Below are positions 1 to 64,000 of a stretch of 64,000 nt of DNA, piece after piece. Under the pieces are notes generated by a model, which saw only the letters and a program-made list of their open reading frames with translations, did no database searches and had not been told where the DNA came from. This stretch comes from Candidatus Poribacteria bacterium. Its GTDB lineage: Bacteria > Poribacteria > WGA-4E > PCPOR2b. Every line of letters begins with the position of its first letter. Position 1 is the first letter of the stretch. The stretch lies in assembly GCA_022822005.1 (NCBI GenBank), contig JAJECO010000012.1, positions 1-64,000 on the forward strand, given 5' to 3'. The translations under genes and the position numbers were made by a program.

Positions 1-1
1 T

Positions 2-160
2 GTCGGGCATCAGGTTGCTGCGGTCTATGAGAGTCGGTCAAAGGCAATCTATTGGGATGGGAGAAATGATGTGGGTGAACAGGTCGCAAGTGGCTTGTAT
101 TTCTACCACCTGTCCGCTGGCGATTATTCCGCCACGCGACGAATGGTCATCCTCAAATAG
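2..160 (+). CDS. C-terminal end of a secreted protein with FlgD-like sorting tail (partial)
   Basis: Only the last 52 codons are in the window; the gene starts upstream of it. The reading frame shows the terminal strands of the FlgD-like/type-A sorting fold: YWDGRNDVGEQVASGLYFY, then a basic MVILK end. The same tail closes the large protein that ends near 10.9 kb (YWDGRNHLGESVGSGIYFY, MVILK), so the two proteins probably share an export or anchoring route. In FCB-group bacteria such tails direct secreted proteins through the outer membrane; whether a type IX machine exists here cannot be seen. The body of the protein, and so its activity, is unknown. Confidence 0.8.
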   Translation, partial: VGHQVAAVYESRSKAIYWDGRNDVGEQVASGLYFYHLSAGDYSATRRMVILK

Positions 161-200
161 TATTTCGTCGAGATATGAATCTCGACCTACGACGATAGGA
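161..200. repeat. Intergenic palindromic repeat, copy A
   Basis: A perfect 8-bp inverted repeat with a 4-base loop (GTCGAGAT-ATGA-ATCTCGAC, 167-186) begins seven bases after the stop of the sorting-tail protein. The surrounding 29-30 bases (tatt, c, the hairpin, then cctac) recur near 10.98 kb, also downstream of a sorting-tail gene. There is no T-tract, so it is more like a dispersed palindromic element than a normal terminator. Confidence 0.7.
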
Positions 201-249
201 TTGTTTTTGTTCAACATTTCTGCGTGTTGTCATGCTATAATAACGCAAG

Positions 250-278
250 TTGCTAGTCGATAAACCAAGTACTATAAA
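250..278 (+). promoter_or_regulatory. Candidate sigma-70-type promoter of the glyoxalase-like gene
   Basis: TTGCTA (250-255), a 17-base spacer and TATAAA (273-278) lie 64 bases upstream of the ATG at 342. The -10 matches five of six consensus positions and the -35 four of six. Inference from sequence only. Confidence 0.4.
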
Positions 279-341
279 CCGGCGCAACTGAAATTTTGTA
301 CTTAATATATTTGACAACCCAAACGCAGAAAGGGAACAGGA

Positions 342-749
342 ATGGCTATCTTTTTACACACGCGCGTTAGAGTGAGCGACCTCGATCAATCAGTTAAATG
401 GTATTGCGACCATTTAGGCTTTGTTGTGAAAAGTCGAAGTGATAAATCACCGGCAGGCAATCAGATTGTCCATCTCGAACTTCCGGGCAACGTACCGACG
501 CTGGAGTTGACCTATTCGCCCGACTATGAACTCAATGTCCCGGAGGATTTGATGCACTTTGCTATCAGTGTGCCGGATCTGGTCGCTTGCTGCGACGAAC
601 TGGAGAAAGCGGGATTAGAAATTTGGCCCGATGAATGGCGTGAGCAGTTCACATCGGGAGGCATGAAGATGGCTTTCATCACCGATCCAGACGGTTACGA
701 GGTTGAACTGTTGGAAGATATTGATGAGATTTTGGCGGGGTTGGAATAA
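342..749 (+). CDS. gloA: Glyoxalase I-like (VOC superfamily) lyase
   Basis: A 135-residue single-domain vicinal-oxygen-chelate protein, the usual length of bacterial glyoxalase I. The four metal ligands of E. coli GloA (H5, E56, H74, E122) have counterparts at H6, E55, H72 and E122, and the C-terminal DPDGYEVELLE strand is typical. Glyoxalase I isomerises the hemithioacetal of methylglyoxal and glutathione to a lactoyl-thiol in the cytoplasm. The thiol used here is not known, and other VOC enzymes share the fold, so the substrate is inferred. The start has a purine-rich site (AAAGGGAACAGG) just upstream. It stands alone, tail to tail with the MFS gene. Confidence 0.8.
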   Translation: MAIFLHTRVRVSDLDQSVKWYCDHLGFVVKSRSDKSPAGNQIVHLELPGNVPTLELTYSPDYELNVPEDLMHFAISVPDLVACCDELEKAGLEIWPDEWREQFTSGGMKMAFITDPDGYEVELLEDIDEILAGLE

Positions 750-770
750 CCGACGGTCCTATTGAATCGT

Positions 771-2078
771 CTAATCTTCCTGCTGGATCTCTTCCAGTTG
801 TGTGGTTGTAATGAACCCAAGAAATCCCATCCCAATCGAAATTGCGAACATCCCTGCATAGTTCACAAGTCCGATGAGGACCCCAGCGAGCATTGGCATA
901 AAGCTAAACGGAAAGAGGATTGTGTTCATAAAACCGACATAGCTTGGCCGATTCAGACTGGGCGCAATATTTAGCAGATACGCCATGAAACCTATCGACG
1001 AACCGCTCGTTGCAGCCCCATTGAAGACAAACACCAGGAAATAACAGGGCACCTGCCACGCCGATGGTAGGTATTGCACCAGAATTGCTACCAACGGTGC
1101 TGCACATGCCAATCCCGTGGTCCAACTGAGGATGTATCGTACACCATACTTCTCCCCCAGATAAGCCCACAGTGCATTTGAGATAACACCGCTGATGGAA
1201 ACAACGGCGAGAAATATCCCAATGGTTGCGTCTGGCACTTCCAATTTCCGCAAGGCATACGGGACGTAGAAAGGGGTGCACATCCCAGCAACGGTGGTGC
1301 ACATCCGGTAGTAAAAGAACCAGCGATAGTTTCGATCTGTCCGAAAGAAGTGCGGTCCCTGCTTCAGATGTTGTCCGAACGGTTGGCGTGCTGTCTGGAC
1401 GGGACGGATCGGTTCGCGAATCTGTAAAAAAGCCGTGAGTGCCAGTCCGGTTGCACCCGCCGCACACCCGAACAGCACCGCATAATTCGTTGGGAATACC
1501 AGTCCGGATTCGGGGCTCAGGAGGTATCGGATAAAGAAGAAACCGATGAATATGCCGAAGAATCCGCCTGCAAACTGACGCAAACTGAAATATCGGGATC
1601 GCCGCTGCGGTTCAATGGATTTGGAGATAATATCCATATACGGGAGCGTTGAAATTCCCATCGCTGAAGATCTAATGAAATAGCAGCAGAGAAAGCACGC
1701 GGCAAGTAACCCATTGTTGCCGGAGCCGACCATGACGGTGCATAGTACCATCGCAATCCACGCGAACGATCGAAGGCTCATACCGAAGACATAGAAGGGC
1801 ATTTTGCGTGGCCGGTGTTCCAGCAGATTAGACATCAGCAGCTGGGGCCACATCCAACCCGCTCGCGTCATTGAGCCGGTCAAGCCGACAAGCGTGTTTG
1901 AGGAAGTGAGTTTTAAGATAAAAGCAGGGAGAACCGTTGTCGAGTCTGCAAATGCAAAAGCAATTCGTATGAATGCGCCTTGAACCACAGCGATCCAAAA
2001 GTTGCGGTTCTGTTCTCGTTCCTTCTCTTTTTCCCCTTGGTGTTCAGGCTCCGATGTATTTGTCGGGGCAGCTTCCAT
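771..2078 (-). CDS. Major facilitator superfamily transporter
   Basis: A 435-residue inner-membrane protein with a charged, glutamate/lysine-rich cytoplasmic N-terminus (about 25 residues) followed by about 12 hydrophobic segments, the standard MFS layout. A basic stretch (EPQRRSRYFSLRQ) after the middle of the first half matches the cytoplasmic-loop style of the family. The substrate cannot be read from sequence. It is not clearly part of an operon: it converges on the glyoxalase-like gene, and about 190 bases with short palindromes separate it from the thiamine-diphosphate enzyme fragments transcribed in the same direction upstream. Confidence 0.8.
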   Translation of the reverse strand: MEAAPTNTSEPEHQGEKEKEREQNRNFWIAVVQGAFIRIAFAFADSTTVLPAFILKLTSSNTLVGLTGSMTRAGWMWPQLLMSNLLEHRPRKMPFYVFGMSLRSFAWIAMVLCTVMVGSGNNGLLAACFLCCYFIRSSAMGISTLPYMDIISKSIEPQRRSRYFSLRQFAGGFFGIFIGFFFIRYLLSPESGLVFPTNYAVLFGCAAGATGLALTAFLQIREPIRPVQTARQPFGQHLKQGPHFFRTDRNYRWFFYYRMCTTVAGMCTPFYVPYALRKLEVPDATIGIFLAVVSISGVISNALWAYLGEKYGVRYILSWTTGLACAAPLVAILVQYLPSAWQVPCYFLVFVFNGAATSGSSIGFMAYLLNIAPSLNRPSYVGFMNTILFPFSFMPMLAGVLIGLVNYAGMFAISIGMGFLGFITTTQLEEIQQED

Positions 2079-2167
2079 AGTCAGTTTCGTTTTCCTTCTT
2101 AATCTTTCAGGGCTTACGCAAATTTAGCACACAGAGGGTAGATTTTTGATTTTTAACCCCCTAAATC

Positions 2168-2240
2168 CCGCCCCCGATAAATCCCCGATGAATCCCCCGA
2201 TAGGATCGGGGCAGGCCCGATGAATCGGGACAGGCGGGAT
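2168..2240. repeat. Cluster of short CCCGAT/ATCGGG palindromes
   Basis: Several imperfect copies of CCCGAT(N)ATCGGG are packed together, including hairpins at 2195-2211 (CCCCGAT-AGG-ATCGGGG) and 2216-2229 (CCCGAT-GA-ATCGGG). A related hairpin with loop TT occurs at 32570-32583. They lie between two minus-strand genes and may act as a transcript end or be a dispersed repeat family. Confidence 0.6.
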
Positions 2241-2269
2241 GTACCCCTTGTCAGGGGGACTTTGGAAAA

Positions 2270-3616
2270 TCAGGGGTGTTTGCAGATGACGTTAAGCACC
2301 GCCTGCCGTCCTTCTTCCTTTACTGCTTGCAGTGCACGTTTAAGTGCTGGTAACACCTCATCGGGTTCCTCGACCCGCTCCCCGTATCCACCGTTCGCCT
2401 GACAGATCACCTCATAGGCTGGACTTGGCGAAAGTTCACTAAGAGGAAAGTTGTTGGTTTTTACCGCCCACCCCTCTGGGTGAACGGAGGCGGTCGCCCC
2501 TCGCACCGCTCCCCAACATTGATTATTAAAGACAACCGCCAGAATCGGTAGGTTATACGCTTGGGATACAAAATGGCAGGACGTGGGCACATTGAAGAGG
2601 TAACTACCGTCGCCGACTGTAGCGATGACGGTTTTTTCTGGTGCTGCCAGTTTTGCTCCCAACGCTGCGCCGATGCCCCACCCAAGCCCTGCGGCGGGTG
2701 AGGGACCGAAGAAGCTGCCGGGGACGGTCAGATCCACCTGTGTTGGTACCAAATCGTATTCGTTGATTAGTATAGTCTCCACATCTAAAACTTGGTTTAT
2801 ACAGGCGGACAGCCACGCCGGATCAATCGGTTTGTCCCCTTTGACTGCCTCTGCTTGTGCGCCCCAAGCCTCTCGCTGCTTCTTATGTTCCGCCCTCACT
2901 GTTTCAAAGCGGTTGGCGATCTGTTGCACCGCCTGTTCCTGATATGGTCGCATCTCCTCGGTCAGCAGGCGGAGTGTTGCCGTGGGCTGCGCAGCCAGCG
3001 CGATGTCGGCGGCATGACCTCGAATTGGGTAGCGACTGTAGAGAGGCTCATGCCCTAACTGAATGATGCATGCTGTTTCTTTGGGACTGACCACAGTAGG
3101 CAGCCAAGGCACGTCGGTGTCAATGACCAGCACAACATCTGCTTTCGTCAGATATGGGGTTGGAGCAAAACCGAGGTGGAGTGGGTGAGAGGTGGGAAAG
3201 TTCAGGTGCGTGTTGCCCATCCCGACCACGACTGGAATCGCAAAGGGCTCGGCAAACGCGACCAACGCCTCTACGGCTTGGGGATCTCGTCCTACTCCCG
3301 AAGTGATGATGAGTGGGTTTGCTGCTTCGGCAATGCGCTTAGCGACCTTTTTCACCTGATCAGCGTTGGGGATGGTCGCTTGGTGCGCTTGCTGCCGAGG
3401 TGCGGCACTAATGGTCAGTTCTTCGTGGGGTTCGGCGAGCACCTCCCGCGGAAGGGTTAGATACACGGGGCCCCCTGGCTCAGAGGTGGCAATTGCTAAC
3501 GCTCTATCCACCACCGTCTCCAGTTGAGCGAAATTCCGTAGTTCATAATCCCATTTGACAAATTCCCGCACAAGATTCGCCTGATCAAACGACTCCTGCG
3601 CCCAATGGATAAGCAC
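2270..3616 (-). CDS. Thiamine-diphosphate-dependent enzyme, middle and C-terminal part (gene split by in-frame TAG)
   Basis: This 448-codon stretch carries the central and pyrophosphate-binding domains of an acetolactate-synthase/benzoylformate-decarboxylase-type enzyme. The diphosphate/Mg site is visible as GDGSYLF followed about 26 residues later by NNQCWG. The N-terminal pyrimidine-binding domain is encoded just upstream in the same frame, separated by a single TAG at 3623-3625 (reading T-E-A-G-F-T-G-stop-R-N-V-L-I-H-W). The apparent GTG start at 3614-3616 has no convincing ribosome site, so this is best seen as the rest of one about 580-residue protein. The enzymes of this family cleave or form C-C bonds next to a keto group; the substrate here is unknown. 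Confidence 0.75.
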   Translation of the reverse strand: MLIHWAQESFDQANLVREFVKWDYELRNFAQLETVVDRALAIATSEPGGPVYLTLPREVLAEPHEELTISAAPRQQAHQATIPNADQVKKVAKRIAEAANPLIITSGVGRDPQAVEALVAFAEPFAIPVVVGMGNTHLNFPTSHPLHLGFAPTPYLTKADVVLVIDTDVPWLPTVVSPKETACIIQLGHEPLYSRYPIRGHAADIALAAQPTATLRLLTEEMRPYQEQAVQQIANRFETVRAEHKKQREAWGAQAEAVKGDKPIDPAWLSACINQVLDVETILINEYDLVPTQVDLTVPGSFFGPSPAAGLGWGIGAALGAKLAAPEKTVIATVGDGSYLFNVPTSCHFVSQAYNLPILAVVFNNQCWGAVRGATASVHPEGWAVKTNNFPLSELSPSPAYEVICQANGGYGERVEEPDEVLPALKRALQAVKEEGRQAVLNVICKHP

Positions 3617-3622
3617 ATTCCG

Positions 3623-3988
3623 CTAACCGGTGAAGCCGGCTTCGGTCAAGGGGGTACGACCTGCGCTGAAGATAATGGGAACTTGCGCTCGCGCTGCATT
3701 GATAATGGCACCGGAGGCGTTGGCGGTTCCGACGATTACGTGGACCATCACGACCTGTGGTTCACCCGTAACCATGTAGTAGCCGTGCGCCATGCTCACC
3801 GCGACAAACTCATGCGGCACGGTGATGGGGCAGGGGTATTGTTTCCCTTCTTGGGCGAATTTAGCGAAGGCATCCACCAATGAAGCGAAATCTGTGCCGG
3901 CGTTGCCGAAGAAATATTTGATACCTCTTTCGCGTAGAAGCTCAAGGTAGCCTTGGGCGGTATTTTCAATTGGTATCGTCTTTTGCAT
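3623..3988 (-). CDS. Thiamine-diphosphate-dependent enzyme, N-terminal part (ends at in-frame TAG)
   Basis: About 121 residues of the N-terminal domain of a thiamine-diphosphate enzyme. The catalytic glutamate is in VPHEFVAVSMAHGY, where family members activate the cofactor. I start at the ATG ending at 3988 (MQKTIPIENTAQG), which follows a GGGAAACAGGG stretch; an in-frame ATG at 4024 overlaps the stop of the upstream oxidoreductase by four bases and is the alternative. The frame runs unbroken into the downstream part except for one TAG codon. Other genes in the window end in TAG, so general reassignment is unlikely. A recent nonsense mutation, a sequencing error, or read-through are the options. 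Confidence 0.7.
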   Translation of the reverse strand: MQKTIPIENTAQGYLELLRERGIKYFFGNAGTDFASLVDAFAKFAQEGKQYPCPITVPHEFVAVSMAHGYYMVTGEPQVVMVHVIVGTANASGAIINAARAQVPIIFSAGRTPLTEAGFTG

Positions 3989-4020
3989 TGCCCTGTTTCC
4001 CTGTTCTATGTGACTGTGTA

Positions 4021-5127
4021 TCAAGCTTGGGGGCTATATCTCGGCTGTCGGGGCGCACGGTCACGTAGAAGTCGGATTGGTCGTCCTTTCAGCGGCAGCT
4101 CGACCCGTGCCCCGCCGCGGAGATGCGATTCGATGGTTGCGAAGATCAGCTCCGTGCCAGCATGTGCCACCCGCACCCCACCGCGTGGCGGTTCACCGGT
4201 ATCAAGCGAATGGACGAGATCTTCCACGAGCCGCAGGTTTGGACTGGCGGGTTCGTAGTCGAGAAATCCCCCGTCTACAATCGTCGGTCGCTCCCGGTAA
4301 CCTGGTGGTCCCTCTTCTCGCATTCGATACACGCCGTCGGGTAAGGCGGTTAAACTCCCTTTCTCACAGTTGACTTCCCACTCAATTTCGCGGCCAGGGG
4401 TGACAGCGTAGGCTGTAACATCGTTCTCGAAGTGGATGATGCCGTGCCCAATCGGGTCTTCGGTCAAGCGTTCTCCTTCAATACTCCAATTGCCCTCTGT
4501 CAGATTTGCTTGGACCCACACTGCACGTCGATCGCTATTCAGGAACAGCAGGTTATCGTAGTAGTGACTTGCCCCATTAAACAGTGTACTACCGTTAAAG
4601 ATAATTGTCTTTGGGGTCCCCAATTCCCCGCTGTCGATAATCTCTTTCATTTTGGTGAAACCGGGGTGCCAGCGTCGCTGGGTGCCAAGATTAAAGAAGA
4701 CCCCGTTTCGTTCGCAGACTTCAACCATTGCATCGGCTTCCGCCATTGATGCTGCCATCGCTTTTTCGGCATAGATCGCTTTGGCACCGTGCTCGACGGC
4801 GTAGATGACGATTTCAGCGCGATGCTCCGGCTGCGTGGCAACACTGACGATGTCGGGCTGTTCCTTGTCAATCAATTCTTTGTAGTCGGTGTACTGTTTT
4901 TCTTTGGGAATATTATACTGCGTTCCAACCTCAGCCATGACTTCTGGCCGAAGGTCTGAACACGCAATCAGATCTGTTCGATCACAGGCGGCAAATACCG
5001 CCGTGTGCGAGTAGGGCGGCACATGTCCCGGTGCTCCAACGACCTCATTGTCGATAAACGCTCCCATCCGACTGCATCCGATAACCGCTGCTCGATATAT
5101 ATGCAATGTAAATTCCTCCTGATACAC
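4021..5127 (-). CDS. Gfo/Idh/MocA family oxidoreductase
   Basis: A 368-residue NAD(P)-dependent oxidoreductase: N-terminal Rossmann domain (AAVIGCSRMGAF, a GxxxxG-type loop that departs from the usual GxGxxG) and a C-terminal alpha/beta substrate domain. The family EKP motif is EKA here (IYAEKAMAASM), so the usual proline after the catalytic-site lysine is missing. Family members oxidise or epimerise sugars, inositols and related polyols. The gene overlaps or abuts the thiamine-diphosphate enzyme gene downstream (ATGA at 4021-4024), suggesting a two-gene operon for catabolism of a sugar-derived acid. The substrate cannot be named. Confidence 0.85.
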   Translation of the reverse strand: MYQEEFTLHIYRAAVIGCSRMGAFIDNEVVGAPGHVPPYSHTAVFAACDRTDLIACSDLRPEVMAEVGTQYNIPKEKQYTDYKELIDKEQPDIVSVATQPEHRAEIVIYAVEHGAKAIYAEKAMAASMAEADAMVEVCERNGVFFNLGTQRRWHPGFTKMKEIIDSGELGTPKTIIFNGSTLFNGASHYYDNLLFLNSDRRAVWVQANLTEGNWSIEGERLTEDPIGHGIIHFENDVTAYAVTPGREIEWEVNCEKGSLTALPDGVYRMREEGPPGYRERPTIVDGGFLDYEPASPNLRLVEDLVHSLDTGEPPRGGVRVAHAGTELIFATIESHLRGGARVELPLKGRPIRLLRDRAPRQPRYSPQA

Positions 5128-5413
5128 GAAACATAAATATAGTGCTCATAGAGCGAGGCGAGCCCCCACTTTGCGATGGATTGTCAAGGCTGGTGAGAGT
5201 GTAACGCACTCTCATGGCAAATTGAATAGAACTGATTTTCTTATATTCGATTGGTTTTTACATTAGCACAAAACGGGGAATCTGTCCAAATTTTTATATG
5301 TAAGCATCAACAAGGATTGAACGGCTGAAGTAGCATATAACGTTCACGCACAGTCTTCGATACCCTCTACGCTTGCTTTTCTGGTCCCCTGTCCTTTCCT
5401 AAAAAAATAATTG

Positions 5414-5442
5414 TTGACAGCATTTGAGAAATGGATTACCAT
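5414..5442 (+). promoter_or_regulatory. Candidate promoter of mntR-like gene
   Basis: A perfect TTGACA (5414-5419) is followed by a 17-base spacer and TACCAT (5437-5442). A better-looking TATACT at 5442-5447 would need a 22-base spacer. Either choice places the start of transcription at or just before the palindrome at 5456-5473. Confidence 0.45.
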
Positions 5443-5455
5443 ATACTAATTAAGA

Positions 5456-5473
5456 ATTTAGGAATGCCTAAAT
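5456..5473. promoter_or_regulatory. Candidate DtxR/MntR-type operator
   Basis: A perfect inverted repeat of two 7-base arms around a 4-base centre (ATTTAGG-AATG-CCTAAAT). The TTAGG...CCTAA half-sites resemble those bound by DtxR-family regulators. It lies 21 bases upstream of the ATG of the MntR-like gene and over the expected transcription start, where a bound repressor would block the whole metal-uptake operon. Function is inferred. Confidence 0.6.
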
Positions 5474-5494
5474 CTAACTTTTGGATGGTCAAGA

Positions 5495-6154
5495 ATGATA
5501 ACCCATGCGATGGAAGATTATCTGAAGACAGTGTACTTGCTGCAAGAAGGTCAAGAAAAAGTCTCCACCTCTGCTATTGCCCAGCAAATGGAGGTGTCCG
5601 CCGCCTCCGTTACCGGTATGATCCGAAAGCTGGCAGCGATGGGGTTGCTAAATTATGCGTCCTATCAGGGCGTTGAATTGACAGAAGGCGGAAAGAAGAT
5701 CGCTCAAGAAATTATTCGCCATCACCGGTTGCTGGAACTTTATCTCGTTGAGATCATGGGATTTAGCTGGGACAAAGTTCACGACGAAGCGGATAAGCTG
5801 GAACATGTTATTTCCGAGGAGTTTGAGGAAAGGATGAGCGAGGCGTTGGGGCATCCAACAACTGACCCGCACGGACATGCCATCCCGGCAAAGGACGGTG
5901 CACTTCAAGAGGTTGCTTATGCAACATTGACGGAAGTTGATGCCGGCAGCTCTGCTACTGTCCAGCATGTCAGTGATAATGACCCCGAAATGCTGCGTTA
6001 CTTTGATCAGTTAGGTCTCCTGCCGGGCGCCGTTGTCCACGTTGTAGCGAAAGAACCGTTTAATGGGCCATTACGCTTGAAGGTTGACCAGACCGAACAC
6101 TTTGTCGGTCGCGAGGTTGCAGGCAATGTGTTTGTGAGTCCTCAGATAACCTGA
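5495..6154 (+). CDS. mntR: MntR/DtxR-family metal-dependent transcriptional repressor
   Basis: A 219-residue regulator with an N-terminal winged helix (about 1-65), a metal-binding dimerisation domain (about 66-140) and a C-terminal SH3-like/FeoA-like domain (about 145-215). Compared with Bacillus MntR (D8, E11, H77, E99, E102, H103), the sequence has D8, H77, D100, E103 and H104, but K11 where MntR has E11. The iron-type regulators have Met and Cys at two of these places, so this protein looks manganese/zinc-type. The N-terminus (MITHAMEDY) aligns directly with MntR, supporting the start. It heads the troABCD-like genes, the expected partners, and probably represses itself and them. Confidence 0.88.
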   Translation: MITHAMEDYLKTVYLLQEGQEKVSTSAIAQQMEVSAASVTGMIRKLAAMGLLNYASYQGVELTEGGKKIAQEIIRHHRLLELYLVEIMGFSWDKVHDEADKLEHVISEEFEERMSEALGHPTTDPHGHAIPAKDGALQEVAYATLTEVDAGSSATVQHVSDNDPEMLRYFDQLGLLPGAVVHVVAKEPFNGPLRLKVDQTEHFVGREVAGNVFVSPQIT

Positions 6155-6219
6155 TCTTCCTAACTCTAAGTACTGACAGAGATTTGTGTAATGCCAATTT
6201 AAGAAAGGATAAGGGGAGT

Positions 6220-7182
6220 ATGCGCACAATCTATGGGTTGTTAGCTTTTGTGATAATATTATTCGTTGCTTGTGACCGTCAATCGGATAAGGCTAACGAA
6301 AAGGCATCGAGTTCAACAGTATCCAGTGAGAAACAGATTCGTGTGGTAACAACAATCGGCATGATTACTGATATTATTCAGAATGTTGGGGGTAATCGTG
6401 TCAGCGCGACCGGATTGATGGGAGCGGGCATTGATCCACATTTGTACAAAGCGAGTGAAGGCGATGTTGCTCGGCTCGCAGGGGCCGACCTCATCTTTTA
6501 TAATGGCTTGCATCTTGAGGGGAAGATGGCAGGTGTGCTCGAAAGGATGCAGGACCAGGTAAAGACAGTTGCTGTAACGCATGACATTGATAGAGGGATA
6601 CTGTTGGCGCCGCCAGAGTTTGAAGGAGCATACGATCCACACGTTTGGTTTGATGTAACCCTCTGGATGAAAGCAGTTGAACGTGTGCGGGATACGCTGA
6701 TTGAGGTTGATCAGGATAGCGCGGAGTTGTACCGGACGAATACGGAAAGTTACTTGGCGCAGATGGAGGAGCTGCACGATTATGTGATGCAGCAAGCCGA
6801 GCGAGTGTCTCCCGATCAAAGGGTACTCGTCACTGCTCACGATGCCTTCAATTACTTCGGTCGTGCTTACGGGTTTGAGGTGCGCGGACTTCAGGGAATT
6901 AGTACGGCAGCTGAGGCTGGCACGGCTGATGTGCAGGCGTTAGTACAATTTATCGTCGAGCGCCGTATCCCCGCGATGTTTGTCGAGACCTCTGTGCCCC
7001 GCCGTAGCATCGAAGCGGTGCAAGCCGCCGTGGAGGCGAAAGGATTTTCTGTAGAGATTGGTGGACAGCTTTTCTCAGATGCGATGGGAGCGTCGGGAAC
7101 GCCAGAAGGCACGTACCTCGGAATGGTGCGTCATAACATTGATACAATCGTGGCATCGCTTCTGAAACCAGCGGCCAATTAG
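6220..7182 (+). CDS. troA: TroA/ZnuA-type metal-binding lipoprotein of an ABC importer
   Basis: A 320-residue cluster A-I solute-binding protein. I start at the ATG at 6220, preceded by AAGGGGAG, rather than the TTG at 6184. The N-terminus is a lipoprotein signal with Cys18 (FVAC). Metal ligands are H74 (DPHLY), H141 (DPHVW), H207 (TAHDAF) and D287 (LFSDAMG). Their spacing matches Treponema TroA (H68, H133, H199, D279), and the third ligand is His, as in TroA/ZnuA, rather than the Glu of PsaA/MntC. TroA takes zinc and manganese, so either metal is possible. It captures metal outside the inner membrane and delivers it to the permeases. It lies between the regulator and ATPase genes on the same strand. 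Confidence 0.9.
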   Translation: MRTIYGLLAFVIILFVACDRQSDKANEKASSSTVSSEKQIRVVTTIGMITDIIQNVGGNRVSATGLMGAGIDPHLYKASEGDVARLAGADLIFYNGLHLEGKMAGVLERMQDQVKTVAVTHDIDRGILLAPPEFEGAYDPHVWFDVTLWMKAVERVRDTLIEVDQDSAELYRTNTESYLAQMEELHDYVMQQAERVSPDQRVLVTAHDAFNYFGRAYGFEVRGLQGISTAAEAGTADVQALVQFIVERRIPAMFVETSVPRRSIEAVQAAVEAKGFSVEIGGQLFSDAMGASGTPEGTYLGMVRHNIDTIVASLLKPAAN

Positions 7183-7230
7183 ACAACCCCGGATAGGTCC
7201 ACGAGTGTCGGTATGCGAGAGGAGGTTGAC

Positions 7231-8091
7231 ATGACAGAATCCTTAAATAACCGATTGGCTATAGATGTGGCAGATTTGACCGTGGCGTATCGGGATCAGC
7301 CGGTACTGTGGGATGTAGACCTTAACGTGCCATCAGGGGTCCTCATGGCGATCGTCGGTCCCAACGGTGCTGGCAAAACGACGCTTATCAAAGCAATCTT
7401 GGGATTGGTATCACCGGCGGCCGGACGAGTCTTAATCCACGGACAGCCCTACGCCGATCAGCGACGGCTTGTGGGATATGTGCCGCAACGCGGGAGCGTT
7501 GATTGGGATTTCCCGACGAGTGTATTGGACGTGGTCATGATGGGATGTTATGGAACTTTGGGCTGGGGGCGTCGTCCGGGTCGTCGTGAACGTGCAAGGG
7601 GGATGAAAGCACTTGAAAATGTTGGGATGCTTGATTTTGCAGACCGGCAGATTAGCCAACTTTCCGGTGGACAGCAGCAGCGAGTCTTCCTTGCGCGGGC
7701 GTTGGTACAGGACGCCCAGGTGTACCTCATGGACGAACCGTTTCAAGGTGTTGATGCGACGACCGAACGGGCAATCGTTGCGCTCTTGCAAGACCTACGA
7801 GCTGCCGGTAAAACGGTGGTTGCTGTTCATCACGACTTGCAGACGGTGGCAGATTATTTCGATTCCGTAACGCTGCTAAACGTGCGTCGGATTGCCAGCG
7901 GTCCGGTGGAGGAAGTATTTACAGAACAGAATCTCCGACTCGCATACGGTGGTCGCGTCGCGTTCCTCAGTCGAGATGCTCAGGCTGATGGGAGCACAGG
8001 ACAATCTGATACAGCATCATCTGAACCGGTTGACGATGTTATAACTGTACAGGTTGACAAACCGATTGACACTTCACTCCGTCCATCTTAG
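7231..8091 (+). CDS. troB: Metal ABC transporter ATP-binding protein
   Basis: A 286-residue ABC ATPase with Walker A (GPNGAGKTT), Q-loop (VPQRGSVDW), signature (LSGGQQQRV), Walker B (VYLMDEP) and switch histidine (AVHHDL). A strong Shine-Dalgarno (GAGGAGG) fits the ATG at 7231; an upstream in-frame ATG at 7213 has none. The [12 protein letters not shown] segment is typical of zinc/manganese importer ATPases. The C-terminus carries an extra acidic, threonine/serine-rich tail of about 35 residues that the core fold does not need. It energises the import of the metal delivered by the TroA-like protein, through the permeases encoded 3 kb downstream. Confidence 0.92.
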
Positions 8092-8191
8092 AGTGAACTT
8101 TAATATATAAAGCGTAGAAACCATTTTTTTACGTTTTCCGATCTATTAATTATCAGTTTAAAAACACAACTTTATTAGGAGGTTATTTTTT

Positions 8192-10894
8192 ATGACACGC
8201 AAATTTTTGGTTGTTACTGCTGTACTTTTAATTATCTTTTCTCTACAGGCTCAAGCCAAATCTGGTGATGAAGCACATCAAAGGCTGCAACTAAACACGG
8301 CGGGAGAAGTCAGCTTTGAATCAACATCTACTGATGTCGGAAATTTGGTGGTCATCAACGGTAACGAGCACATTGTCCAACCGAAGAACACCTTCGATTT
8401 AGCGGGGCAAAATCTACGTTTTACGCCCAATGACGTAGGTGGATACGATGTATCTATGCCAGAGGATGTTGAGTTTGTCCAAGCCTTCGGTGATGTATTG
8501 CAGTTGAGTGATGACGACAGTAAGAAGGTGGAAATCGAATTCGACTTCCCATTTTTTGGTGAGGAATATACGGAACTTTTTGTTAATTCAGATGGGAACT
8601 TGACATTCGGCAAAGGGGATGCTGCCTCGTGGGCGCGGGATTTACAGCGATTTTTGGCAGAATCACCCCGCATCGGTGTGCTGTACACCGACCTGAATCC
8701 GTTTGATCCATTCCCCGACCCATTCGGCGGCGGAGAAACTCCTACCGTTGAAGTAAAGCAATCTGCCAAGCAGGTGACCGTTACTTGGTTCAACGTTGAG
8801 GCGTTCAGCGATGATTTCTTCGGTAGCGCGGCATCACTAACAATGCAGGCTGTTCTGTATGATACAGGCGTTATTGACATCGTTTTTGAGGAGTCTCAGG
8901 TAAGAACAGGCATTGTTGGGGTATCCCCCGGTGGACTCGACGATGCTTTTCAAGTAACTTTAGTGGACTACTCGGACAATTTGCCGCTTGAGGGAACAAC
9001 GGGTGCTATCGCAGAGGTCTTCGTAGATCTGCCAACAGTCAACCTACAGAACGTTGCGCGTGAGTTTTACCGATCGCATAACGACGATTTTGATAGTTTA
9101 ATTCTCTTCACTAATTTTGAATCAAACCTAGACTTCGTAGGGGTTTTAGCCTTTGCTATTAACGTTCGGAATGATGTTTTAGGTATCGGCAACCCAAACA
9201 GATCAGAAATCTTTCCGCAATTTGATCATACCGCCGAGTACGGTAGCCAAGGGAATCTAAAAAGTTTTCTCACCATGAAAAACTTGAAGGTATGGGAAGA
9301 TGATCCTTTGGAGAATACGTTCGGTCCGGCGACATCTACACTAAGTGTACTTGCACACGAATTTGGGCATACGTGGGCCGCTTTTATTGATCCCCTTGTA
9401 TTGTTAACTCGGGACCGGGCGCATTGGAATTTTTTCCTACATACGAATGGATCGCTTCTGGGCGGCAATGACATCCAAGATAACGGGGACGGTTCGTTTA
9501 TTACCTTAGCTCCTAAAAATATTTATAGCCCGCTCGATCTATATCTAATGGGTCTACTCAAGCCGGAAGATGTTCCGCCGACTTTCTTGGTGACCGAACC
9601 CCATGATTTGGATCTTCCACCGCCCTATGATCAACAGACTATAACTGCAGATCAGCTACAGGGCACGTATTCCTTGGGGGACGTCGGTTTCCGAGGTGAC
9701 AAGCAAGAGGTAAGGATCGAAGATATTATTGCGGTAAACGGGATGCGAATCCCCGACGCTGAATCCTCTCAGAAGGACTTTCAGACTGCGTTTATCCTGC
9801 TTGCACAGGGTGAAGAGGGACCCACTCCCGACGAAATCGAAAGGGTAGAGGCTGTTAGACTTTACTGGCCCCCCTTCTTTCATCGAGCGGCAAACAACTT
9901 AGCAACGGTGACCAGTACCCTTGATGGCTCACCCGAAGATGTTAGGTTGCCTACTGAGGACGAACCCGATGAAGAACGCGTTTATACTTATACGGTGCAT
10001 CTGGATAACGGGTTAAATATCATTTCGCCGCCGCTACGTCCAGAGACGCCGCTGACAGCGCGCAGCTTTATGGAGATGGTCGGATCGACGGTTATTATCG
10101 CTGCTGATGATGGGGAATTCGTATCTCATACTGTCACGACACCCGGGGATGGATATTCGATTGAAGGCGGACGGGGGTATATTGTCAATACGCCAGAGGG
10201 TGGCGCGATCACATTCACAGGAGCCCCTTGGGACGATTCCGATTCGACAGAGGCTGCCGAATCGGCGAGTGCGCCAGCCGCTAACGGAGCGCTTTGGGCA
10301 TTCGTCGTTGATGGGATTCTTGCCGAAGAAGGGTTCCAAGAATCTTACCAAATTACCATTGAGAATCTCAGAATAGGCAATCGATTGATGGAAGGATTAG
10401 CCGAAGCAGGTGGCAGATTTACTTTAGGCTATGCTGATTTGAATCGAACCCCGGTTGTCCAAGTCGGCGACACATTGCGTTTGACGCTTACCAATATCGC
10501 TTCAGATCAACCTATTGGCAAAACAGATTATGTCATTACACCTGAGGATATTCAGAAAGCGTATACAACGCTTCATCTAACCTTCGATAGCCTCGCTCCG
10601 ATGCATACCCAGCTGCTTCAGAATTACCCAAATCCATTCAATCCCGAGACGTGGATTCCATATCAGCTTGCCTCTGATACGGATGTGGCAGTTACTATTT
10701 ATGACACCGAAAGTGTGTTAGTACGTCAACTGGATCTGGGATATCAGCAGGCGGGATATTACACAGACAGGGCGCGAGCAGCGTATTGGGATGGGCGTAA
10801 CCACTTAGGTGAATCAGTGGGGAGCGGCATCTATTTCTACCAGCTGCGCGCAGGTGACTATGCCACCATGCGAAAGATGGTAATTCTCAAGTAG
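8192..10894 (+). CDS. Large secreted HExxH metalloprotease-like protein with nidogen-like domain and sorting tail
   Basis: A 900-residue exported protein with a signal peptide (MTRKFLVVTAVLLIIFSLQAQA) and a strong TAGGAGG ribosome site. Residues about 100-270 resemble a nidogen-like (NIDO) extracellular domain. A zincin-type motif HEFGH is at 389-393, with YSPLDLYLMGL about 60 residues later, a pairing I recall from uncharacterised secreted bacterial proteins. A further beta-rich region (about 600-690, LDNGLNIISPPLRPETP) leads to a C-terminal FlgD-like/type-A sorting tail (about 805-900, NYPNPFNPETW ... MVILK). It is probably a surface or secreted peptidase; the third zinc ligand is not identified. 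It is oddly placed between the ATPase and permease genes of the metal importer. Confidence 0.8.
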   Translation: MTRKFLVVTAVLLIIFSLQAQAKSGDEAHQRLQLNTAGEVSFESTSTDVGNLVVINGNEHIVQPKNTFDLAGQNLRFTPNDVGGYDVSMPEDVEFVQAFGDVLQLSDDDSKKVEIEFDFPFFGEEYTELFVNSDGNLTFGKGDAASWARDLQRFLAESPRIGVLYTDLNPFDPFPDPFGGGETPTVEVKQSAKQVTVTWFNVEAFSDDFFGSAASLTMQAVLYDTGVIDIVFEESQVRTGIVGVSPGGLDDAFQVTLVDYSDNLPLEGTTGAIAEVFVDLPTVNLQNVAREFYRSHNDDFDSLILFTNFESNLDFVGVLAFAINVRNDVLGIGNPNRSEIFPQFDHTAEYGSQGNLKSFLTMKNLKVWEDDPLENTFGPATSTLSVLAHEFGHTWAAFIDPLVLLTRDRAHWNFFLHTNGSLLGGNDIQDNGDGSFITLAPKNIYSPLDLYLMGLLKPEDVPPTFLVTEPHDLDLPPPYDQQTITADQLQGTYSLGDVGFRGDKQEVRIEDIIAVNGMRIPDAESSQKDFQTAFILLAQGEEGPTPDEIERVEAVRLYWPPFFHRAANNLATVTSTLDGSPEDVRLPTEDEPDEERVYTYTVHLDNGLNIISPPLRPETPLTARSFMEMVGSTVIIAADDGEFVSHTVTTPGDGYSIEGGRGYIVNTPEGGAITFTGAPWDDSDSTEAAESASAPAANGALWAFVVDGILAEEGFQESYQITIENLRIGNRLMEGLAEAGGRFTLGYADLNRTPVVQVGDTLRLTLTNIASDQPIGKTDYVITPEDIQKAYTTLHLTFDSLAPMHTQLLQNYPNPFNPETWIPYQLASDTDVAVTIYDTESVLVRQLDLGYQQAGYYTDRARAAYWDGRNHLGESVGSGIYFYQLRAGDYATMRKMVILK

Positions 10895-11230
10895 GTTGAT
10901 TTCCGAAATCGAAGATACTCATAAACATTGTGCGATAGTCTTGGTTAATTAAGCTTGGATTATCGCGCAACATGCCGAGTATTCCGTCGAGATATGAATC
11001 TCGGCCTACTAAGACTAATATCCGTAGGTCGGGCTCTCGCCCGACCTCATCCCAATTCACATCAGTTGAGCTATAAAGCGACCCCACGAACTGCTGGCGT
11101 TTGGCGGATCGAACCATTCCAAGGTGCCCTTGATTTATCAGGATCTCGTTACGCTCGACGTGAAGCAAATTTCGGATAACGGTCCCGGTTGAGGCTTTAA
11201 CTGGCAGCTTGCGTCAAAATAGGTTGGCGA
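10895..11230. repeat. Repeat-rich intergenic region with palindromic repeat copy B
   Basis: This 336-base gap contains the second copy of the palindrome seen near position 167 (10986-11005, GTCGAGAT-ATGA-ATCTCGGC, one arm base changed). It also has a 9-bp hairpin at 11026-11047 (AGGTCGGGC-TCTC-GCCCGACCT). A minus-strand open frame runs through the gap, but it follows the repeats and has no family likeness, so I do not call a gene. Confidence 0.65.
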
Positions 11231-12352
11231 ATGGAATTGCTGCACAATCTCTTCTTTGATTATACCCTGCGTACGGTCGCACAAGGTTCTGCCACACTCG
11301 GAATCGTCAGCGGTGCTCTGGGAACATACGCGGTCTTGCGCAAGCAGAGCCTGTTAGGAGACGCAATTTCCCATGCAGCGTGGCCTGGTATCGCGTTAGC
11401 GTTTCTGCTTACCGGCAGCAAAGCCCCGCTTGTGTTGGTGTTGGGTGCTGCTGCTGCTGGCTGGATAGGTACGCTTTTCGTAATGGGCATTGTTAATACG
11501 ACCCGCCTCAAAGACGATAGCGCATTGGGCTTGGTACTTTCCGTGTTCTTTGGTTTCGGTCTTGTTCTATTGACAGCATTCATTCAGAAGATGCCCAATG
11601 CCAATCAGGCTGGACTCGACAAATTTCTCTTTGGTCAGGCGGCGGCGCTGGTGGAAAGAGATGTCAAGACGATGGGTTCGTTGGGGATTATCGCGCTGCT
11701 GATAATGATGGTCTTCTGGAAGGATTTCAAACTTCTCAGTTTTGACCCTGACTTCGGCGCGAGTCTCGGTTTTCGCATGCGGTGGCTCGACGTTTTGCTG
11801 ACGACGCTTATTGTAATTGCCATTGTACTGGGATTGCAAACTGTCGGCGTGGTGCTGATGAGTGCGATGGTTGTTGCACCTGCGGCAGCGGCGCGTCAGT
11901 GGACAGATCGTTTAGGTGTAATGGTCCTCCTGTCTGCCCTGTTTGGTGCGGTTGCCGGTGTAAGTGGTGCACTCATTAGCAGCAGCACAGCACGGATTCC
12001 TACAGGTCCCACCATCGTGCTCTGTATCAGTGCGATCGTTTTAATATCGATGACTCTGGCGCCAAATCGGGGGCTGATTTGGAATTGGATACGCCATCAA
12101 CGTAACCGTCGGCAACTACGGGTCGAGATGGTGCTGGATGATCTCTACGCACTGACGTTGCAGCATGAGGATTTAGAACACCGACATTCTGTAAGGGTCT
12201 TAAATGCGATGAGTGCTGGACGGGGCGGCGCTAAGCGGAGCCTTGAAGAGTTGGAAGCTCGCAGTTGGGCACATCGGGTTGGCACAGAATGGGCACTGAC
12301 TCCGAAGGGATTGGCGGAGGCGAAACGGTTGGCGGAAATGCGGGGTAATTAG
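11231..12352 (+). CDS. troC: Metal ABC transporter permease with C-terminal winged-helix-like tail
   Basis: A 373-residue ABC-3 family (ZnuB/TroC/MntB) inner-membrane permease with about eight to nine hydrophobic segments. The coupling region after the fifth segment contains FDPDFGASLGF, a family hallmark. Unlike the usual about 280-residue permease it continues into a soluble cytoplasmic tail of about 85 residues that ends LEELEARSWAHRVGTEWALTPKGLAEAKRL. This looks like the recognition-helix/wing end of a DtxR-type winged helix. The stop directly abuts the next permease ATG, indicating translational coupling. The pair forms the transmembrane channel of the zinc/manganese importer whose other subunits lie upstream. 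Confidence 0.9.
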   Translation: MELLHNLFFDYTLRTVAQGSATLGIVSGALGTYAVLRKQSLLGDAISHAAWPGIALAFLLTGSKAPLVLVLGAAAAGWIGTLFVMGIVNTTRLKDDSALGLVLSVFFGFGLVLLTAFIQKMPNANQAGLDKFLFGQAAALVERDVKTMGSLGIIALLIMMVFWKDFKLLSFDPDFGASLGFRMRWLDVLLTTLIVIAIVLGLQTVGVVLMSAMVVAPAAAARQWTDRLGVMVLLSALFGAVAGVSGALISSSTARIPTGPTIVLCISAIVLISMTLAPNRGLIWNWIRHQRNRRQLRVEMVLDDLYALTLQHEDLEHRHSVRVLNAMSAGRGGAKRSLEELEARSWAHRVGTEWALTPKGLAEAKRLAEMRGN

Positions 12353-13504
12353 ATGAACTTCTCACCACAGGTAGAGATTCAAATTATCGCTGCGGTTGTT
12401 GCTGTTGCGTGTGCCTTGCCGGGAGTATTTCTGGTGCTTCGCCGTATGGCATTGATGAGCGATGCTATCAGCCATTCAATCCTCCTTGGTATCGTTTTAG
12501 CGTTTTTTGTTGTTGAAGATCTTGCATCGCCATTCCTTATTATAGCGGCGGCAATCACCGGTGTGATTACGGTGGCGCTCGTAGAACTCTTGCACGGTAC
12601 TGGTCTCGTGCGTGAGGATGCTGCCATCGGGATTGTGTTTCCCGCACTGTTCAGTGGGGGTGTGATTCTCATCTCTCGCTATGCGGGGAGTGTTCATCTG
12701 GATACCGATGCTGTGCTGTTGGGAGAGTTGGCGTTTGCTCCGTTTGAGCGGCTCTCCGTTTTCGGATACGCCCTCCCTAAATCACTCTGGGTGATGGGCG
12801 GGATCCTGTTGGTCAACCTTGTTTTTATTATGCTGTTTTATAAGGAACTGAAGCTGGCAACATTTGACGCCGGACTCGCCGCCGCGCTCGGATTTTCACC
12901 CGTCCTCGTCCACTACGGCTTGATGACATTGGTTTCGGTGACAGCGGTTGGCGCGTTTGACGCGGTAGGATCCATCTTGGTTGTTGCGTTGATGATTGCG
13001 CCGCCGGCGACCGCCTATCTGCTAACGGATCGACTGTCCTATCTGCTTGGGCTGAGTGCACTGAATGGTGTTGCAAGTGCTATTACTGGTTATTGGTTGG
13101 CGCGTTGGTTAGATGCGTCTATTGCCGGGGCTATGGCAACGATGAGCGGTGTCTTCTTCCTTTTAGCCTTTCTTCTCGCACCAACCCGCGGTATCATCGC
13201 TATCGCTCGTCGCCGTGTGCGTCAGCGATGGCAATTCGCTCAGACCATGCTTACCATCCACCTGTTGAATCATGAAGGTTCTCCCGAAGCCCAGCAGGAG
13301 CGTCGTATTGAGCATCTGGATGAGCATCTGCGTTGGGCCCCTTCTTTCGCGGAGCGGGTTGTGAGATATGCGGAGAGACAGGGTGCCATCCAGTCCGATG
13401 CGGGTGATTTGACCTTGACCGAACATGGTCGACAGATTGCTCGCGATGGTTTGAGTATGTCTGAGGCAAGCCCTGATCAGAGATCGGAATTCGCGGTTTC
13501 GTAG
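12353..13504 (+). CDS. troD: Second metal ABC transporter permease with winged-helix-like tail
   Basis: A 383-residue ABC-3 permease, paralogous to the preceding gene, with the family marker FDAGLAAALGF and about eight to nine membrane segments. It also carries a soluble C-terminal extension (about 285-383) with a winged-helix-like ending (RYAERQGAIQSDAGDLTLTEHGRQIARD). Two different permeases point to a TroC-TroD heterodimer as in Treponema. The tails in both could sense metal or dock the repressor, but that is speculation. It begins immediately after the stop of the first permease and is the last recognisable gene of the metal-uptake locus. Confidence 0.9.
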   Translation: MNFSPQVEIQIIAAVVAVACALPGVFLVLRRMALMSDAISHSILLGIVLAFFVVEDLASPFLIIAAAITGVITVALVELLHGTGLVREDAAIGIVFPALFSGGVILISRYAGSVHLDTDAVLLGELAFAPFERLSVFGYALPKSLWVMGGILLVNLVFIMLFYKELKLATFDAGLAAALGFSPVLVHYGLMTLVSVTAVGAFDAVGSILVVALMIAPPATAYLLTDRLSYLLGLSALNGVASAITGYWLARWLDASIAGAMATMSGVFFLLAFLLAPTRGIIAIARRRVRQRWQFAQTMLTIHLLNHEGSPEAQQERRIEHLDEHLRWAPSFAERVVRYAERQGAIQSDAGDLTLTEHGRQIARDGLSMSEASPDQRSEFAVS

Positions 13505-13551
13505 ATCTTCAGAGATTGAACTGTCGAAACCGGAACTTTACACCCTCATAA

Positions 13552-15024
13552 GTGGATCGACGTGTGAACCCCCTTCTCAATCCTCGAAAGAGCCTCCCAA
13601 ATACATTTTTTTCACTCCTCAATCTTATTCCAATCCAATGTGTTTGTATCGCGTGTTTCTTCCTGCTTTACCACAAGTTCCTTGCGCACTGCATGCGGAC
13701 AGCTTCGATTAATCTTGGAGCAGTCAGATTTCATCGCCATGTAGTTCCTCTCTACGCGATGCCGCAACTCGACTTGAGTCTCTGGATACTTCCTGCATTG
13801 ATTGTTTTGGTAGGGTTCCTTCTTCTTTGGCGCCGGATTTTCCTTCAACACTCTGTAACCTCCACTCAGCTTTTTGTCATCTCGATTGGGTTCTTCCTTG
13901 CCATAAGTATTAGCGTCGCGATGATTGACGGCTACCGGGAGATAAGTGGACGACAGTTGCCTGCATTTCTCGAACCGTATACGCGGACAAACTATGAGTA
14001 CTATGGCGATGTGCCAAAGATCGATCAGATCGGTCTTTGGTCATTCATGCGAGATTACGCCAAGCCAGAGCTGTTTTCAACGTTATCGGGACACGCACAA
14101 ACCCATCCGCCCGGCGGTATACTGTTCCTATGGATTGTCAGCAAACTCTTTGGATATAATCTGTTGGCTGCGTCACTTGGGTCGGTTGTTTTCACGAGCC
14201 TGACGGTGATACCAATCTACCTGCTTGCAAGAGAACTGTACGGCGAGTTGGTCGCCGGTTTCGCCCTCGCGCTTTTCCTTATCACCCCTAACTTTGTCAT
14301 GTTTACGGGCACATCAATGGACGGTCCGTTCAGCGTTTTCCCGGTCTTGAGCCTATACCTATGTTACAAAGGGATCGGTTCGGAGCGAATGGTGCGCTAC
14401 GGACTCTTGACGGGGGGCTCACTCGGTTGCGGGATGCTGATGACATACTCGACGGTGTTCATCGGCTTATTTTTCACCGTTGTTTTGCTGCTCACCTTAA
14501 TTTTGGATCTGGAAAGATTTAGAAGCACGTTGACGTTATTATTGATTGCCGGTGTTACTTTCATCGTGTTTTACCTGCTGATGTTCCTGTTTACAGGGTT
14601 TAACCTGTTTGAGGCTTTGGAGGCATCGATACGAAAAGACAGCGCGCGATTGGGAACGGGGTACGAGACGATCGGACTCTATCTTCACTTGAGTGTTGGG
14701 AATCTGTTTGCCTTTCTGATTGGGATTGGAGTACCGATGACAACTGTGTGGCTTCGACAGGTTGTTCGGACGATTCGAGACAGTTCGCGTGGTGAACTGA
14801 TCGACATTTACGTTATTGGGTATCTAATCTCGTTGTTGGTGATTACCTTTTCTACGCTTTTCACAATGGAGGTTGAGCGGGTCTGGATCTTCATGGCTCC
14901 TTTTGTCCTTATCCCTGTGGCAAAACATCTCAGTCAGCGGGGTATAGCTGATTTCTATTGGGTCGCCGGATTGTTGTGCCTACAACTGATTCTGTTCGAG
15001 GTTACACTGTATACGTATTGGTGA
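13552..15024 (+). CDS. Membrane glycosyltransferase of the PMT/ArnT-like (GT-C) type
   Basis: A polytopic inner-membrane protein of up to 490 residues with about 11 hydrophobic segments. An early extracytoplasmic loop contains acidic and aromatic residues (YREISGRQLPAF ... THPPGGILFLW), the style of dolichyl-phosphate-mannose-type GT-C enzymes. The HPPGG and TSMDGPFS segments resemble the conserved loops of this group. Such enzymes move a sugar from a polyprenyl-phosphate donor to a protein, lipid or polymer on the outer face. The start is uncertain: the GTG at 13552 lacks a clear ribosome site, and ATGs at 13693 and 13759 are alternatives. It follows the metal importer but shows no functional tie to it. 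Confidence 0.65.
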   Translation: MDRRVNPLLNPRKSLPNTFFSLLNLIPIQCVCIACFFLLYHKFLAHCMRTASINLGAVRFHRHVVPLYAMPQLDLSLWILPALIVLVGFLLLWRRIFLQHSVTSTQLFVISIGFFLAISISVAMIDGYREISGRQLPAFLEPYTRTNYEYYGDVPKIDQIGLWSFMRDYAKPELFSTLSGHAQTHPPGGILFLWIVSKLFGYNLLAASLGSVVFTSLTVIPIYLLARELYGELVAGFALALFLITPNFVMFTGTSMDGPFSVFPVLSLYLCYKGIGSERMVRYGLLTGGSLGCGMLMTYSTVFIGLFFTVVLLLTLILDLERFRSTLTLLLIAGVTFIVFYLLMFLFTGFNLFEALEASIRKDSARLGTGYETIGLYLHLSVGNLFAFLIGIGVPMTTVWLRQVVRTIRDSSRGELIDIYVIGYLISLLVITFSTLFTMEVERVWIFMAPFVLIPVAKHLSQRGIADFYWVAGLLCLQLILFEVTLYTYW

Positions 15025-15154
15025 TCATAGTAGTCTCCTTGAAATAATCAAGCGGGCAGCTGCGATAATAACTGACCTTGCAATAGCTTAACAAAACAGG
15101 TAAAATATCCCAAGGTCGTAATAAAACTTGAAAAGCAGATAAAGGAGAGGGGCT

Positions 15155-16168
15155 ATGCCAGACAAGGTTGGCGTCGGACTCATCGGTTGTGGTGGGATGG
15201 GATCGCATCATGCACGGAATCTCGCTGAGATCGAAGGGGCACATTTGCGTGGATTCGCTGATGTTCGTAGTGAAGCTGCTCAACAGTTGCAAGAGGAGGT
15301 CGGCTGCGACTATTGCACAACTGATCCCCAGGATCTCTTTAGCGACGATCTGGTTGACATTGTGTTGATCTGCACCCATCACGATTTGCACGTACCTCTC
15401 GCGATTGAGGCTGCGGAAGCCGGGAAACAACTCTTTGTCGAAAAACCGTTGGCACTGACAGTTGAAGGGTGCGAACAGATCGAGGCAGCGGTAGAGCGTA
15501 CCGGTGTGAAGCTGATGGCTGGATTTCAAGCGCGATTCTCGCCCTTCATTGCTAAACTCAAGGAGGTGATTCCAACCCCGCTTGTGGTGGTTGGACAGTT
15601 GGTGGATCCGCGGTGGGGCGATGATAGTTGGGCGAACGATCCGATCGAAGGCGGTGGCAACGTACTTTCGCAGGGTTGTCATCTGTTCGATGCGATGTAT
15701 TGGCTTGCTGGCGCAGAGCCCACCACCGTTTATGCGGAAGGCGGTAACCTGACGCATCCGAACATTCCCGAAATCACCGATAGCGTTGTTGCCACGATTC
15801 GGTTTGCCAACGGATGTGTCGCGAGCGCAATCAACGGGGATTTCGGTTCACCAGCGTTGGCTGGCAAGGCGTTCTACGAACTGTTCGGTGGAGCGAAGAC
15901 AGCAACGCTCTACGGTTATTATGGTGAACCCGCTATTAAGTTTTGGGGAGTGGAGCCTACTGATTTCACGATGGAAGATCTGCCACCTGACTACCGCGAC
16001 GGTAGCGCAGCACATGGGTATGTCGATGAGATGCGGGCGTTAATCGATTGGGTAGGGAAAGATATCGATCCTGTGAATGCCGCGAAGGTGACGGATGGAC
16101 TCCGCGCAACGAAAATTGGGATCAAGGCGATTGAGTCGATTCGGACGGGTCAGCCGCAGAATCTATGA
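15155..16168 (+). CDS. Gfo/Idh/MocA family oxidoreductase
   Basis: A 337-residue NAD(P)-dependent dehydrogenase. The Rossmann loop is intact (GLIGCGGMGSHHARN, about 8-22), the EKP motif is present (VEKPLALT), and HLFDAMYWLAG includes the catalytic-site histidine region of inositol- and sugar-dehydrogenases. A clear AGGAGAGG precedes the ATG. Its stop overlaps the in-frame upstream ATG of the next gene (ATGA at 16165-16168), so the two are very probably co-transcribed. The pairing of a sugar dehydrogenase with an enolase-superfamily dehydratase suggests oxidation of a sugar followed by dehydration of the aldonic acid. The sugar is not known. Confidence 0.88.
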   Translation: MPDKVGVGLIGCGGMGSHHARNLAEIEGAHLRGFADVRSEAAQQLQEEVGCDYCTTDPQDLFSDDLVDIVLICTHHDLHVPLAIEAAEAGKQLFVEKPLALTVEGCEQIEAAVERTGVKLMAGFQARFSPFIAKLKEVIPTPLVVVGQLVDPRWGDDSWANDPIEGGGNVLSQGCHLFDAMYWLAGAEPTTVYAEGGNLTHPNIPEITDSVVATIRFANGCVASAINGDFGSPALAGKAFYELFGGAKTATLYGYYGEPAIKFWGVEPTDFTMEDLPPDYRDGSAAHGYVDEMRALIDWVGKDIDPVNAAKVTDGLRATKIGIKAIESIRTGQPQNL

Positions 16169-16179
16169 AGGGTAACAGC

Positions 16180-17367
16180 ATGAAAATTACGAACATTGAA
16201 ACATTTATCGTGGATGCCGGCTGGCGTCCTTGGACATTTGTCAAGGTCGAGACCGATGAGGGGATAACCGGTTATGGTGAGTGCAGCGACGGCAGATCGC
16301 CTCACGGCATCGTCGGAACAATCAAGGATTTGGAGCAGGTGTTGATTGGCACCGATCCAAGAGCCTTCGAGATGCGGTTTTGGGACATGATTCGGGGGAC
16401 ACGCCAAAGTCCCGGCGGCATCGCAGCCAAAGCCATCGCTGGAATTGAGTGCGCACTTGTAGATATCAAGGCGAAAGCACTCGGCATCTCTGTTGTTGAA
16501 TTATTCGGTGGACCAACGCGGGACAAGGTTCGACTGTACTGGTCCCATTGCGGGACGAGCCGTGCCAGACATCATGAGCTGATAGGTGTGCCGCCACTCA
16601 GAACGATGGACGACATTACTGCTTTAGGACGGGAAGTGGTGGAGCGCGGTTTCACTGCGCTCAAGACCAACATCGTGATGCCCGGTGAACCTGCGTCGGT
16701 GTACTTCAGCGGATTTGGAGGCGGTTCAGGAACCACAGATCAGGTGGTTACGTCTTCGCTATTACGACACATTGAGACGCTGATAGGGACGTTCCGGGAG
16801 GCGATTGGTCCTGATGTGGGACTCTGTTTGGACCTCAACTTCAACTTCAAAACGGAAGCGTGTCTACGAATCGCCAAGGTATTGGAACCTTTCGATCTCC
16901 AATGGCTCGAAATTGATATGTACGATCCAGAAGCGATCTTGCAGATCAAAGAGTCGACCACCACCCGCATCTGTACCGGTGAAAACCTGTTCTACATGCG
17001 GGAGTTCATTCCCTATTTTGAGTTACATGCTGCCGATGTGATGATGATTGACGTTGCGTGGAATGGGTTCACGCAGTCCAAGAAGATTGGAGACCTTGCA
17101 GAGGTATATCAAACCAATATTGCGCCCCACAATTACTACAGCCACATAGCGACGTACATGAGCGCGAGCCTATGTGCTGTCTTACCCAATGTCCGCATTA
17201 TGGAAATTGACATTGACGATGTGCCGTGGAAAGACGACCTTGTCACCGATCCGCCAGAGATTATTGACGGCTACATGACAACGCCCACAAAGCCGGGATG
17301 GGGGACTGACTTGAATGAGGAGGAAGTCAAGAAACACCTGTGGGAGAACCGATCGGCGAATTGGTAA
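16180..17367 (+). CDS. Mandelate racemase/muconate-lactonising (enolase) superfamily enzyme
   Basis: A 395-residue enolase-superfamily protein with capping domain and TIM barrel. The three Mg ligands are visible: D218 (CLDLNF), E244 (WLEID) and E268 (TGENL). The family N-terminus MKITNIETF begins at the ATG at 16180, preceded by AAGGG; an upstream ATG at 16165 overlaps the previous stop. A long insertion with Phe/Gly-rich sequence (VYFSGFGGGSGTTD) precedes the second half of the barrel. Members of this type usually dehydrate sugar acids, though racemases and lactonising enzymes share the fold. The neighbouring oxidoreductase and HAD phosphatase genes fit a sugar-catabolism role. The exact substrate cannot be read. 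Confidence 0.85.
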   Translation: MKITNIETFIVDAGWRPWTFVKVETDEGITGYGECSDGRSPHGIVGTIKDLEQVLIGTDPRAFEMRFWDMIRGTRQSPGGIAAKAIAGIECALVDIKAKALGISVVELFGGPTRDKVRLYWSHCGTSRARHHELIGVPPLRTMDDITALGREVVERGFTALKTNIVMPGEPASVYFSGFGGGSGTTDQVVTSSLLRHIETLIGTFREAIGPDVGLCLDLNFNFKTEACLRIAKVLEPFDLQWLEIDMYDPEAILQIKESTTTRICTGENLFYMREFIPYFELHAADVMMIDVAWNGFTQSKKIGDLAEVYQTNIAPHNYYSHIATYMSASLCAVLPNVRIMEIDIDDVPWKDDLVTDPPEIIDGYMTTPTKPGWGTDLNEEEVKKHLWENRSANW

Positions 17368-17394
17368 ACCTATGTGGTTTGAGTTGAGATAACT

Positions 17395-18072
17395 ATGCCG
17401 TCAATAAGTGAATGCAAAGCTGTTATCTTTGATATGGATGGATTGATGATCGACACCGAAAGGCTCGCGCTCAAAGCTTGGCAGCTTGCAGGGGTTGATT
17501 TCGGATTTCCCATCAACGAGGATATCTTTATTACTATGGTGGGGCGCAACCGCCGAGATTCGGACCGTACTTTAGTTGAAGTTTTTGGCTCTGATTTTCC
17601 AGTGAGTGCTGTGCGAAAAAAGTATCGTTCTTATCTTGATGGCTGGATTGACCAAGGCAAGATGTCCGTTAAATCCGGACTTTTGGAATTGTTAGGTTTT
17701 TTGGATAAAATTTCAATGCCGAAAGCAGTGGCGACGTCTACGGAGTATGAGCGAGCGATTCACAAGCTATCACTCGTAAACTTGTTAGAGCGTTTTCCTA
17801 TAGTAATTGCTGGCGATCAAATAGAAAAAGGTAAACCCGCACCGGATATTTTTCTTGCTGCCGCATTGCAACTGGAAGTTCCCCCGAAACATTGTCTTGT
17901 CTTGGAGGATTCAGACGCTGGTATTCAGGCAGCCTACGACGCAGGTATGATATCTGTTATGGTTCCGGACATGAAACCACCCTCAGAGAAAAGTCGCGCT
18001 TTTGCACACAGGGTTTTTGGAGAATTAGGGGAGTTTCACGACTACTTTCGAGAAAATTTACGATTGATGTAA
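17395..18072 (+). CDS. HAD-family phosphatase/phosphomutase-like hydrolase
   Basis: A 225-residue subfamily I HAD hydrolase of the beta-phosphoglucomutase/phosphoglycolate-phosphatase type. Motif I is FDMDGLMIDTE (nucleophile Asp plus acid/base Asp), motif II ATSTEYE, motif III GKPAPD and motif IV LEDSDAGI. A helical cap sits between motifs I and II. It dephosphorylates small phosphorylated metabolites or interconverts sugar phosphates. It follows the dehydratase by 27 bases on the same strand and probably belongs to the same operon. Substrate unknown. Confidence 0.85.
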   Translation: MPSISECKAVIFDMDGLMIDTERLALKAWQLAGVDFGFPINEDIFITMVGRNRRDSDRTLVEVFGSDFPVSAVRKKYRSYLDGWIDQGKMSVKSGLLELLGFLDKISMPKAVATSTEYERAIHKLSLVNLLERFPIVIAGDQIEKGKPAPDIFLAAALQLEVPPKHCLVLEDSDAGIQAAYDAGMISVMVPDMKPPSEKSRAFAHRVFGELGEFHDYFRENLRLM

Positions 18073-18109
18073 CCGATGTAAGTAATAATGGATTTAGAAA
18101 GGGGAGCAA

Positions 18110-18538
18110 ATGTCTGCACACACATCTGATCCAATTCGTGACATGTTCGTTCAATACAAAACAATCGCAGTGGTTGGGCTTTCTGCGAAGCTGGATCGTC
18201 CCAGTTATCGGGTGGCGAAGTTTTTGAAAGAACAGGGGTACCGAATTATTCCCGTAACCCCGACCTACGATGAAGTCTTGGGCGAGAAAGCATATCCAAG
18301 CCTGCTTGACGTGCCAAAAGATCAACCCATCGAAATTGTTGATATTTTTCGGCGGACCGAATATGTGCCAGAGATTGTTGATCAGGCTATTGAGATCGGG
18401 GCAAACGTTGTCTGGATGCAACTGGGAATTATTCACGAAGATGCCGCAGCCAAAGCACGTTCACACGGTTTGCAAGTTGTGATGGACAAGTGCACAAAGC
18501 CTGAATATACAGATCGTTTTCTGTCGCCTCAGGTGTAA
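18110..18538 (+). CDS. CoA-binding (YccU-type) protein
   Basis: A 142-residue single-domain Rossmann-like protein of the CoA_binding_2/YccU group: the beta-alpha-beta start TIAVVGLSAKLDRPSY, then VDIFRRTEYVPEIVDQAI, and a conserved Cys near the end (VVMDKCTKPEY). Family members bind coenzyme A or similar nucleotides in the cytoplasm; no reaction is established. GGGGAG precedes the ATG. It is close to the HAD gene and shares its direction. Confidence 0.85.
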   Translation: MSAHTSDPIRDMFVQYKTIAVVGLSAKLDRPSYRVAKFLKEQGYRIIPVTPTYDEVLGEKAYPSLLDVPKDQPIEIVDIFRRTEYVPEIVDQAIEIGANVVWMQLGIIHEDAAAKARSHGLQVVMDKCTKPEYTDRFLSPQV

Positions 18539-18733
18539 TATCGAGGGACACATTCGCACCCGAAAAATAAGGGAAAATACCGTGAACGGCACAACAGTTT
18601 CCCGAAGGAAGATGTCAGTGCCGAGGGGCTCCGACTGACTTTGAACGCTTTTTCTTCAAGCATATTGGTTTGTCCACCTATTATGCAGAACACATACATT
18701 CTATTCAAGCCGTTAATAAGTCTGTGGGAACGG

Positions 18734-19264
18734 ATGCTGCCCCCGCTGAAATATGCAACGACACGGTGGATTCTTCTCCCCAAGTTGAAGTCGGATTCGG
18801 CGGAAATGCGATCTTATGCTGCACAAGCGTTGGAATCAATGGGGGATACACAAGCGGTACTGCCTCTTATTGACGCGCTGCAGGACTCGGACGGCACTGT
18901 GCGTCGCTTTGCGATCTCTTCGTTGGGGGCACTGCGGGATGTGCGGGCAGCTGAGTCGTTAATTCCTTTTCTGGACGATATGGAGCCGGATATGCGATGT
19001 GCTGCTGCTGTTGCGTTAGGTGATTTGCGGGCTGCCCACTCAGTTGATCCCTTGATTGCGGCGTTAAATGATCCGGATCGATCTGTCTGTTCAGCGACGG
19101 TTATTGCTTTGGGCAAAATCGGGTCTCGACGAGCCATTGGACCGCTTAATGAGCTATCAAGAACGACTGACAGCGAGTGGCTGCGTCGTTATGTGAGTGA
19201 AACGCTGCATCAGATTGAGGAACACGAAGATAAAAATGAGAGTTATAGTGAGGTGTTATATTGA
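18734..19264 (+). CDS. HEAT-repeat protein
   Basis: About 176 residues made of four HEAT-type helical repeats of about 31 residues (SAEMRSYAAQALESMGD, DGTVRRFAISSLGALRD, EPDMRCAAAVALGDLRA, DRSVCSATVIALGKIGS). They end in an acidic tail. Such repeats form a solenoid that binds other proteins. I place the start at the ATG at 18734 (after GGGAACGG); earlier in-frame starts at 18641 (TTG) and 18683 would add residues without repeat pattern. The stop overlaps the TTG start of trpA by four bases, so the two are translationally coupled, although no link between HEAT proteins and tryptophan synthesis is known to me. Confidence 0.65.
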   Translation: MLPPLKYATTRWILLPKLKSDSAEMRSYAAQALESMGDTQAVLPLIDALQDSDGTVRRFAISSLGALRDVRAAESLIPFLDDMEPDMRCAAAVALGDLRAAHSVDPLIAALNDPDRSVCSATVIALGKIGSRRAIGPLNELSRTTDSEWLRRYVSETLHQIEEHEDKNESYSEVLY

Positions 19265-20067
19265 ATCGAATTGAAGCGAAATTTGAGCAGTTACGCGCAG
19301 AGGGTCGGAGCGCGTTTATGCCGTACATCTGTGCTGGGGATCCAACCCAGGAGATCAGTCGGAAGCTGCTATTAACGCTTGAAGAGGCGGGTGCCGATCT
19401 CATTGAACTTGGCGTCCCATTTTCCGATCCCATTGCAGATGGCCCAAGCATCCAGAAAGCAAGTGAACGGGCGTTGGTTGACAAGATCTCGCTGCGGAGG
19501 ATTCTTGATATGGTTGAAGCCCTCCGGCAAGAGACGCAGATTCCGATTACGTTGATGACTTACTACAATCCGATTTTTCGGATGGGAGATGCGGAGTTTT
19601 GCGCTGCTGCGCGCAAGGCAGGCGTGGATGGGGTAATTATTCCAGACCTGCCACCAGAGGAAGCGTCCACGCTTTTAAAGGCTGCGCCAGCACATAACAT
19701 TGCCACAGTTTTCCTTGCTGCACCCACAAGTTCGCCCGAACGGATGCGTCTCATCGCGTCGGTTAGTACTGGTTTTATTTACTGCGTCTCGGTTACCGGT
19801 GTTACAGGGGCGCGTGCGTCCCTTTCGGACGAGATTCAGCCGATGATCGCTGAGTTGAGAAAACAGACTCAAAAACCGGTCTGTGTAGGATTTGGGGTCT
19901 CAACAAGCGAACAAGCCAATACAGTTGCACGCCTTGCGGACGGCGTCATCGTTGGCAGCGCAATTGTTAACGTTATTGAAGAACATCTGGGAGACGAAGC
20001 GGCGATCTTATCAAACGTGAAGAAATTTGCGGAGGAGTTGGTAGCGGGGGTGCGGGGAGAGATTTAA
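19261..20067 (+). CDS. trpA: Tryptophan synthase alpha subunit
   Basis: A 268-residue TIM-barrel enzyme, the normal TrpA length. It cleaves indole-3-glycerol phosphate to indole and glyceraldehyde-3-phosphate, passing indole to TrpB. The catalytic acids fall at E49 (LIELGVPFSD) and D60 (IADGP), the same numbers as in enteric TrpA. The N-terminus MNRIEAKFEQLRAEGR requires a TTG start at 19261, with GAGGTG upstream. No other trp gene lies in the window, so the pathway is dispersed or its other genes are outside. The gene overlaps the upstream HEAT-repeat gene. Confidence 0.93.
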   Translation: MNRIEAKFEQLRAEGRSAFMPYICAGDPTQEISRKLLLTLEEAGADLIELGVPFSDPIADGPSIQKASERALVDKISLRRILDMVEALRQETQIPITLMTYYNPIFRMGDAEFCAAARKAGVDGVIIPDLPPEEASTLLKAAPAHNIATVFLAAPTSSPERMRLIASVSTGFIYCVSVTGVTGARASLSDEIQPMIAELRKQTQKPVCVGFGVSTSEQANTVARLADGVIVGSAIVNVIEEHLGDEAAILSNVKKFAEELVAGVRGEI

Positions 20068-20105
20068 CAGAAAACCTTCCGAAGCCTACGAAACCTATCG
20101 CAAAA

Positions 20106-20324
20106 CTACACCCGATAGGAAGGGTAGCGAGATTGCAACCCAGCACGACGCGGTTTCTCCTTAGAGTGAATACTATATGCAAACTCGTCACAGATTTGTG
20201 ACAGATTGTCAATAAAATCTGACCAATAATATTCATCATCTTTACGGGCTTGCCCGTCAGCAAGAATTAAGGCGAGCTCGTAAAAGTTCTTACGATCCTT
20301 TTGAGTGTCTTGATTCTGTCTCAT
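20106..20324 (-). CDS. Small charged protein of unknown function
   Basis: A 72-residue hydrophilic, acidic/basic peptide (RKNFYELALILADGQARKDDEYYW) with no family I recognise. AAAGGAAAC precedes the ATG at a good distance, which is the main support for translation. The C-terminal end (RAGLQSRYPSYRV) falls in a sequence that looks like a dispersed intergenic element, so the last residues may have been acquired from it. It is transcribed against trpA and gltX. Confidence 0.4.
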   Translation of the reverse strand: MRQNQDTQKDRKNFYELALILADGQARKDDEYYWSDFIDNLSQICDEFAYSIHSKEKPRRAGLQSRYPSYRV

Positions 20325-20815
20325 GTCAGTTTCCTTTCTGCTTGGTTCTTTGGTGTTTCAGTTACTGCGTTGAAGCAATTTTCTATAATTCTGAGTAATA
20401 GGAAAGCCAGTGAGAGCACCGGCTTTCCTCAAGGAGGCAAATTGATTAACTTCTAAGATGCAATAATAATGCCACTATTTGGCATTAGCCCTTTACGGCT
20501 TAGCACAACCTGACGCTGCGTAGAGGGCACCTTAATCTCAGCCGCCCTTTGAATTGTTGATCGAATGTTGATGACAACACGTTATGGGACAAATCGGGCA
20601 GCTGCACAGCCATCTATGACCCATTTCGTGCAGCATCAAGGTTTTGGAAATTCTTCGTAACTTTACATAACGTTAATAGTTATATTTCGGTTACTTAAAA
20701 AATCTGAGTTGTTTTTGTGGGAAGCCTGTGAGGATTAGATTGGTGTTTCGCAATTGCAACAGCATGTATCAAAAGCAATACGATAAATCTATAATATAAA
20801 GGAGTAAATATCACA
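20325..20815. other. Gap upstream of gltX: one strong hairpin and possible gene remnant
   Basis: The stretch holds a hairpin at 20401-20428 (GGAAAGCC and GGCTTTCC arms, inner GTG/CAC pairs) without a T-tract. On the minus strand, 20453-20660 contains open pieces in shifted frames, one reading LHEMGHRWL (20607-20633), a zincin-like HExxH. This may be a decayed metalloprotease gene. A TATAAT at 20790 lies too close to the gltX ribosome site to be its -10. Confidence 0.4.
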
Positions 20816-22276
20816 ATGGCAACAGACCAACCCGTTCGTGTTCGCTTTGCGCCCTCGCCGACGGGATTTCTTCATATTGGAGGTGCGCGCACAGCACTGT
20901 TTAATTGGCTTTTCGCAAAGCATCACGGCGGGACGTTTATCCTGCGGATTGATGATACTGACGAAGCCAGATCTACTGACGAATCAATGCGGGGCATCTA
21001 CGAGTCGATGGAATGGCTCGGACTGGATTGGGACGAAGGACCGAGGGTTGGAGGTCCCCACGCACCGTATATTCAAACAGAGCGCGGCGATCTTTACCGC
21101 AAATATGTTCAGCAATTACTCGACACCGGTAACGCATATCGCTGCTACTGCACCCCCGACGAATTAGATCAGATGCGGACGCAGGCCCGTCTGGAAAAGC
21201 GCCCACAGGGATACCCCGGAAAGTGCAGACATCTGACAGAAGCAGATCGAGAGGAACTTGAAGCGGAGGGGCGTACATCAACAATTCGACTCAAGATCCC
21301 AGAAGGTGCAATCATTTTGCGTGACCTCGTGCTTGACGTGGTCAAATTTGAGGCCGAGACACTCGACGACTTTATTATTGTCAGATCCAACGGTTCCCCG
21401 CTCTATAATTTTACCTCGATTATTGATGATATTGAGATGGGCATGACGCATGTTATCAGGGGGGCGGACCACCTCTCCAACACGCCGAAGCAGCTTCTAA
21501 TTTGTCAAGCGCTCGGCATTGACCCGCCGCAGTGCGCACATCTGCCGATGGTGCTGGGCAGCAGCAAGGGCGAAAAGCTGAGTAAGCGACACGGTGCCAC
21601 CTCCGTTGGACAGTATCGTGATGATGGGTATCTGCCGGAGGCGTTGATTAATTTTCTCGTACGGCTCGGTTGGTCTTATGATGACAAGGAGGAAATTTTC
21701 TCCGTTGCCGAACTGATTGAGAAATTCGATCTCGATCGGGTGGGAAAGAGCGGCAGTGTGTTTGACCTCAAAAAACTCCAGTGGCTGAACGGGCACTACA
21801 TCGCACAGTTAGACCTGTCAGCGCGAGCCGACGCGGTTATTCCCTTCTTGCAAGAGGCGGGTTTTTTGGGGGAAACGAGGAGCCGGACGTGGCTGGAACA
21901 ATTTGTTGCAGCGGTTGGAGATCGGTTAGAAACACTGGCAGATATTACTTCCTACAGTTACTTTTTCACCGACGATTTTGACTATGACCCGAAGGCAGTC
22001 AAGAAGTGGTGGAAAGGTGATCCCGCCGGGACTTTGCAGGGGCTCCGCGACGTTTTAGCAGCGGTTGAAGTATTTGACATGGAGCCGGTTGAAGCAGCAA
22101 TTTGGGCGCACATCGAAGCGAAGGAGATCAGTCGGATCAAGGCGATGCAGCCGTTACGGGTCGCACTAAGCGGCGAAGCGGGAGGTCCCGGGTTATTTGA
22201 TATTATCGTTCTGCTCGGCAAAGAAAAGGTGCTTGAGCGGTTAGACAGAGCTATCAGCCATATTCAGGAGAACTGA
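20816..22276 (+). CDS. gltX: Glutamyl-tRNA synthetase
   Basis: A 486-residue class I aminoacyl-tRNA synthetase that attaches glutamate to tRNA-Glu. The HIGH-type motif is HIGG (20-23, in APSPTGFLHIGGARTALFN) and the KMSKS-type motif is KLSKR near residue 253 (GEKLSKRHGA). The zinc-type segment CYCTPDELDQM is present in the first half. Length and domain order are normal for bacterial GluRS. AAGGAG precedes the ATG. It converges with glnS, with only 19 bases between the stops. Confidence 0.96.
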   Translation: MATDQPVRVRFAPSPTGFLHIGGARTALFNWLFAKHHGGTFILRIDDTDEARSTDESMRGIYESMEWLGLDWDEGPRVGGPHAPYIQTERGDLYRKYVQQLLDTGNAYRCYCTPDELDQMRTQARLEKRPQGYPGKCRHLTEADREELEAEGRTSTIRLKIPEGAIILRDLVLDVVKFEAETLDDFIIVRSNGSPLYNFTSIIDDIEMGMTHVIRGADHLSNTPKQLLICQALGIDPPQCAHLPMVLGSSKGEKLSKRHGATSVGQYRDDGYLPEALINFLVRLGWSYDDKEEIFSVAELIEKFDLDRVGKSGSVFDLKKLQWLNGHYIAQLDLSARADAVIPFLQEAGFLGETRSRTWLEQFVAAVGDRLETLADITSYSYFFTDDFDYDPKAVKKWWKGDPAGTLQGLRDVLAAVEVFDMEPVEAAIWAHIEAKEISRIKAMQPLRVALSGEAGGPGLFDIIVLLGKEKVLERLDRAISHIQEN

Positions 22277-22295
22277 TAGCGTTTTTCAAGTCTGC

Positions 22296-24020
22296 CTACT
22301 GGCGCTGCTGCGACCTTTGAATTTTTGCCCAAGTGTCCCGTAACGTTACCGCCCGGTTAAACACCAGTTTTTCATCGGAGGAGTCGGGGTCTACACAGAA
22401 ATAGCCCGTTCTTAGGAACTGGTACTGGGTTCCCGACTCGGCACCGGCGAGACTGGATTCAACCTGACACGATTCCAATGCTTCCAACGAGTTGGGATTT
22501 AGATTTGCCTCGAAATCATCATCCGTAAGGACATTGGGATTCGGTTCGGTGAAGAGATGATCGAATAGGCGAACTTCAGCTTCAAGCGCGTGGGGAGCCG
22601 AAACCCAGTGCAACGTCCCTCTTACCCGGCGCCCATCGTCAGACCACCCACCTCGTGTCTCCGGATCGTAGGTGCAATGTAGTTCAGTCACCTCTCCCGT
22701 CTGTTCATCCTTAACCACATCGACACATGTGATGTAATAGGCATGTTTTAGGCGCACCTCACGACCGGGTGCCAAACGGAAATATTTCCGCGGTGGATCT
22801 TCCATAAAATCTTCTCGCTCGATATAGATCTCACGCGAAAACGGGATCTTCCGATGCCCCATGCTTTCATCTTCCGGATTGTTCTCGGCATCTAACTCTT
22901 CCACCTCGCCTTCCGGATAGTTGTCAATAATCACTTTGAGAGGACGCAATACAGCCATCACACGCGGCGCACGTATATTCAAATCTTGGCGGAGGCAGTA
23001 TTCAAGCAGCGCAATATCGACCAAATTATCGCTTTTCGCCACGCCGATACGATCACAAAAATCTCGGATAGCTTCCGCTGTATAGCCGCGTCTACGGAAA
23101 CCGGATAGTGTCGGCATACGTGGGTCGTCCCATCCGCTGACCTGTCCCGATTCCACCAGTTGGACGAGCCACCGTTTGCTTAATATCGTATTGCTGATAT
23201 TGAGTCGAGCGAACTCGATCTGCTGCGGGTGATAGATTTCCAGTTCGTCAAGATACCAATCGTACAGTGGACGATGGTCCTCATATTCGAGGGAACATAA
23301 CGAGTGGGTGATGCCCTCTATTGAGTCATTTTGGCCGTGCGTGAAGTCATACATCGGATAAATACACCACTTATCACCCTGTCTATAATGCGTTGCCCGC
23401 CGGATGCGATACATGACTGGGTCCCGCATGTTCAAATTGGGGGATTCCATATCAATTTTAGCGCGAAGTGTACGCTCACCGTCCGAAAATTCGCCTGCCC
23501 GCATACGCCCGAAAAGGTCAAGGTTCTCCTCAACAGAACGGTCCCGATCCGGGCTGTTCACCCCTGGTTCTGTCAACGTGCCGCGGTACTCTCGTATCTC
23601 ATCGGGGTTCAGATCGCAGACGTATGCCTTTCCTTTCTTGATGAGTGTCACAGCATATTCGTAGAGCTGTTCAAAATAGTCCGAAGCGTAGAACTCCCGG
23701 TCTTCCCAATCAAATCCGAGCCATCGAATATCCTCTTTCTGCGATTCCACATATTCAATGCTTTCCCTGGTTGGATTGGTATCGTCAAATCGCAAATTGC
23801 AAACCCCATTGAAATCTTCTGCAACACCGAAGTCAATGCAGATAGCTTTGGCGTGGCCGATATGTAGGTAGCCGTTCGGCTCCGGTGGAAACCGCGTGTG
23901 TACACGACCGTTAAATCGGTTTGTCCGCAAATCCTCCTGAACCGCTTGGCGGATGAAATCGGTCGTGGGTGTTGCGTCGTTCGTACTGTTGTTTTCTGTT
24001 TCGGTTGTCTTATCTTTCAT
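22296..24020 (-). CDS. glnS: Glutaminyl-tRNA synthetase
   Basis: A 574-residue class I synthetase that attaches glutamine directly to tRNA-Gln. Motifs: [16 protein letters not shown] (HIGH at 53-56), and an ILSKR form of KMSKS in [12 protein letters not shown]. The C-terminal half is the beta-barrel anticodon-binding domain with the usual YTLRPGREVRL-like strand ([16 protein letters not shown]). Many bacteria lack this enzyme and use amidation of Glu-tRNA-Gln by GatCAB. GlnRS is thought to have reached bacteria from eukaryotes, so its presence next to gltX is informative. The extra N-terminal residues are Thr/Asn-rich. Confidence 0.96.
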
Positions 24021-24413
24021 GGTGTTTTCCTCGATTTGTTAAAATAGTGGTATGCGATCCGGTGTCCTCTCAAGTGTTAGTGAGAGACTCAGAAATTATA
24101 GGGAAGATTCGCTTGGTTGTCAACCTGATTTGTATAGCTGCTACCTGTTTGATGTCAACAGAGAGGCATTATCAGAAGCCTTCTGTGCATGGGGGTTGCA
24201 CCTCCTAAGCATGGAGTAAGCGCACGATATACCTTTGGTCAAAAAAATTGACTTTTAACCTGATTTTGTGATAAGATCGACAACAGATTGATTGTGCTAT
24301 TACGGGCGAGATGATGGTTCTGTTGCTGGCATCCTAATTTCCGATTTTTATTTTATGAGTCCAAACGGAGATTCAGAGGATCAATGAGATAAACAGTGAT
24401 TTTTAACGAGGAG
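24021..24413. other. Divergent gap between glnS and the cation exchanger
   Basis: This 393-base gap lies between divergent genes. Apart from the promoter candidate described at 24248, I see no RNA gene, repeat or small coding frame. Confidence 0.5.
24248..24277 (+). promoter_or_regulatory. Candidate promoter of the cation exchanger gene
   Basis: TTGACT (24248-24253), an 18-base spacer and TAAGAT (24272-24277). The -35 matches five of six consensus bases and the -10 four of six. It would give a leader of about 130 bases. Confidence 0.4.
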
Positions 24414-25547
24414 ATGATGAACCGTAAATTACTCTTTTGTCTAATTTTTATAGTCATTACTTTTAGTTTTACCGCTTTCGGCGACTCTGGTGAGACAGAT
24501 ACACCCCACGGCTTAGAAGGTTGGCTTGAATCCAAGCTGGGAAATCTACATACGATTTGGCTCTTTGCCATCATTGCAGTCACTCTGTATCTCCTTGGCA
24601 AGGGGGCTGATATATTGGTTGATGAAGCGGTTACCCTTTCAACCCGATGGGGCATCCCGCAGACGCTTATCGGAGCGACAATTGTAAGTCTTGGGACAAC
24701 GACACCTGAAGCCGCAGTTTCTGTTTTTGCCGCTGTTCAGGGGGATCCGGATATCGCGCTTGGGAATGCGGTTGGATCGATTATCTGCGACACGGGACTC
24801 ATCCTCGGCACTGCCGCGTTGATCGCTCCGCTACCGCTCAATCGAAAAATTGTCAACCGCCAAGGTTGGCTGCAACTGGGAGCGGGTTTTCTACTGGTGA
24901 TAGCTTGCCTACCGTTCGGTTCGTTGGGAACAACTTTCTCGGAAGGTGGCCGTCTCCCACAGGTGATGGGTTTTGTTTTCCTCATTCTGCTTGCAGCTTA
25001 TATGTGGCAGTCGATTCGTTGGTCGCGTGATGCCGACAGCGACAGCACGATCGAAATGGATCATATCCACGACGAATCTGCTAATACGGTACTTGTCGTC
25101 GTCAAGTTGCTGTTCGGTATCTTATTGGTGGTTGCAGCCTCAACGGTGCTGATTCCGGCGGTTAAAATTGTTGCCGAAAGAGTGAAAGTTCCTGAAAGCA
25201 TCATTGCTGCCACATTGGTGGCGTTCGGAACCTCTTTGCCAGAATTCGTAACTGCGGTGACCGCTGCGAGAAGGGGACATGGCGCGCTTGCGGTGGGAAA
25301 CGTTATCGGTGCTGATATTCTCAACGTCCTTTTTGTCGCTGGTGCGGCCGCTGCGGTAACAGGCGGTGGATTAGAAGCACCGACGCACTTTTTCCGTCTA
25401 CTTTTTCCACTGATGCTATTTATCTTAATCGTTTTTCGTGTCGGCATATTTGTTTCAGGCGACAGGTTGAAGCGTCCTTTTGGTGTCATACTTATTGCTG
25501 CATATCTGTTTGTGACGATTCTGAGTTACAAAATCACGGGGGGTTAA
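24414..25547 (+). CDS. Sodium/calcium exchanger family (CaCA) membrane protein
   Basis: A roughly 377-residue inner-membrane cation/proton or cation/sodium exchanger. Both alpha-repeats are clear: GATIVSLGTTTPEAAVS...GNAVGSIICDTGLILG and AATLVAFGTSLPEFVTA...GNVIGADILNVLFV. Their acidic residues (E in TPEA and LPEF) and GN[AV][VI]G segments line the ion path in the family. There are about ten to eleven hydrophobic segments, with an acidic/His-rich loop (MDHIHDES) between the halves. An N-terminal signal-like segment is followed by a charged external stretch. I start at the tandem ATG at 24414/24417 after GAGGAG. Ion specificity cannot be decided. Confidence 0.87.
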   Translation: MMNRKLLFCLIFIVITFSFTAFGDSGETDTPHGLEGWLESKLGNLHTIWLFAIIAVTLYLLGKGADILVDEAVTLSTRWGIPQTLIGATIVSLGTTTPEAAVSVFAAVQGDPDIALGNAVGSIICDTGLILGTAALIAPLPLNRKIVNRQGWLQLGAGFLLVIACLPFGSLGTTFSEGGRLPQVMGFVFLILLAAYMWQSIRWSRDADSDSTIEMDHIHDESANTVLVVVKLLFGILLVVAASTVLIPAVKIVAERVKVPESIIAATLVAFGTSLPEFVTAVTAARRGHGALAVGNVIGADILNVLFVAGAAAAVTGGGLEAPTHFFRLLFPLMLFILIVFRVGIFVSGDRLKRPFGVILIAAYLFVTILSYKITGG

Positions 25548-25591
25548 AACCGGTTTTGAGATTTCGGAGATAGTTTAACAAGGAGGCAGAG

Positions 25592-26746
25592 ATGAGAACA
25601 TACCGTGTCAATATTTTAGGGTGTCGAGGACGTGGGACGGCGGCAGCCAGAGCGTATCATGCGCACCCACGGACAGAGATTGTCGCGCTTTGCGATCTCG
25701 TAGAGGAACTGTTGAACACGCTCGGAGATGAGGTTGATGTGTCTGCGCGTTTCACCGACTTGGATGAGATGATTCGTCAAACAGAGCCGGACATCGTTGC
25801 AATCCCGACGGGGACGGAATTCCACTATGACCTGTGTATGCGGGTGTTGGAACACGGCGTCAATATTGAAGTCGAAAAGCCAATGTGCGTTGATTTAATC
25901 CAAGCTGATGCCGTTATTGCGCGGGCGCAGGAAAAAGGTGTGCGGACCGCTGTGCATCATCAGGGACGGGTCGGCGCGTCAATGCAAGCGATTGCAGGTG
26001 CGTACAAGGAAGGAAAAATCGGTGAGCTCCGATATATTTACGGCAGCGGCAAGGGGTACTACGGTGGTTATGGCTTGATGAACATCGGGACGCACATGAT
26101 TAACAACATGCTTAGGTTCGGCGGTCCTCCCCGTAGCGTGGTCACTCAAGCGACAACGGATGGGCATCCGATCACCCCAGACGATATTGTGCCGTCACCG
26201 AGCGGGATGGGGACCATCGCCTGTGAGCATATCACCGCGTCGTTGCAATTTGACAACAACGTCACCGGTACACTCCTCCAGCATCGCTTTGATAACATGG
26301 ATTCTTCGGCTTATGCGATGGAACTGTATGGCAGTGAGGGACGCCTGATGTGGAGAGGTGACCAAGCGTGGTGGCTGCCACAACCCCACTTTATCCCAGA
26401 CGGTGAGCATGACCGATGGGAACGCTTGGAATCGATCTACCCGGAAAGTTACCAGCCAGACAGCAGCGCAGCAGAGGCGGACTACTGGTTTGTCGAGGAG
26501 TACGTCCGTGCCTTGGACGAAGGGCGGGAGCATGAATGTAGCGGGTTGGAAGGACGTCGTGTGCTGGAGGTTTTGATGGGCGTGTTCGAGTCCGCGGCTC
26601 ACGGTACGCGCGTAGATCTCCCGCAAGAGAACCGTGAGCACCCGCTACATAGTTGGCGCAAGGAAGCCGCGTTAAAGCCGCCCTCTGAGATGCCCCGTCC
26701 CTATTGGGATTGGCTCTCAACCGAGTTTGAACGTTTGGGAAGGTGA
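25592..26746 (+). CDS. Gfo/Idh/MocA family oxidoreductase
   Basis: A 384-residue NAD(P)-dependent oxidoreductase with Rossmann loop NILGCRGRGTAAAR, intact EKP (VEKPMCVDL) and the C-terminal GYYGGYGLMNIGTHMINNMLRFGG region that lines the sugar pocket. AAGGAGG precedes the ATG. It converges with the dehydratase-like gene downstream, 43 bases between stops. The long C-terminal end (PYWDWLSTEFERLGR) is seen in relatives from sugar-degrading bacteria. Substrate unknown. Confidence 0.87.
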   Translation: MRTYRVNILGCRGRGTAAARAYHAHPRTEIVALCDLVEELLNTLGDEVDVSARFTDLDEMIRQTEPDIVAIPTGTEFHYDLCMRVLEHGVNIEVEKPMCVDLIQADAVIARAQEKGVRTAVHHQGRVGASMQAIAGAYKEGKIGELRYIYGSGKGYYGGYGLMNIGTHMINNMLRFGGPPRSVVTQATTDGHPITPDDIVPSPSGMGTIACEHITASLQFDNNVTGTLLQHRFDNMDSSAYAMELYGSEGRLMWRGDQAWWLPQPHFIPDGEHDRWERLESIYPESYQPDSSAAEADYWFVEEYVRALDEGREHECSGLEGRRVLEVLMGVFESAAHGTRVDLPQENREHPLHSWRKEAALKPPSEMPRPYWDWLSTEFERLGR

Positions 26747-26789
26747 TTGACGATTACGCTGTCAATCCTTGGCTGCGCGTCAGGATGCT

Positions 26790-27986
26790 TTAAATTGGTA
26801 TCAGCCATTCTTCTGGCACTTGGAGTCCGAATCCGGGGCCCGACGGCAGGCCTAGCTTGCCATCAACTGGCATTCGTGTTCCCGGCGGGGTCCGATAACA
26901 GCGTCGTCCTGACTCTGAGGGTGCTCCCAAATAACACTCGTCCAACGGGATACCTGGGGCTGAAGCTTGGAAGAGTTCAATCAGGGACGTGTTCGGCATA
27001 GCAGCCGTCCAGTGTTGTCCATAGGGATTATTGGCACCGGTGTGCAGACACATTGGGATGCCGGCTGCATCCGCAAAGTGAGCCAGTTTCATTGCTTCTG
27101 TAAAGCCACCGATCCAGTGGAGGTCTGCCTGCACGAGATCTATTAGGCTTTCCTCGATCGCCCGCATCCCGGGCCAGCGCGTTGCCCAATGCTCTCCGGT
27201 GGCAAGGGTCTGCCATGGGACGCGCTGACGTATGGCTTTTAGCCCTTTCCAATCGTGTGGAACTAACATTTCCTCCATCCACCGCATCCGGTAGGGGCGC
27301 AATGCCTCACACATCTGCACGGCGTAATCGGCGTCATAAGCCATCCAGCAATCGAGCATCAGATCTGCTTCGGGCCCGATCAATTCGCGGGTCTTTGCGA
27401 TTAATTCCACTGTGCCATCAATTCCAGCCTGCCCGTCATAGACTCCATAGGGTCGCGCCAGCTTGAACTTTTTGAACCCAAGTTCCAGACTCCAATCCAC
27501 ATCGTTACCGGTCACATACACATCCATTGAACGGCGTGCGGGTCCGCCAGCGAGTCGATAGACCGGCTGATCTAAGGTCTTGCCCCACAAATCCCACAAC
27601 GCCAGATCCACACCAGCCACGGCGCGCGCTGTCAAGCCTTCATTTCCAAAAGCGAGCGTGCCTCGCCACATCAAATCATTGCAAAGGTCAATCGCGCCCA
27701 CTTCCTGCCCGATAACTAAGGGCGCAAGACATTCATTGATGAGTATAGTCGCTACGTGCCCTGTATCGGCGAGTCCCAATCCCCAAGTTCCGTCATCAGC
27801 GATGATCTTAACCCATACCAATCCACCCGGAGACCGTCGATGAACCGGCTGGTCAAATCTGTCCAAGGGGTTTGCTTCCACAAATGTATGCCCCCAGGGC
27901 GGACGGCGGGCTGGCGTTCCCGCTTCGCTCGGCGGTGGTGGTTGTAGTTCGCACACCTGTATATCGACTATCTTATTCGCAGCCAT
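26790..27986 (-). CDS. L-rhamnonate-dehydratase-like enolase-superfamily enzyme
   Basis: A 398-residue enolase-superfamily acid-sugar dehydratase. Mg ligands D212 (LMLDCWM), E238 (WMEEM) and E265 (TGEH), general-base Lys in FKKFKLAR, and H315 (LHTGANNPYG) at the place of the catalytic histidine of L-rhamnonate dehydratase. The stretches VDLALWDLWGK, LDCWMAYD and PGFGL track E. coli RhmD closely, so dehydration of a six- or five-carbon aldonic acid is likely; L-rhamnonate itself is only a guess. No rhamnose transporter, dehydrogenase or aldolase partner is next to it, apart from the Gfo/Idh/MocA gene it converges with. Confidence 0.82.
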   Translation of the reverse strand: MAANKIVDIQVCELQPPPPSEAGTPARRPPWGHTFVEANPLDRFDQPVHRRSPGGLVWVKIIADDGTWGLGLADTGHVATILINECLAPLVIGQEVGAIDLCNDLMWRGTLAFGNEGLTARAVAGVDLALWDLWGKTLDQPVYRLAGGPARRSMDVYVTGNDVDWSLELGFKKFKLARPYGVYDGQAGIDGTVELIAKTRELIGPEADLMLDCWMAYDADYAVQMCEALRPYRMRWMEEMLVPHDWKGLKAIRQRVPWQTLATGEHWATRWPGMRAIEESLIDLVQADLHWIGGFTEAMKLAHFADAAGIPMCLHTGANNPYGQHWTAAMPNTSLIELFQASAPGIPLDECYLGAPSESGRRCYRTPPGTRMPVDGKLGLPSGPGFGLQVPEEWLIPI

Positions 27987-28010
27987 TCAAATATCCCTCG
28001 CGTAAACGTT

Positions 28011-28043
28011 AGAAACCGAGTTTTTGTCAAAAACTCGGTTTCT
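28011..28043. terminator. Perfect 15-bp hairpin between two minus-strand genes
   Basis: AGAAACCGAGTTTTT and its exact complement flank a GTC loop. On the plus strand four T residues follow. It lies after the stop of the P1-nuclease-like gene on the minus strand, where it could end transcription, although the T-run is on the other side. A half-copy (ggaaccgagttttttt) occurs near 32738, so it may be a dispersed palindrome. Confidence 0.55.
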
Positions 28044-28063
28044 TTTAACACGAACTACTCTAA

Positions 28064-28966
28064 TTATTGCGTTGTTTCCCCATCGTCTTTTGCGCGATCC
28101 AACCACCCCTCCAGTTTAATTTTACTAGACAACTCCCAAGCTGTCAGATAGAGCACAGCCGTAAAATGCGTGGCTTCACGCGCACGCTCGGTTGCAAAAT
28201 CGACGACTTCCGGGACGCGTTCCCAATCTTTGTCTCCATAAGATGGCAGTTTATCTCCCAGCTCATAGACCCGTTTGAGAAGGGAATGCCCCGCGTGGAA
28301 CTCCTCCACAATACCCGGCATCAGATCGTCGAGCGGTTGGATCTCTTGATCTTTTGCCAGAGCCGACGGATCCAGTTCTAGATACTCGATAAGTGCGTCC
28401 GTTTTCTCGTGAATTCCTTTATGTAAAACCGAGCCATCCGCTTGTTTCCATCCGTCGAAATGAATTGTCAGGTGCAGCGGTTGACACATATCTTGTGCAT
28501 AGTGGGCAATGAATCCGGCATAGACGAGGCATTTACTTTGAATAAAGGAATTGTTGGGCCATTTTCGGTGTTCGGCAAGCGCCACAGCGAGGCGCTCTGT
28601 CCATTCAGCTACGGCGTAGGGCACAAATCCCACCTTGTCGGGCTTAATCCCTAACTCGGTGCACAACTGGGTGAACTCATATCGGTTTTTTGGCAGAGGC
28701 TTACCTTCCAAGAGCTCTATATCGAGGTAATGCTCCGGATGTTCTGCGTTGCTAACGTGAGGAGCACCACGATTCTTTGATATGTCCGGATCATACGAAC
28801 AATGGGCAATCATTCGTTCCCCATCACGGAAAAACGCTGGCACTTCATCGGGCAATGCTTGAATTGCTGCCCGTGTTAGGATGTTGTGTCCGCCTGACCA
28901 CCACCCCCACGCCGTGCCTCCGACGACAGATAAAATTACACATACAACAAACAAGAAACGTTTCAT
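28064..28966 (-). CDS. Secreted S1/P1-nuclease-like (zinc-dependent phospholipase C fold) protein
   Basis: A 300-residue exported protein with signal peptide MKRFLFVVCVILSVVGGTAWG and the mature protein starting at or near a Trp (GWWSGGHNILTRAA). S1/P1 nucleases and phospholipase C use their N-terminal Trp to bind zinc. Further His/Asp ligands appear in AHCSYDPD, AHYAQDMCQPLHL and HEKTDALIEY. The HYxxDxxQPLH pattern is the hallmark of the fold. It would hydrolyse phosphodiesters in the periplasm or outside. I start at the ATG at 28964-28966 because the signal peptide begins there; an in-frame ATG 69 bases earlier is less likely. Confidence 0.78.
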   Translation of the reverse strand: MKRFLFVVCVILSVVGGTAWGWWSGGHNILTRAAIQALPDEVPAFFRDGERMIAHCSYDPDISKNRGAPHVSNAEHPEHYLDIELLEGKPLPKNRYEFTQLCTELGIKPDKVGFVPYAVAEWTERLAVALAEHRKWPNNSFIQSKCLVYAGFIAHYAQDMCQPLHLTIHFDGWKQADGSVLHKGIHEKTDALIEYLELDPSALAKDQEIQPLDDLMPGIVEEFHAGHSLLKRVYELGDKLPSYGDKDWERVPEVVDFATERAREATHFTAVLYLTAWELSSKIKLEGWLDRAKDDGETTQ

Positions 28967-29123
28967 TTTTGGGCTTGACTCCTTATTAGATATGGAATAT
29001 GCTACACAAAATTTGACATTGAAGATATTAAACATTTCTACACGATTTTACCGGCATTATAGCACTGATTGGCAATTTGGGCAATAACAATTCTGTTGAG
29101 ACTTGAGTTTCAATGAGGGAATT

Positions 29124-30131
29124 ATGGCAAGCGAAGAAAAGCAGAGTGTACGTTGGGGGATTTTGAGCACGGCGAAAATCGCGACGAAGGTTGCGCGGGC
29201 AATCAACTTGGCGGACGGTGCCGAATTGACGGCAATTGCTAGCCGAACGGAAGAACGCGCCAAAAATTGGGCGTCTGAGCATAACGTCGGGACAGCCTAC
29301 GGAAACTATGAGGCCCTCCTCGAAGATCCGGAAATTGATGCTATCTACAACCCGTTGCCGCCCTCAATGCACGCGGAATGGACCATCAAAGCGGCGGAGC
29401 AGGGAAAGCATGTGCTGTGCGAAAAACCGTTAGAAGCAAATATAGAGAAATCGATAGCCATGACGGATGCATGTCAACAGCACAATGTGCAACTGATGGA
29501 TGGTGTTATGTGGGTGCATCACGAGCGTACCGCTCGAATGAAGGAGGTCATTGAGGGTGGGGCTTTAGGACGGCTGCGTCGCGTGACGGCGGCATTCACC
29601 ATCGGCTGGGACACGATCCCAGAGGATAATATCCGAGTGAAAGAGGAACTCGCTGGCGGTTGCCTCGGAGATCTCGGTTACTATTGCGTCCGTTGTATTC
29701 TCTGGGCATTTGACGATTTGCCAACGCAGGTCTTTGCGACCGCGCGCTATTATCGTGGGGTAGAACTCAACTTATCAGGCACGCTCTGGTTTGAAGACGA
29801 GCGGATAGCCTCATTCGATTGCGCTTATGATACCGCGAGCCGAAGATGGTTTGAGGTTGCAGGCACCCAAGCCTCTATAGTGTGTGATGATTTTGTAATA
29901 CCGCGGCAGGAGGACTCAAGCCGTTTCTGGATACACGGAGCACATGGACGGAACGAAGAACATAAAGGTGGAGGCTGTATCCAAGAGGTGCGGATGGTTG
30001 AACGGTTTTCGGACATTGTTCGGACTGGACAGCTTGAGCCACGCTGGCCAACTGAGGCGATCAATACAATGCGTGTCTGCGACGCATTGAATGAGTCTGC
30101 GCGGCTCGCACAGGTTGTCCAGATCGGTTAG
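29124..30131 (+). CDS. Gfo/Idh/MocA family oxidoreductase
   Basis: A 335-residue oxidoreductase. The Rossmann loop is GILSTAKIATKVARAI, the variant found in dimeric dihydrodiol/glucose-fructose oxidoreductase relatives, with EKP in LCEKPLEANI. The pocket segment GGCLGDLGYYCVRCILWAF is typical of that branch (D-xylose/dihydrodiol type). I use the ATG at 29124 after GAGGGA; the TTG at 29103 is less plausible. It stands between a divergent P1-nuclease-like gene and a convergent SDR gene. Substrate not known. Confidence 0.87.
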   Translation: MASEEKQSVRWGILSTAKIATKVARAINLADGAELTAIASRTEERAKNWASEHNVGTAYGNYEALLEDPEIDAIYNPLPPSMHAEWTIKAAEQGKHVLCEKPLEANIEKSIAMTDACQQHNVQLMDGVMWVHHERTARMKEVIEGGALGRLRRVTAAFTIGWDTIPEDNIRVKEELAGGCLGDLGYYCVRCILWAFDDLPTQVFATARYYRGVELNLSGTLWFEDERIASFDCAYDTASRRWFEVAGTQASIVCDDFVIPRQEDSSRFWIHGAHGRNEEHKGGGCIQEVRMVERFSDIVRTGQLEPRWPTEAINTMRVCDALNESARLAQVVQIG

Positions 30132-30144
30132 CAGGCAGGATTCG

Positions 30145-30945
30145 CTATCCCATCGCCACGCCGCCATCAACATTGATGGTCTGTCCGGTGATATTTCGAG
30201 CCTCCTCCGACGACAGGAAGACGACGAGGTTGCCGATATCCTCCGGTGTCTGCTCCCGTTGAAGGGGTGTGTTCTGTTTGACCCAATGCTCGAACAAGGC
30301 GCGCGGTTCAAGGTCTGCGTAGGTTGGGTCGTTCTCGGCTATTAACGGCGCAAGCCTGTGCCAGAATCCGGTCCAGAGCATCCCCGGACAGATTCCATTG
30401 ACATTAACATTATGGGGTCCAAGATCTTTTGCTACCAATCGCGTCAGGTTTAGCAGGGCGTTTTTGGCGGCAGCGTAAGCCGGCGCAATCTGCGGATCTC
30501 GCTTCGCTGCAATTGATGAGATATTAATAATCTTTCCGAATTTCCGCTCGATCATGTGCGAGGCAACGGCTTTACAGAGAAAGAAGGGACCTTTGACGTG
30601 GATAGCTAAGTTATCGTCCCAGTCTGCCTCGGTCTGATTGGTGAACGGCAGTCCAAGATTTTCCCCGAAATGCCCGGCGTTGTTGACCAGGATGTCCACC
30701 TGCCCGAACGTCTTAAGCGTTTCATCCACTAAGGCGATACACTCCGCTTCCTTCGTTACATCTGATTCGATTGCCAGCCCGCGCTGACCGGTCTCTTCAA
30801 CCTTTTCGACGCAACTTTGTGCAGCCTCAACATTCACGTCCGATACGACGATATTTGCACCTTCCCTTGCGAGGCATAGGCTAATACCGGTTCCCATCCC
30901 ACCACCGCCACCGGTGACAATAGCAACTCGATCTTTCAAACGCAT
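30145..30945 (-). CDS. Short-chain dehydrogenase/reductase
   Basis: A 266-residue classical SDR. NAD(P)-binding TGGGGGMGTG (11-20), NNAG (88-91), catalytic S143/S144 (NISSIAA), Y157 and K161 (APAYAAAKNA). An aspartate at the end of strand two (VVSDVNVE) favours NAD over NADP. The C-terminal INVDGG is typical. The start at 30945 has AAGGAG; upstream in-frame ATG at 31053 would overlap the PhyH gene. It follows the PhyH gene on the same strand by 44 bases, suggesting a shared oxidative pathway. Substrate not readable. Confidence 0.9.
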   Translation of the reverse strand: MRLKDRVAIVTGGGGGMGTGISLCLAREGANIVVSDVNVEAAQSCVEKVEETGQRGLAIESDVTKEAECIALVDETLKTFGQVDILVNNAGHFGENLGLPFTNQTEADWDDNLAIHVKGPFFLCKAVASHMIERKFGKIINISSIAAKRDPQIAPAYAAAKNALLNLTRLVAKDLGPHNVNVNGICPGMLWTGFWHRLAPLIAENDPTYADLEPRALFEHWVKQNTPLQREQTPEDIGNLVVFLSSEEARNITGQTINVDGGVAMG

Positions 30946-30989
30946 AGAAATCTCCTTTTGCAGTGTTAGATTGTGTCTTTCCTCACGCT

Positions 30990-31778
30990 TCACGCATCTT
31001 TTACCCGCTGCCATTTCAACACCTTTTGGGCGTGAGGGGGTAGGCTTTCCCAAAGGTCTCTTGGGAAATGTTTGTCGGTGTACTCATGCAGCCAACCACT
31101 GAACAACCATGGGACGCTAAATGCCATGCACAGTTCGTCGCGCGGGTGGTCTGATCTATTTGGTGTGCCGCGATGGAAATTGCGTGGATCTTGTACCCAG
31201 AGGGACCCCTTCTTCAGATTGAGGCGGACTGGATGGTAGTTACCGCGACGATTGAGTCCCTCGCCAAAAACGTCGTTCAAGTTGGTGGGTAAACCTTCCT
31301 CGCCTACATACTGCGTCCCCGGAATTACTTCAAAACTCCCATTTTCCTCGTTTGTGTCAACAAGCGGAAACTTGACGCCGACGGAGAAGGCCGGTGTCTT
31401 GATTCCCGGGAACAGAGAGGCTTTGCCGTCCCGGTGCCATCTCTGGTAATCTGTTCCCGGTAGCGGTATGTTGGAATCGAAATGCGTCCATACGTAATCC
31501 GGTCCTAACACACGCTCAAGAAACGCAACGAGGGCGGGATGGTCGAATATCTCTACATCTACGAAGGGGCGCTCGAATGGCACACGCACGTTATAACGAT
31601 GGTAGCCGCGTGGAGGATACTTTCCCTGCCGCTCAATATCGCGGTCTCGAATCGGTATCCACGCCTCAAGGATGCGGTCAACTGTTTGTGTCGGTATCAG
31701 ATCCTCGAAGACGACGAATCCGTTAATCCTCCACTCCTCCATCATCTGATCGATGTCATATTTCGTATCCATGCTCAT
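30990..31778 (-). CDS. Phytanoyl-CoA dioxygenase (PhyH) family enzyme
   Basis: A 262-residue Fe(II)/2-oxoglutarate dioxygenase with double-stranded beta-helix. The iron triad is H115, D117 (WHRDGKA) and H202 (NFHRGTPNRS); R208 is placed to hold 2-oxoglutarate. The start with GAGAGG is the ATG at 31778. PhyH-family enzymes hydroxylate many small molecules, and sponge-associated candidate phyla carry many copies of unknown substrate. It lies in a minus-strand run with the SDR gene downstream and the DsbA-like gene upstream. Confidence 0.85.
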   Translation of the reverse strand: MSMDTKYDIDQMMEEWRINGFVVFEDLIPTQTVDRILEAWIPIRDRDIERQGKYPPRGYHRYNVRVPFERPFVDVEIFDHPALVAFLERVLGPDYVWTHFDSNIPLPGTDYQRWHRDGKASLFPGIKTPAFSVGVKFPLVDTNEENGSFEVIPGTQYVGEEGLPTNLNDVFGEGLNRRGNYHPVRLNLKKGSLWVQDPRNFHRGTPNRSDHPRDELCMAFSVPWLFSGWLHEYTDKHFPRDLWESLPPHAQKVLKWQRVKDA

Positions 31779-31808
31779 TTTCACACCTCTCAAGGCATTC
31801 GGATGTAT

Positions 31809-32426
31809 TTAGCTTGCTTCGTCCTCTTCCAACCCCAGCTCAAATGCTTGTTTGAGCACCGAATAGGGTTGTGCACCGACAACCATATATTTCCCGATTA
31901 TAAATGTTGGGACACCGGTTATACCGTATCCTCTTGCTTCTTGTATCTGGGAATCGACGTGGGTTTTCATCGTGCGCTCGGAAAGACATTTAGCCGCTGC
32001 TTCTCTGGTGAGCCCGGCTTCTTCCGCAACATCGAAAAGCACGGTTTCCTCCCCCATATCCTGTATTTGCTGGAAGTAGGAGTCAAAAAGTGCGCCTCGA
32101 AATGCTTCGCCCTTTCCAGATTGCTCGGCGAATTCGCCTAACTCCAGTGCAAGTCGGGAATTAGAATAGATAACGTGGTCGCCGAGTTGCAGATCTGCCG
32201 CTGCCGCCAGTTGTTGAGCGTTTTCGGAAATCCGTTTGAGATTCGGATTGTCTTGGTAAAACATTGATGGTGGGATGCCACCCGCTGGCGCGTCCGGGTG
32301 TAGTTCAAAGCTTTTCCAGACAATCGGCGGATCGTACTCCTGTTGCAGTTGCTGCACTCGCGCCGCACCGATGTAGCAGTATGGACAAACGTAGTCAGAA
32401 TAGACCGTTACGTTGATTGTTTTCAT
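31809..32426 (-). CDS. DsbA/FrnE-family thiol oxidoreductase
   Basis: A 205-residue cytoplasmic DsbA-like protein of the FrnE/2-hydroxychromene-2-carboxylate-isomerase group. The thioredoxin-fold active site CPYC (14-17) is near the N-terminus, and the cis-proline loop is GVPTF. No signal peptide, so it acts inside the cell. The helical insert runs from about 60 to 140. FrnE relatives catalyse disulfide exchange and are linked with oxidative stress. It heads a minus-strand run with PhyH and SDR genes. Confidence 0.87.
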   Translation of the reverse strand: MKTINVTVYSDYVCPYCYIGAARVQQLQQEYDPPIVWKSFELHPDAPAGGIPPSMFYQDNPNLKRISENAQQLAAAADLQLGDHVIYSNSRLALELGEFAEQSGKGEAFRGALFDSYFQQIQDMGEETVLFDVAEEAGLTREAAAKCLSERTMKTHVDSQIQEARGYGITGVPTFIIGKYMVVGAQPYSVLKQAFELGLEEDEAS

Positions 32427-32867
32427 AAAAAATATTATACCATCAATAGCGAAATAATTCGACGAATATCTGGGAGGCAGAGGGTTGCAGATGAGAAATC
32501 TTTTCGGTTGGATACCGAGCGGAAGGCTTTGCGGATAGGGTCATTTAGTTTTTCTGTAGGTGCTTGCATCCCGATTTATCGGGGAGAGATTTCCCAATCC
32601 CGACACGTCGCTCTATGAGCGCCTTCCCGACTCCGACTTTTCAAACAAAACGGGTAAAAAGCCTAAAACTGAATAGCCCTACTTTGCGGATTTCTAGCGT
32701 TGACAGCGGTTGGCTGAGAAGCATATAATAAACCCGGAACCGAGTTTTTTTGTCGATTAAACGGATACATGCGAAGATATTTAACGCTGTATGGGCGGGT
32801 GTCCTATCACCCAGTGAATCTAGCCGCTCTTGTCCAAATGTTTTTCACACATCACACGGGTTTATCT
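32427..32867. other. Gap between the DsbA-like gene and the methyltransferase
   Basis: This 441-base stretch contains a CCCGAT-TT-ATCGGG hairpin (32570-32583) related to the cluster near 2.2 kb, and a half-copy (ggaaccgagttttttt, about 32737-32753) of the perfect hairpin near 28.0 kb. I see no RNA gene or supported small coding frame. An in-frame ATG at 32769 could extend the methyltransferase into it. Confidence 0.5.
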
Positions 32868-34112
32868 ATGAAAACTAACCATAAGATTCTTTTTCAAGAT
32901 GCGAGAGATTTGAAGGAAATCCCTTCAGAGAGTGTTGATCTAGTAGTTACCTCTCCGCCCTATCCCATGATCGACATGTGGGATGATATGTTTGGTAGCC
33001 AAAACCTAGAAATTCAGAAGGCGTTGGCGCGTGGCGATGGTAGACAGGCTTATGAGTTGATGCACCAGATTCTCGATTCTGTATGGGTTGAACTGTTTAG
33101 GGTTCTGAAGGATGATCGATTTGCGTGCATCAATATCGGTGATGCTACGAGGAAGATAAAAAATGATTTTTGTTTGTATCCCAATCATGCGCGAATTCTG
33201 AACTCTCTCTTAGATATCGGATTTTCAGTGCTGCCTGATATTCTCTGGCGAAAACAGACTAATGCTCCCAATAAATTTATGGGGTCAGGTATGCTGCCTG
33301 CCGGTGCTTATGTAACTTTAGAACACGAGTACGTTTTGATAGTGAGGAAAGGCTCCAAGAGAGAATTTAAAACAGAAGACGAAAAAAAGAACAGGCGTGA
33401 AAGTGCCCTGTTTTGGGAGGAGAGGAATATTTGGTATTCGGATATTTGGACGGATGTTAAAGGAACAGAACAGAGTCTTTCTAATGGAGCCTCGCGATTG
33501 CGGAGTGCAGCATTTCCTTTCGATCTGGCCTATCGACTGATCAATATGTACTCTGTAAAAGGGGATATGGTGCTCGATCCGTTTTTAGGAACAGGAACCA
33601 CGATTGCAGCTGCGATGACATCGGGACGTAATAGTATCGGTGTTGAGATTGATGAAAGTTTTCAAGGGGCAATTTGCCCGATCGTACATCATATCGTCGA
33701 TTTTTCAAATGACTATTTGCACGACAGATTGCAAAGACATTTTGAGTTCGTCCAAAATCGAATCGAAGCATCGCGGCCTTTGAAATATACAAACATACAT
33801 TATGGCTGTCCCGTTATGACAGGTCAAGAGCAGTTTATTTTGTTGAATGATTTAACAGGAATTCGCACATGCCAGGAGAATATCTATGAAGTAATGTATT
33901 CCGCGAAACCGCAGGATAGCATTTATAACATGGAATTGGATTTTGAGCACACTCCAGAATCTTTAGTCCAAAATAAAGCTGAGGATCACAAAAAGCATCT
34001 TCAACTCGACACGATAGAAAAGTATGACCATGAGCATACCAAATTTAAAGAATTAAGTCTACAGTCTGCAGCGAAGAGTAGAGGAATGAGTGATTCTTCC
34101 ATTTCTCTCTAA
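32868..34112 (+). CDS. DNA methyltransferase (beta-class, TSPPY type)
   Basis: A 414-residue N4-cytosine/N6-adenine DNA methyltransferase of circularly permuted beta order: the catalytic motif IV TSPPYPM comes near the N-terminus, and the cofactor motif I region DPFLGTGTT about 230 residues later. TSPPY often marks N4-cytosine enzymes; DPPY marks adenine. A C-terminal extension of about 130 residues is hydrophilic and unfamiliar. No restriction nuclease or specificity gene is adjacent, so it looks like an orphan. The gene is richer in A/T than its neighbours and is flanked by palindromes, which hints at transfer. The start is uncertain. Confidence 0.8.
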   Translation: MKTNHKILFQDARDLKEIPSESVDLVVTSPPYPMIDMWDDMFGSQNLEIQKALARGDGRQAYELMHQILDSVWVELFRVLKDDRFACINIGDATRKIKNDFCLYPNHARILNSLLDIGFSVLPDILWRKQTNAPNKFMGSGMLPAGAYVTLEHEYVLIVRKGSKREFKTEDEKKNRRESALFWEERNIWYSDIWTDVKGTEQSLSNGASRLRSAAFPFDLAYRLINMYSVKGDMVLDPFLGTGTTIAAAMTSGRNSIGVEIDESFQGAICPIVHHIVDFSNDYLHDRLQRHFEFVQNRIEASRPLKYTNIHYGCPVMTGQEQFILLNDLTGIRTCQENIYEVMYSAKPQDSIYNMELDFEHTPESLVQNKAEDHKKHLQLDTIEKYDHEHTKFKELSLQSAAKSRGMSDSSISL

Positions 34113-34260
34113 AGATTTTTGTAAATATATGGAATAGTTCATGAGTGGATTTGATCGCAAACTATCCCAATTTGTCTGGCGGTGTGTATGTTCATCCATA
34201 CAGGGCGTGATATTCTATATGCGCCGCGTTTTGCAGCCTAACCGGATTCATCGAGGTTTT

Positions 34261-35649
34261 ATGTTCCGCATTTTACTCCTCTGTTGCCTATTGATCGTGG
34301 CTCCTCAAATGGGGAGTGCACAATCGAGATCAGAGCGCCAAGCGGATGTCTCGATTTCGCGGCGGAACGCCATCGTCAGCGCCATTGAATATGCGAGTCC
34401 TGCGGTCGTTAATATCAGCACAACGCGAACGACAACGCAGATGGTAAATATGTCCCCATTTTTTGACGATCCGTGGGCACCGTTTTTCGACTTTCCCTTC
34501 CAAGTTCCACAACGGCGTACGCTACATGGGCTTGGATCTGGCGTGATTCTTGACCCAAAAGGTTATGTGATTACCAACCAGCACGTTATCGAGGGAGCAG
34601 ACTCAACAACGGTTCTCCTTTCAGATGGACGTGAAGCCAGCGCCGAAATTGTTGGAGAGGATTTCCTCACAGATCTCGCCGTCTTAAAAATTGAGATGCC
34701 GGAACTGAAGGCGATTGAGTTAGGCAGCGCTGAAGATTTGATGATCGGGGAGTGGGCGATTGCTATCGGACATCCTTTTGCAACTATGGTCGAGGATGCA
34801 AGCCCTACTGTCACTGTCGGTGTGGTGAGTGCAACGGGGCGCTCCCTGAAGACGGAGGACCGACTATATCGTGATCTCATCCAAACAGATGCGTCCATTA
34901 ATCCGGGCAACAGTGGTGGGGGACTTGTCAACCTCTATGGACAGCTGATTGGTATTAACACAGCGATCTATTCGACGAGCGGTGGCTCACAGGGTATAGG
35001 CTTTGCAGTCCCGGTTAATGTGGTCCAAAAAGTTGTTGATCAGTTGGTTACGTATGGGGCTGTGATCCCACCGGACATTGGGGTTCAACCTCAAGATTTG
35101 ACGCAGGAGTTGGCGGAAGCATTCGATTTGGAGGAGGGCATCGGTGTGTTGATCGCGGGGATAAAGAAGGGAAGTCCTGCGGAAGCAGCGGGCTTCGAGC
35201 GTCGCGATGTCATTGAGACGATAGACCAGAAACCGATATCCGATTCGGAGACTTTTTGGGCGATTACCCGTCTCCTCCGTGAAGGTCAATCAGCAACCTT
35301 CCGAGTGCTTCGCGATGGGAAACGCAGAAACCTGCGCCTAACAATTCAAGAACTCGAATGGAGTTATACTGTACCCGGGTGGAGTATCACAATTGAGCAG
35401 TTAAATCGATGGCAGACAGGGGAATACATTCAGCGCGGTGCCCTTGTTACGAAGGTCCAGTCGAGAGGTATATTGGCGCAACGCGGATTGAAACGTGGGG
35501 ATCTCATTTACCGTATTAACAACCTCAAGGTTAATTCGCTCGAGGATTTCAAACGTATCGTAAACCAGTTACAGCCCCCTCAACGACTTAGTCTTTACTT
35601 TGAGCGGGACGGTAAGAAGTGGGAGTTATCCGATTTAGTCATTCGTTGA
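34261..35649 (+). CDS. degP: HtrA/DegP-family periplasmic serine protease
   Basis: A 462-residue exported S1C protease. Signal peptide MFRILLLCCLLIVAPQMGSAQS; the ATG at 34261 follows GAGG, while upstream ATGs at 34141 and 34219 would add an odd pre-sequence. Catalytic triad: H108 (TNQHVIEG), D138 (DFLTDLAVL), S218 (NPGNSGGG). Two PDZ-like domains follow: one clear (GVLIAGIKKGSPAEAAGF) and one weaker (LVTKVQSRGILAQRGLKRGD). It degrades or refolds damaged envelope proteins, commonly under stress. It precedes a TPR protein and a membrane protein on the same strand. Confidence 0.92.
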   Translation: MFRILLLCCLLIVAPQMGSAQSRSERQADVSISRRNAIVSAIEYASPAVVNISTTRTTTQMVNMSPFFDDPWAPFFDFPFQVPQRRTLHGLGSGVILDPKGYVITNQHVIEGADSTTVLLSDGREASAEIVGEDFLTDLAVLKIEMPELKAIELGSAEDLMIGEWAIAIGHPFATMVEDASPTVTVGVVSATGRSLKTEDRLYRDLIQTDASINPGNSGGGLVNLYGQLIGINTAIYSTSGGSQGIGFAVPVNVVQKVVDQLVTYGAVIPPDIGVQPQDLTQELAEAFDLEEGIGVLIAGIKKGSPAEAAGFERRDVIETIDQKPISDSETFWAITRLLREGQSATFRVLRDGKRRNLRLTIQELEWSYTVPGWSITIEQLNRWQTGEYIQRGALVTKVQSRGILAQRGLKRGDLIYRINNLKVNSLEDFKRIVNQLQPPQRLSLYFERDGKKWELSDLVIR

Positions 35650-35765
35650 AAATGGATGAATCGCAACTTCAGTTGTTTCAAGGTGTTTATAATTATGATT
35701 ATATCAAGCAGAACTGGTTTGAATGTATCGTTGCCATAATTTTTCAAGACAAGAGGTGAGGAAAA

Positions 35766-36527
35766 ATGCGTTTACAGTTGCCAACAATCATATTCCTGTG
35801 TTTATCTCTTATTGTAGTTGTGCCGCTCATCTTCTATATGAAGACCGGTGATCAGAGGGCGTCTCGTGAAGCGATCAATTTGGAGGGGCAGGAATTTAAG
35901 AGTCTACGCGAACAAGCTGCGGTTGCTCACAACGCAAAAAAACATACTGCGGCGATCCAGATGTACGAAGAAGCCCTAAAAATGCGCCCAGACAATGCGG
36001 AAGTCCATAATGATCTTGGGGCGACCGCCTACAAATATGGACTGGAATATGCGGGTCCAAACTGGCCCTCTTGGGAAACTGACGTAACAAGTCAAACACC
36101 GGCCGAAGCTGTCCAAGAATTGGAGCTGGCGGTAGCAGAGGTCAACTCTGGTTACATCGTGATGAAATCGGACAAACCTGATGTCACTGAAGCTATTAAC
36201 AGAAAAGCAGAGGAGATTGGTGCATATATTTACCTCCAGCAATTCGGCGAGGATGTAACGATGAACATCGTCATCGGTAAGACCAAGGAATTATTCATGA
36301 AAGCGCGAGACCACTACCTTCGAGCGGTTGACATCAAGCCGACTTATCCTCGCCCCTACTTTAACCTCGGAGCGCTGTACATGAAAATTGGTCAACATGA
36401 TACCGCGGTCGATTATCTGGAAAAGTCGTACCAATTGGATCCGCGAGATAAAGAGCTTGAAGCATATCTCAATGAATTGAGGTCAGATAACCGTGGATAC
36501 ATATCAGTTCCAGCCGATGGGCGTTAG
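35766..36527 (+). CDS. TPR protein with N-terminal membrane anchor
   Basis: A 253-residue protein with one N-terminal hydrophobic segment (LPTIIFLCLSLIVVVPLIFY) that could anchor it, then tetratricopeptide repeats near residues 47-80 (AAIQMYEEALKMRPDNAEVHNDLG) and 180-245 (LYMKIGQHDTAVDYLEKSYQLDP). Between them lies a less regular region. TPRs act as scaffolds. A good AGAGGTGAGG site precedes the ATG. Its end overlaps the GTG start of the next gene by 35 bases, so the pair is probably coupled. Confidence 0.8.
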   Translation: MRLQLPTIIFLCLSLIVVVPLIFYMKTGDQRASREAINLEGQEFKSLREQAAVAHNAKKHTAAIQMYEEALKMRPDNAEVHNDLGATAYKYGLEYAGPNWPSWETDVTSQTPAEAVQELELAVAEVNSGYIVMKSDKPDVTEAINRKAEEIGAYIYLQQFGEDVTMNIVIGKTKELFMKARDHYLRAVDIKPTYPRPYFNLGALYMKIGQHDTAVDYLEKSYQLDPRDKELEAYLNELRSDNRGYISVPADGR

Positions 36528-37275
36528 GCAGATTTTTTTCAATGCACTGAACTACTGTCGCGCGAACTATCTGAAGTTGGTTGGGATTGCTGCTCCGGGT
36601 ACTCTGATTGGAGGACTAACTTTTCAAGCTATTTGGATCTACGGATATGCACAGATTGTAGGACCGCAAGTGCTGGCGGCAGCGCTGCCCTATACCGCGC
36701 TTACTGTCTTCCAATCTCTGATTGTGACGGCGGCTGGAGCATTCGTGATATCGCAGCATTTACTGAGAAGGTCGATAGGCATCGGGGAAGCGTACAGGCG
36801 GGTTTTAGGCTCGCTCTTTCCATTGCTTGGCGTACTCATCATCTTCATGCTTGGGTCGCTCGTTTTCTCCACGATTGCCGCTGGCATCGGCCTGATGGTT
36901 TTTATACCGGGGATCGTCGTTTACGTCTGGTTCTGCTTGGCTGCGCCTGTCGTTATAATTGAGAGAGAAGGTGGATTTGGGGCACTCAAGCGAAGTCGGG
37001 TCCTGGTCAAAGGTTTTTTTGACAAAGCATTCCTCCTTGTTGTATGGTTGACGCTTGCGGAGGCGTTTGTAGTTATCCTTGTGCTTTCTCTCCCGTTCCT
37101 TATTGGCAGCTTCCCCGGTTTTCCCTCTCTCCTCTCTTTCCTTTCGATTTGCGTTTCACTGCCCATCAACGCATTAAGGGTTATATCAACGACAATGCTT
37201 TACTACGATCTACGCATCCGCAAGGAGGGTTATGACCTCCAAGTATTGACGCAGGAACTTGGGACCCCGCTATAA
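36493..37275 (+). CDS. Multi-pass membrane protein (glycerophosphodiester-phosphodiesterase-membrane-domain-like)
   Basis: A 260-residue integral membrane protein with about six hydrophobic segments. The ending TTMLYYDLRIRKEGYDL matches the last-helix/exit motif seen in uncharacterised bacterial membrane proteins of the GPDPase_memb/DUF975-like group; function of that group is unclear. The GTG start at 36493 lies after GAGGTC and overlaps the TPR gene; an ATG at 36517 is the alternative. It sits after htrA and TPR genes, so a cell-envelope role is a reasonable guess. Confidence 0.65.
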   Translation: MDTYQFQPMGVRQIFFNALNYCRANYLKLVGIAAPGTLIGGLTFQAIWIYGYAQIVGPQVLAAALPYTALTVFQSLIVTAAGAFVISQHLLRRSIGIGEAYRRVLGSLFPLLGVLIIFMLGSLVFSTIAAGIGLMVFIPGIVVYVWFCLAAPVVIIEREGGFGALKRSRVLVKGFFDKAFLLVVWLTLAEAFVVILVLSLPFLIGSFPGFPSLLSFLSICVSLPINALRVISTTMLYYDLRIRKEGYDLQVLTQELGTPL

Positions 37276-37291
37276 AATGTCAGAACCGGAC

Positions 37292-37319
37292 GTAGGGAAC
37301 GCAGATCTGCGTTCCCTAC
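37292..37319. repeat. 28-bp perfect palindrome
   Basis: GTAGGGAACGCAGA and its exact complement, without a loop, just after the membrane-protein stop. The centre is an AGATCT. It may form a hairpin in RNA or be one of the dispersed palindromes typical of this genome; there is no T-run. Confidence 0.8.
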
Positions 37320-37380
37320 ACTCGTTCAAAAGTTCATTCTTTCAGTAATGAACCAATCAACCAATGAGATGGAGGTTTAA

Positions 37381-38244
37381 ATGAGACTCGGAATTGTCGG
37401 CATGTTGCCGGGGGATTTTCGCACATTTACCAAGGAACAGATGGAAGCGATTCGGGGATTGGAGTTTACAGGATTCGGATTCCATTTCAGCTGCGACGAT
37501 GTCTTCGATATTACAACGGAGGATTGTGAAAAGTACAATCAATTCGTGGCGGGGGAAGGGTTGGATTTAGTTCAATTTGCTCTCACCTACGGCGAGTGCC
37601 TCTTTGATCCTGATCCTGCTGTCACAGAATCGGTCATCAGAAGGATTAATCGAGGGTTAGAGATTGCACGGCAGATCAACACACACAGCTGCCTTATCCG
37701 TCCCGGAAGCCTCAATCCCGACGGTGCATGGACATCGCACCGGGATAATCACCTGCCAGAGAGTATGGAGCGCCTGATTGACACACTAAAGCCAATTGCT
37801 CAGAAAGCGGATGCGGAGGGTGTGACCATCATTGTTGAGACCCATGCCGTTTCGATAATGGATTCGCCCGAAACGTGCAAGGCGGTTGTTGATGCTGTTG
37901 GCTTAGATAGCCTGCGGATCGTTATGGACTTTGTCAACCATTTCCAGACCCTTCGGCAGGTTTATAATAGCACCGATCGGTTGAATCATATCTTTGATAT
38001 AATGGGACCGATCGCCCCCGTGGCGCATGTCAAGGACATCAAGGTGGAGAATGGTTTGGTTCTCCATATTAACGAGGAAATGCCCGGTGAAGGCGAGTTA
38101 GATCTTGCACAGGCACTCAGAAGGTTTGATGGGTTTTATCCCGATGGATACGGATTAATTGAGCACCTACCGATGGAAAAGATTCCTGCTGCCAACACAA
38201 ATGTTCGCCGCATTGCCGCGGAAAACGGGATTGATATCCACTGA
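37381..38244 (+). CDS. Sugar phosphate isomerase/epimerase-like TIM-barrel protein
   Basis: A 287-residue xylose-isomerase-like (AP endonuclease 2 family) TIM barrel. Candidate metal ligands are E in TIIVETHA, D in IVMDFVNH, H in PVAHVKDIK and E in GYGLIEHL. Such proteins isomerise or epimerise sugars, inosose or keto-acids in carbohydrate catabolism. ATGGAGGTTTAA precedes the ATG. It stands alone next to a palindrome and converges with the propeller remnant. The neighbourhood has many oxidoreductases of sugar catabolism, which fits, but the substrate is not known. Confidence 0.8.
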   Translation: MRLGIVGMLPGDFRTFTKEQMEAIRGLEFTGFGFHFSCDDVFDITTEDCEKYNQFVAGEGLDLVQFALTYGECLFDPDPAVTESVIRRINRGLEIARQINTHSCLIRPGSLNPDGAWTSHRDNHLPESMERLIDTLKPIAQKADAEGVTIIVETHAVSIMDSPETCKAVVDAVGLDSLRIVMDFVNHFQTLRQVYNSTDRLNHIFDIMGPIAPVAHVKDIKVENGLVLHINEEMPGEGELDLAQALRRFDGFYPDGYGLIEHLPMEKIPAANTNVRRIAAENGIDIH

Positions 38245-38255
38245 TATCACCAGCC

Positions 38256-38690
38256 TTATTTACCACGATCTCTCTCTACCTTCACACCTTCTGCCAGATT
38301 GAGTGTGACACGGTGGTACCGCGTCAGGTTGGCAAAGGTGGCACGGAATTGCTCGCCGGTAAAGATGACTGTGGGCCAATCGTCTTTGTCAATGCCTGGG
38401 GATTCAATGAGGAATACTGCCTCAAACTCGCCGCTGTCGTTAGTCACACCCATATAGTATCCTGTAATATTGAGCGGAAGTTCCGATGCCTGTTTGGACT
38501 CACTTTTCCTTTGCTTTGATACCTGTGGTTTGTTTGTGGTCTGCGGTTGTGGATCCATTTCGTAACCCTGAGCAAAGCAGTAGAGATGTGTCAGGGAACG
38601 GACGATTATAGTATTGTCAGCGACTGCTGGAGATGCGATGAAGCCCTCGTCCAACTTGTTTGCGGAAAGTATCTCAAAATCTCGTTCCGC
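38256..38690 (-). pseudogene. Remnant of a PQQ-type beta-propeller protein (C-terminal end only)
   Basis: The frame opens after a TGA at 38691-38693 and reads ERDFEILSANKLDEGFIASP, then AVADNTIIVRSLTHLYCF. That is the usual last blade of a secreted PQQ-like propeller (compare EGFxASPAxxxxxIYxRTxxHLYCI). About 75 further residues of a beta-rich extra domain follow (GYYMGVTNDSGEFEAVF). All earlier blades and the signal peptide are missing. Its start overlaps the end of the CotH kinase gene in another frame, so a deletion probably joined the 3' ends of the two genes. A TTG at 38654 could start a short product, but I doubt it is made. Confidence 0.6.
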
Positions 38691-40146
38691 TCACAGATTC
38701 GTTTGTACAAGGGAGTGATTTTTCCCCGCCCGCAGGGAGCTTGACACGAAGCATTTCACGGATATGATCGGGGCGATTTCTCACCCAGGCACGTAGGACT
38801 TCGACCTCGGTATCGTAGTCGTCGTCCTGCTCTGCACTTTTTACTTGTACGCTGTAGCGATCGATACTCCTTAGGAGAGCTGCCTCGTCCCACACCGTGT
38901 CGAGCAATCTTTCGAGTTCATTTTCCATGCGAGTGGCTATGGCTGGGATGCGGGAGAGGCGCCGTGGCAGATCGGCGGTCAGATACCCATCAAAACTGGA
39001 GTCAGCAATGAACGTCTTGTCTGCCCCCCAGGGTATGAAGACCGCACGGTCAGCATCGGTCGGATCAAAGTAGACGTAGAAATTATTGCGGTCCGAACTA
39101 TAGCCATCGAGGTGGTTCACAAGGACCTCAAGTGCCCAAAAAGTGATGTAACGATCGATGTTCAGCACGGAAGACAGCACATCGACAAGCTCATCGTCGG
39201 GCTTCTGTAGGGCTTGGGCAACACCTAACAGCGGCGCATAACTGGTGTCGGTATCGCTGGTCTTGCATTCCCAGCGCGGCAGCCACGCTTCGACAAAGTC
39301 GGTGTGTGTGCCCTCATAGAGAGAGCCGGTGTTGTCGCCAAAAGTGCGACGAAGGAAACGTTTCTTGATGGCTTCGACATGCACGTATGGACCTTTTGGT
39401 TGACCGTTGACCATCACACTTGCCATGTTGCACCGGGGCGCGGGGTAGCCAGCTGCCGCGAAAACTTCGTAGGCCAGACAGGCTACCATCCGGGGTATGA
39501 CTCCACCATTGTTATTGAGCGTAATTCGCTCGGTGTCGCCCAGGAGTTGGTTTTTTACGTATTTGTCAGTCTTAATTTTCAGTGCTGGTACCGGCGAGTA
39601 CTGGGAGCCAACAAAGCCCTTCTTACGGATTCCAATGTCTAATAGGCTTACACCGTCGATCTCGATATCTGCACGATACCAGTTATACGTTGAGGGCCAA
39701 GGTTGCGAACATTCCGACCATATTTCCTCGAAGCTATTTCCAGCACCATCAAAGCGAGTCTCCTTGCTCAACGACTCGAAATCGTGTGGATCCATTGTTA
39801 CTTTGATGCACACCATATGATCGGTATCGAACGAGACACCCTCGGTTGGATCTACGCCCTCTGGTATGTTTGGCGAACAGGGCAGACCGTTTATTACTGG
39901 TGTTTTCCAGTTTCTGTCTTCTTTACTTTTTCCTGTTTTTGCACCCTTTATCTTGCCCGCCGCTTTTTCGTACTCCGCTGACGCTGCTTCTTCAGTCATC
40001 TCACCGCTGGCAATAGCCGCCTTCAGCTTGGTGCCCAACGCTTCGAGGTCGATCTCTGTGGTTTTGTCTTGCGCGTAAGTCGCATGGGGCAAGGTCAACA
40101 GCGCAACTAAAATCAGTATTAGAATAGTTAAGAGTATGTGTTTCAT
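38674..40146 (-). CDS. CotH-kinase family protein, exported
   Basis: A 490-residue protein with signal peptide MKHILLTILILILVALLTLPHATYA, a Lys/Glu/Ala-rich spacer, then a CotH kinase domain (about 100-470). The atypical kinase motif HLDGYSSDRNNFYVYF and the metal-binding FIPWGADKTF are present. CotH proteins transfer phosphate to proteins; in many environmental bacteria they are secreted enzymes of unknown target. The last 20 residues (KSLPCTNESVSGTRF) are probably not native, as the frame runs into propeller-gene sequence. No lipoprotein cysteine is visible. Confidence 0.82.
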   Translation of the reverse strand: MKHILLTILILILVALLTLPHATYAQDKTTEIDLEALGTKLKAAIASGEMTEEAASAEYEKAAGKIKGAKTGKSKEDRNWKTPVINGLPCSPNIPEGVDPTEGVSFDTDHMVCIKVTMDPHDFESLSKETRFDGAGNSFEEIWSECSQPWPSTYNWYRADIEIDGVSLLDIGIRKKGFVGSQYSPVPALKIKTDKYVKNQLLGDTERITLNNNGGVIPRMVACLAYEVFAAAGYPAPRCNMASVMVNGQPKGPYVHVEAIKKRFLRRTFGDNTGSLYEGTHTDFVEAWLPRWECKTSDTDTSYAPLLGVAQALQKPDDELVDVLSSVLNIDRYITFWALEVLVNHLDGYSSDRNNFYVYFDPTDADRAVFIPWGADKTFIADSSFDGYLTADLPRRLSRIPAIATRMENELERLLDTVWDEAALLRSIDRYSVQVKSAEQDDDYDTEVEVLRAWVRNRPDHIREMLRVKLPAGGEKSLPCTNESVSGTRF

Positions 40147-40471
40147 GAATTAGTTCCTCACAATGTTTAAATTGAAAATTAAGAGATAATCTCATGCCAA
40201 AGAAGATTATCAGATGGTCTTCCTTTTTGCAACATCTTTTTCCACGCTTTTTTTCTGTGACAGCGATATACTTCAAGATGCTTAGGAGCACGGTTTGTCC
40301 CATTGATAACGTATCAACCTCATCAACTCTCACACTATCAAAAACTGAGGAAAAGGAAAACTGTTTTCTGTTGATAGAATTTGCCGATTATGGTATCATG
40401 AAATCCTGAAAACAGGGCTAATACAACGAGAACAGGCGATGACTCACATCATATAGGAAAGGGGGACCAAA
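40147..40471. other. Gap with toxin-antitoxin promoter
   Basis: This 325-base gap between divergent genes is A/T-rich. Its right half carries the strong promoter and flanking inverted repeat described separately. I see no other feature. Confidence 0.5.
40361..40415 (+). promoter_or_regulatory. Promoter and flanking inverted repeat of the AbrB/PIN toxin-antitoxin operon
   Basis: TTGATA (40371-40376), a 17-base spacer and TATCAT (40394-40399) make a good promoter. CTGTTTTC (40361-40368) and GAAAACAG (40408-40415) form an 8-base inverted repeat that brackets it, from before the -35 to past the expected start point. This is a plausible site for autoregulation by the AbrB-type antitoxin. Confidence 0.55.
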
Positions 40472-40762
40472 ATGTCCGTTGTAAAAATCATGCAACACGG
40501 TCAGGTGACCATTCCGAAGGAGATCCGGAATGCTTTGGGGCTTAAAAAGGGCGATTTGGCTGAAGCGGAACTAAGAGGGGATGAGATTGTGATAACGCCA
40601 AAGAAGTTAGTTAAAGAGAAGGCTTTGCAAAAATTATTAGCGGTGATGGATAGAGTGCATGGGGAGAACGAAGGAGTCAACGAAGAAGAAGTGATCAATT
40701 ATGCTACGCAAGCCATTGCCGAACTTCGTGAAGAAGAATATGCAAAACAGCGAAAGGCTTAA
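40472..40762 (+). CDS. AbrB/SpoVT-type antitoxin
   Basis: A 96-residue protein with an N-terminal swapped-hairpin AbrB/MazE DNA-binding domain (VVKIMQHGQVTIPKEIRNALGLKKGDLAEAEL, about 3-46). A helical acidic C-terminus likely neutralises the toxin. The ribosome site is AAAGGGGG. It overlaps the PIN-domain gene by 23 bases, the standard antitoxin-then-toxin order, and it would repress its own promoter. The toxin pairing is inferred from context. Confidence 0.85.
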   Translation: MSVVKIMQHGQVTIPKEIRNALGLKKGDLAEAELRGDEIVITPKKLVKEKALQKLLAVMDRVHGENEGVNEEEVINYATQAIAELREEEYAKQRKA

Positions 40763-41201
40763 TGTTGTCTTTGATAGTGTCGTTTTGGTCAGTGCGTTCG
40801 TGACGCGAGAAGGGTTTGCCAGAGCACTTTTAGTTCGATGTGCTCTGGAGACAAATCTTTATACAGCGGAGGAAATTTTACAGGAAACCCGGCATGTGCT
40901 TTTGGAAAGAGAGCATCTGCGAAAGCGATTTGCTTACGATGAGATTGATGTCAATGAATTCATAGAGGCATACAGGGACGGATGTACTGTTATTTCTCCG
41001 CTGCCGGAGCTTCATGTTGTAGTGCGTGACCCCGAAGACGACATGATAATCGTTTGTGCAGTAGTTGCCAATGCCGATTATATCGTGAGTCGTGACAAAG
41101 ACCTGCTGGACTTGGCAGCGTATCGGGAGATAAAAATTGTTTCACCGGAAGCGTTCATACAGATTTTACGGGAACGGACAAATGATGTGAAAGAAACGTA
41201 A
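40740..41201 (+). CDS. PIN-domain toxin (VapC-like ribonuclease)
   Basis: A 153-residue PIN-domain protein of the putative toxin group. Candidate acidic metal ligands: D12 (FDSVVLVSAF), E49 (LQETRHVL), D98 (RDPEDDMI) and D119 (SRDKDLLDL). The usual DTNVLVSA start reads DSVVLVSA, so the Asn after the first Asp is lost, which may or may not affect activity. Such proteins cut RNA when freed from the antitoxin. The ATG at 40740 lies inside the end of the antitoxin gene; an earlier ATG at 40701 is less likely. Confidence 0.82.
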   Translation: MQNSERLNVVFDSVVLVSAFVTREGFARALLVRCALETNLYTAEEILQETRHVLLEREHLRKRFAYDEIDVNEFIEAYRDGCTVISPLPELHVVVRDPEDDMIIVCAVVANADYIVSRDKDLLDLAAYREIKIVSPEAFIQILRERTNDVKET

Positions 41202-41339
41202 TGTTTGAAGAGGAAAAATATTCTGAAGTTCTTCGTCAGTATGCCAGTCGGTGCCATCCTAGATGGGGCAACGAATGCTGCCCGAACATTCATGACGTCA
41301 ATACAAAATAGGCCCCCTAGACTATCCACCCGCCATCTT

Positions 41340-42317
41340 TCACACTGCCATAGCGTTCCGATATGGTGTCAAATCGATACCGGGATAGGCGTTAGTGAGG
41401 CGTTGGAGCGATTCTTCGGTGTAATAGGCATCGCCCGGATTGGGCCAGCCAAGGAGGTGCCGGGCGCGTGGTGTGCTATCGGCTACGAAACCCACAAATT
41501 CAGGTGTTGTCCAGCCGGGAACGGGACGTGTGGTGTGGCACCAATCGGCATTATCCGCGCGGTGGAAGTGAAATCCCATCCAGCCACGTTGCCGATGTTT
41601 GTTGATGAAGGGTTGGGCGGCATGAATTAGATAACTGGAACGAAAAGCAACGCTGCCCGCTTTGGCTGTAACCGGCGTTGGTTCCGCCAATTCATCACAC
41701 TCCCGAAGATCCGACAACCCCATTCCTCCTGCGCTTCCTCCGTGACGATCGTATAGCGATGCCAGTTGTTTGTGTGAGCCACGGCAGACCAGCATGGGTG
41801 CCCCATCTTCGTCAATATCGTGTAGGATGATCCCGGACAGCAGGTAGCTATACCGCTCCCAATCGGGATGTGGTGGCAGCTGTGAATTGGTGCCGTTGTC
41901 GATATGATAGCCTTCCCAAGAGTTCTCACTGTATCGGGTATCAGTCAACCCCTCTCGAAAGAATATTTGCCCATAGCCGAGCCGTATCTCGTCAGTCCTT
42001 AACAACTGACATGCACAGTCGATATAATCGTCATTTTCCAGCAGCTTATCAACCGCGGGCAAGCCGGTGGGAAAGTGGACAGCACCCCCCATTGGACCCG
42101 CCAATCGTTGCATAGGTGGTGTTTTTTCGTACAGTTGTTGAATCTCTGTTGGATTTTCCTCCCATTTTGTCCGGTATTCGGTATAGGTTAGGCCCCCATA
42201 GGCATTGCGCTCGACCGCTTCTAACGCTGGAGCAAAACTCTCCGGGGGAAAGACGTTAGGCACGACTATACTGCCATCACGTCGCCAAGTTGCTAGTTGC
42301 TCATCGGTTAATTGCAT
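41340..42317 (-). CDS. Phytanoyl-CoA dioxygenase (PhyH) family enzyme
   Basis: A 325-residue Fe(II)/2-oxoglutarate dioxygenase. Iron ligands are H138 and D140 (GYHIDNG) and H232 (SYLIHAAQPF). The first 70 residues are helical, and a long C-terminal end follows the core. It is larger than the PhyH protein encoded near 31 kb and not closely alike, so it probably acts on a different compound. AGGAGGAT precedes the ATG. No obvious operon partner is present. Confidence 0.85.
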   Translation of the reverse strand: MQLTDEQLATWRRDGSIVVPNVFPPESFAPALEAVERNAYGGLTYTEYRTKWEENPTEIQQLYEKTPPMQRLAGPMGGAVHFPTGLPAVDKLLENDDYIDCACQLLRTDEIRLGYGQIFFREGLTDTRYSENSWEGYHIDNGTNSQLPPHPDWERYSYLLSGIILHDIDEDGAPMLVCRGSHKQLASLYDRHGGSAGGMGLSDLRECDELAEPTPVTAKAGSVAFRSSYLIHAAQPFINKHRQRGWMGFHFHRADNADWCHTTRPVPGWTTPEFVGFVADSTPRARHLLGWPNPGDAYYTEESLQRLTNAYPGIDLTPYRNAMAV

Positions 42318-42409
42318 CCTATCCTCCTCGTATTAGATACCTTGTTTGTGAATTAGCTTCCCCTTCCAGTTTTGCGAATCAAGATGTCATTCCTGCCCCG
42401 TGCTCGACG

Positions 42410-43465
42410 TTAGGGGCGGTAGACAATCTGGAAAACCTTAATATCATTCGCTGCAACGTCGCTCACGAAGACGAGGTCGTTTTTCGAGATTGCGATACCA
42501 ACCGGTTCGACCAGCGTCTCGTCTCCAAAGTTCATTACAGCCTCTCCATCCTTTGTGAAGATTTGAACCCGCTGATTCTTTTGATCTGTAACATAGAGAT
42601 AGCCCCAACGATCGATGTCGATGTGACGTGGTTCTGTGAATTGCCCTGGACCCGCCCCTTCAGTTCCCCACATCTGGATTAGATTACCGCTGAAGTCGTA
42701 TTTCTTGATCCGATGGTTGCCGGAATCGACGATGTAGATGTTCCCGTGTGGGTCTGTGACGAGGTCTGTTGGATCACGAAACTGTTGCCTTGCCTCGCCA
42801 AAGGTCCCACGCATCAACACACGAATGCCGTTCGTGTCGAACAGTATAAATCGGTGGTTGCCCGTATCGACAACACAAACTTCCCCATTTCGTCCGACGC
42901 TAACCCCTCCCGGCAGCTCGAACTCAATTTCAGTGTCCTCGCCTTCAATGCTGTCTCCCAATCTGCCGGCCGCCATGACATAGAAGATTCTGTCTACCAA
43001 GTTACAGTATTGGATTCGGTGGTTATCTGTATCAGCGACGTAAAGGAGTTCGGTACGCTGAAAATTGATAGCCACATCGGTCGGATTGTCAAATTCTCCT
43101 GTCCGCCAACCGCGTACGCCATATTCTGATATAAAGTTTCCGTCGTTATCGACAACTTGGACGCGGTTGTTTCCCGAATCGGCTACGTAGAGCATTCCCC
43201 GATGGTCAAGGTCGAGTCCCGCTGGTCTCAAGAATAGCGCTGCTCCCTGACCAGGGCCTCCCAGTGTATCGACGTAATTCACGCTAAGTATGGGCGGTGC
43301 AGGTCGATCTTGGATAGAGGAGACAATTTGGGGCGGAGCTACTGTCTTCGTGAGGGAGGATTTCAGGCTCGTTTCGGCTGACCGAGCGGCCGGTGGATTG
43401 GGGGCAGCGCAACTGAAACAGAGAGAAAAAAGCAGTAGTAAAGGTAGGAAACTGCGATTTAACAT
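42410..43465 (-). CDS. NHL-repeat beta-propeller lipoprotein
   Basis: A 351-residue exported protein. The ATG at 43465 begins a lipoprotein signal, MLNRSFLPLLLLFSLCFSC. Six NHL blades follow, each with an LYVADSGNNRVQVF-like strand (for example ADSGNNRV, ADTDNHRI, VDTGNHRF, VDSGNHRI, TDQKNQRV, SDVAANDI), enough for a closed six-bladed propeller. NHL propellers bind proteins, RNA or ligands. Upstream in-frame sequence (to 43681) is polypurine/polypyrimidine with a GGCAGAACAGAAGG direct repeat and is unlikely to be translated. It lies at the end of the minus-strand signalling block. Confidence 0.82.
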   Translation of the reverse strand: MLNRSFLPLLLLFSLCFSCAAPNPPAARSAETSLKSSLTKTVAPPQIVSSIQDRPAPPILSVNYVDTLGGPGQGAALFLRPAGLDLDHRGMLYVADSGNNRVQVVDNDGNFISEYGVRGWRTGEFDNPTDVAINFQRTELLYVADTDNHRIQYCNLVDRIFYVMAAGRLGDSIEGEDTEIEFELPGGVSVGRNGEVCVVDTGNHRFILFDTNGIRVLMRGTFGEARQQFRDPTDLVTDPHGNIYIVDSGNHRIKKYDFSGNLIQMWGTEGAGPGQFTEPRHIDIDRWGYLYVTDQKNQRVQIFTKDGEAVMNFGDETLVEPVGIAISKNDLVFVSDVAANDIKVFQIVYRP

Positions 43466-43577
43466 CGGAAGATTGGAAGGTTGGGAGAGTGGAAGAAAGG
43501 CGAAGGGGGGAAACCCACCTTCTGTTCTGCCGATCTTTCCTTCCATCCTTCTGTTCTGCCGTTTTTTGCACACCCGC

Positions 43578-44195
43578 TTAGCCTTTTTGGACCTCAAACT
43601 TAAATACGAACGTCGTTTCTGTGTCGGTAAATTCGCTATGGACTTTGGGAACAATGATCCGTAAATTTGAGGATTCAACACTGCGTTTGTGAAAATACAG
43701 GAAGAATCGCACCCGTCGTCTCGGCATAATAGTAGTTTTTTCTACGTCCTCACTCGGCAGTGCCACGAGGTCGCCCATAGAGCGGAGTACGCGATTCTCG
43801 CGAAAGTCTTCTCGGAATTCAGGTGGCATCTTCGGTGTGAAATTCTTCCCGAGATAAAATGTATGCTGAGATCTATGGATAGGTTTGGAAACTTTACCCG
43901 ATTGATCAAGTAACGAACAGTCCTCTTGCCGCAAAGAGATCCAATGATCTGTGCTGTTAAAAACGATAATTCCAAAGGCGTCCACCGCTTTAACATCATT
44001 CAGCGGAATTGCCATTGCCGTGATGCCGTTTTTGACATACGCGACGGTTCCTGACCTCGGAAGGATGGTCGCTTCCGGATCAAAAATGGGCACGATACGT
44101 TCAGTTTGAAACGCAGTCTGAAGCGTTGCACAACCCAGATTTGCGAGGGATATTATAGCGAGTAATTGTAGGTTCAATAGTATATGTTTTTTCAT
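43578..44195 (-). CDS. Putative lipoprotein of unknown function
   Basis: A 205-residue protein starting at the ATG at 44195 (after CAGGAAAA) with a signal MKKHILLNLQLLAIISLANLGC, whose Cys is the likely lipidated residue. The rest is beta-rich with pairs of hydrophobic strands (AFGIIVFNSTDHWISL, VRFFLYFHKRSV). I do not recognise a family. It lies between the AccD-like gene and the NHL lipoprotein, all on the minus strand, so the three may form an envelope-related tail to the signalling operon. Confidence 0.65.
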   Translation of the reverse strand: MKKHILLNLQLLAIISLANLGCATLQTAFQTERIVPIFDPEATILPRSGTVAYVKNGITAMAIPLNDVKAVDAFGIIVFNSTDHWISLRQEDCSLLDQSGKVSKPIHRSQHTFYLGKNFTPKMPPEFREDFRENRVLRSMGDLVALPSEDVEKTTIMPRRRVRFFLYFHKRSVESSNLRIIVPKVHSEFTDTETTFVFKFEVQKG

Positions 44196-44248
44196 TTTTC
44201 CTGTCTGAAATGTGAGACGCGCAATGTGATTCGTCAAATATAAGAGGT

Positions 44249-45052
44249 TCATTCAGCGAAGAAAGTAAGTAATTTGCCAAGTCTTGTTGGGAGGTCTTGA
44301 CGCTGAACATAGGAATCTATGTTTACGTCGGACTGTGCATGACCAGATGATGAAGACTCGGTTTGGGAGGTTTCTCCACTTGGCGACCGGGACTGTTTGT
44401 CAGGTGCCGTGCTGGAAGGTCGGTTCAGTTCTGCAAGTACGAGGTCTCCCAATGGGAACTGCGTTAAGAATCCCGTCCGTCGGTCTTGATCAGTGAGTAT
44501 TGTAATCTGGGGCAGCCGGGCTTGAGACAACTTATCCATTTCAATAGTTAGGTATGTCATTTCACCAGTCAGCAGTTCAGGCTGCTCCGGCGGATCGGAT
44601 CCCCGCTTGGCAAGTGCATCACTTGGATAGACCGTGATAAGTGGTAGTTTTTTCTGTAGTGCGGTGCGAATTGTGATTAGCAATGTTATGAAATGGACGT
44701 GTTGTGGAACAGCGTAGGGGGCAACAACAGCAAGAACGGCTGGGTAATTTGAGATGATGCCTTCGCCTGCGGCAATTAGCCATTGGGATTCATCTGGGGG
44801 TTTGTTTTGATTAACGAGATCCGTCATGCCAATAGTATCTAATGATTGCTTGTCGATCGAAGCCGGGTGGAGATTAGATATTGCCTCCGAATCGAATAAA
44901 TGGCGAAGCCGACTATCAGCAGGCATCGGAGAATAGTAATCACAATTTGGACAGGTATGGAGGTTGCGTTCGAGTGCCTGCTTGAATACAAGTTCTCCAC
45001 AGTTTGTGCACTTATTCCACAGCTCCCTATTCCTATCTTTGTACAGTGCCAC
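44249..45052 (-). CDS. Divergent AccD-like protein with intact zinc ribbon
   Basis: A 267-residue relative of the acetyl-CoA carboxylase beta subunit. The N-terminal zinc ribbon is complete, C15-x2-C18-x15-C34-x2-C37, with the AccD spacing (KCTNCGELVFKQALERNLHTCPNCDYY). The crotonase-fold domain can be followed (GEGIISNYPAVLAVVAP, ITVYPSDALAKRG, LPQITILTDQDRRTGFLTQFPLGDLVLAE). However, the acyl-CoA/biotin-pocket signatures GSMGSVVGE and SGGARMQEG are gone, and a serine-rich C-terminus replaces the usual end. It is probably no longer a carboxyltransferase and may have become a regulatory or binding protein. It follows the STAS/RsbW genes and has no accA partner nearby. Confidence 0.7.
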   Translation of the reverse strand: MALYKDRNRELWNKCTNCGELVFKQALERNLHTCPNCDYYSPMPADSRLRHLFDSEAISNLHPASIDKQSLDTIGMTDLVNQNKPPDESQWLIAAGEGIISNYPAVLAVVAPYAVPQHVHFITLLITIRTALQKKLPLITVYPSDALAKRGSDPPEQPELLTGEMTYLTIEMDKLSQARLPQITILTDQDRRTGFLTQFPLGDLVLAELNRPSSTAPDKQSRSPSGETSQTESSSSGHAQSDVNIDSYVQRQDLPTRLGKLLTFFAE

Positions 45053-45197
45053 AGTGCTTACGTTCCCTCACGGCTAGTCGGGATAGGCGATGAACCCCCA
45101 GCTATCAGTTCGCTGGGTGATTCACCGACCCACGACATTAAAGATATGCTGCGATTTGATCAATCCGCGGCGAATAGTATTATCCCGTAAAAGGATG

Positions 45198-45554
45198 TTA
45201 ATTATTGGATCTGTGGAAACTGGCGATCGCTTCGTCTTCGTCCTCATATCGGTCGAAGATGGTGACTAGCTTTGCCATGACAATCAAGCTTCTGATGTTT
45301 CCACCGGGATGCAGTAAGGCGATACGTCCGCCCTTCTTTTGAACGGCTGTATAGGTAGCAACAATGATACCAAGACCAGAACTATCTACCATACGTACAT
45401 CCGCGAGGTTCAGCAAAATTTTAGCTTCCCCTTCTTCAGCCTCAGCAACTTGCTCATCAATGATATTCTTGAGGGCTAAACTATCGGACCCTATAATTCT
45501 TCCCTCAATATCCAGAATTGTAACACCTTCTTTTTTGCGAATATCTACAGTCAT
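45198..45554 (-). CDS. STAS-domain anti-sigma-factor antagonist
   Basis: A 118-residue single STAS domain of the SpoIIAA/RsbV type. The phosphorylatable serine is in MVDSSGLGIIV. When unphosphorylated such proteins bind the anti-sigma kinase and free its partner; phosphorylation by the kinase and dephosphorylation by a PP2C phosphatase set the balance. The kinase and phosphatase genes lie directly upstream. AAGGAGG precedes the ATG. Confidence 0.92.
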   Translation of the reverse strand: MTVDIRKKEGVTILDIEGRIIGSDSLALKNIIDEQVAEAEEGEAKILLNLADVRMVDSSGLGIIVATYTAVQKKGGRIALLHPGGNIRSLIVMAKLVTIFDRYEDEDEAIASFHRSNN

Positions 45555-45626
45555 TTGATGGCCTCCTTGAATTTTAAGGTGAAGTCAGCCCATAGGGCTG
45601 CTCTGTTTTTCTAATTCTAACCCAAG

Positions 45627-46070
45627 TTACACTGATTCGCATTTCTGCTCAATTAACGATTTATGCTTAACCATTTTAACGATTGTACCTGATTGTTCGA
45701 AAGTGACAGAGTCCATACATGACTCCATCAGAAAAATACCTCTGCCGCTACTTTTTAAGAGGTTTTCTGGGTTCAACGGATCCGGAACCTCCTCCCGCTT
45801 GAAACCGTTCCCTTCATCTTGGACAATGATCGTGAGTTTGTCAGGGTGGATGATGAATTTAAAGTGAGCGCTTTTGTTCAAATCTTCTTGGTTTCCATGC
45901 TTGATTGCATTTGTACCGGCTTCGATAACTGCTAAGATAACTTGCTCAGTCGTTTCTTCATCGAAATCCATTTCGTTGAGGATATCGACGATGAGTGTAT
46001 CTAACAGGTAAACGTGCTGTATTGCGCTTGGAAGTTCAAGGTGAATGACTTGCTCGATTGCCGCTCCCAC
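45627..46070 (-). CDS. RsbW-type serine kinase/anti-sigma factor
   Basis: A 147-residue GHKL ATPase of the anti-sigma class. N-box EAGTNAIKHGN, G1 DEGNGF and G2 GRGIFLM form the ATP site. It would phosphorylate the STAS protein and sequester a sigma factor or other partner. Its start is four bases after the stop of the RsbU-type gene, indicating an operon. No sigma-factor gene is in the window, so the target may be elsewhere. Confidence 0.92.
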   Translation of the reverse strand: MGAAIEQVIHLELPSAIQHVYLLDTLIVDILNEMDFDEETTEQVILAVIEAGTNAIKHGNQEDLNKSAHFKFIIHPDKLTIIVQDEGNGFKREEVPDPLNPENLLKSSGRGIFLMESCMDSVTFEQSGTIVKMVKHKSLIEQKCESV

Positions 46071-46074
46071 GCCG

Positions 46075-47256
46075 TTATTCCTTTCCGTTTGTCGCTTTTA
46101 TGACGACAATGGTGACATCGTCGTCCCGATGATCGGTTCCGCTAAAGTCAAAGAGTGCTGTCTCAATGGTTTGGCAAAACGTTTCAGCGGGTTGGTCGCT
46201 GTTTGATTGAAGGAGCGCAGCAAGTCGTTCTTCACCGTAAAAGGTTTCATCCACCTGCCGCTCAGTCTCGGTGACCCCATCCGTATAGAGGAGAATTTCA
46301 TCACCCGGGGCAAGAGGAATCGTTTCTAATTCAAATGCTGCGTGTTCGAAGATTCCCAACAGCATGCCTCCTTCCTTTAGTTCGTCTACCTCTGTCCCTC
46401 CATTTTTTAGATGCAGCGGGTAGCAGTGGCCTGCGCTTGAATAGGTAAAAGTGTTCGCTGCGGAATCCAAGATTGCATAGACCATTGTTGCGAACAGATC
46501 CGGATCAGTGTCGATTGCCAGGAGATCATTGATCCGCTTAAGCACAGCGGCGGGCGAAGTTTCTTCACGACAGATAAGCCGAAGGGTTGTCCGAATCATT
46601 ACCATCAGCAGGGCGGCCGGGATTCCTTTTCCGCGCACATCGGCGATTGCTATGCCTAAACGATTATTGTCTAACGGAATGAAGTCGTAGAAATCACCGG
46701 ATACTGTCATTGAACTTCGTAGAAAGCCAGCAATATCGAATCCGGGCAGATTGGGAGCTTTTTTGGGTATCAAATTCTGCTGTATCATCGCCGCAGCTTC
46801 GAGGTGCGAGGCGAGTTGTTCGACGCCTTCCTCAGTGAACCAATCTCCCATTGTACTAATGAGTGGGTTGATATATTTGGTTGGGAGGGTCCGTCCGAGT
46901 ACGGCTTCAATCCGTGCTGTCAGTTCATCGAGATCGAAGGGTTTTGTGACGTAGTCATCTGCCCCCGCGTGCAATCCCTGAACCCTCTCGTGCGTCTGCG
47001 CTCGCGCTGTGAGCATGATGACAGGGATAGCGCGGGTTTGCTCGTCCGCTTTCAATTTACCTATTACCTCAAACCCATCCATCACCGGCATCATCAGGTC
47101 GAGGAGGATGAGATCCGGTGAATGGGCTCTGGCTTTTTCTAATCCACTCATTCCATCGTTTGCTGTGATAACATCGAATCCTTCAGCGTCGAGACTCATC
47201 TGAATTAATTCAAGAATATCTATATCATCGTCCACGGCGAGGATTGTCTCAGACAT
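46075..47256 (-). CDS. Response-regulator PP2C phosphatase (RsbU/SpoIIE type)
   Basis: A 393-residue two-domain protein: CheY-like receiver (1-120; acid pocket D9-D11, phosphorylation site D53 in LLLDLMMP, lysine in TKPF) followed by a linker and a SpoIIE/RsbU phosphatase domain (about 165-390; SGDFYDF, ADVRGKG, TDGVTE, RDDDVTIVV metal-binding aspartates). Phosphorylation of the receiver by a histidine kinase should turn on dephosphorylation of the STAS protein. The kinase gene lies directly upstream with a 14-base gap, so this is a self-contained input path. Confidence 0.94.
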   Translation of the reverse strand: MSETILAVDDDIDILELIQMSLDAEGFDVITANDGMSGLEKARAHSPDLILLDLMMPVMDGFEVIGKLKADEQTRAIPVIMLTARAQTHERVQGLHAGADDYVTKPFDLDELTARIEAVLGRTLPTKYINPLISTMGDWFTEEGVEQLASHLEAAAMIQQNLIPKKAPNLPGFDIAGFLRSSMTVSGDFYDFIPLDNNRLGIAIADVRGKGIPAALLMVMIRTTLRLICREETSPAAVLKRINDLLAIDTDPDLFATMVYAILDSAANTFTYSSAGHCYPLHLKNGGTEVDELKEGGMLLGIFEHAAFELETIPLAPGDEILLYTDGVTETERQVDETFYGEERLAALLQSNSDQPAETFCQTIETALFDFSGTDHRDDDVTIVVIKATNGKE

Positions 47257-47270
47257 TATTGAGTACTCCC

Positions 47271-49571
47271 TTATGCTTCACGTTTTGTATTATCATCTTC
47301 TCTAACGAGTGGTAACACAAACTGAAAATTGCTCCCTTTACCTTGATTCCCGTCGTCTATCCACAATTTCCCGCCGTGCGCTTCAACGATACTTTTGCTA
47401 ATTGATAACCCCAAGCCGGATCCGCCTTGCTGGCGTGTGCTAATGTCGCTGAGTTGGTAAAACTTGTCGAATATTTTTTGACGTTCTTCTGGGGGAATAC
47501 CGGGTCCCGTATCAATAACTTCAACGTGCAAAAGGTTCCCATCGGCTTCAACTTTGACGCTAACTTCGCCGTTATTCGGTGTAAACTTGATAGCGTTGCC
47601 AATCAGGTTTGTAAATACTTGTCCCATGCGCGCCTCATCTCCGAAAATCTGTGGCACCGACTCAGGAACGGTCAGGTCCAACTGAATCGATTTCTCATCG
47701 GCTTGGGGACGAATCTCGTCAATCCGCTGCGCTACAATGTCCAAAATTGAAATTGGTGCCTGTTCCATCTGTATCCGACCGGACTCAATTCGAGAGATAT
47801 CGAGCAGATCGTTGATGAGCGCGGCGAGTCGTTTCGATTGTCGATGGACGCGAACAAGGCTATTTCGTTGTTTGTCGTTGATCTCCCCTGCCTTGCCATC
47901 CAGAATGAAGGAGACGAATCCGATGATTGATGTTAGTGGCGTGCGCAACTCGTGAGAGACAAGAGAGATGAAATCGGATTTCATCTGATCTATCTCTTTC
48001 TCACGGGTGATATCATCAAAAAGGTAGACCGTCCCAAGCGTCTGCCCATTTTCGTCCAGGAATGGACTGGCGATAGTACGGAGAACCAGTTTCTCGTCGT
48101 GGTGAATCAAGGTAATTTCGGAGACAAAATTCGCGTCCTCGTTCTTTGAAGGCGTTTGCTCTATTTGAATCAATTCATCGTTGCGAATCAGTTCGGTAAT
48201 GTCCTTATTAATGCTATCTTGACTGAGATCGAGCAGGCGTTCGGCGGCTGGATTGATGTAGAGGATTCGGTTATTTGGATCTACAAGAATTAAGCCTTCA
48301 GCAATACTATTAACAATAGCGGTCATCTTCTTTTCTTCTTCAGTCAGCTTTCCGACCGCACTTTTGAGATTCCACCGCATGGAGTTAAATTCTTCTGCTA
48401 ATATGCCGACCTCATCACTGCTGGTGACCGGAATTTCCTGATCAAACTCTCCACGACCGATTGCGCGCGCTGCTCCGGTGACCTGCCGAATCGGCGTTAC
48501 AATGCGCTGGGAAACAACGAGGGTAATTGCGACAACGACCAAACAGGAGATCAGCGTGAACCACAAGATAATTTTTGTGGATTTTGTCACTTCGCGGAAT
48601 GCCAGCGAAGTAGGTACCGAGACTAACACCCTCCAATTGGCGAAATTCTGGTCATTAAATTGGAAGTTCATCCTCCTTTGGTCGGTCGGGGTCTGCTGAT
48701 CAAGCTCTTCTTGATTGTACCACTCTGTCGTGCGCGCCCATCCGTAAATTCTTTCTACCCCTCGTGCATCGGTTTCCCCGTTCATGTCGGCGCCATAATA
48801 TTTATCACTACGCGCATTAATTGCGTCCCCCGCAGCACTGGTCATTTCAATAATCTCCGAGAACTGGTGTCCGCTATCCGGAGAGGCGCAGATAATCCGT
48901 CCGTGCTGATTAAAGAGACAGACTTCTTGCCCCTCTCTTTTCGAACTGACTACATCTGAGAATTTTGGGAGTAGAGCGACGAATCTTAATACACCAACTA
49001 CTTTCGATTCGGGCGGAGATCCCAGAATCGGTGTAACTACTGGCAAAGAGTATTGCTGCGTTTCAGTGTCATATTCGACGTCCCCGATCCATCTATAACC
49101 AAGACCGTTATTATAAGCCGTGCGCCACCAAGGTTCATCTATCTTCTCGAAGAGTAGTTTTTCATTGGTCGTATAGATGACCTGCTGATGTTTGTTGGTA
49201 ATTATAATTTCGCGATGTTCACCGACACGTCTTACAAGCTGCGCAATACCATTACTATTCAACAAGGCTTCGTTTGCACTCTTGAGAGTTGATAATCCGT
49301 TATCATCGTTGGTGGACGCAATTCTTCTGCCTATACTTCGTAGGCGAGTCGGAGGAAGCCGATCATCAATCACATTGCGAATCATATAGTTCGCATAATC
49401 TACTCTTTCTGCAGCCTCTGAGACGAGATTTCTTCTGACTTCATCTTTCAGCGCACGCTTCCCTGCCCAATGTGCAAAGAGGGCAACGATAAGCAAGGGG
49501 ATAAGCGACACCAGTAGGAAGAGCAGAACGAGTTGCCAGCGCAATCCCATTCCAAGACGCAGACGTTTCAT
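47271..49571 (-). CDS. Membrane sensor histidine kinase with HAMP and PAS domains
   Basis: A 766-residue kinase. N-terminal membrane segment (about 12-32), a large extracytoplasmic sensor of about 290 residues of Cache-like style, second membrane segment (IILWFTLISCLVVVAITLVVS), HAMP, PAS (AIVNSIAEGLILVDPNNRILYINPAA), HisKA with phosphoacceptor His in FISLVSHELRTPLTSI, and HATPase (N, GTGIG-type boxes: DTGPGIPPEE, GSGLGLSI). It senses an external cue and phosphorylates the receiver of the phosphatase next door. The ligand is unknown. Confidence 0.94.
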   Translation of the reverse strand: MKRLRLGMGLRWQLVLLFLLVSLIPLLIVALFAHWAGKRALKDEVRRNLVSEAAERVDYANYMIRNVIDDRLPPTRLRSIGRRIASTNDDNGLSTLKSANEALLNSNGIAQLVRRVGEHREIIITNKHQQVIYTTNEKLLFEKIDEPWWRTAYNNGLGYRWIGDVEYDTETQQYSLPVVTPILGSPPESKVVGVLRFVALLPKFSDVVSSKREGQEVCLFNQHGRIICASPDSGHQFSEIIEMTSAAGDAINARSDKYYGADMNGETDARGVERIYGWARTTEWYNQEELDQQTPTDQRRMNFQFNDQNFANWRVLVSVPTSLAFREVTKSTKIILWFTLISCLVVVAITLVVSQRIVTPIRQVTGAARAIGRGEFDQEIPVTSSDEVGILAEEFNSMRWNLKSAVGKLTEEEKKMTAIVNSIAEGLILVDPNNRILYINPAAERLLDLSQDSINKDITELIRNDELIQIEQTPSKNEDANFVSEITLIHHDEKLVLRTIASPFLDENGQTLGTVYLFDDITREKEIDQMKSDFISLVSHELRTPLTSIIGFVSFILDGKAGEINDKQRNSLVRVHRQSKRLAALINDLLDISRIESGRIQMEQAPISILDIVAQRIDEIRPQADEKSIQLDLTVPESVPQIFGDEARMGQVFTNLIGNAIKFTPNNGEVSVKVEADGNLLHVEVIDTGPGIPPEERQKIFDKFYQLSDISTRQQGGSGLGLSISKSIVEAHGGKLWIDDGNQGKGSNFQFVLPLVREDDNTKREA

Positions 49572-49583
49572 GATAGATCTCTG

Positions 49584-49922
49584 CTATGAGCCAAATGCGC
49601 TCGTTGCCGATTCTTCGTCCGAATAGACCTCAAGAATCGTGTTGAGTCGTGTGACCTGTAAGACATCAAGGACCGTGTGTTGAGGATTAAGCAAGACCAA
49701 TTTCGCATTCATCTTCTTGAGGAATTGCAGGGTTGCGATAATTATTCCCAGCGCAGAGCTGTCTAACAGAGGAACCTTTGCCATGTCTAAGACCAGACCG
49801 CCTTTGCCCTGCTCAATCTGTTTATCCATCTCACGTTTGAGCGCATTGGCTGCGCCCCCTATGATTTTCCCGTCAATTCGAAGGACTGGAACGTTGTTGT
49901 GGCTGATTGATGTCTCAAACAT
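49584..49922 (-). CDS. Second STAS-domain anti-sigma-factor antagonist
   Basis: A 112-residue STAS domain with the phosphorylation loop LLDSSALGIII. It differs from the STAS protein encoded at 45.2 kb, so the module has two antagonists, perhaps serving two partners. Its ATG overlaps the end of rsmG by eight bases, which ties the signalling operon to the mnmG/rsmG run. Confidence 0.9.
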   Translation of the reverse strand: MFETSISHNNVPVLRIDGKIIGGAANALKREMDKQIEQGKGGLVLDMAKVPLLDSSALGIIIATLQFLKKMNAKLVLLNPQHTVLDVLQVTRLNTILEVYSDEESATSAFGS

Positions 49923-50616
49923 CTAAAACTCCTTGTTGTATAGTAACGTAAGTCCGATTCAGCTTAGGGATGTGGCTATTGATAATAGCACCACCCCTAG
50001 CGCCCAGTGATTGTAGTTTAGGGGTTGCTTGCTGAATTTCATGCTGTACATCAGGAGATTTGTAAGCAACCCACATTCCATCTGACTTCAATAGTGGCAG
50101 ACAGTAAACCGCCGAATCCTCTATAGAAGCGACATAACGGGTCAAGACCCAATCGTAAGCGGTTATGTGCTGATCGTTAGTAGCGCATTCTTCCGCCCGT
50201 TGGGAAACGATACGGGGGTTCTCCCACGCGTTGGGGGTATCTGATTGATGGCTCCGGTTCAGTTGGGAAACAAGGAACCGCAGGAAACTTACTTTCTTTA
50301 ATGAAGGTTCAACCAGGACTAACTTAATATCAGGGATATAGATCTTAATGGGCAGTCCCGGAAAACCTGCACCCGTCCCGATATCGATTACTGTATCTCC
50401 GGGTTTGATGTCAAAATATTGTAGCACACTTAGCGAATCAAGGAAATGCTTTACAATAATTTCTTGATCCGCCCGGATGGAAGTCAAGTTCAGCCGTGAA
50501 TTCCAGCGTTTGAGTTCGCTCCAGTAAATAACAAACTGATCAACTTGCACCGGATCCAGCGGAAAGCCGTGTTGAAGCAGTGTCTTGTGCAGCTCTTCTC
50601 GAAATTGATTGGACAT
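49915..50616 (-). CDS. rsmG: 16S rRNA (guanine-527 N7) methyltransferase
   Basis: A 233-residue SAM-dependent methyltransferase of the RsmG/GidB family. The SAM-binding motif is DIGTGAGFPGLPIKI, and the N-terminal helix-rich part reads FVIYWSELKRWNSRLNLTSI. The enzyme methylates G527 of 16S rRNA; loss gives streptomycin resistance in E. coli. It normally follows mnmG, and does here, but with a hicB-hicA pair inserted between. Its start shares a base with the hicA stop (taATG). Confidence 0.93.
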   Translation of the reverse strand: MSNQFREELHKTLLQHGFPLDPVQVDQFVIYWSELKRWNSRLNLTSIRADQEIIVKHFLDSLSVLQYFDIKPGDTVIDIGTGAGFPGLPIKIYIPDIKLVLVEPSLKKVSFLRFLVSQLNRSHQSDTPNAWENPRIVSQRAEECATNDQHITAYDWVLTRYVASIEDSAVYCLPLLKSDGMWVAYKSPDVQHEIQQATPKLQSLGARGGAIINSHIPKLNRTYVTIQQGVLDV

Positions 50617-50837
50617 TACATCTCAAACTCGTTGCGCGGTATGCCGGATTGCCGGATAATGGATTGTAGTGTACCAATACGCAATGCCCTGTGATTCGGC
50701 ACAGGGATAGTGATTGTAGTAGCCGCGAGCTTGCATTGCATAATTATATGGCTACCGCGCCTTCGTACTTCCTCGAAACCGTGATTAGCAAGGATATCGC
50801 AAACGGATTTGCCAGAGAGAAGGCGTAGTCTAGCCAA
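50616..50837 (-). CDS. hicA: HicA-type mRNA interferase toxin
   Basis: A 73-residue HicA/YcfA protein with a double-stranded-RNA-binding-like fold. The conserved catalytic-site histidine is H30 (RRRGSHIIMQ), followed by TITIPVPNHRALRIGTLQSIIRQSG, which matches the family C-terminus. HicA cleaves mRNA. It is encoded downstream of hicB with an eight-base overlap. Confidence 0.9.
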   Translation of the reverse strand: MARLRLLSGKSVCDILANHGFEEVRRRGSHIIMQCKLAATTITIPVPNHRALRIGTLQSIIRQSGIPRNEFEM

Positions 50838-51051
50838 CCGCTACCTCAAGTTGAGTTATGTATAACTCTGAATGAAGTCGCGTCTTTACCTCTTCCGGGG
50901 ATGCACATTCAAAAAATAGTTCCAAGGCTTCGCGCAGATTTTCGCGTGCTTGTTCGATAGTCTCACCTTGGCTTGCGATATCTAGTTCTGGACACAATGA
51001 CACGTATCCATTTTCTTCACGCTCAATGATCGCTGTTAATTGACGAGTCAT
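50830..51051 (-). CDS. hicB: HicB-type antitoxin
   Basis: A 73-residue HicB protein. The partial RNase H-like fold is visible (TAIIEREENGYVSLCPELDIASQGETIEQARENLREALELF). No extra DNA-binding domain is present, so regulation must rely on the complex or on another protein. AAGGAG lies before the ATG at 51051; a longer in-frame start at 51090 is less likely. The order hicB-hicA, antitoxin first, is seen in part of the family. Confidence 0.88.
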   Translation of the reverse strand: MTRQLTAIIEREENGYVSLCPELDIASQGETIEQARENLREALELFFECASPEEVKTRLHSELYITQLEVAVG

Positions 51052-51118
51052 CAAGAACTCCTTGCGGTTTATGGGACACAAAGTCAGCAAATTTGCGATG
51101 AAACAAATATCTTAGGCA

Positions 51119-53014
51119 TCACACCTGTGATTGCATTTGTCGTTTGTACTGTTCAACCCAGACCATGAGTATTGAAATGTCCGCAGGCGAAACGCCGGGG
51201 ATGCGGGAGGCTTGTCCAACGGAGATTGGACGGATCTTTGCGAGTTGTTCACACGCCTCTGTTTTTAGGCTACGCACGGAAGTGTAATCAAAATCAATGG
51301 GGATGCGGAAATGCTCCATCTTTTTGAACTGTCGAATTTGTGTGGTTTGGCGATCAATGTATCCCTCGTATTTGATCTGAATTTCGACCTGTTCCTCTAC
51401 AACTTCAGGCAACGGTTGGGAGTTTGATGCAAGCTGCTTGATTTGCCCATAGTGGATTTCTGGTCGTTTGAGCAATTCCGCCAATGAAGTTGGTTGACCG
51501 ATTTCACTGATCCCAGCCGATTTTAAGAGGGTTTGCGTGTCGAGCGATGGTTTCAGTCGTGTGTGTTCTAAGCGATTTATCTCTTCTTCTACCAATTTTC
51601 GCTTTATTTGGAAACGCTCGTAGGTCTCAGCCTCAATCAGATTGATTTGACGCCCCATCTCTGTCAATCGCAGGTCTGCGTTATCCTCACGCAGCTCTAA
51701 CCGATATTCTGCTCGCGAGGTGAACATCCGATACGGTTCACGGATATCCTTGGTAACGAGGTCATCGATGAGGACGCCGATATACGCTTGGGAACGATCA
51801 AGAATGAGCGGCTCCTCGGCGCGCACTTTCAAAGCAGCGTTGATCCCTGCCATCAATCCTTGTGCCGCAGCTTCCTCGTAACCGGTGGTGCCGTTGAGCT
51901 GACCCGCGAAGTAAAGGTGCTCTACTCGCTTAGTTTCGAGGGTTGGATAGAGCTGTGTCGCTGGGGCGAAATCGTACTCCACAGCGTAGGCGAAGCGCAT
52001 AATCTCGGCATTTTCCAAACCCTTGATGCTATGTACCATATCCACCTGAACATCCTCCGGCAGACTTGCGGAAATTCCGTTGAGGTAGATCTCGTCCGTA
52101 TCTCTGCCCTCTGGTTCGACGAAGACTTGATGCCGATCCTTGTCAGCAAAGCGGACAACTTTGTCCTCAATGGAGGGGCAGTATCGGGGACCAATGCCAG
52201 TAATTCTGCCGCTGTACATGGCAGACCGATGGAGGTTATCGCGAATAATCTGATGTGTTTTTTCGTTCGTATACGTCAGGTGGCACGGCAACTGCGGCTG
52301 TGTGATCTGTTCTGTTGAGAACGAAAATGGTCGTGGCTGCTGATCCCCGGGCTGAATCTCCATCACATCAAAATTCACGGTGTGTGCATTGACACGCGGC
52401 GGCGTACCAGTTTTCAGGCGTCCGATTTCGAATCCGAGGCTTAGAAAACTGTCCGATAGTTTTTCAGCTGATGATTCGCCCGCCCGCCCCGCGCTGTAGG
52501 AGACATCGCCGAGATGCACTAAGCCCTTGAGGAATGTACCTGTCGTCAAGATAACTGTCTTGGCGAGGTAGGCGGTTTGGGTGTGACCCAATATGCCGAT
52601 ACATTTACCGTTTTCAGTCAGCAGTTCATCAACCAATAGCTGCTTAATATCGAGATGCGGTTGCCGCTCGAGGACACGTTTCATCTCAGACTGATACGCG
52701 TATTTGTCCGCCTGTGCACGGCTTGAACGGACAGCCGGTCCTTTTTTCGTATTCAGTTGACGAAATTGGATGCCCGTCTTGTCGATGTTTTTCGCCATCT
52801 CGCCACCGAGTGCGTCGATCTCCTTGACGAGATGTCCTTTTGCAAGCCCACCGATTGCTGGGTTGCAGGACATCTTAGCGATAGTGTCGAGGTTGATTGT
52901 GACAATCAATGTTTCGCAGCCCATCCGCGCCGCGGCAAGTGCAGCTTCGCAACCGGCATGGCCTGCGCCAACAACCAGGACATCGTATTGTTTGTGATAG
53001 GTATTCACTGTCAA
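51119..53014 (-). CDS. mnmG: tRNA uridine-5-carboxymethylaminomethyl modification enzyme, FAD subunit
   Basis: A 631-residue MnmG/GidA. FAD-binding GAGHAGCEAALAAARMG near the N-terminus, then the conserved KTGTPPRVN and a YTSVRSLKTEACEQL segment in the C-terminal helical domain. It works with MnmE to modify U34 of certain tRNAs. No mnmE is in the window. The gene leads into the hicB-hicA-rsmG run downstream, and the 98-base gap before it separates it from the M28 peptidase gene. Confidence 0.96.
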   Translation of the reverse strand: MTVNTYHKQYDVLVVGAGHAGCEAALAAARMGCETLIVTINLDTIAKMSCNPAIGGLAKGHLVKEIDALGGEMAKNIDKTGIQFRQLNTKKGPAVRSSRAQADKYAYQSEMKRVLERQPHLDIKQLLVDELLTENGKCIGILGHTQTAYLAKTVILTTGTFLKGLVHLGDVSYSAGRAGESSAEKLSDSFLSLGFEIGRLKTGTPPRVNAHTVNFDVMEIQPGDQQPRPFSFSTEQITQPQLPCHLTYTNEKTHQIIRDNLHRSAMYSGRITGIGPRYCPSIEDKVVRFADKDRHQVFVEPEGRDTDEIYLNGISASLPEDVQVDMVHSIKGLENAEIMRFAYAVEYDFAPATQLYPTLETKRVEHLYFAGQLNGTTGYEEAAAQGLMAGINAALKVRAEEPLILDRSQAYIGVLIDDLVTKDIREPYRMFTSRAEYRLELREDNADLRLTEMGRQINLIEAETYERFQIKRKLVEEEINRLEHTRLKPSLDTQTLLKSAGISEIGQPTSLAELLKRPEIHYGQIKQLASNSQPLPEVVEEQVEIQIKYEGYIDRQTTQIRQFKKMEHFRIPIDFDYTSVRSLKTEACEQLAKIRPISVGQASRIPGVSPADISILMVWVEQYKRQMQSQV

Positions 53015-53113
53015 GTCACTCTATTTCGTTGGTTCTAATGCCTAAGATGATAAAGTTTTTTGTCGTTACATGAGTTGTTACGCCCTGACATGGGGAAGGC
53101 ATTTCAGGTTGCA

Positions 53114-54100
53114 TTACAGACCGGAATAGATGATATCTAACACCAATTGTCCAACAATATCCAGGCTTTGTGCGCTACATTTGTCAGGAGTATCTTCCAC
53201 TGTATGCCAGTACGGATAGTCGAAATCAATGATATCAATTGTTGGGACGCCTGATTGGATGAGGGGCAAGTGGTCATCCATAATCGCAGGTCCCAATCGA
53301 CGTTGAAATGCTGACAAACCCAACTCTTCAGCCCGCCGCCAGACTGCCTCGGTCAAGTCCCGTGCTGCGTTCCACGAGTACCCTTCCATTGGTAACTCTA
53401 AGGTTTGGTCGCCAACCATGTCCAGTAAGATACCAAAATCTGCCTTCCATCTGCCCATATTTTGAGCGAAGTGGGTCGAACCGAGGAACATGGTAGAAGT
53501 TGTTCTGCCGTAATCTTCGCCATCAAACAGGACAATGATTATTTCGATTGGAGGCGGCTTGGATTTCAAAACCCGCGCGATCTCCAATAGAATTGCCACA
53601 CCCGACGCGGCGTCGTTTGCGCCCAAAATTGGCGTGTTTCGATTTGCTGGATCCGGATCTCGGTCCGCGAATGGGCGCGTGTCCCAATGTGCTGCGAGGA
53701 GTATCGTTTCACCCAAATCCTCCCCGAAACGTGCCAGAATATTGTTCATCCGAACTGTTCTGTCTTGATGCCGAAATTCAAAGGGTTGAAGCGCAACTTC
53801 GTCGGCATATTTTTCTAGTTCTGTAAATAGATATGCTTGCGCTTCTTGGTGTGCTGTTGTACCTGGTACACGCGGGCCAAAGTCACACTGTTTTTCTAAA
53901 TAGGCAAAAGCACGTTTCGCGTTGAAGGTGTCGCTATCAAGGGTTTCCTCTGCTGACACTGACGACGGTAAATCGGTGTCGGATTCCGCATACGTATAAG
54001 CCGACAACCCATCGAAACCGAGATGTATTATACCTAGCACACTCCACAGGAAGACCCCAAACTTCAGTTTATAGGGCAATCGGTTCATCGTCTGTTTCAT
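53114..54100 (-). CDS. M28-family peptidase (glutaminyl-cyclase-like)
   Basis: A 328-residue exported protein with an N-terminal hydrophobic segment (FGVFLWSVLGIIHLGFDG) that may be a signal or anchor. The zinc site of the M28/QC fold is visible: AAHWDTRPFAD, GANDAASG, DGEDYG and WHTVEDTPDK. The spacing and the HTVEDTPDKC ending recall glutaminyl-peptide cyclotransferases more than broad aminopeptidases. Reaction is therefore either release of N-terminal residues or cyclisation of N-terminal glutamine outside the cell. It starts two bases after recR, so it shares its transcript. Confidence 0.85.
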   Translation of the reverse strand: MKQTMNRLPYKLKFGVFLWSVLGIIHLGFDGLSAYTYAESDTDLPSSVSAEETLDSDTFNAKRAFAYLEKQCDFGPRVPGTTAHQEAQAYLFTELEKYADEVALQPFEFRHQDRTVRMNNILARFGEDLGETILLAAHWDTRPFADRDPDPANRNTPILGANDAASGVAILLEIARVLKSKPPPIEIIIVLFDGEDYGRTTSTMFLGSTHFAQNMGRWKADFGILLDMVGDQTLELPMEGYSWNAARDLTEAVWRRAEELGLSAFQRRLGPAIMDDHLPLIQSGVPTIDIIDFDYPYWHTVEDTPDKCSAQSLDIVGQLVLDIIYSGL

Positions 54101-54102
54101 GA

Positions 54103-54702
54103 TTAAATACGCCGGCGCCCTTCTAAGGCTTTAGCGAGCGTCACTGCGTCTATATACTCAAGATCGCCGCCGACCGGAATACCGTAGGCGATTCGGGTAG
54201 TGGTAATCTCAAGGCTTTCGAGTTGTTTCGTCAAATAGAGCGCGGTTGCCTGCCCTTCAGTGGTGTAATTCGTTGCGAGGATGACCTCTTTGATATCTTC
54301 GCTGTGGATCCGCTGAAAAAGCTGATCAATCCTGAGATCTTTCGGTCCCACACCGTCCAACGGTGATAGTACCCCCATGAGCGCGTGGTACAAACCCTTA
54401 TACTCCTGTGTACGCTCAATTGCCAAGAGATCGTCTGGCTCTTCGATGACGCAAACTGTTTGACGGTCACGCCTAGTATCCGTGCAGATATAACATGGCT
54501 GCTGATCTGTGATATTTCCACAGACAGAGCAGTAATCCAGATGCGTCTTTACCTCCGAGAGCGCCTGCGCCAGTTTAGTGGTATCGGATTCGGGCATCTT
54601 TAACATAAAAAATGCCAAGCGTTGCGCCGTTTTGGCACCGATTGTGGGCAACTTTTGTAACTCATTGATAAGACGCGCTAACGGTTCAGGATAGTGGAGC
54701 AT
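54103..54702 (-). CDS. recR: Recombination protein RecR
   Basis: A 199-residue RecR, normal size. N-terminal helix-hairpin-helix (LQKLPTIGAKTAQRLAF), four-cysteine zinc finger (CSVCGNITDQQPCYIC), then a Toprim domain (VCVIEEPDDLLAIE). It acts with RecF/RecO to load RecA at gaps. It follows dnaX and ybaB, the usual bacterial arrangement. Confidence 0.96.
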   Translation of the reverse strand: MLHYPEPLARLINELQKLPTIGAKTAQRLAFFMLKMPESDTTKLAQALSEVKTHLDYCSVCGNITDQQPCYICTDTRRDRQTVCVIEEPDDLLAIERTQEYKGLYHALMGVLSPLDGVGPKDLRIDQLFQRIHSEDIKEVILATNYTTEGQATALYLTKQLESLEITTTRIAYGIPVGGDLEYIDAVTLAKALEGRRRI

Positions 54703-54806
54703 ATTGAATTTTAGTTCCGGTACGCTGCGGTGGATCAGGACTGAGTTTCCAATCTATTCCGCGGATACTTCTCGATCCAGAAGCCAAGCTCTATTGTCCG
54801 AACTTT

Positions 54807-55115
54807 TCACATCAGTCCCGGAATTTTAACACCTCCAGTCAATTTGCTCATCTCTTGCGTCATCAGTTCTTGCGCTTGATGGCGCGCTTCATTGACCGCA
54901 GCAACAATGAGATCTTCGAGCATTTCAATGTCATCTGGATCAACAACCTCTGGTGAGATTGTGAGCGAGACGAGTTCCTGTTGACCGTTGGCAACTGCTG
55001 TTACCATGCCACCGCCAACGGTTGCTTCAACAGTGCGAGTTGCGAGCTCTTCTTGAATATCAAGCATGCGCTTTTGCATCTGTTGTGCTTGTTTCATCAG
55101 ATTATTCATATTCAT
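54807..55115 (-). CDS. ybaB: YbaB/EbfC-type nucleoid-associated protein
   Basis: A 102-residue DNA-binding protein. The start MNMNNLMKQAQQMQKRMLD, then VGGGMVTAVANG, and the helical end NEARHQAQELMTQEMSKLTGG, are the family pattern. It forms dimeric tweezers on DNA. Almost always next to recR, as here. Confidence 0.94.
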   Translation of the reverse strand: MNMNNLMKQAQQMQKRMLDIQEELATRTVEATVGGGMVTAVANGQQELVSLTISPEVVDPDDIEMLEDLIVAAVNEARHQAQELMTQEMSKLTGGVKIPGLM

Positions 55116-55230
55116 TGGAATGACCTCTCGTAGAGTTTGTTAAATTGAAATTCTATTGTTAAGTATAAAGTGCGTTCTACCTGCTTAGGGGTTTATGCGC
55201 GGCGTGATCGTGCACCATGTGCAACAAGGA

Positions 55231-57099
55231 CTATTTGGGCTCGATTTTAAGAATTTTTGCCCCAAATAACTTAAGTGCTGGCGCGACCTCCGGATCCCGT
55301 TCGGCTTGATGCTGGAGCATCATTGGTGTTATTTCTTGAGACCGTCGAGATGGCGGCAGTGTCGCGTTGGCGTGGGGATTTGCGCTTGAAGCAACGAAGC
55401 TAATTTGAACGGGTGTTCCGATCAGATCGGCGAGCATTTCCTTGAGCAGAGCCTTTTCATTATCATCAATTAGGTCTGTATAGGCTGGCGGACAGGCGAC
55501 TTTCAACTCTAGTCCGTTACCTGAAAGAGCCGCTTCCGTGCCGTTGCTCGGCTGCGGTGCTGCGCCTTTCAGGTATCCGTATAACGGCATTTTGCCTCTT
55601 TCTTGCAGCCCTACCAGCAGTTTTTCCCAAATCTTTGCCAGTTCGTTTGAGTCAGATACCACGTGCTGGACATCCGCAGAGACGGATTTAATGTTGGGTT
55701 GGTTTGCACCATCTTTATCCCCACGAGTATCAGTGGAAGTTGGCTTCGATTTAATATTGGGTACTGAAGATGACTGTGCTTCGTATTTTGAGACTTGAGG
55801 TTCAGCCATTTGGGGAGCTGCGCTGGGCTCTAAAACTGGCGCGGTTGTGGATCTCCTTGGCGGAGTATTTCCAACTGATCCGGGGGCTGTTGGTGGCGCA
55901 TAGGTTCTGCTTGGAGCCTCTCCCCGGTCAATCTTATCCTCAATTTCTGACAACCGTTTCAAGATCTTGGTCAGTTGGATGCCTTCTTGGATTGAGCAGG
56001 CATCGATCAGTGCGGATTCAAGATGGATTTGTGCATAGCCATGCTGCTTAATTTCACTGTTTGTACGCATCAGGATTTTGATGATTCGCGAGAGGCGCTC
56101 TGGAGAGGCTAAGTGCGCTTTCTCCTTCATTAGCTCCAGTTCGGATTTGGATGTTTGGATTATACTGTCTAAATTCGATCCGATTGCTAAGAGCCGCAAA
56201 TTCCGGAAGCAGGTGATCTGTTGATGGAGGCATTGGGTCAGATCTGTTCCATTTTTTACCAGTTTATCAAGGGATTCGAGTGCTGCTGGCAGGTCAGTGC
56301 GCAGGACCGCATCAATCAATTCATTTATCAGATGGTTTGAACCGAACCCCAGTATCTGGTTAATCTGATCTACATTGAGTTCTTTCCCGATCGATGCGGT
56401 CAGTCGTTCCAGCAAATTCTCGGCATCCCGCAGGCATCCCTCCGATTGCAGAGAAATCAGCGATAGCCCTTGATTATCGATCTGAACGTCTTCAGCTTCA
56501 CAGATGGCTTGCAACCGCCCGATGATCTGATCTTGCTCCATGTAGCGGAAATCAAAATCTTGGCATCGAGATACAATTGTTTTTGGGATTCTGTGGTGTT
56601 CGGTTGTTGCGAGGATGAAGATGACGTGCGGTGGGGGCTCTTCAAGCGTTTTCAAGAGGGCATTAAACGCTTCTGGCGTGAGCATGTGTGCTTCGTCGAT
56701 GATATAGATTTTGTAGCGGCAGGCAGCAGGAGCCAGCTTGGTATTCTCGCGCAGCTCGCGGATTGGGTCAATCCCCCGATTAGAGGCAGCATCCATCTCA
56801 ACGACATCGAATGAACGCCCCTGAGAGATTTCCGAGCAGAACTGGCAATTATTACAAGGCTCAGCTGTGGCTGCTTGGCTAAACTCGGTTTCCTGCTCAC
56901 GGTTGGGACAATTCACTGCTTTCGCGAGGATGCGGGCGACCGTTGTTTTCCCGGTTCCCCTCGGTCCCCAGAACAGATACGCGTGTCCAATCCGATCAGA
57001 TAGGATTTGATTTCTGAGGGTTGTTATTACGTGCGTCTGCCCAACTACATCTCCAAATGATTGGGGACGCCATTTCTGAGCTAAAACCTCGTAAGACAT
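55231..57099 (-). CDS. dnaX: DNA polymerase III subunit gamma/tau
   Basis: A 622-residue clamp-loader ATPase. Walker A GPRGTGKTT, zinc-binding cysteines (CPN...CNNCQFC), Walker B IIDEAH, sensor 1 TTEHHR. The C-terminal half is Pro/Ser-rich with a final domain for polymerase contact. GGGGGA precedes the ATG at 57099; an ATG twelve bases earlier (57111) is less likely. No slippery poly-A/T run is obvious, so a shorter gamma product is not predicted. Directly downstream of the SRP RNA gene and upstream of ybaB-recR. Confidence 0.95.
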   Translation of the reverse strand: MSYEVLAQKWRPQSFGDVVGQTHVITTLRNQILSDRIGHAYLFWGPRGTGKTTVARILAKAVNCPNREQETEFSQAATAEPCNNCQFCSEISQGRSFDVVEMDAASNRGIDPIRELRENTKLAPAACRYKIYIIDEAHMLTPEAFNALLKTLEEPPPHVIFILATTEHHRIPKTIVSRCQDFDFRYMEQDQIIGRLQAICEAEDVQIDNQGLSLISLQSEGCLRDAENLLERLTASIGKELNVDQINQILGFGSNHLINELIDAVLRTDLPAALESLDKLVKNGTDLTQCLHQQITCFRNLRLLAIGSNLDSIIQTSKSELELMKEKAHLASPERLSRIIKILMRTNSEIKQHGYAQIHLESALIDACSIQEGIQLTKILKRLSEIEDKIDRGEAPSRTYAPPTAPGSVGNTPPRRSTTAPVLEPSAAPQMAEPQVSKYEAQSSSVPNIKSKPTSTDTRGDKDGANQPNIKSVSADVQHVVSDSNELAKIWEKLLVGLQERGKMPLYGYLKGAAPQPSNGTEAALSGNGLELKVACPPAYTDLIDDNEKALLKEMLADLIGTPVQISFVASSANPHANATLPPSRRSQEITPMMLQHQAERDPEVAPALKLFGAKILKIEPK

Positions 57100-57183
57100 A
57101 ATTTCCCCCATCGTGCGAAGTGGGATTAACCTAGGACATTTTATCTAGTCAAAGGTAGAGAGGGGAAGGGAATGAAAAAAATC

Positions 57184-57364
57184 CTGGCCATGCACCTAGA
57201 GTTTGACGAGTTCCCCCAAGCGTTACCCAAGCAGTTAGCTCCGACCAGGCTTCCCTGCGTCACACCCACAGATTAGCTACCGCTGCTTCCTTCCGGACCT
57301 GACGGGGTTTGATAATTGTGAGTTGCTCAGGACCCAATCTTCATCACCACTTACATGGGCCAGT
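57184..57364 (-). ncRNA. ffs: Signal recognition particle RNA
   Basis: The universal SRP core GTCAGGTCCGGAAGGAAGCAG (helix 8 asymmetric loop, GGAA tetraloop) lies at about 57283-57303. A longer stem is closed by TGGCCCATG near the 5' end and CATGGCCA near the 3' end, followed by a T-run (complement of 57175-57181). About 180 nucleotides, between the small 4.5S type and the long type. It works with Ffh to target membrane proteins. Ends are approximate. Confidence 0.9.
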
Positions 57365-57477
57365 CCTCAAAAGAAGTCCGCCGCACAATAGGAATTCAGC
57401 CCTGCTATAGCGGATTGCAGGTTCAGGGCACCGCTACCTCCCCGCTTAGCATAGCCAAGTCTCGACGGAAGTGATAA

Positions 57478-57568
57478 TGGCGGAGAGAGTGGGATTCGAA
57501 CCCACGGTACAGTTGCCTGCACACATGATTTCCAGTCATGCCAGTTCAACCAACTCCTGCATCTCTCC
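57478..57568 (-). tRNA. tRNA-Ser (GGA)
   Basis: A 91-base gene with 7-bp acceptor stem GGAGAGA/TCTCTCC, anticodon loop CTGGAAA (anticodon GGA, reading UCC/UCU), long variable arm typical of class II serine tRNAs, T-loop TTCGAAT and an encoded CCA end. Confidence 0.95.
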
Positions 57569-57672
57569 GAAAATCTTGAGCAGCACAAATTGTTCGATAT
57601 CATTATATAGCGAAAAACCTATCTTGCGCTGTCCCAAAGTTTGCTCCAATCATTGACGATTGGAAAAATCGA

Positions 57673-57745
57673 TGGAGCAGACGGGATTTGAACCCGTGGC
57701 CTCATCCGTGCGAGGGATGCGCTCTCCCAACTGAGCCACTGCCCC
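57673..57745 (-). tRNA. tRNA-Ala (CGC)
   Basis: A 73-base class I tRNA. Acceptor GGGGCAG pairs with CTGCTCC, including a G3-U70 pair that marks alanine. Anticodon loop CTCGCAC gives CGC (GCG codons). Discriminator A; CCA not encoded. Confidence 0.94.
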
Positions 57746-57751
57746 AAAAGG

Positions 57752-57840
57752 CGGAGAGAGTGGGATTCGAACCCACGGTGACGATAACGCCACAACAGTT
57801 TTCGAGACTGTCCTGTTCAACCGGGCTCCAGCATCTCTCC
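57752..57840 (-). tRNA. tRNA-Ser (CGA)
   Basis: An 89-base serine tRNA with acceptor GGAGAGA/TCTCTCC, anticodon loop CTCGAAA (anticodon CGA, reading UCG), a long variable arm and T-loop TTCGAAT. The last CCA is incomplete in the DNA (CCT). Confidence 0.94.
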
Positions 57841-57846
57841 AAAAAT

Positions 57847-58296
57847 TTAGGTTCGCCGATCTCGAAAAAAAGACTTGAGCAGCTGACTGCTCTCCTCTGC
57901 CAGAACCCCCTGCGTGATGTCCACTTGGTGATTGAGTCGCTCGTCTTGTAATAAGTTGAACAGCGTCCCCGCAGCGCCACCCTTTGGGTCTGAAGCGGCA
58001 TAAATGACCCGCGGGATACGAGCCAAGACGATAGCGCCACAACACATCGGACACGGTTCCAAAGTCACATAGAGGGTCGTATCCGTTAAACGCCAATCAC
58101 CAACAGATGAAGCAGCCAATCGAATCGCAATCAGTTCTGCGTGAGCAGTTGGATCCTTTGTCCCCTCCCGTTCGTTATGGGCGCGAGCGAGGGGGATTCC
58201 GTCCTTGATGATAATTGCGCCGACGGGAACTTCACCGAGTGCAGCGCCCTGACGTGCAACTTCAAGGGCTTCACGCATCCAGAACTGATCCGACAT
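57847..58296 (-). CDS. tadA: tRNA adenosine deaminase
   Basis: A 149-residue TadA. The zinc/proton-shuttle site is H52-A-E54 (TAHAEL), with C82 and C85 in PCPMC. TadA converts A34 to inosine in tRNA-Arg(ACG). That very tRNA gene is 83 bases upstream on the same strand. The start at 58296 (MSDQFWMREAL) is preferred over an ATG 39 bases earlier. Confidence 0.93.
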   Translation of the reverse strand: MSDQFWMREALEVARQGAALGEVPVGAIIIKDGIPLARAHNEREGTKDPTAHAELIAIRLAASSVGDWRLTDTTLYVTLEPCPMCCGAIVLARIPRVIYAASDPKGGAAGTLFNLLQDERLNHQVDITQGVLAEESSQLLKSFFRDRRT

Positions 58297-58378
58297 TTCA
58301 AAAGATCGAAACGGGGCGATTGCCCCAATTTGCACTTTCAGCCCCGCAGCCGAAGCCGCGGGACCAAAAACGCATATA

Positions 58379-58452
58379 AGCGCCCGAGAGGATTCGAACC
58401 CCCGACCTTCTGATCCGTAGTCAGATGCTCTGATCCACTGAGCTACAGGCGC
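58379..58452 (-). tRNA. tRNA-Arg (ACG)
   Basis: A 74-base tRNA. Acceptor GCGCCTG/CGGGCGC, D-stem GCTC/GAGC, anticodon loop CTACGGA (anticodon ACG, the TadA substrate), T-loop TTCGAAT. CCA is not encoded and position 73 would be U, which is unusual for arginine tRNAs. Confidence 0.92.
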
Positions 58453-58461
58453 GTAATAAGC

Positions 58462-58551
58462 TGGCGGAGGGAGTGGGATTCGAACCCACGATGGCTGTTA
58501 AGCCATAACTGCTTAGCAGGCAGTCCAGTTCAACCACTCCTGCACCCCTCC
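58462..58551 (-). tRNA. tRNA-Ser (GCT)
   Basis: A 90-base serine tRNA. Acceptor GGAGGGG/TCCCTCC, anticodon loop CTGCTAA (anticodon GCU, reading AGC/AGU), long variable arm and encoded CCA. Confidence 0.95.
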
Positions 58552-58565
58552 ACATTTTCGAATAA

Positions 58566-58653
58566 TGGCGGTGGGAGTAGGATTCGAACCCACGGTGACT
58601 TGCGCCACAACGGTTTTCAAGACCGCCGCTTTCGACCTCTCAGCCATCCCACC
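58566..58653 (-). tRNA. tRNA-Ser (TGA)
   Basis: An 88-base serine tRNA. Acceptor GGTGGGA/TCCCACC, anticodon loop CTTGAAA (anticodon UGA, reading UCA and perhaps other UCN), long variable arm and encoded CCA. It is the first gene downstream of the strong promoter at 58668-58696. Confidence 0.95.
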
Positions 58654-58967
58654 GAAAAAGCGTCCTTATTGTAACAAAAAAAAGAAACATTGTCAAGAAT
58701 CATTAAACCCCCAAGGGCGAAAATCAGAAGATCGTCTGCAATTAGGTTTTGTCAGGTTCATATTGATTGCAAAGCCTTTGATTTCCTTGCATCTACTTAG
58801 TCGATGTGGATATAATATCGACCAATCGCAATACTGAATGGAGAAAAGCGACAGTACAATGCGGGATCAGTGGTGATATTGTTAAAAGAGCGATTAACGT
58901 GCGGCAACGCTGGCGTTTCTAATGATACTGAACGTAATATCTCATGAAGATAATAGGGAGAGATGCA
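58654..58967. other. Divergent promoter region between the tRNA cluster and the receptor genes
   Basis: This 314-base gap carries the minus-strand tRNA promoter (58668-58696) and, for the plus strand, a perfect TATAAT at 58811-58816 with a weak TTGCAT (58787-58792), 18 bases apart. That would give a leader of about 145 bases before the first lipoprotein. No other feature is seen. Confidence 0.5.
58668..58696 (-). promoter_or_regulatory. Near-consensus promoter of the tRNA/tadA/SRP RNA cluster
   Basis: On the minus strand TTGACA (58691-58696), a 17-base spacer and TACAAT (58668-58673). Expected start about 58661, eight bases before the first tRNA-Ser. It is the strongest promoter-like sequence I see in the window. 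Confidence 0.75.
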
Positions 58968-60179
58968 ATGACACACCAAGGTGTACGCAGGATTTTTGGG
59001 AATTGGAACGGGAATTTTCTTTATACTGTTAATTATTTGGTTCTGATTCTCGGAATCCTGCTCTTATTTGCGGGCTGCCAGGATGTTCAACAACTACTTG
59101 CACCGGTACCGGAGGCAGACGATGATGCTCCTATCAAAATTGGATTTATGTATACCAGCGAAATCCGAAGTAATAGTTTGAATGGTGCAGAGTTGGCGGC
59201 GCTGCAATTGAACGGAGAGGGTGGGGTGCACGGTCGGGAGATCGAAATTATCGCTCGTGGCAATCTGAGCGACATTGACCAAGCCGCGGCAGTAGCAGAG
59301 GAGCTGATTATCCGGGAAGGCGTAGCAGCAATCGTTGGTCCCAACAGATCGAATTATGCTATAGCTATCGGACCGGTTGCCCAACGCTACGGGATTCCAA
59401 TGGTGACCACCACTGCTACCAATCCGTACGTTACTGCTGCAGGTAACTTTGTATTTATGGCGGCGTTCACCGACGACTTTCAGGGGAAGGTGATGGCTAC
59501 ATTTGCCACGCAAGATTTGGAGGCAAAGACTGCCGCAGTCCTCACGCGCAGAGAATCCATTTATTCGGAGGGTTTATCGCAAACCTTTATTAATAACTTT
59601 ACTGCTTTGGGGGGTGAGATTGCACACGCTCAATCTTATATAAGGGGCGATACCGATTTCACTACGCAACTGACTGCGATCGCCGAAGCTGCACCAGATG
59701 TCTTCTTCCTACCCGGTTTTGCAGCTGAAATTCCGTTGGTGGTTGAGCAGGCGAAGGCACTCGGTATAACAGGTATCCTCCTCGGCGGTGACAGTTGGGA
59801 TAATGCTCCGTTAATTGCGGATAATAGTGAGATTCTTGAGGGAAGTTTTTTTAGCAGCCTCTTCTCAGCCGATATTGCGCTGGGTGATTTGGGTGACGAT
59901 GTCGATCGCTTTATCACAGCCTACACCTCAATTTTCGACGTAGCACCTGCTGGCGGTGCTGCGCTGGGCTACGATGGGGTGCGATTGGTGGTTCAGGCGA
60001 TGCGTCGTGCGGAGGACTTAACGTCAGCAACGGTTCGCGATCGGCTTGCGGCGACTATGGATTACAGCGGTGCAACCTTCATCTCCGGCTATAATGAAAA
60101 CCGACACCCAAATAAGAGCGCGGTTGTGAATCAGATCGTCAATGGCGAGGCACGTTTTTATAAGTTGATCGAGCCGTAA
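58968..60179 (+). CDS. Leucine/branched-chain-amino-acid-receptor-like lipoprotein
   Basis: A 403-residue class I periplasmic binding protein (LivJ/amide-receptor fold) with a lipoprotein signal (LILGILLLFAGC). The type I receptor pattern follows: IKIGFMYTS, LNGAELAALQLN, GVAAIVGPNRS, VTTTATNP, then the second lobe (AVLTRRESIYSEG, DTDFTTQLTAIAEAAPDVFFLPG). Ligand unknown, probably an amino acid, amide or aromatic acid. GGGAGAG precedes the ATG at 58968. It is followed by a close paralogue; no permease or ATPase genes are next to them. Confidence 0.87.
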   Translation: MTHQGVRRIFGNWNGNFLYTVNYLVLILGILLLFAGCQDVQQLLAPVPEADDDAPIKIGFMYTSEIRSNSLNGAELAALQLNGEGGVHGREIEIIARGNLSDIDQAAAVAEELIIREGVAAIVGPNRSNYAIAIGPVAQRYGIPMVTTTATNPYVTAAGNFVFMAAFTDDFQGKVMATFATQDLEAKTAAVLTRRESIYSEGLSQTFINNFTALGGEIAHAQSYIRGDTDFTTQLTAIAEAAPDVFFLPGFAAEIPLVVEQAKALGITGILLGGDSWDNAPLIADNSEILEGSFFSSLFSADIALGDLGDDVDRFITAYTSIFDVAPAGGAALGYDGVRLVVQAMRRAEDLTSATVRDRLAATMDYSGATFISGYNENRHPNKSAVVNQIVNGEARFYKLIEP

Positions 60180-60233
60180 TTTGTGGTAGCATAACGCATC
60201 AGACCTTACCCAATACCTTGCAGGAGAATTATA

Positions 60234-61454
60234 ATGGCAGATCAGCGCTCCCGGTTGATGAGACGGGGGTATATTGCTCGGCTCTGGATTTTACTGTTTT
60301 TAGCGATTACCCTCTTTTTGGGGTGTGATCAGGTCCAGCAATTGCTTGTACCACCGGATACGGACGATGAAGATGCGATTAAAATTGGCTTTCTCTATAC
60401 CACGCCGAACCGAAACAACAGCCGGTACGGCGCAGAATTAGCGACGCTGCAGCTGAACGAAGCAGGAGGTGTGCGGGGCAGACCGATACAACTGATCGCT
60501 CGCGGTATACCGACACAACGTTTCGTAAACGAGGATATAAACGATACAGAGTATGTTGCAGGATTAGCGCTGGGGCTGATTGTTGAAGAGAAGGTATCCG
60601 CAATCGTTGGTCCAAACCGTTCAACCTATGCCGTGGTTGTCGGGGAAATTGCCCAACAGCATGGGATACCGATGATGGCAACCTCCGCTACCAATCCGTC
60701 CGTTACTGCTGCGGGTGACTTTGTATTTATGGCGGCATTCACCGACGATTTTCAGGGGAAGGCGGTGGCTGCATTTGCCATGCAGGATTTAGAGGCTCAA
60801 ACTGCCGCAGTCCTCACACATAGGGACGATGTCTATTCAGAGGGCTTATCGCAAACCTTCATTGACAACTTTACCGTTCATGGAGGTCGGGTGGTGGCTG
60901 ACGAATTTTATGAGGCGGGGGATACCGATTTCACCGCGCAGTTGACCGCAATTGCCGAGACTGCGCCGGACGTAATTTTTAGCACCGGCTTCCTCCCCGA
61001 AGTTCCTTTGATGGTTCGGCAGGCGAGGGGCGAGATTGGGATAACAGCTACCTTCATTGGCGGTGACGCTTGGGATAACGCCGCGTTGATTGAGGAAGCT
61101 GGGGCGGTTATTGACGGAAGTTTCTTCAGCAGCGGTTTTTCGGCGGAGGCGGATCCGGATGATTTAGGTGAAGATGCCTATCAATTTGTGACCGCTTATA
61201 CTGCAATGTTTGGCATGCTGCCCGATGGGGGTGCTGCGCTGGGATATGATGCACTTCGGCTTGTGGTTGAAGCGATGCGCCGGGCGGCTGACCTGACGCC
61301 AGCGGCGATTCGCGATCAACTTGCAGCGACGATGAATTATAGCGGTGCAACGTTTATCTCTGGTTACGATGAAAACCGACACACGTCTAAGAGCGTGGTC
61401 ATTAAACGTATTGTCGACGGTGAAGTACAGTTCTACAAATTGATTGAACCATAA
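60234..61454 (+). CDS. Paralogous receptor-like lipoprotein
   Basis: A 406-residue tandem paralogue of the preceding gene, largely collinear (for example ATNPSVTAAGDFVFMAAFTD, SATFISG-like NYSGATFISGYDENRH). The lipoprotein signal ends LFLGC and GGAG precedes the ATG. The two differ mostly around the mouth of the binding cleft (LLVPPDTDDEDAIKIGFLYTTPNRNNSRYG against LLAPVPEADDDAPIKIGF). A duplication with divergence of ligand range is likely. Confidence 0.87.
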   Translation: MADQRSRLMRRGYIARLWILLFLAITLFLGCDQVQQLLVPPDTDDEDAIKIGFLYTTPNRNNSRYGAELATLQLNEAGGVRGRPIQLIARGIPTQRFVNEDINDTEYVAGLALGLIVEEKVSAIVGPNRSTYAVVVGEIAQQHGIPMMATSATNPSVTAAGDFVFMAAFTDDFQGKAVAAFAMQDLEAQTAAVLTHRDDVYSEGLSQTFIDNFTVHGGRVVADEFYEAGDTDFTAQLTAIAETAPDVIFSTGFLPEVPLMVRQARGEIGITATFIGGDAWDNAALIEEAGAVIDGSFFSSGFSAEADPDDLGEDAYQFVTAYTAMFGMLPDGGAALGYDALRLVVEAMRRAADLTPAAIRDQLAATMNYSGATFISGYDENRHTSKSVVIKRIVDGEVQFYKLIEP

Positions 61455-61513
61455 ACAACAGGGTGTGTGAACCATTCTGTAGATTTTTTTATTAAATAGG
61501 AGGATAAATCGAC

Positions 61514-62344
61514 ATGGCAGATAATGAGCGGACATATACGATGGGGCGTAGCAAGGAGGAGACTGAGCGATTGATTCAGCAGTCCGGACTGTATGAAGAT
61601 ATAACGCGACGTTTGCTCACAGATGCGGGGCTCTTTACCGGGATGAAGGTACTTGATATTGGTAGCGGTGCCGGGGATGTAGCAATGGCTGCTGCAGAAT
61701 TGGTTGGTAATGAGGGAGAGGTTGTTGGGGTGGATATGAACCCGGAGATCCTCGAAACTGCCCGAGCACGCGCACAGGCAGCGGGCTTGGCAAACGTCCA
61801 ATTTCTGGCGGGAGACGCCCAAACTTTAGATCTGCCGAACGACTTTGATGCCCTTATTGGGCGTTTGGTCTTGATGTATCTGCCTGATTCTGTGGAGACG
61901 TTGAAACAGCTCGCTACGCACCTGCGTCCGGGCGGTATCGTGGCTTTTCAAGAAGTTGAGTTATCTACTTATGCGTCAATCGCTCGTCCGGAGACCCCGG
62001 TGATGAATCAGTTAGCAGAATGGGGGGTAGAGGTATTTCGCCGTTCAGGAGCGCATATTAGTATGGGATTTGACCTATATGCCACTTTTGTTAATGCTGG
62101 TTTGCCCGAACCCTCTCTACAGTATTCAGCACCGCTGGGTGGCCCAGAGGCGTGGATAGGTTACCAATTCATAGTAGCCGCTTTTCAGAGCCTACTCCCG
62201 CTCTTGGAGAGATTTGAGATTGCGACTGCTGAAGAGGTTGATTTGGACACGCTTGCCGCACGGCTTCGGGCGGAAGTTGTTGCATCGAAACGTCCACTCA
62301 TGTTGCCGCCGCATATTACGGCTTGGGCACAACTCCCGGCGTAG
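61514..62344 (+). CDS. SAM-dependent methyltransferase (UbiE/MenG-like fold)
   Basis: A 276-residue class I methyltransferase. Motif I VLDIGSGAGDVAM, acidic end of strand two VVGVDMNPEIL, post-motif GDAQTLDLPNDFDALIGR. The following segment and C-terminus (SLQYSAPLGGPEAWIGY) suggest a small-molecule substrate. GGAGGA precedes the ATG. The substrate is not known. It follows the receptor lipoproteins on the same strand by 59 bases and may share their transcript. Confidence 0.85.
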   Translation: MADNERTYTMGRSKEETERLIQQSGLYEDITRRLLTDAGLFTGMKVLDIGSGAGDVAMAAAELVGNEGEVVGVDMNPEILETARARAQAAGLANVQFLAGDAQTLDLPNDFDALIGRLVLMYLPDSVETLKQLATHLRPGGIVAFQEVELSTYASIARPETPVMNQLAEWGVEVFRRSGAHISMGFDLYATFVNAGLPEPSLQYSAPLGGPEAWIGYQFIVAAFQSLLPLLERFEIATAEEVDLDTLAARLRAEVVASKRPLMLPPHITAWAQLPA

Positions 62345-62492
62345 CGTTCCTGATTATAGTGGATTTTAGAATTAATGAGACACTCCAAACCGGTGCGATT
62401 AGGAAACCGCCCCTACCAGGGACGAAAGTGTCTATTTATTTTTAGAATTCACCATAGTTTCAGTATTCTTGTTGATGGGCGGTCGGTCTGCG

Positions 62493-64000
62493 TCATATCC
62501 GATTGGCGATGAACATTTCCCCGACCGCCAACAGGAATACCCCGAGCATCAGATACCACCACACTCCCTGATTTTTTTCAACCTCGCTGTGATATCTCGT
62601 GATTGTTTCCGCTGTGACAACCTCTGTGGGGGCGGCTTTTTCACCGCTGGTTAACATGCTGGTCAGTTCCTCTGGGTCACGAGCCGTGAGATCCGATTCA
62701 ACCGTGTCTGGATTGACGACAAAGTAATGCGGTTGTTCGCCAGAGATATGGGCGGAATAGATTCCCGGCTGCTCGGTGGTGTCGTAGGTAACCCCACCGT
62801 TCTCGTTGATTGCTGTCCGAGTCTCCTCACCTGCTGGGTTGAAAATCGCGATTTCTATTCCCGGCGGCAGTTGATAGCCGCCCAGTTCTACCAGATCGCC
62901 GATGCGATAATCGGGTTTCTCATCCGTTCGCTTGAGCGCAAGGTATTTGATTGCTTCGTACAGAAACGGGAGATAAACGCCGTGAATCGGTAGGTCTGTC
63001 CACTCCCGGTCGATGGTTGATGTGAAGCAGAGCACACGCCCGGTCCCATAAACTTTCTCGAAGAGCGCCGGACTTCCATCGTCAAAACTTGCCAAGACCG
63101 TTGAACCCTTTAGGGGCACGGCTTGGATATACCGATAGAATCGTCCCCTTCCAAAATCACCGTGATTCGGATCTTTGAACGGATGGAAGATAGGGTGATC
63201 GTAGTCGAGCGTCGCGAGGACGCTGAACTGATCGCGATCGAGTGCGTTGCCAACCGGCTGCACGAAGTTACACGGCATCAAGGGCGCTTCGCCCGCGCCG
63301 AGGGCACTCCGATATGCCTCCAGATCCATCCGATCCCCCGCGGTGATAATCAAACCACCGCCAGCGCCGACAAACGCCTTCAGGGATCGCGCCTCCGCAC
63401 CTGTCAGTTTCTCCACATTTGCTAAGATAATCACGTCATATTTTGAGATCTCTGAGGCGTTTGGCAGTTGACGGGATTGTGTCAAGTCTATCGGCACAAT
63501 CTGATTTTCCGGTTGAAGCGCTGCCTCCAAGAAGAACGTCTCGCTCTCATAATCGCGCCGCCCCGGCTCACCATTGACGCAGTGTACCTTGATGGACTTC
63601 AGGCTTTGTAGGCGAAAATACCGCCTGTCGTCAATCTCCAGATGGTCGTCCGGTAAGGTGGCATAGCCGGTATAAATCTTCTCTGTTCTGAAGCGGACTG
63701 AGAACAGGGCGTCCATTACGTCATTAGGTTCAATGTCGAGCGTGGTGGTGCCGACGTTGTTATCATCGACAAACAGTTGGACTGGTAACCCTTCGACAAC
63801 CTGCTCTCCGAAGTTCTGAACGCGGACAATTATCTGTACTGGTCTCTGCTCATCTAACACCACCTGTGGCACGCTCACGCCGGTGATTGCGAGGTTGCTC
63901 AATTCTTTCGCGCTCACATCAACAAAAGCAATCTCGATGTCGGGGCTAAGTTTATCGGTATCAACGAAACTCTCCCACCCGATTCGCTGCAGATCGCTAA
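62493..64000 (-). CDS. BatA-like/CARDB membrane protein, 3' part (start beyond window)
   Basis: About 500 residues are in the window; the frame stays open to the last base. A CARDB-like immunoglobulin domain comes first (LAITGVSVPQVVLDEQRPVQIIVRVQNFGEQVVEGLPVQL). A glutamine-amidotransferase-like alpha/beta domain follows (ISKYDVIILANVEKL ... KAFVGAGGGLIITAGD). One C-terminal membrane segment (WWYLMLGVFLLAVGEMFIA) ends it. This order recalls the long BatA/YfbK-style proteins with N-terminal membrane helices. Function unknown; such proteins usually accompany a MoxR ATPase and DUF58 protein, none of which is visible here. Confidence 0.78.
   Translation of the reverse strand, partial: SDLQRIGWESFVDTDKLSPDIEIAFVDVSAKELSNLAITGVSVPQVVLDEQRPVQIIVRVQNFGEQVVEGLPVQLFVDDNNVGTTTLDIEPNDVMDALFSVRFRTEKIYTGYATLPDDHLEIDDRRYFRLQSLKSIKVHCVNGEPGRRDYESETFFLEAALQPENQIVPIDLTQSRQLPNASEISKYDVIILANVEKLTGAEARSLKAFVGAGGGLIITAGDRMDLEAYRSALGAGEAPLMPCNFVQPVGNALDRDQFSVLATLDYDHPIFHPFKDPNHGDFGRGRFYRYIQAVPLKGSTVLASFDDGSPALFEKVYGTGRVLCFTSTIDREWTDLPIHGVYLPFLYEAIKYLALKRTDEKPDYRIGDLVELGGYQLPPGIEIAIFNPAGEETRTAINENGGVTYDTTEQPGIYSAHISGEQPHYFVVNPDTVESDLTARDPEELTSMLTSGEKAAPTEVVTAETITRYHSEVEKNQGVWWYLMLGVFLLAVGEMFIANRI

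Follow-up and report, generated by a model that had tools for sequence, protein, structure and literature searches.

Histidine-bearing winged-helix tails on both permeases of a poribacterial ABC-3 metal importer

Introduction

ABC-3 permeases with a DtxR-type tail are an already known kind of protein. YtgCR of Chlamydia trachomatis is an ABC-3 permease fused to a DtxR-type repressor, and a review reports such fusions from 11 phyla (PMC5599777). A second relevant system is the importer TroABCD with its regulator TroR, for which Table 1 of PMC2628430 gives treponemal TroC/TroD pairs of 298/367 and 304/366 residues.

The locus described here stems from a Candidatus Poribacteria bacterium and lies within a stretch of 64,000 nucleotides (contig JAJECO010000012.1 of assembly GCA_022822005.1, positions 1 to 64,000), which was analysed as a whole and is referred to as the window. 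Like TroABCD–TroR, it comprises a TroA-like binding protein, an ATPase, two ABC-3 permeases and a DtxR-type regulator. Like YtgCR, its ABC-3 permeases end in a DtxR-type winged helix, and complete fusions are also found among its relatives; an earlier note on this stretch had mentioned that such tails are known in some relatives, and the YtgCR-type permease–repressor fusions (PMC5599777) are a case in point. To our knowledge, the means by which metal importers of this family are switched off once they have been made are poorly understood, control being usually ascribed to transcription.

Results

The importer locus

The importer genes form an operon-like run that reads, in order, MntR-type repressor, TroA/ZnuA-type binding protein, ATPase, secreted protein, permease 1 and permease 2. 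Except for the secreted protein, described further below, these are:

5495–6154, plus strand: MntR/DtxR-type repressor, 219 residues (PF01325 3e-20, PF02742 5e-30, FeoA 1e-19)
6184–7182, plus strand: metal-binding lipoprotein of TroA/ZnuA type, listed with a TTG start (PF01297 1.6e-76)
7213–8091, plus strand: importer ABC ATPase, 292 residues (PF00005 1e-31)
11231–12352, plus strand: permease 1, 373 residues, an ABC-3 core at about residues 1–281 plus a tail (PF00950 2.1e-67, residues 12–276)
12353–13504, plus strand: permease 2, 383 residues, an ABC-3 core at about residues 1–281 plus a tail (PF00950 4.6e-43, residues 11–275)

The PF00950 matches run along the membrane core and score 227.8 bits for permease 1 and 148 bits for permease 2, against a curated cut-off of 20.1; the start codon of permease 2 directly follows the stop codon of permease 1. 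The stand-alone MntR-type repressor is intact, is encoded by the first gene of the operon and constitutes the single PF01325 match in the genome. TroA is the closest solved relative of the binding protein (E 8e-88). A manganese-type glutamate ligand once considered for this protein was dropped, as the alignment to TroA, read at what we take to be the metal-ligand positions, has a histidine there; manganese, zinc and iron are the candidate metals. For the ATPase, the top NCBIfam models are manganese importer ATPases, with scores under their cut-offs.

Several side observations concern the surroundings of these genes. The ATPase has a variable C-terminal end of 20–45 residues (265–292 residues in total) in the window and in other genomes with a permease-1 tail, and measures 245–250 residues in most genomes without one; this longer end tracks the family tree and may have no meaning of its own. 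The secreted protein (900 residues, 8192–10894), whose C-terminal domain is weakly FlgD-like, separates the ATPase from permease 1 in the window and in L047 and L048, and is absent from that place in the other fetched Poribacteria loci. Elsewhere in the window, six tRNA genes cluster at 57478–58653 on the minus strand, four for serine (gga, cga, gct, tga), one for arginine and one for alanine.

Both tails adopt a predicted winged-helix fold

Past the ABC-3 core, permease 1 continues for ~91 residues and permease 2 for ~101, in line with the ~85–100 extra residues that the earlier note had pointed out on both proteins. The folded parts are:

12086–12349, plus strand: winged-helix tail of permease 1, residues 286–373 (AlphaFold2 pLDDT 90.2; top PDB match MntR, 2f5f)
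13202–13501, plus strand: winged-helix tail of permease 2, residues 284–383 (AlphaFold2 pLDDT 74.1 on residues 284–370; DtxR, 3glx, rmsd 1.4)

AlphaFold2 modelling of the permease-1 tail (88 residues, 53 aligned sequences) yielded a helix, a short helix, a recognition-type helix, a two-stranded wing and a final helix at a mean pLDDT of 90.2. The permease-2 model (87 residues, 25 sequences) has its elements in the same order at a pLDDT of 74.1; the last 13 residues of this permease are an added end common to L047 and L048. Both tails are thus winged helices as modelled, which bears out the suspected resemblance of their ends to the recognition helix and wing of a DtxR-type domain.

A comparison with solved structures placed Bacillus subtilis MntR (2f5f) first for the permease-1 tail (E 6e-3, TM 0.64), with AF1382, MarR-type and other winged helices scoring about equally, and returned SSo2273, DtxR (3glx, rmsd 1.4 over 71 columns), MarR-type proteins and MntR as leaders for the permease-2 tail. 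MntR, DtxR and IdeR are among the top structural matches; MarR, AF1382 and O-methyltransferase caps fit the models about as well as MntR. Because these other winged-helix families match about equally, DtxR ancestry is not provable by structure alone.

The tails start basic, with a mean net charge over the first 22 residues of +3.2 for permease 1 and +3.7 for permease 2. As the C-terminus comes after the last membrane segment and this basic stretch, the tail should be at the cytosolic face, provided that the positive-inside rule holds.

Fused relatives link the tails to DtxR/MntR repressors

Neither Pfam nor NCBIfam provides a direct name for the tails. In the Pfam scan, no PF01325 match exceeded the cut-off in the window tails, the top sub-threshold match of the permease-1 tail being HVO_A0261_N, and PF01325 was likewise absent at E ≤0.01 from the 21 and 29 tails scanned. 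With a fused permease as query, a locus scan over genome contigs recovered 80 loci from Verrucomicrobiota, Bacteroidota, Gemmatimonadota, Latescibacterota and others, most of which encode a permease 1 followed by a DtxR winged helix and a metal/dimerisation domain. PF02742 matched all four fused tails scanned (E 6e-13 to 8e-25) and is clear in L038, L039 and L040; under what we take to be the DtxR ligand numbering, the ligand motif is kept in most fused permease-1 tails.

Profile comparison by HHalign related the window-type tails to these fusions, with a probability of 96.6 (E 5e-10) for permease 1 and 93.8 for permease 2, each against the fused tails of the same permease. The fused tails in turn matched the winged helices of stand-alone MntR proteins at 97.7 and 96.6. 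Direct comparison of the window-type tails with MntR gave a weak probability of 29 for permease 1 and a fair one of 84 for permease 2, with raw scores of 24.0 and 32.8 against maxima of 21.8 and 13.9 among 20 column-shuffled controls. When searched against solved structures, the permease-2 profile ranked MntR first in a weak direct match (E 0.008), and the permease-1 profile ranked an IdeR-type repressor first (E 0.078). Descent of the tails from the DtxR/MntR type is therefore well supported by structure, by profiles that pass through the fused relatives and by the weak direct match of permease 2.

Fusions also exist within Poribacteria. In family f7 (L038:775–2121, L039:7186–9959, L040:7335–9979), permease 2 has a tail made of a DtxR winged helix and a metal domain; the same holds for permease 1 of L039 and L040, the winged helix ahead of the metal domain being shrunken in permease 1 of L040. 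We considered these fusions as direct parents of the window tails and rejected them, as the trees place the window permease 1 with Thermoanaerobaculia-type sequences. Permease 1 of Brevibacillus and Melghirimyces (L171, L173, L178) has a fused tail of full length whose metal ligands are gone, which is another decay route of the fusion.

The tails lack the hallmarks of a DNA-binding repressor

The metal/dimerisation domain PF02742 has no match in the window tails, which stop where it would start; this rules out that they are complete repressors. Past helix 1, the net charge in the window is +2 for permease 1 and −6 for permease 2, and its mean is −0.1 over 50 permease-1 tails and −2.7 over 107 permease-2 tails, as against +4.7 over 59 stand-alone MntR proteins. 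With both the metal/dimerisation domain and the DNA-facing positive charge gone, a metal-switched, two-headed DNA binder of the DtxR kind is unlikely, and the contact to DNA envisaged in the earlier note finds no support.

The same properties weigh on the idea that the tails bind MntR or its operator as a membrane-tethered anti- or co-repressor, or are cleaved into a soluble regulator like YtgR. Their winged-helix ancestry would suit such a role, as would the MntR encoded in the same operon, the sole one found in the genome; moreover, the fused repressor of Chlamydia is described as being cleaved and as repressing its own operon (PMC5599777). Yet the tails have no dimerisation domain, their DNA-facing charge is lost (+2 and −6 versus the MntR mean of +4.7) and the direct profile match of permease 1 to MntR is weak, so that we regard a tethered or cleaved regulator as improbable.

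Histidine clusters are conserved where the metal domain is missing

Each tail contains a group of conserved residues that are candidate metal ligands:

12164–12187, plus strand: histidine cluster of permease 1, H312, H317 and H319, conserved in winged-helix-only tails
13259–13336, plus strand: conserved cluster of permease 2, H303, H307, E308, E316, H325 and W328, conserved in tails of this type

The sample behind the following counts was extended beyond Poribacteria from L156, the nearest relative outside the phylum, a member of the Thermoanaerobaculia, of which 148 genomes were searched and 25 loci sampled. Thirteen of the 25 (L221–L233) have winged-helix-only tails on both permeases, with histidines in common with the window's phylum. 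The permease-2 profile then added loci from Bacteroidota, to which the Rufibacter locus L159 belongs, and another two from the phylum of L156. Permeases cut by contig ends were left out of the counts, as was the tail-less permease 2 of L239 from the group of ten described below; tails containing X were dropped from the alignment lists, and L118, L133 and L156 from the histidine table, their genomes being already represented by L040, L038 and L235.

The 50 winged-helix-only permease-1 tails, which come from three phyla, all have H312 and H319, and 41 of them have H317. Among 107 permease-2 tails of the window type, H303, H307 and W328 occur in all 107, E316 and H325 in 105 each, and E308 in 96. 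Within each tail, the cluster histidines are among the best-conserved positions, and W354 of permease 1 and W328 of permease 2 equal them in invariance. Helix 1 carries candidate ligands at its end, where H303 and H307 of permease 2 are spaced by four residues, and others lie in helix 2 or immediately ahead of it; by eye, H312 of permease 1 aligns with H307 of permease 2. The permease-2 tails of L246–L273 were found with a histidine-bearing profile and are thereby biased toward histidines. Their own sequence played no part in the choice of the 27 permease-1 tails of these loci, which were fetched as neighbours of permease-2 matches; H312 and H319 are present in every one of them.

Three Bacillota loci stand outside these counts and follow the pattern only partly. 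Two of them keep the permease-2 cluster and the third has Y for H307 together with a frame break; their single permease-1 tail has H312 and is devoid of H317 and H319. In the Bacillota locus L280 (4376 onward), the permease-2 tail is broken by a frame change and permease 1 of that genome is tail-less.

In tails with a second DtxR domain the pattern is different. Among 73 such permease-1 tails, called by an RLWE-like motif and including three in which the metal ligands themselves are lost (L168, L171, L173), histidine is found at position 312 in two, at 317 in one and at 319 in none, and none of 11 such permease-2 tails has H303, H307 or H325. Winged-helix-only permease-2 tails that reside beside a metal-domain permease 1 have H303 in 10/10 cases, and H307 and H325 in 0/10. 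The full cluster was accordingly seen only where permease 1 is without a metal domain. For the metal sensing suggested in the earlier note, this means that the DtxR way finds no support, PF02742 being absent, while the idea gains a different basis in histidines that are absent from these places in fused DtxR tails.

Invariant histidines and tryptophans might instead pack or form hydrogen bonds rather than ligate metal, the tails then serving as assembly or coupling domains that pack on the ATPases or on the partner tail. H303 may indeed be structural, because it is present in all ten permease-2 tails that are without the remaining cluster, and W354 and W328 are as invariant as the histidines; besides, the tail of permease 2 is kept and that of permease 1 often lost. 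On the other hand, the invariant set is rich in histidine and glutamate and confined to cases without a DtxR metal domain, and winged-helix-only permease-2 tails without the cluster do exist (the same ten, beside a metal-domain permease 1). A purely structural role is, in our estimation, unlikely, if the most serious of the alternatives.

The permease-1 tail is often lost in Poribacteria, and both tails are under purifying selection

A profile search detected the permease-1 tail in 8/84 Poribacteria genomes, identical to the eight whose fetched permease 1 has the winged-helix-only tail. In the fetched Poribacteria loci, permease 1 (n = 68) is winged-helix-only in 8 cases, carries a DtxR metal domain in 2 and has a short end in 58; the short copies stop 6–52 residues past the core, and one of them, L084, runs into unknown letters. 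All 67 complete copies of permease 2 in these loci have a tail of at least 88 residues. Given its loss in 58 of 68 copies, the permease-1 tail is not essential to transport in Poribacteria, and was probably lost twice within the phylum. A dispensable tail had been named in the earlier note as evidence against its proposal; this applies to permease 1 alone and not to permease 2.

The distribution also bears on whether the tails could be a built-in acceptor or chaperone that takes over the metal ion leaving the channel and passes it on, with no part in regulation. The evidence from the conserved histidines would speak for this role too, and a tail that comes after both the last membrane segment and a run of basic charge would lie at the cytosolic face under the positive-inside rule. 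Loss of the permease-1 tail is tolerated, though, and there is no known partner to receive the metal, making such a hand-over a quite improbable function.

Outside Poribacteria, the permease-1 profile had no match among 64 genomes from the phylum to which G086 belongs, the 8/84 genomes found in Poribacteria serving as control. The permease-2 profile matched at least 7/396, 29/296, 1/288 and 3/299 genomes in four other phyla, counts that are lower bounds because only part of the candidates was scored in many genomes. Its weakest matches are probably due to chance, and no permease was found in L276 and L277, fetched for two weak ones. Closer to the window, the relatives G015, G018, G020 and G022 (same genus or family) gave no ABC-3 permease match, and G015 and G022 keep a clear MntR-type repressor.

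Nei–Gojobori dN/dS of the permease-1 tail ranges from 0.015 to 0.10 (4 pairs) versus a core median of 0.038, and the permease-2 tail has a median of 0.069 versus 0.063 for the core (306 non-independent pairs). As purifying selection on the tails is about as strong as on the core, they are not debris, and chance as their origin is ruled out by the low ratios. That the tails are functionless remnants of an old permease–repressor fusion would accord with the disappearance of the permease-1 tail from most of the order, but is highly unlikely in view of a dN/dS as low as that of the core and of residues invariant over three phyla.

In the tree, all 48 winged-helix-only permease-1 sequences used, together with 10 tail-less Poribacteria sequences, fall on one side of a branch with an SH-aLRT of 99, and this group adjoins the metal-domain sequences of its class (SH-aLRT 98). 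L046 was left out of both trees and L233 out of the second, from which near copies were also removed (128 rows used). The topology points, in essence, to one origin of the histidine-for-metal-domain swap or to its spread by transfer, rather than to many independent swaps. As the tree shows what is essentially a single swap, the correlation between histidines and a missing metal domain is not independently repeated. In a genome of another Poribacteria class (L033:7410–9652), permease 1 groups inside the window's order in the trees, a placement that suggests transfer.

Discussion

The earlier observation of winged-helix-like tails on both permeases is confirmed, and its interpretation partly supported. 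The explanation that we tentatively favour, as plausible though short of probable, is that a repressor winged helix now serves the importer as a cytosolic domain responsive to metal and no longer acts as a DNA binder. It builds on what was observed of the tails: their position, predicted fold, ancestry via intermediates, absence of the metal domain, purifying selection and invariant histidines. From this we infer that the histidines would bind metal, that binding would alter transport, and the direction of that effect.

The tails would have entered the importer as a permease–repressor fusion and would then have been rebuilt, losing the metal-binding/dimerisation half as well as the DNA-facing charge, while conserved histidines and glutamates may have arisen around the region where helix 1 ends and helix 2 begins. 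When internal metal is plentiful, it could bind the cluster below the channel and slow the transport cycle, leaving gene expression to the separate MntR. A more far-reaching proposal holds that the paired tails are a new sensor, in which cytosolic metal bound via a new histidine/glutamate site gates transport, and that this sensor took the place of the older fusion's metal domain a single time and today occurs in several phyla; we deem this possible but rather unlikely.

Metal sensing on the importer itself becomes directly testable with a compact, conserved domain that has specific candidate ligands, occurs in several phyla and can be separated from the repressor. Such a domain also offers a case of a transcription-factor domain reused in a transporter for which intermediates are at hand, from the complete fusion via the winged helix with histidines to no tail at all.

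The comparison with described systems places the tails between several of them. With MntR/DtxR repressors they share the winged-helix fold and ancestry; unlike these, they are without PF02742 and without the positive DNA-facing half, and bear histidines at new places. The MetNI and ModBC importers have cytosolic regulatory domains that halt transport when substrate is plentiful; those domains are of other folds and reside on the ATPase. If the explanation favoured here is right, the window importer would work similarly, with the domain on the permeases instead.

Unlike TroABCD–TroR, the window locus has its regulator gene first, and permease 1 is tailed as well. The TroC and TroD sizes given in Table 1 of PMC2628430 match permeases 1 and 2 in those of the sister families analysed here whose permease 1 has lost its tail, and because the listed TroD length fits such a tail, a studied importer may already carry one unnoticed. 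Descriptions of winged-helix-only tails or of this histidine cluster were not found among the titles and abstract openings of open-licence PubMed Central articles. Unlike in YtgCR, the tails of the window comprise the winged helix only, without PF02742, are present on both permeases, have a histidine cluster of their own and stand beside an intact, separate MntR in the operon. What appears to be new is this combination and, within it, the histidines conserved in both tails where permease 1 is without the metal domain.
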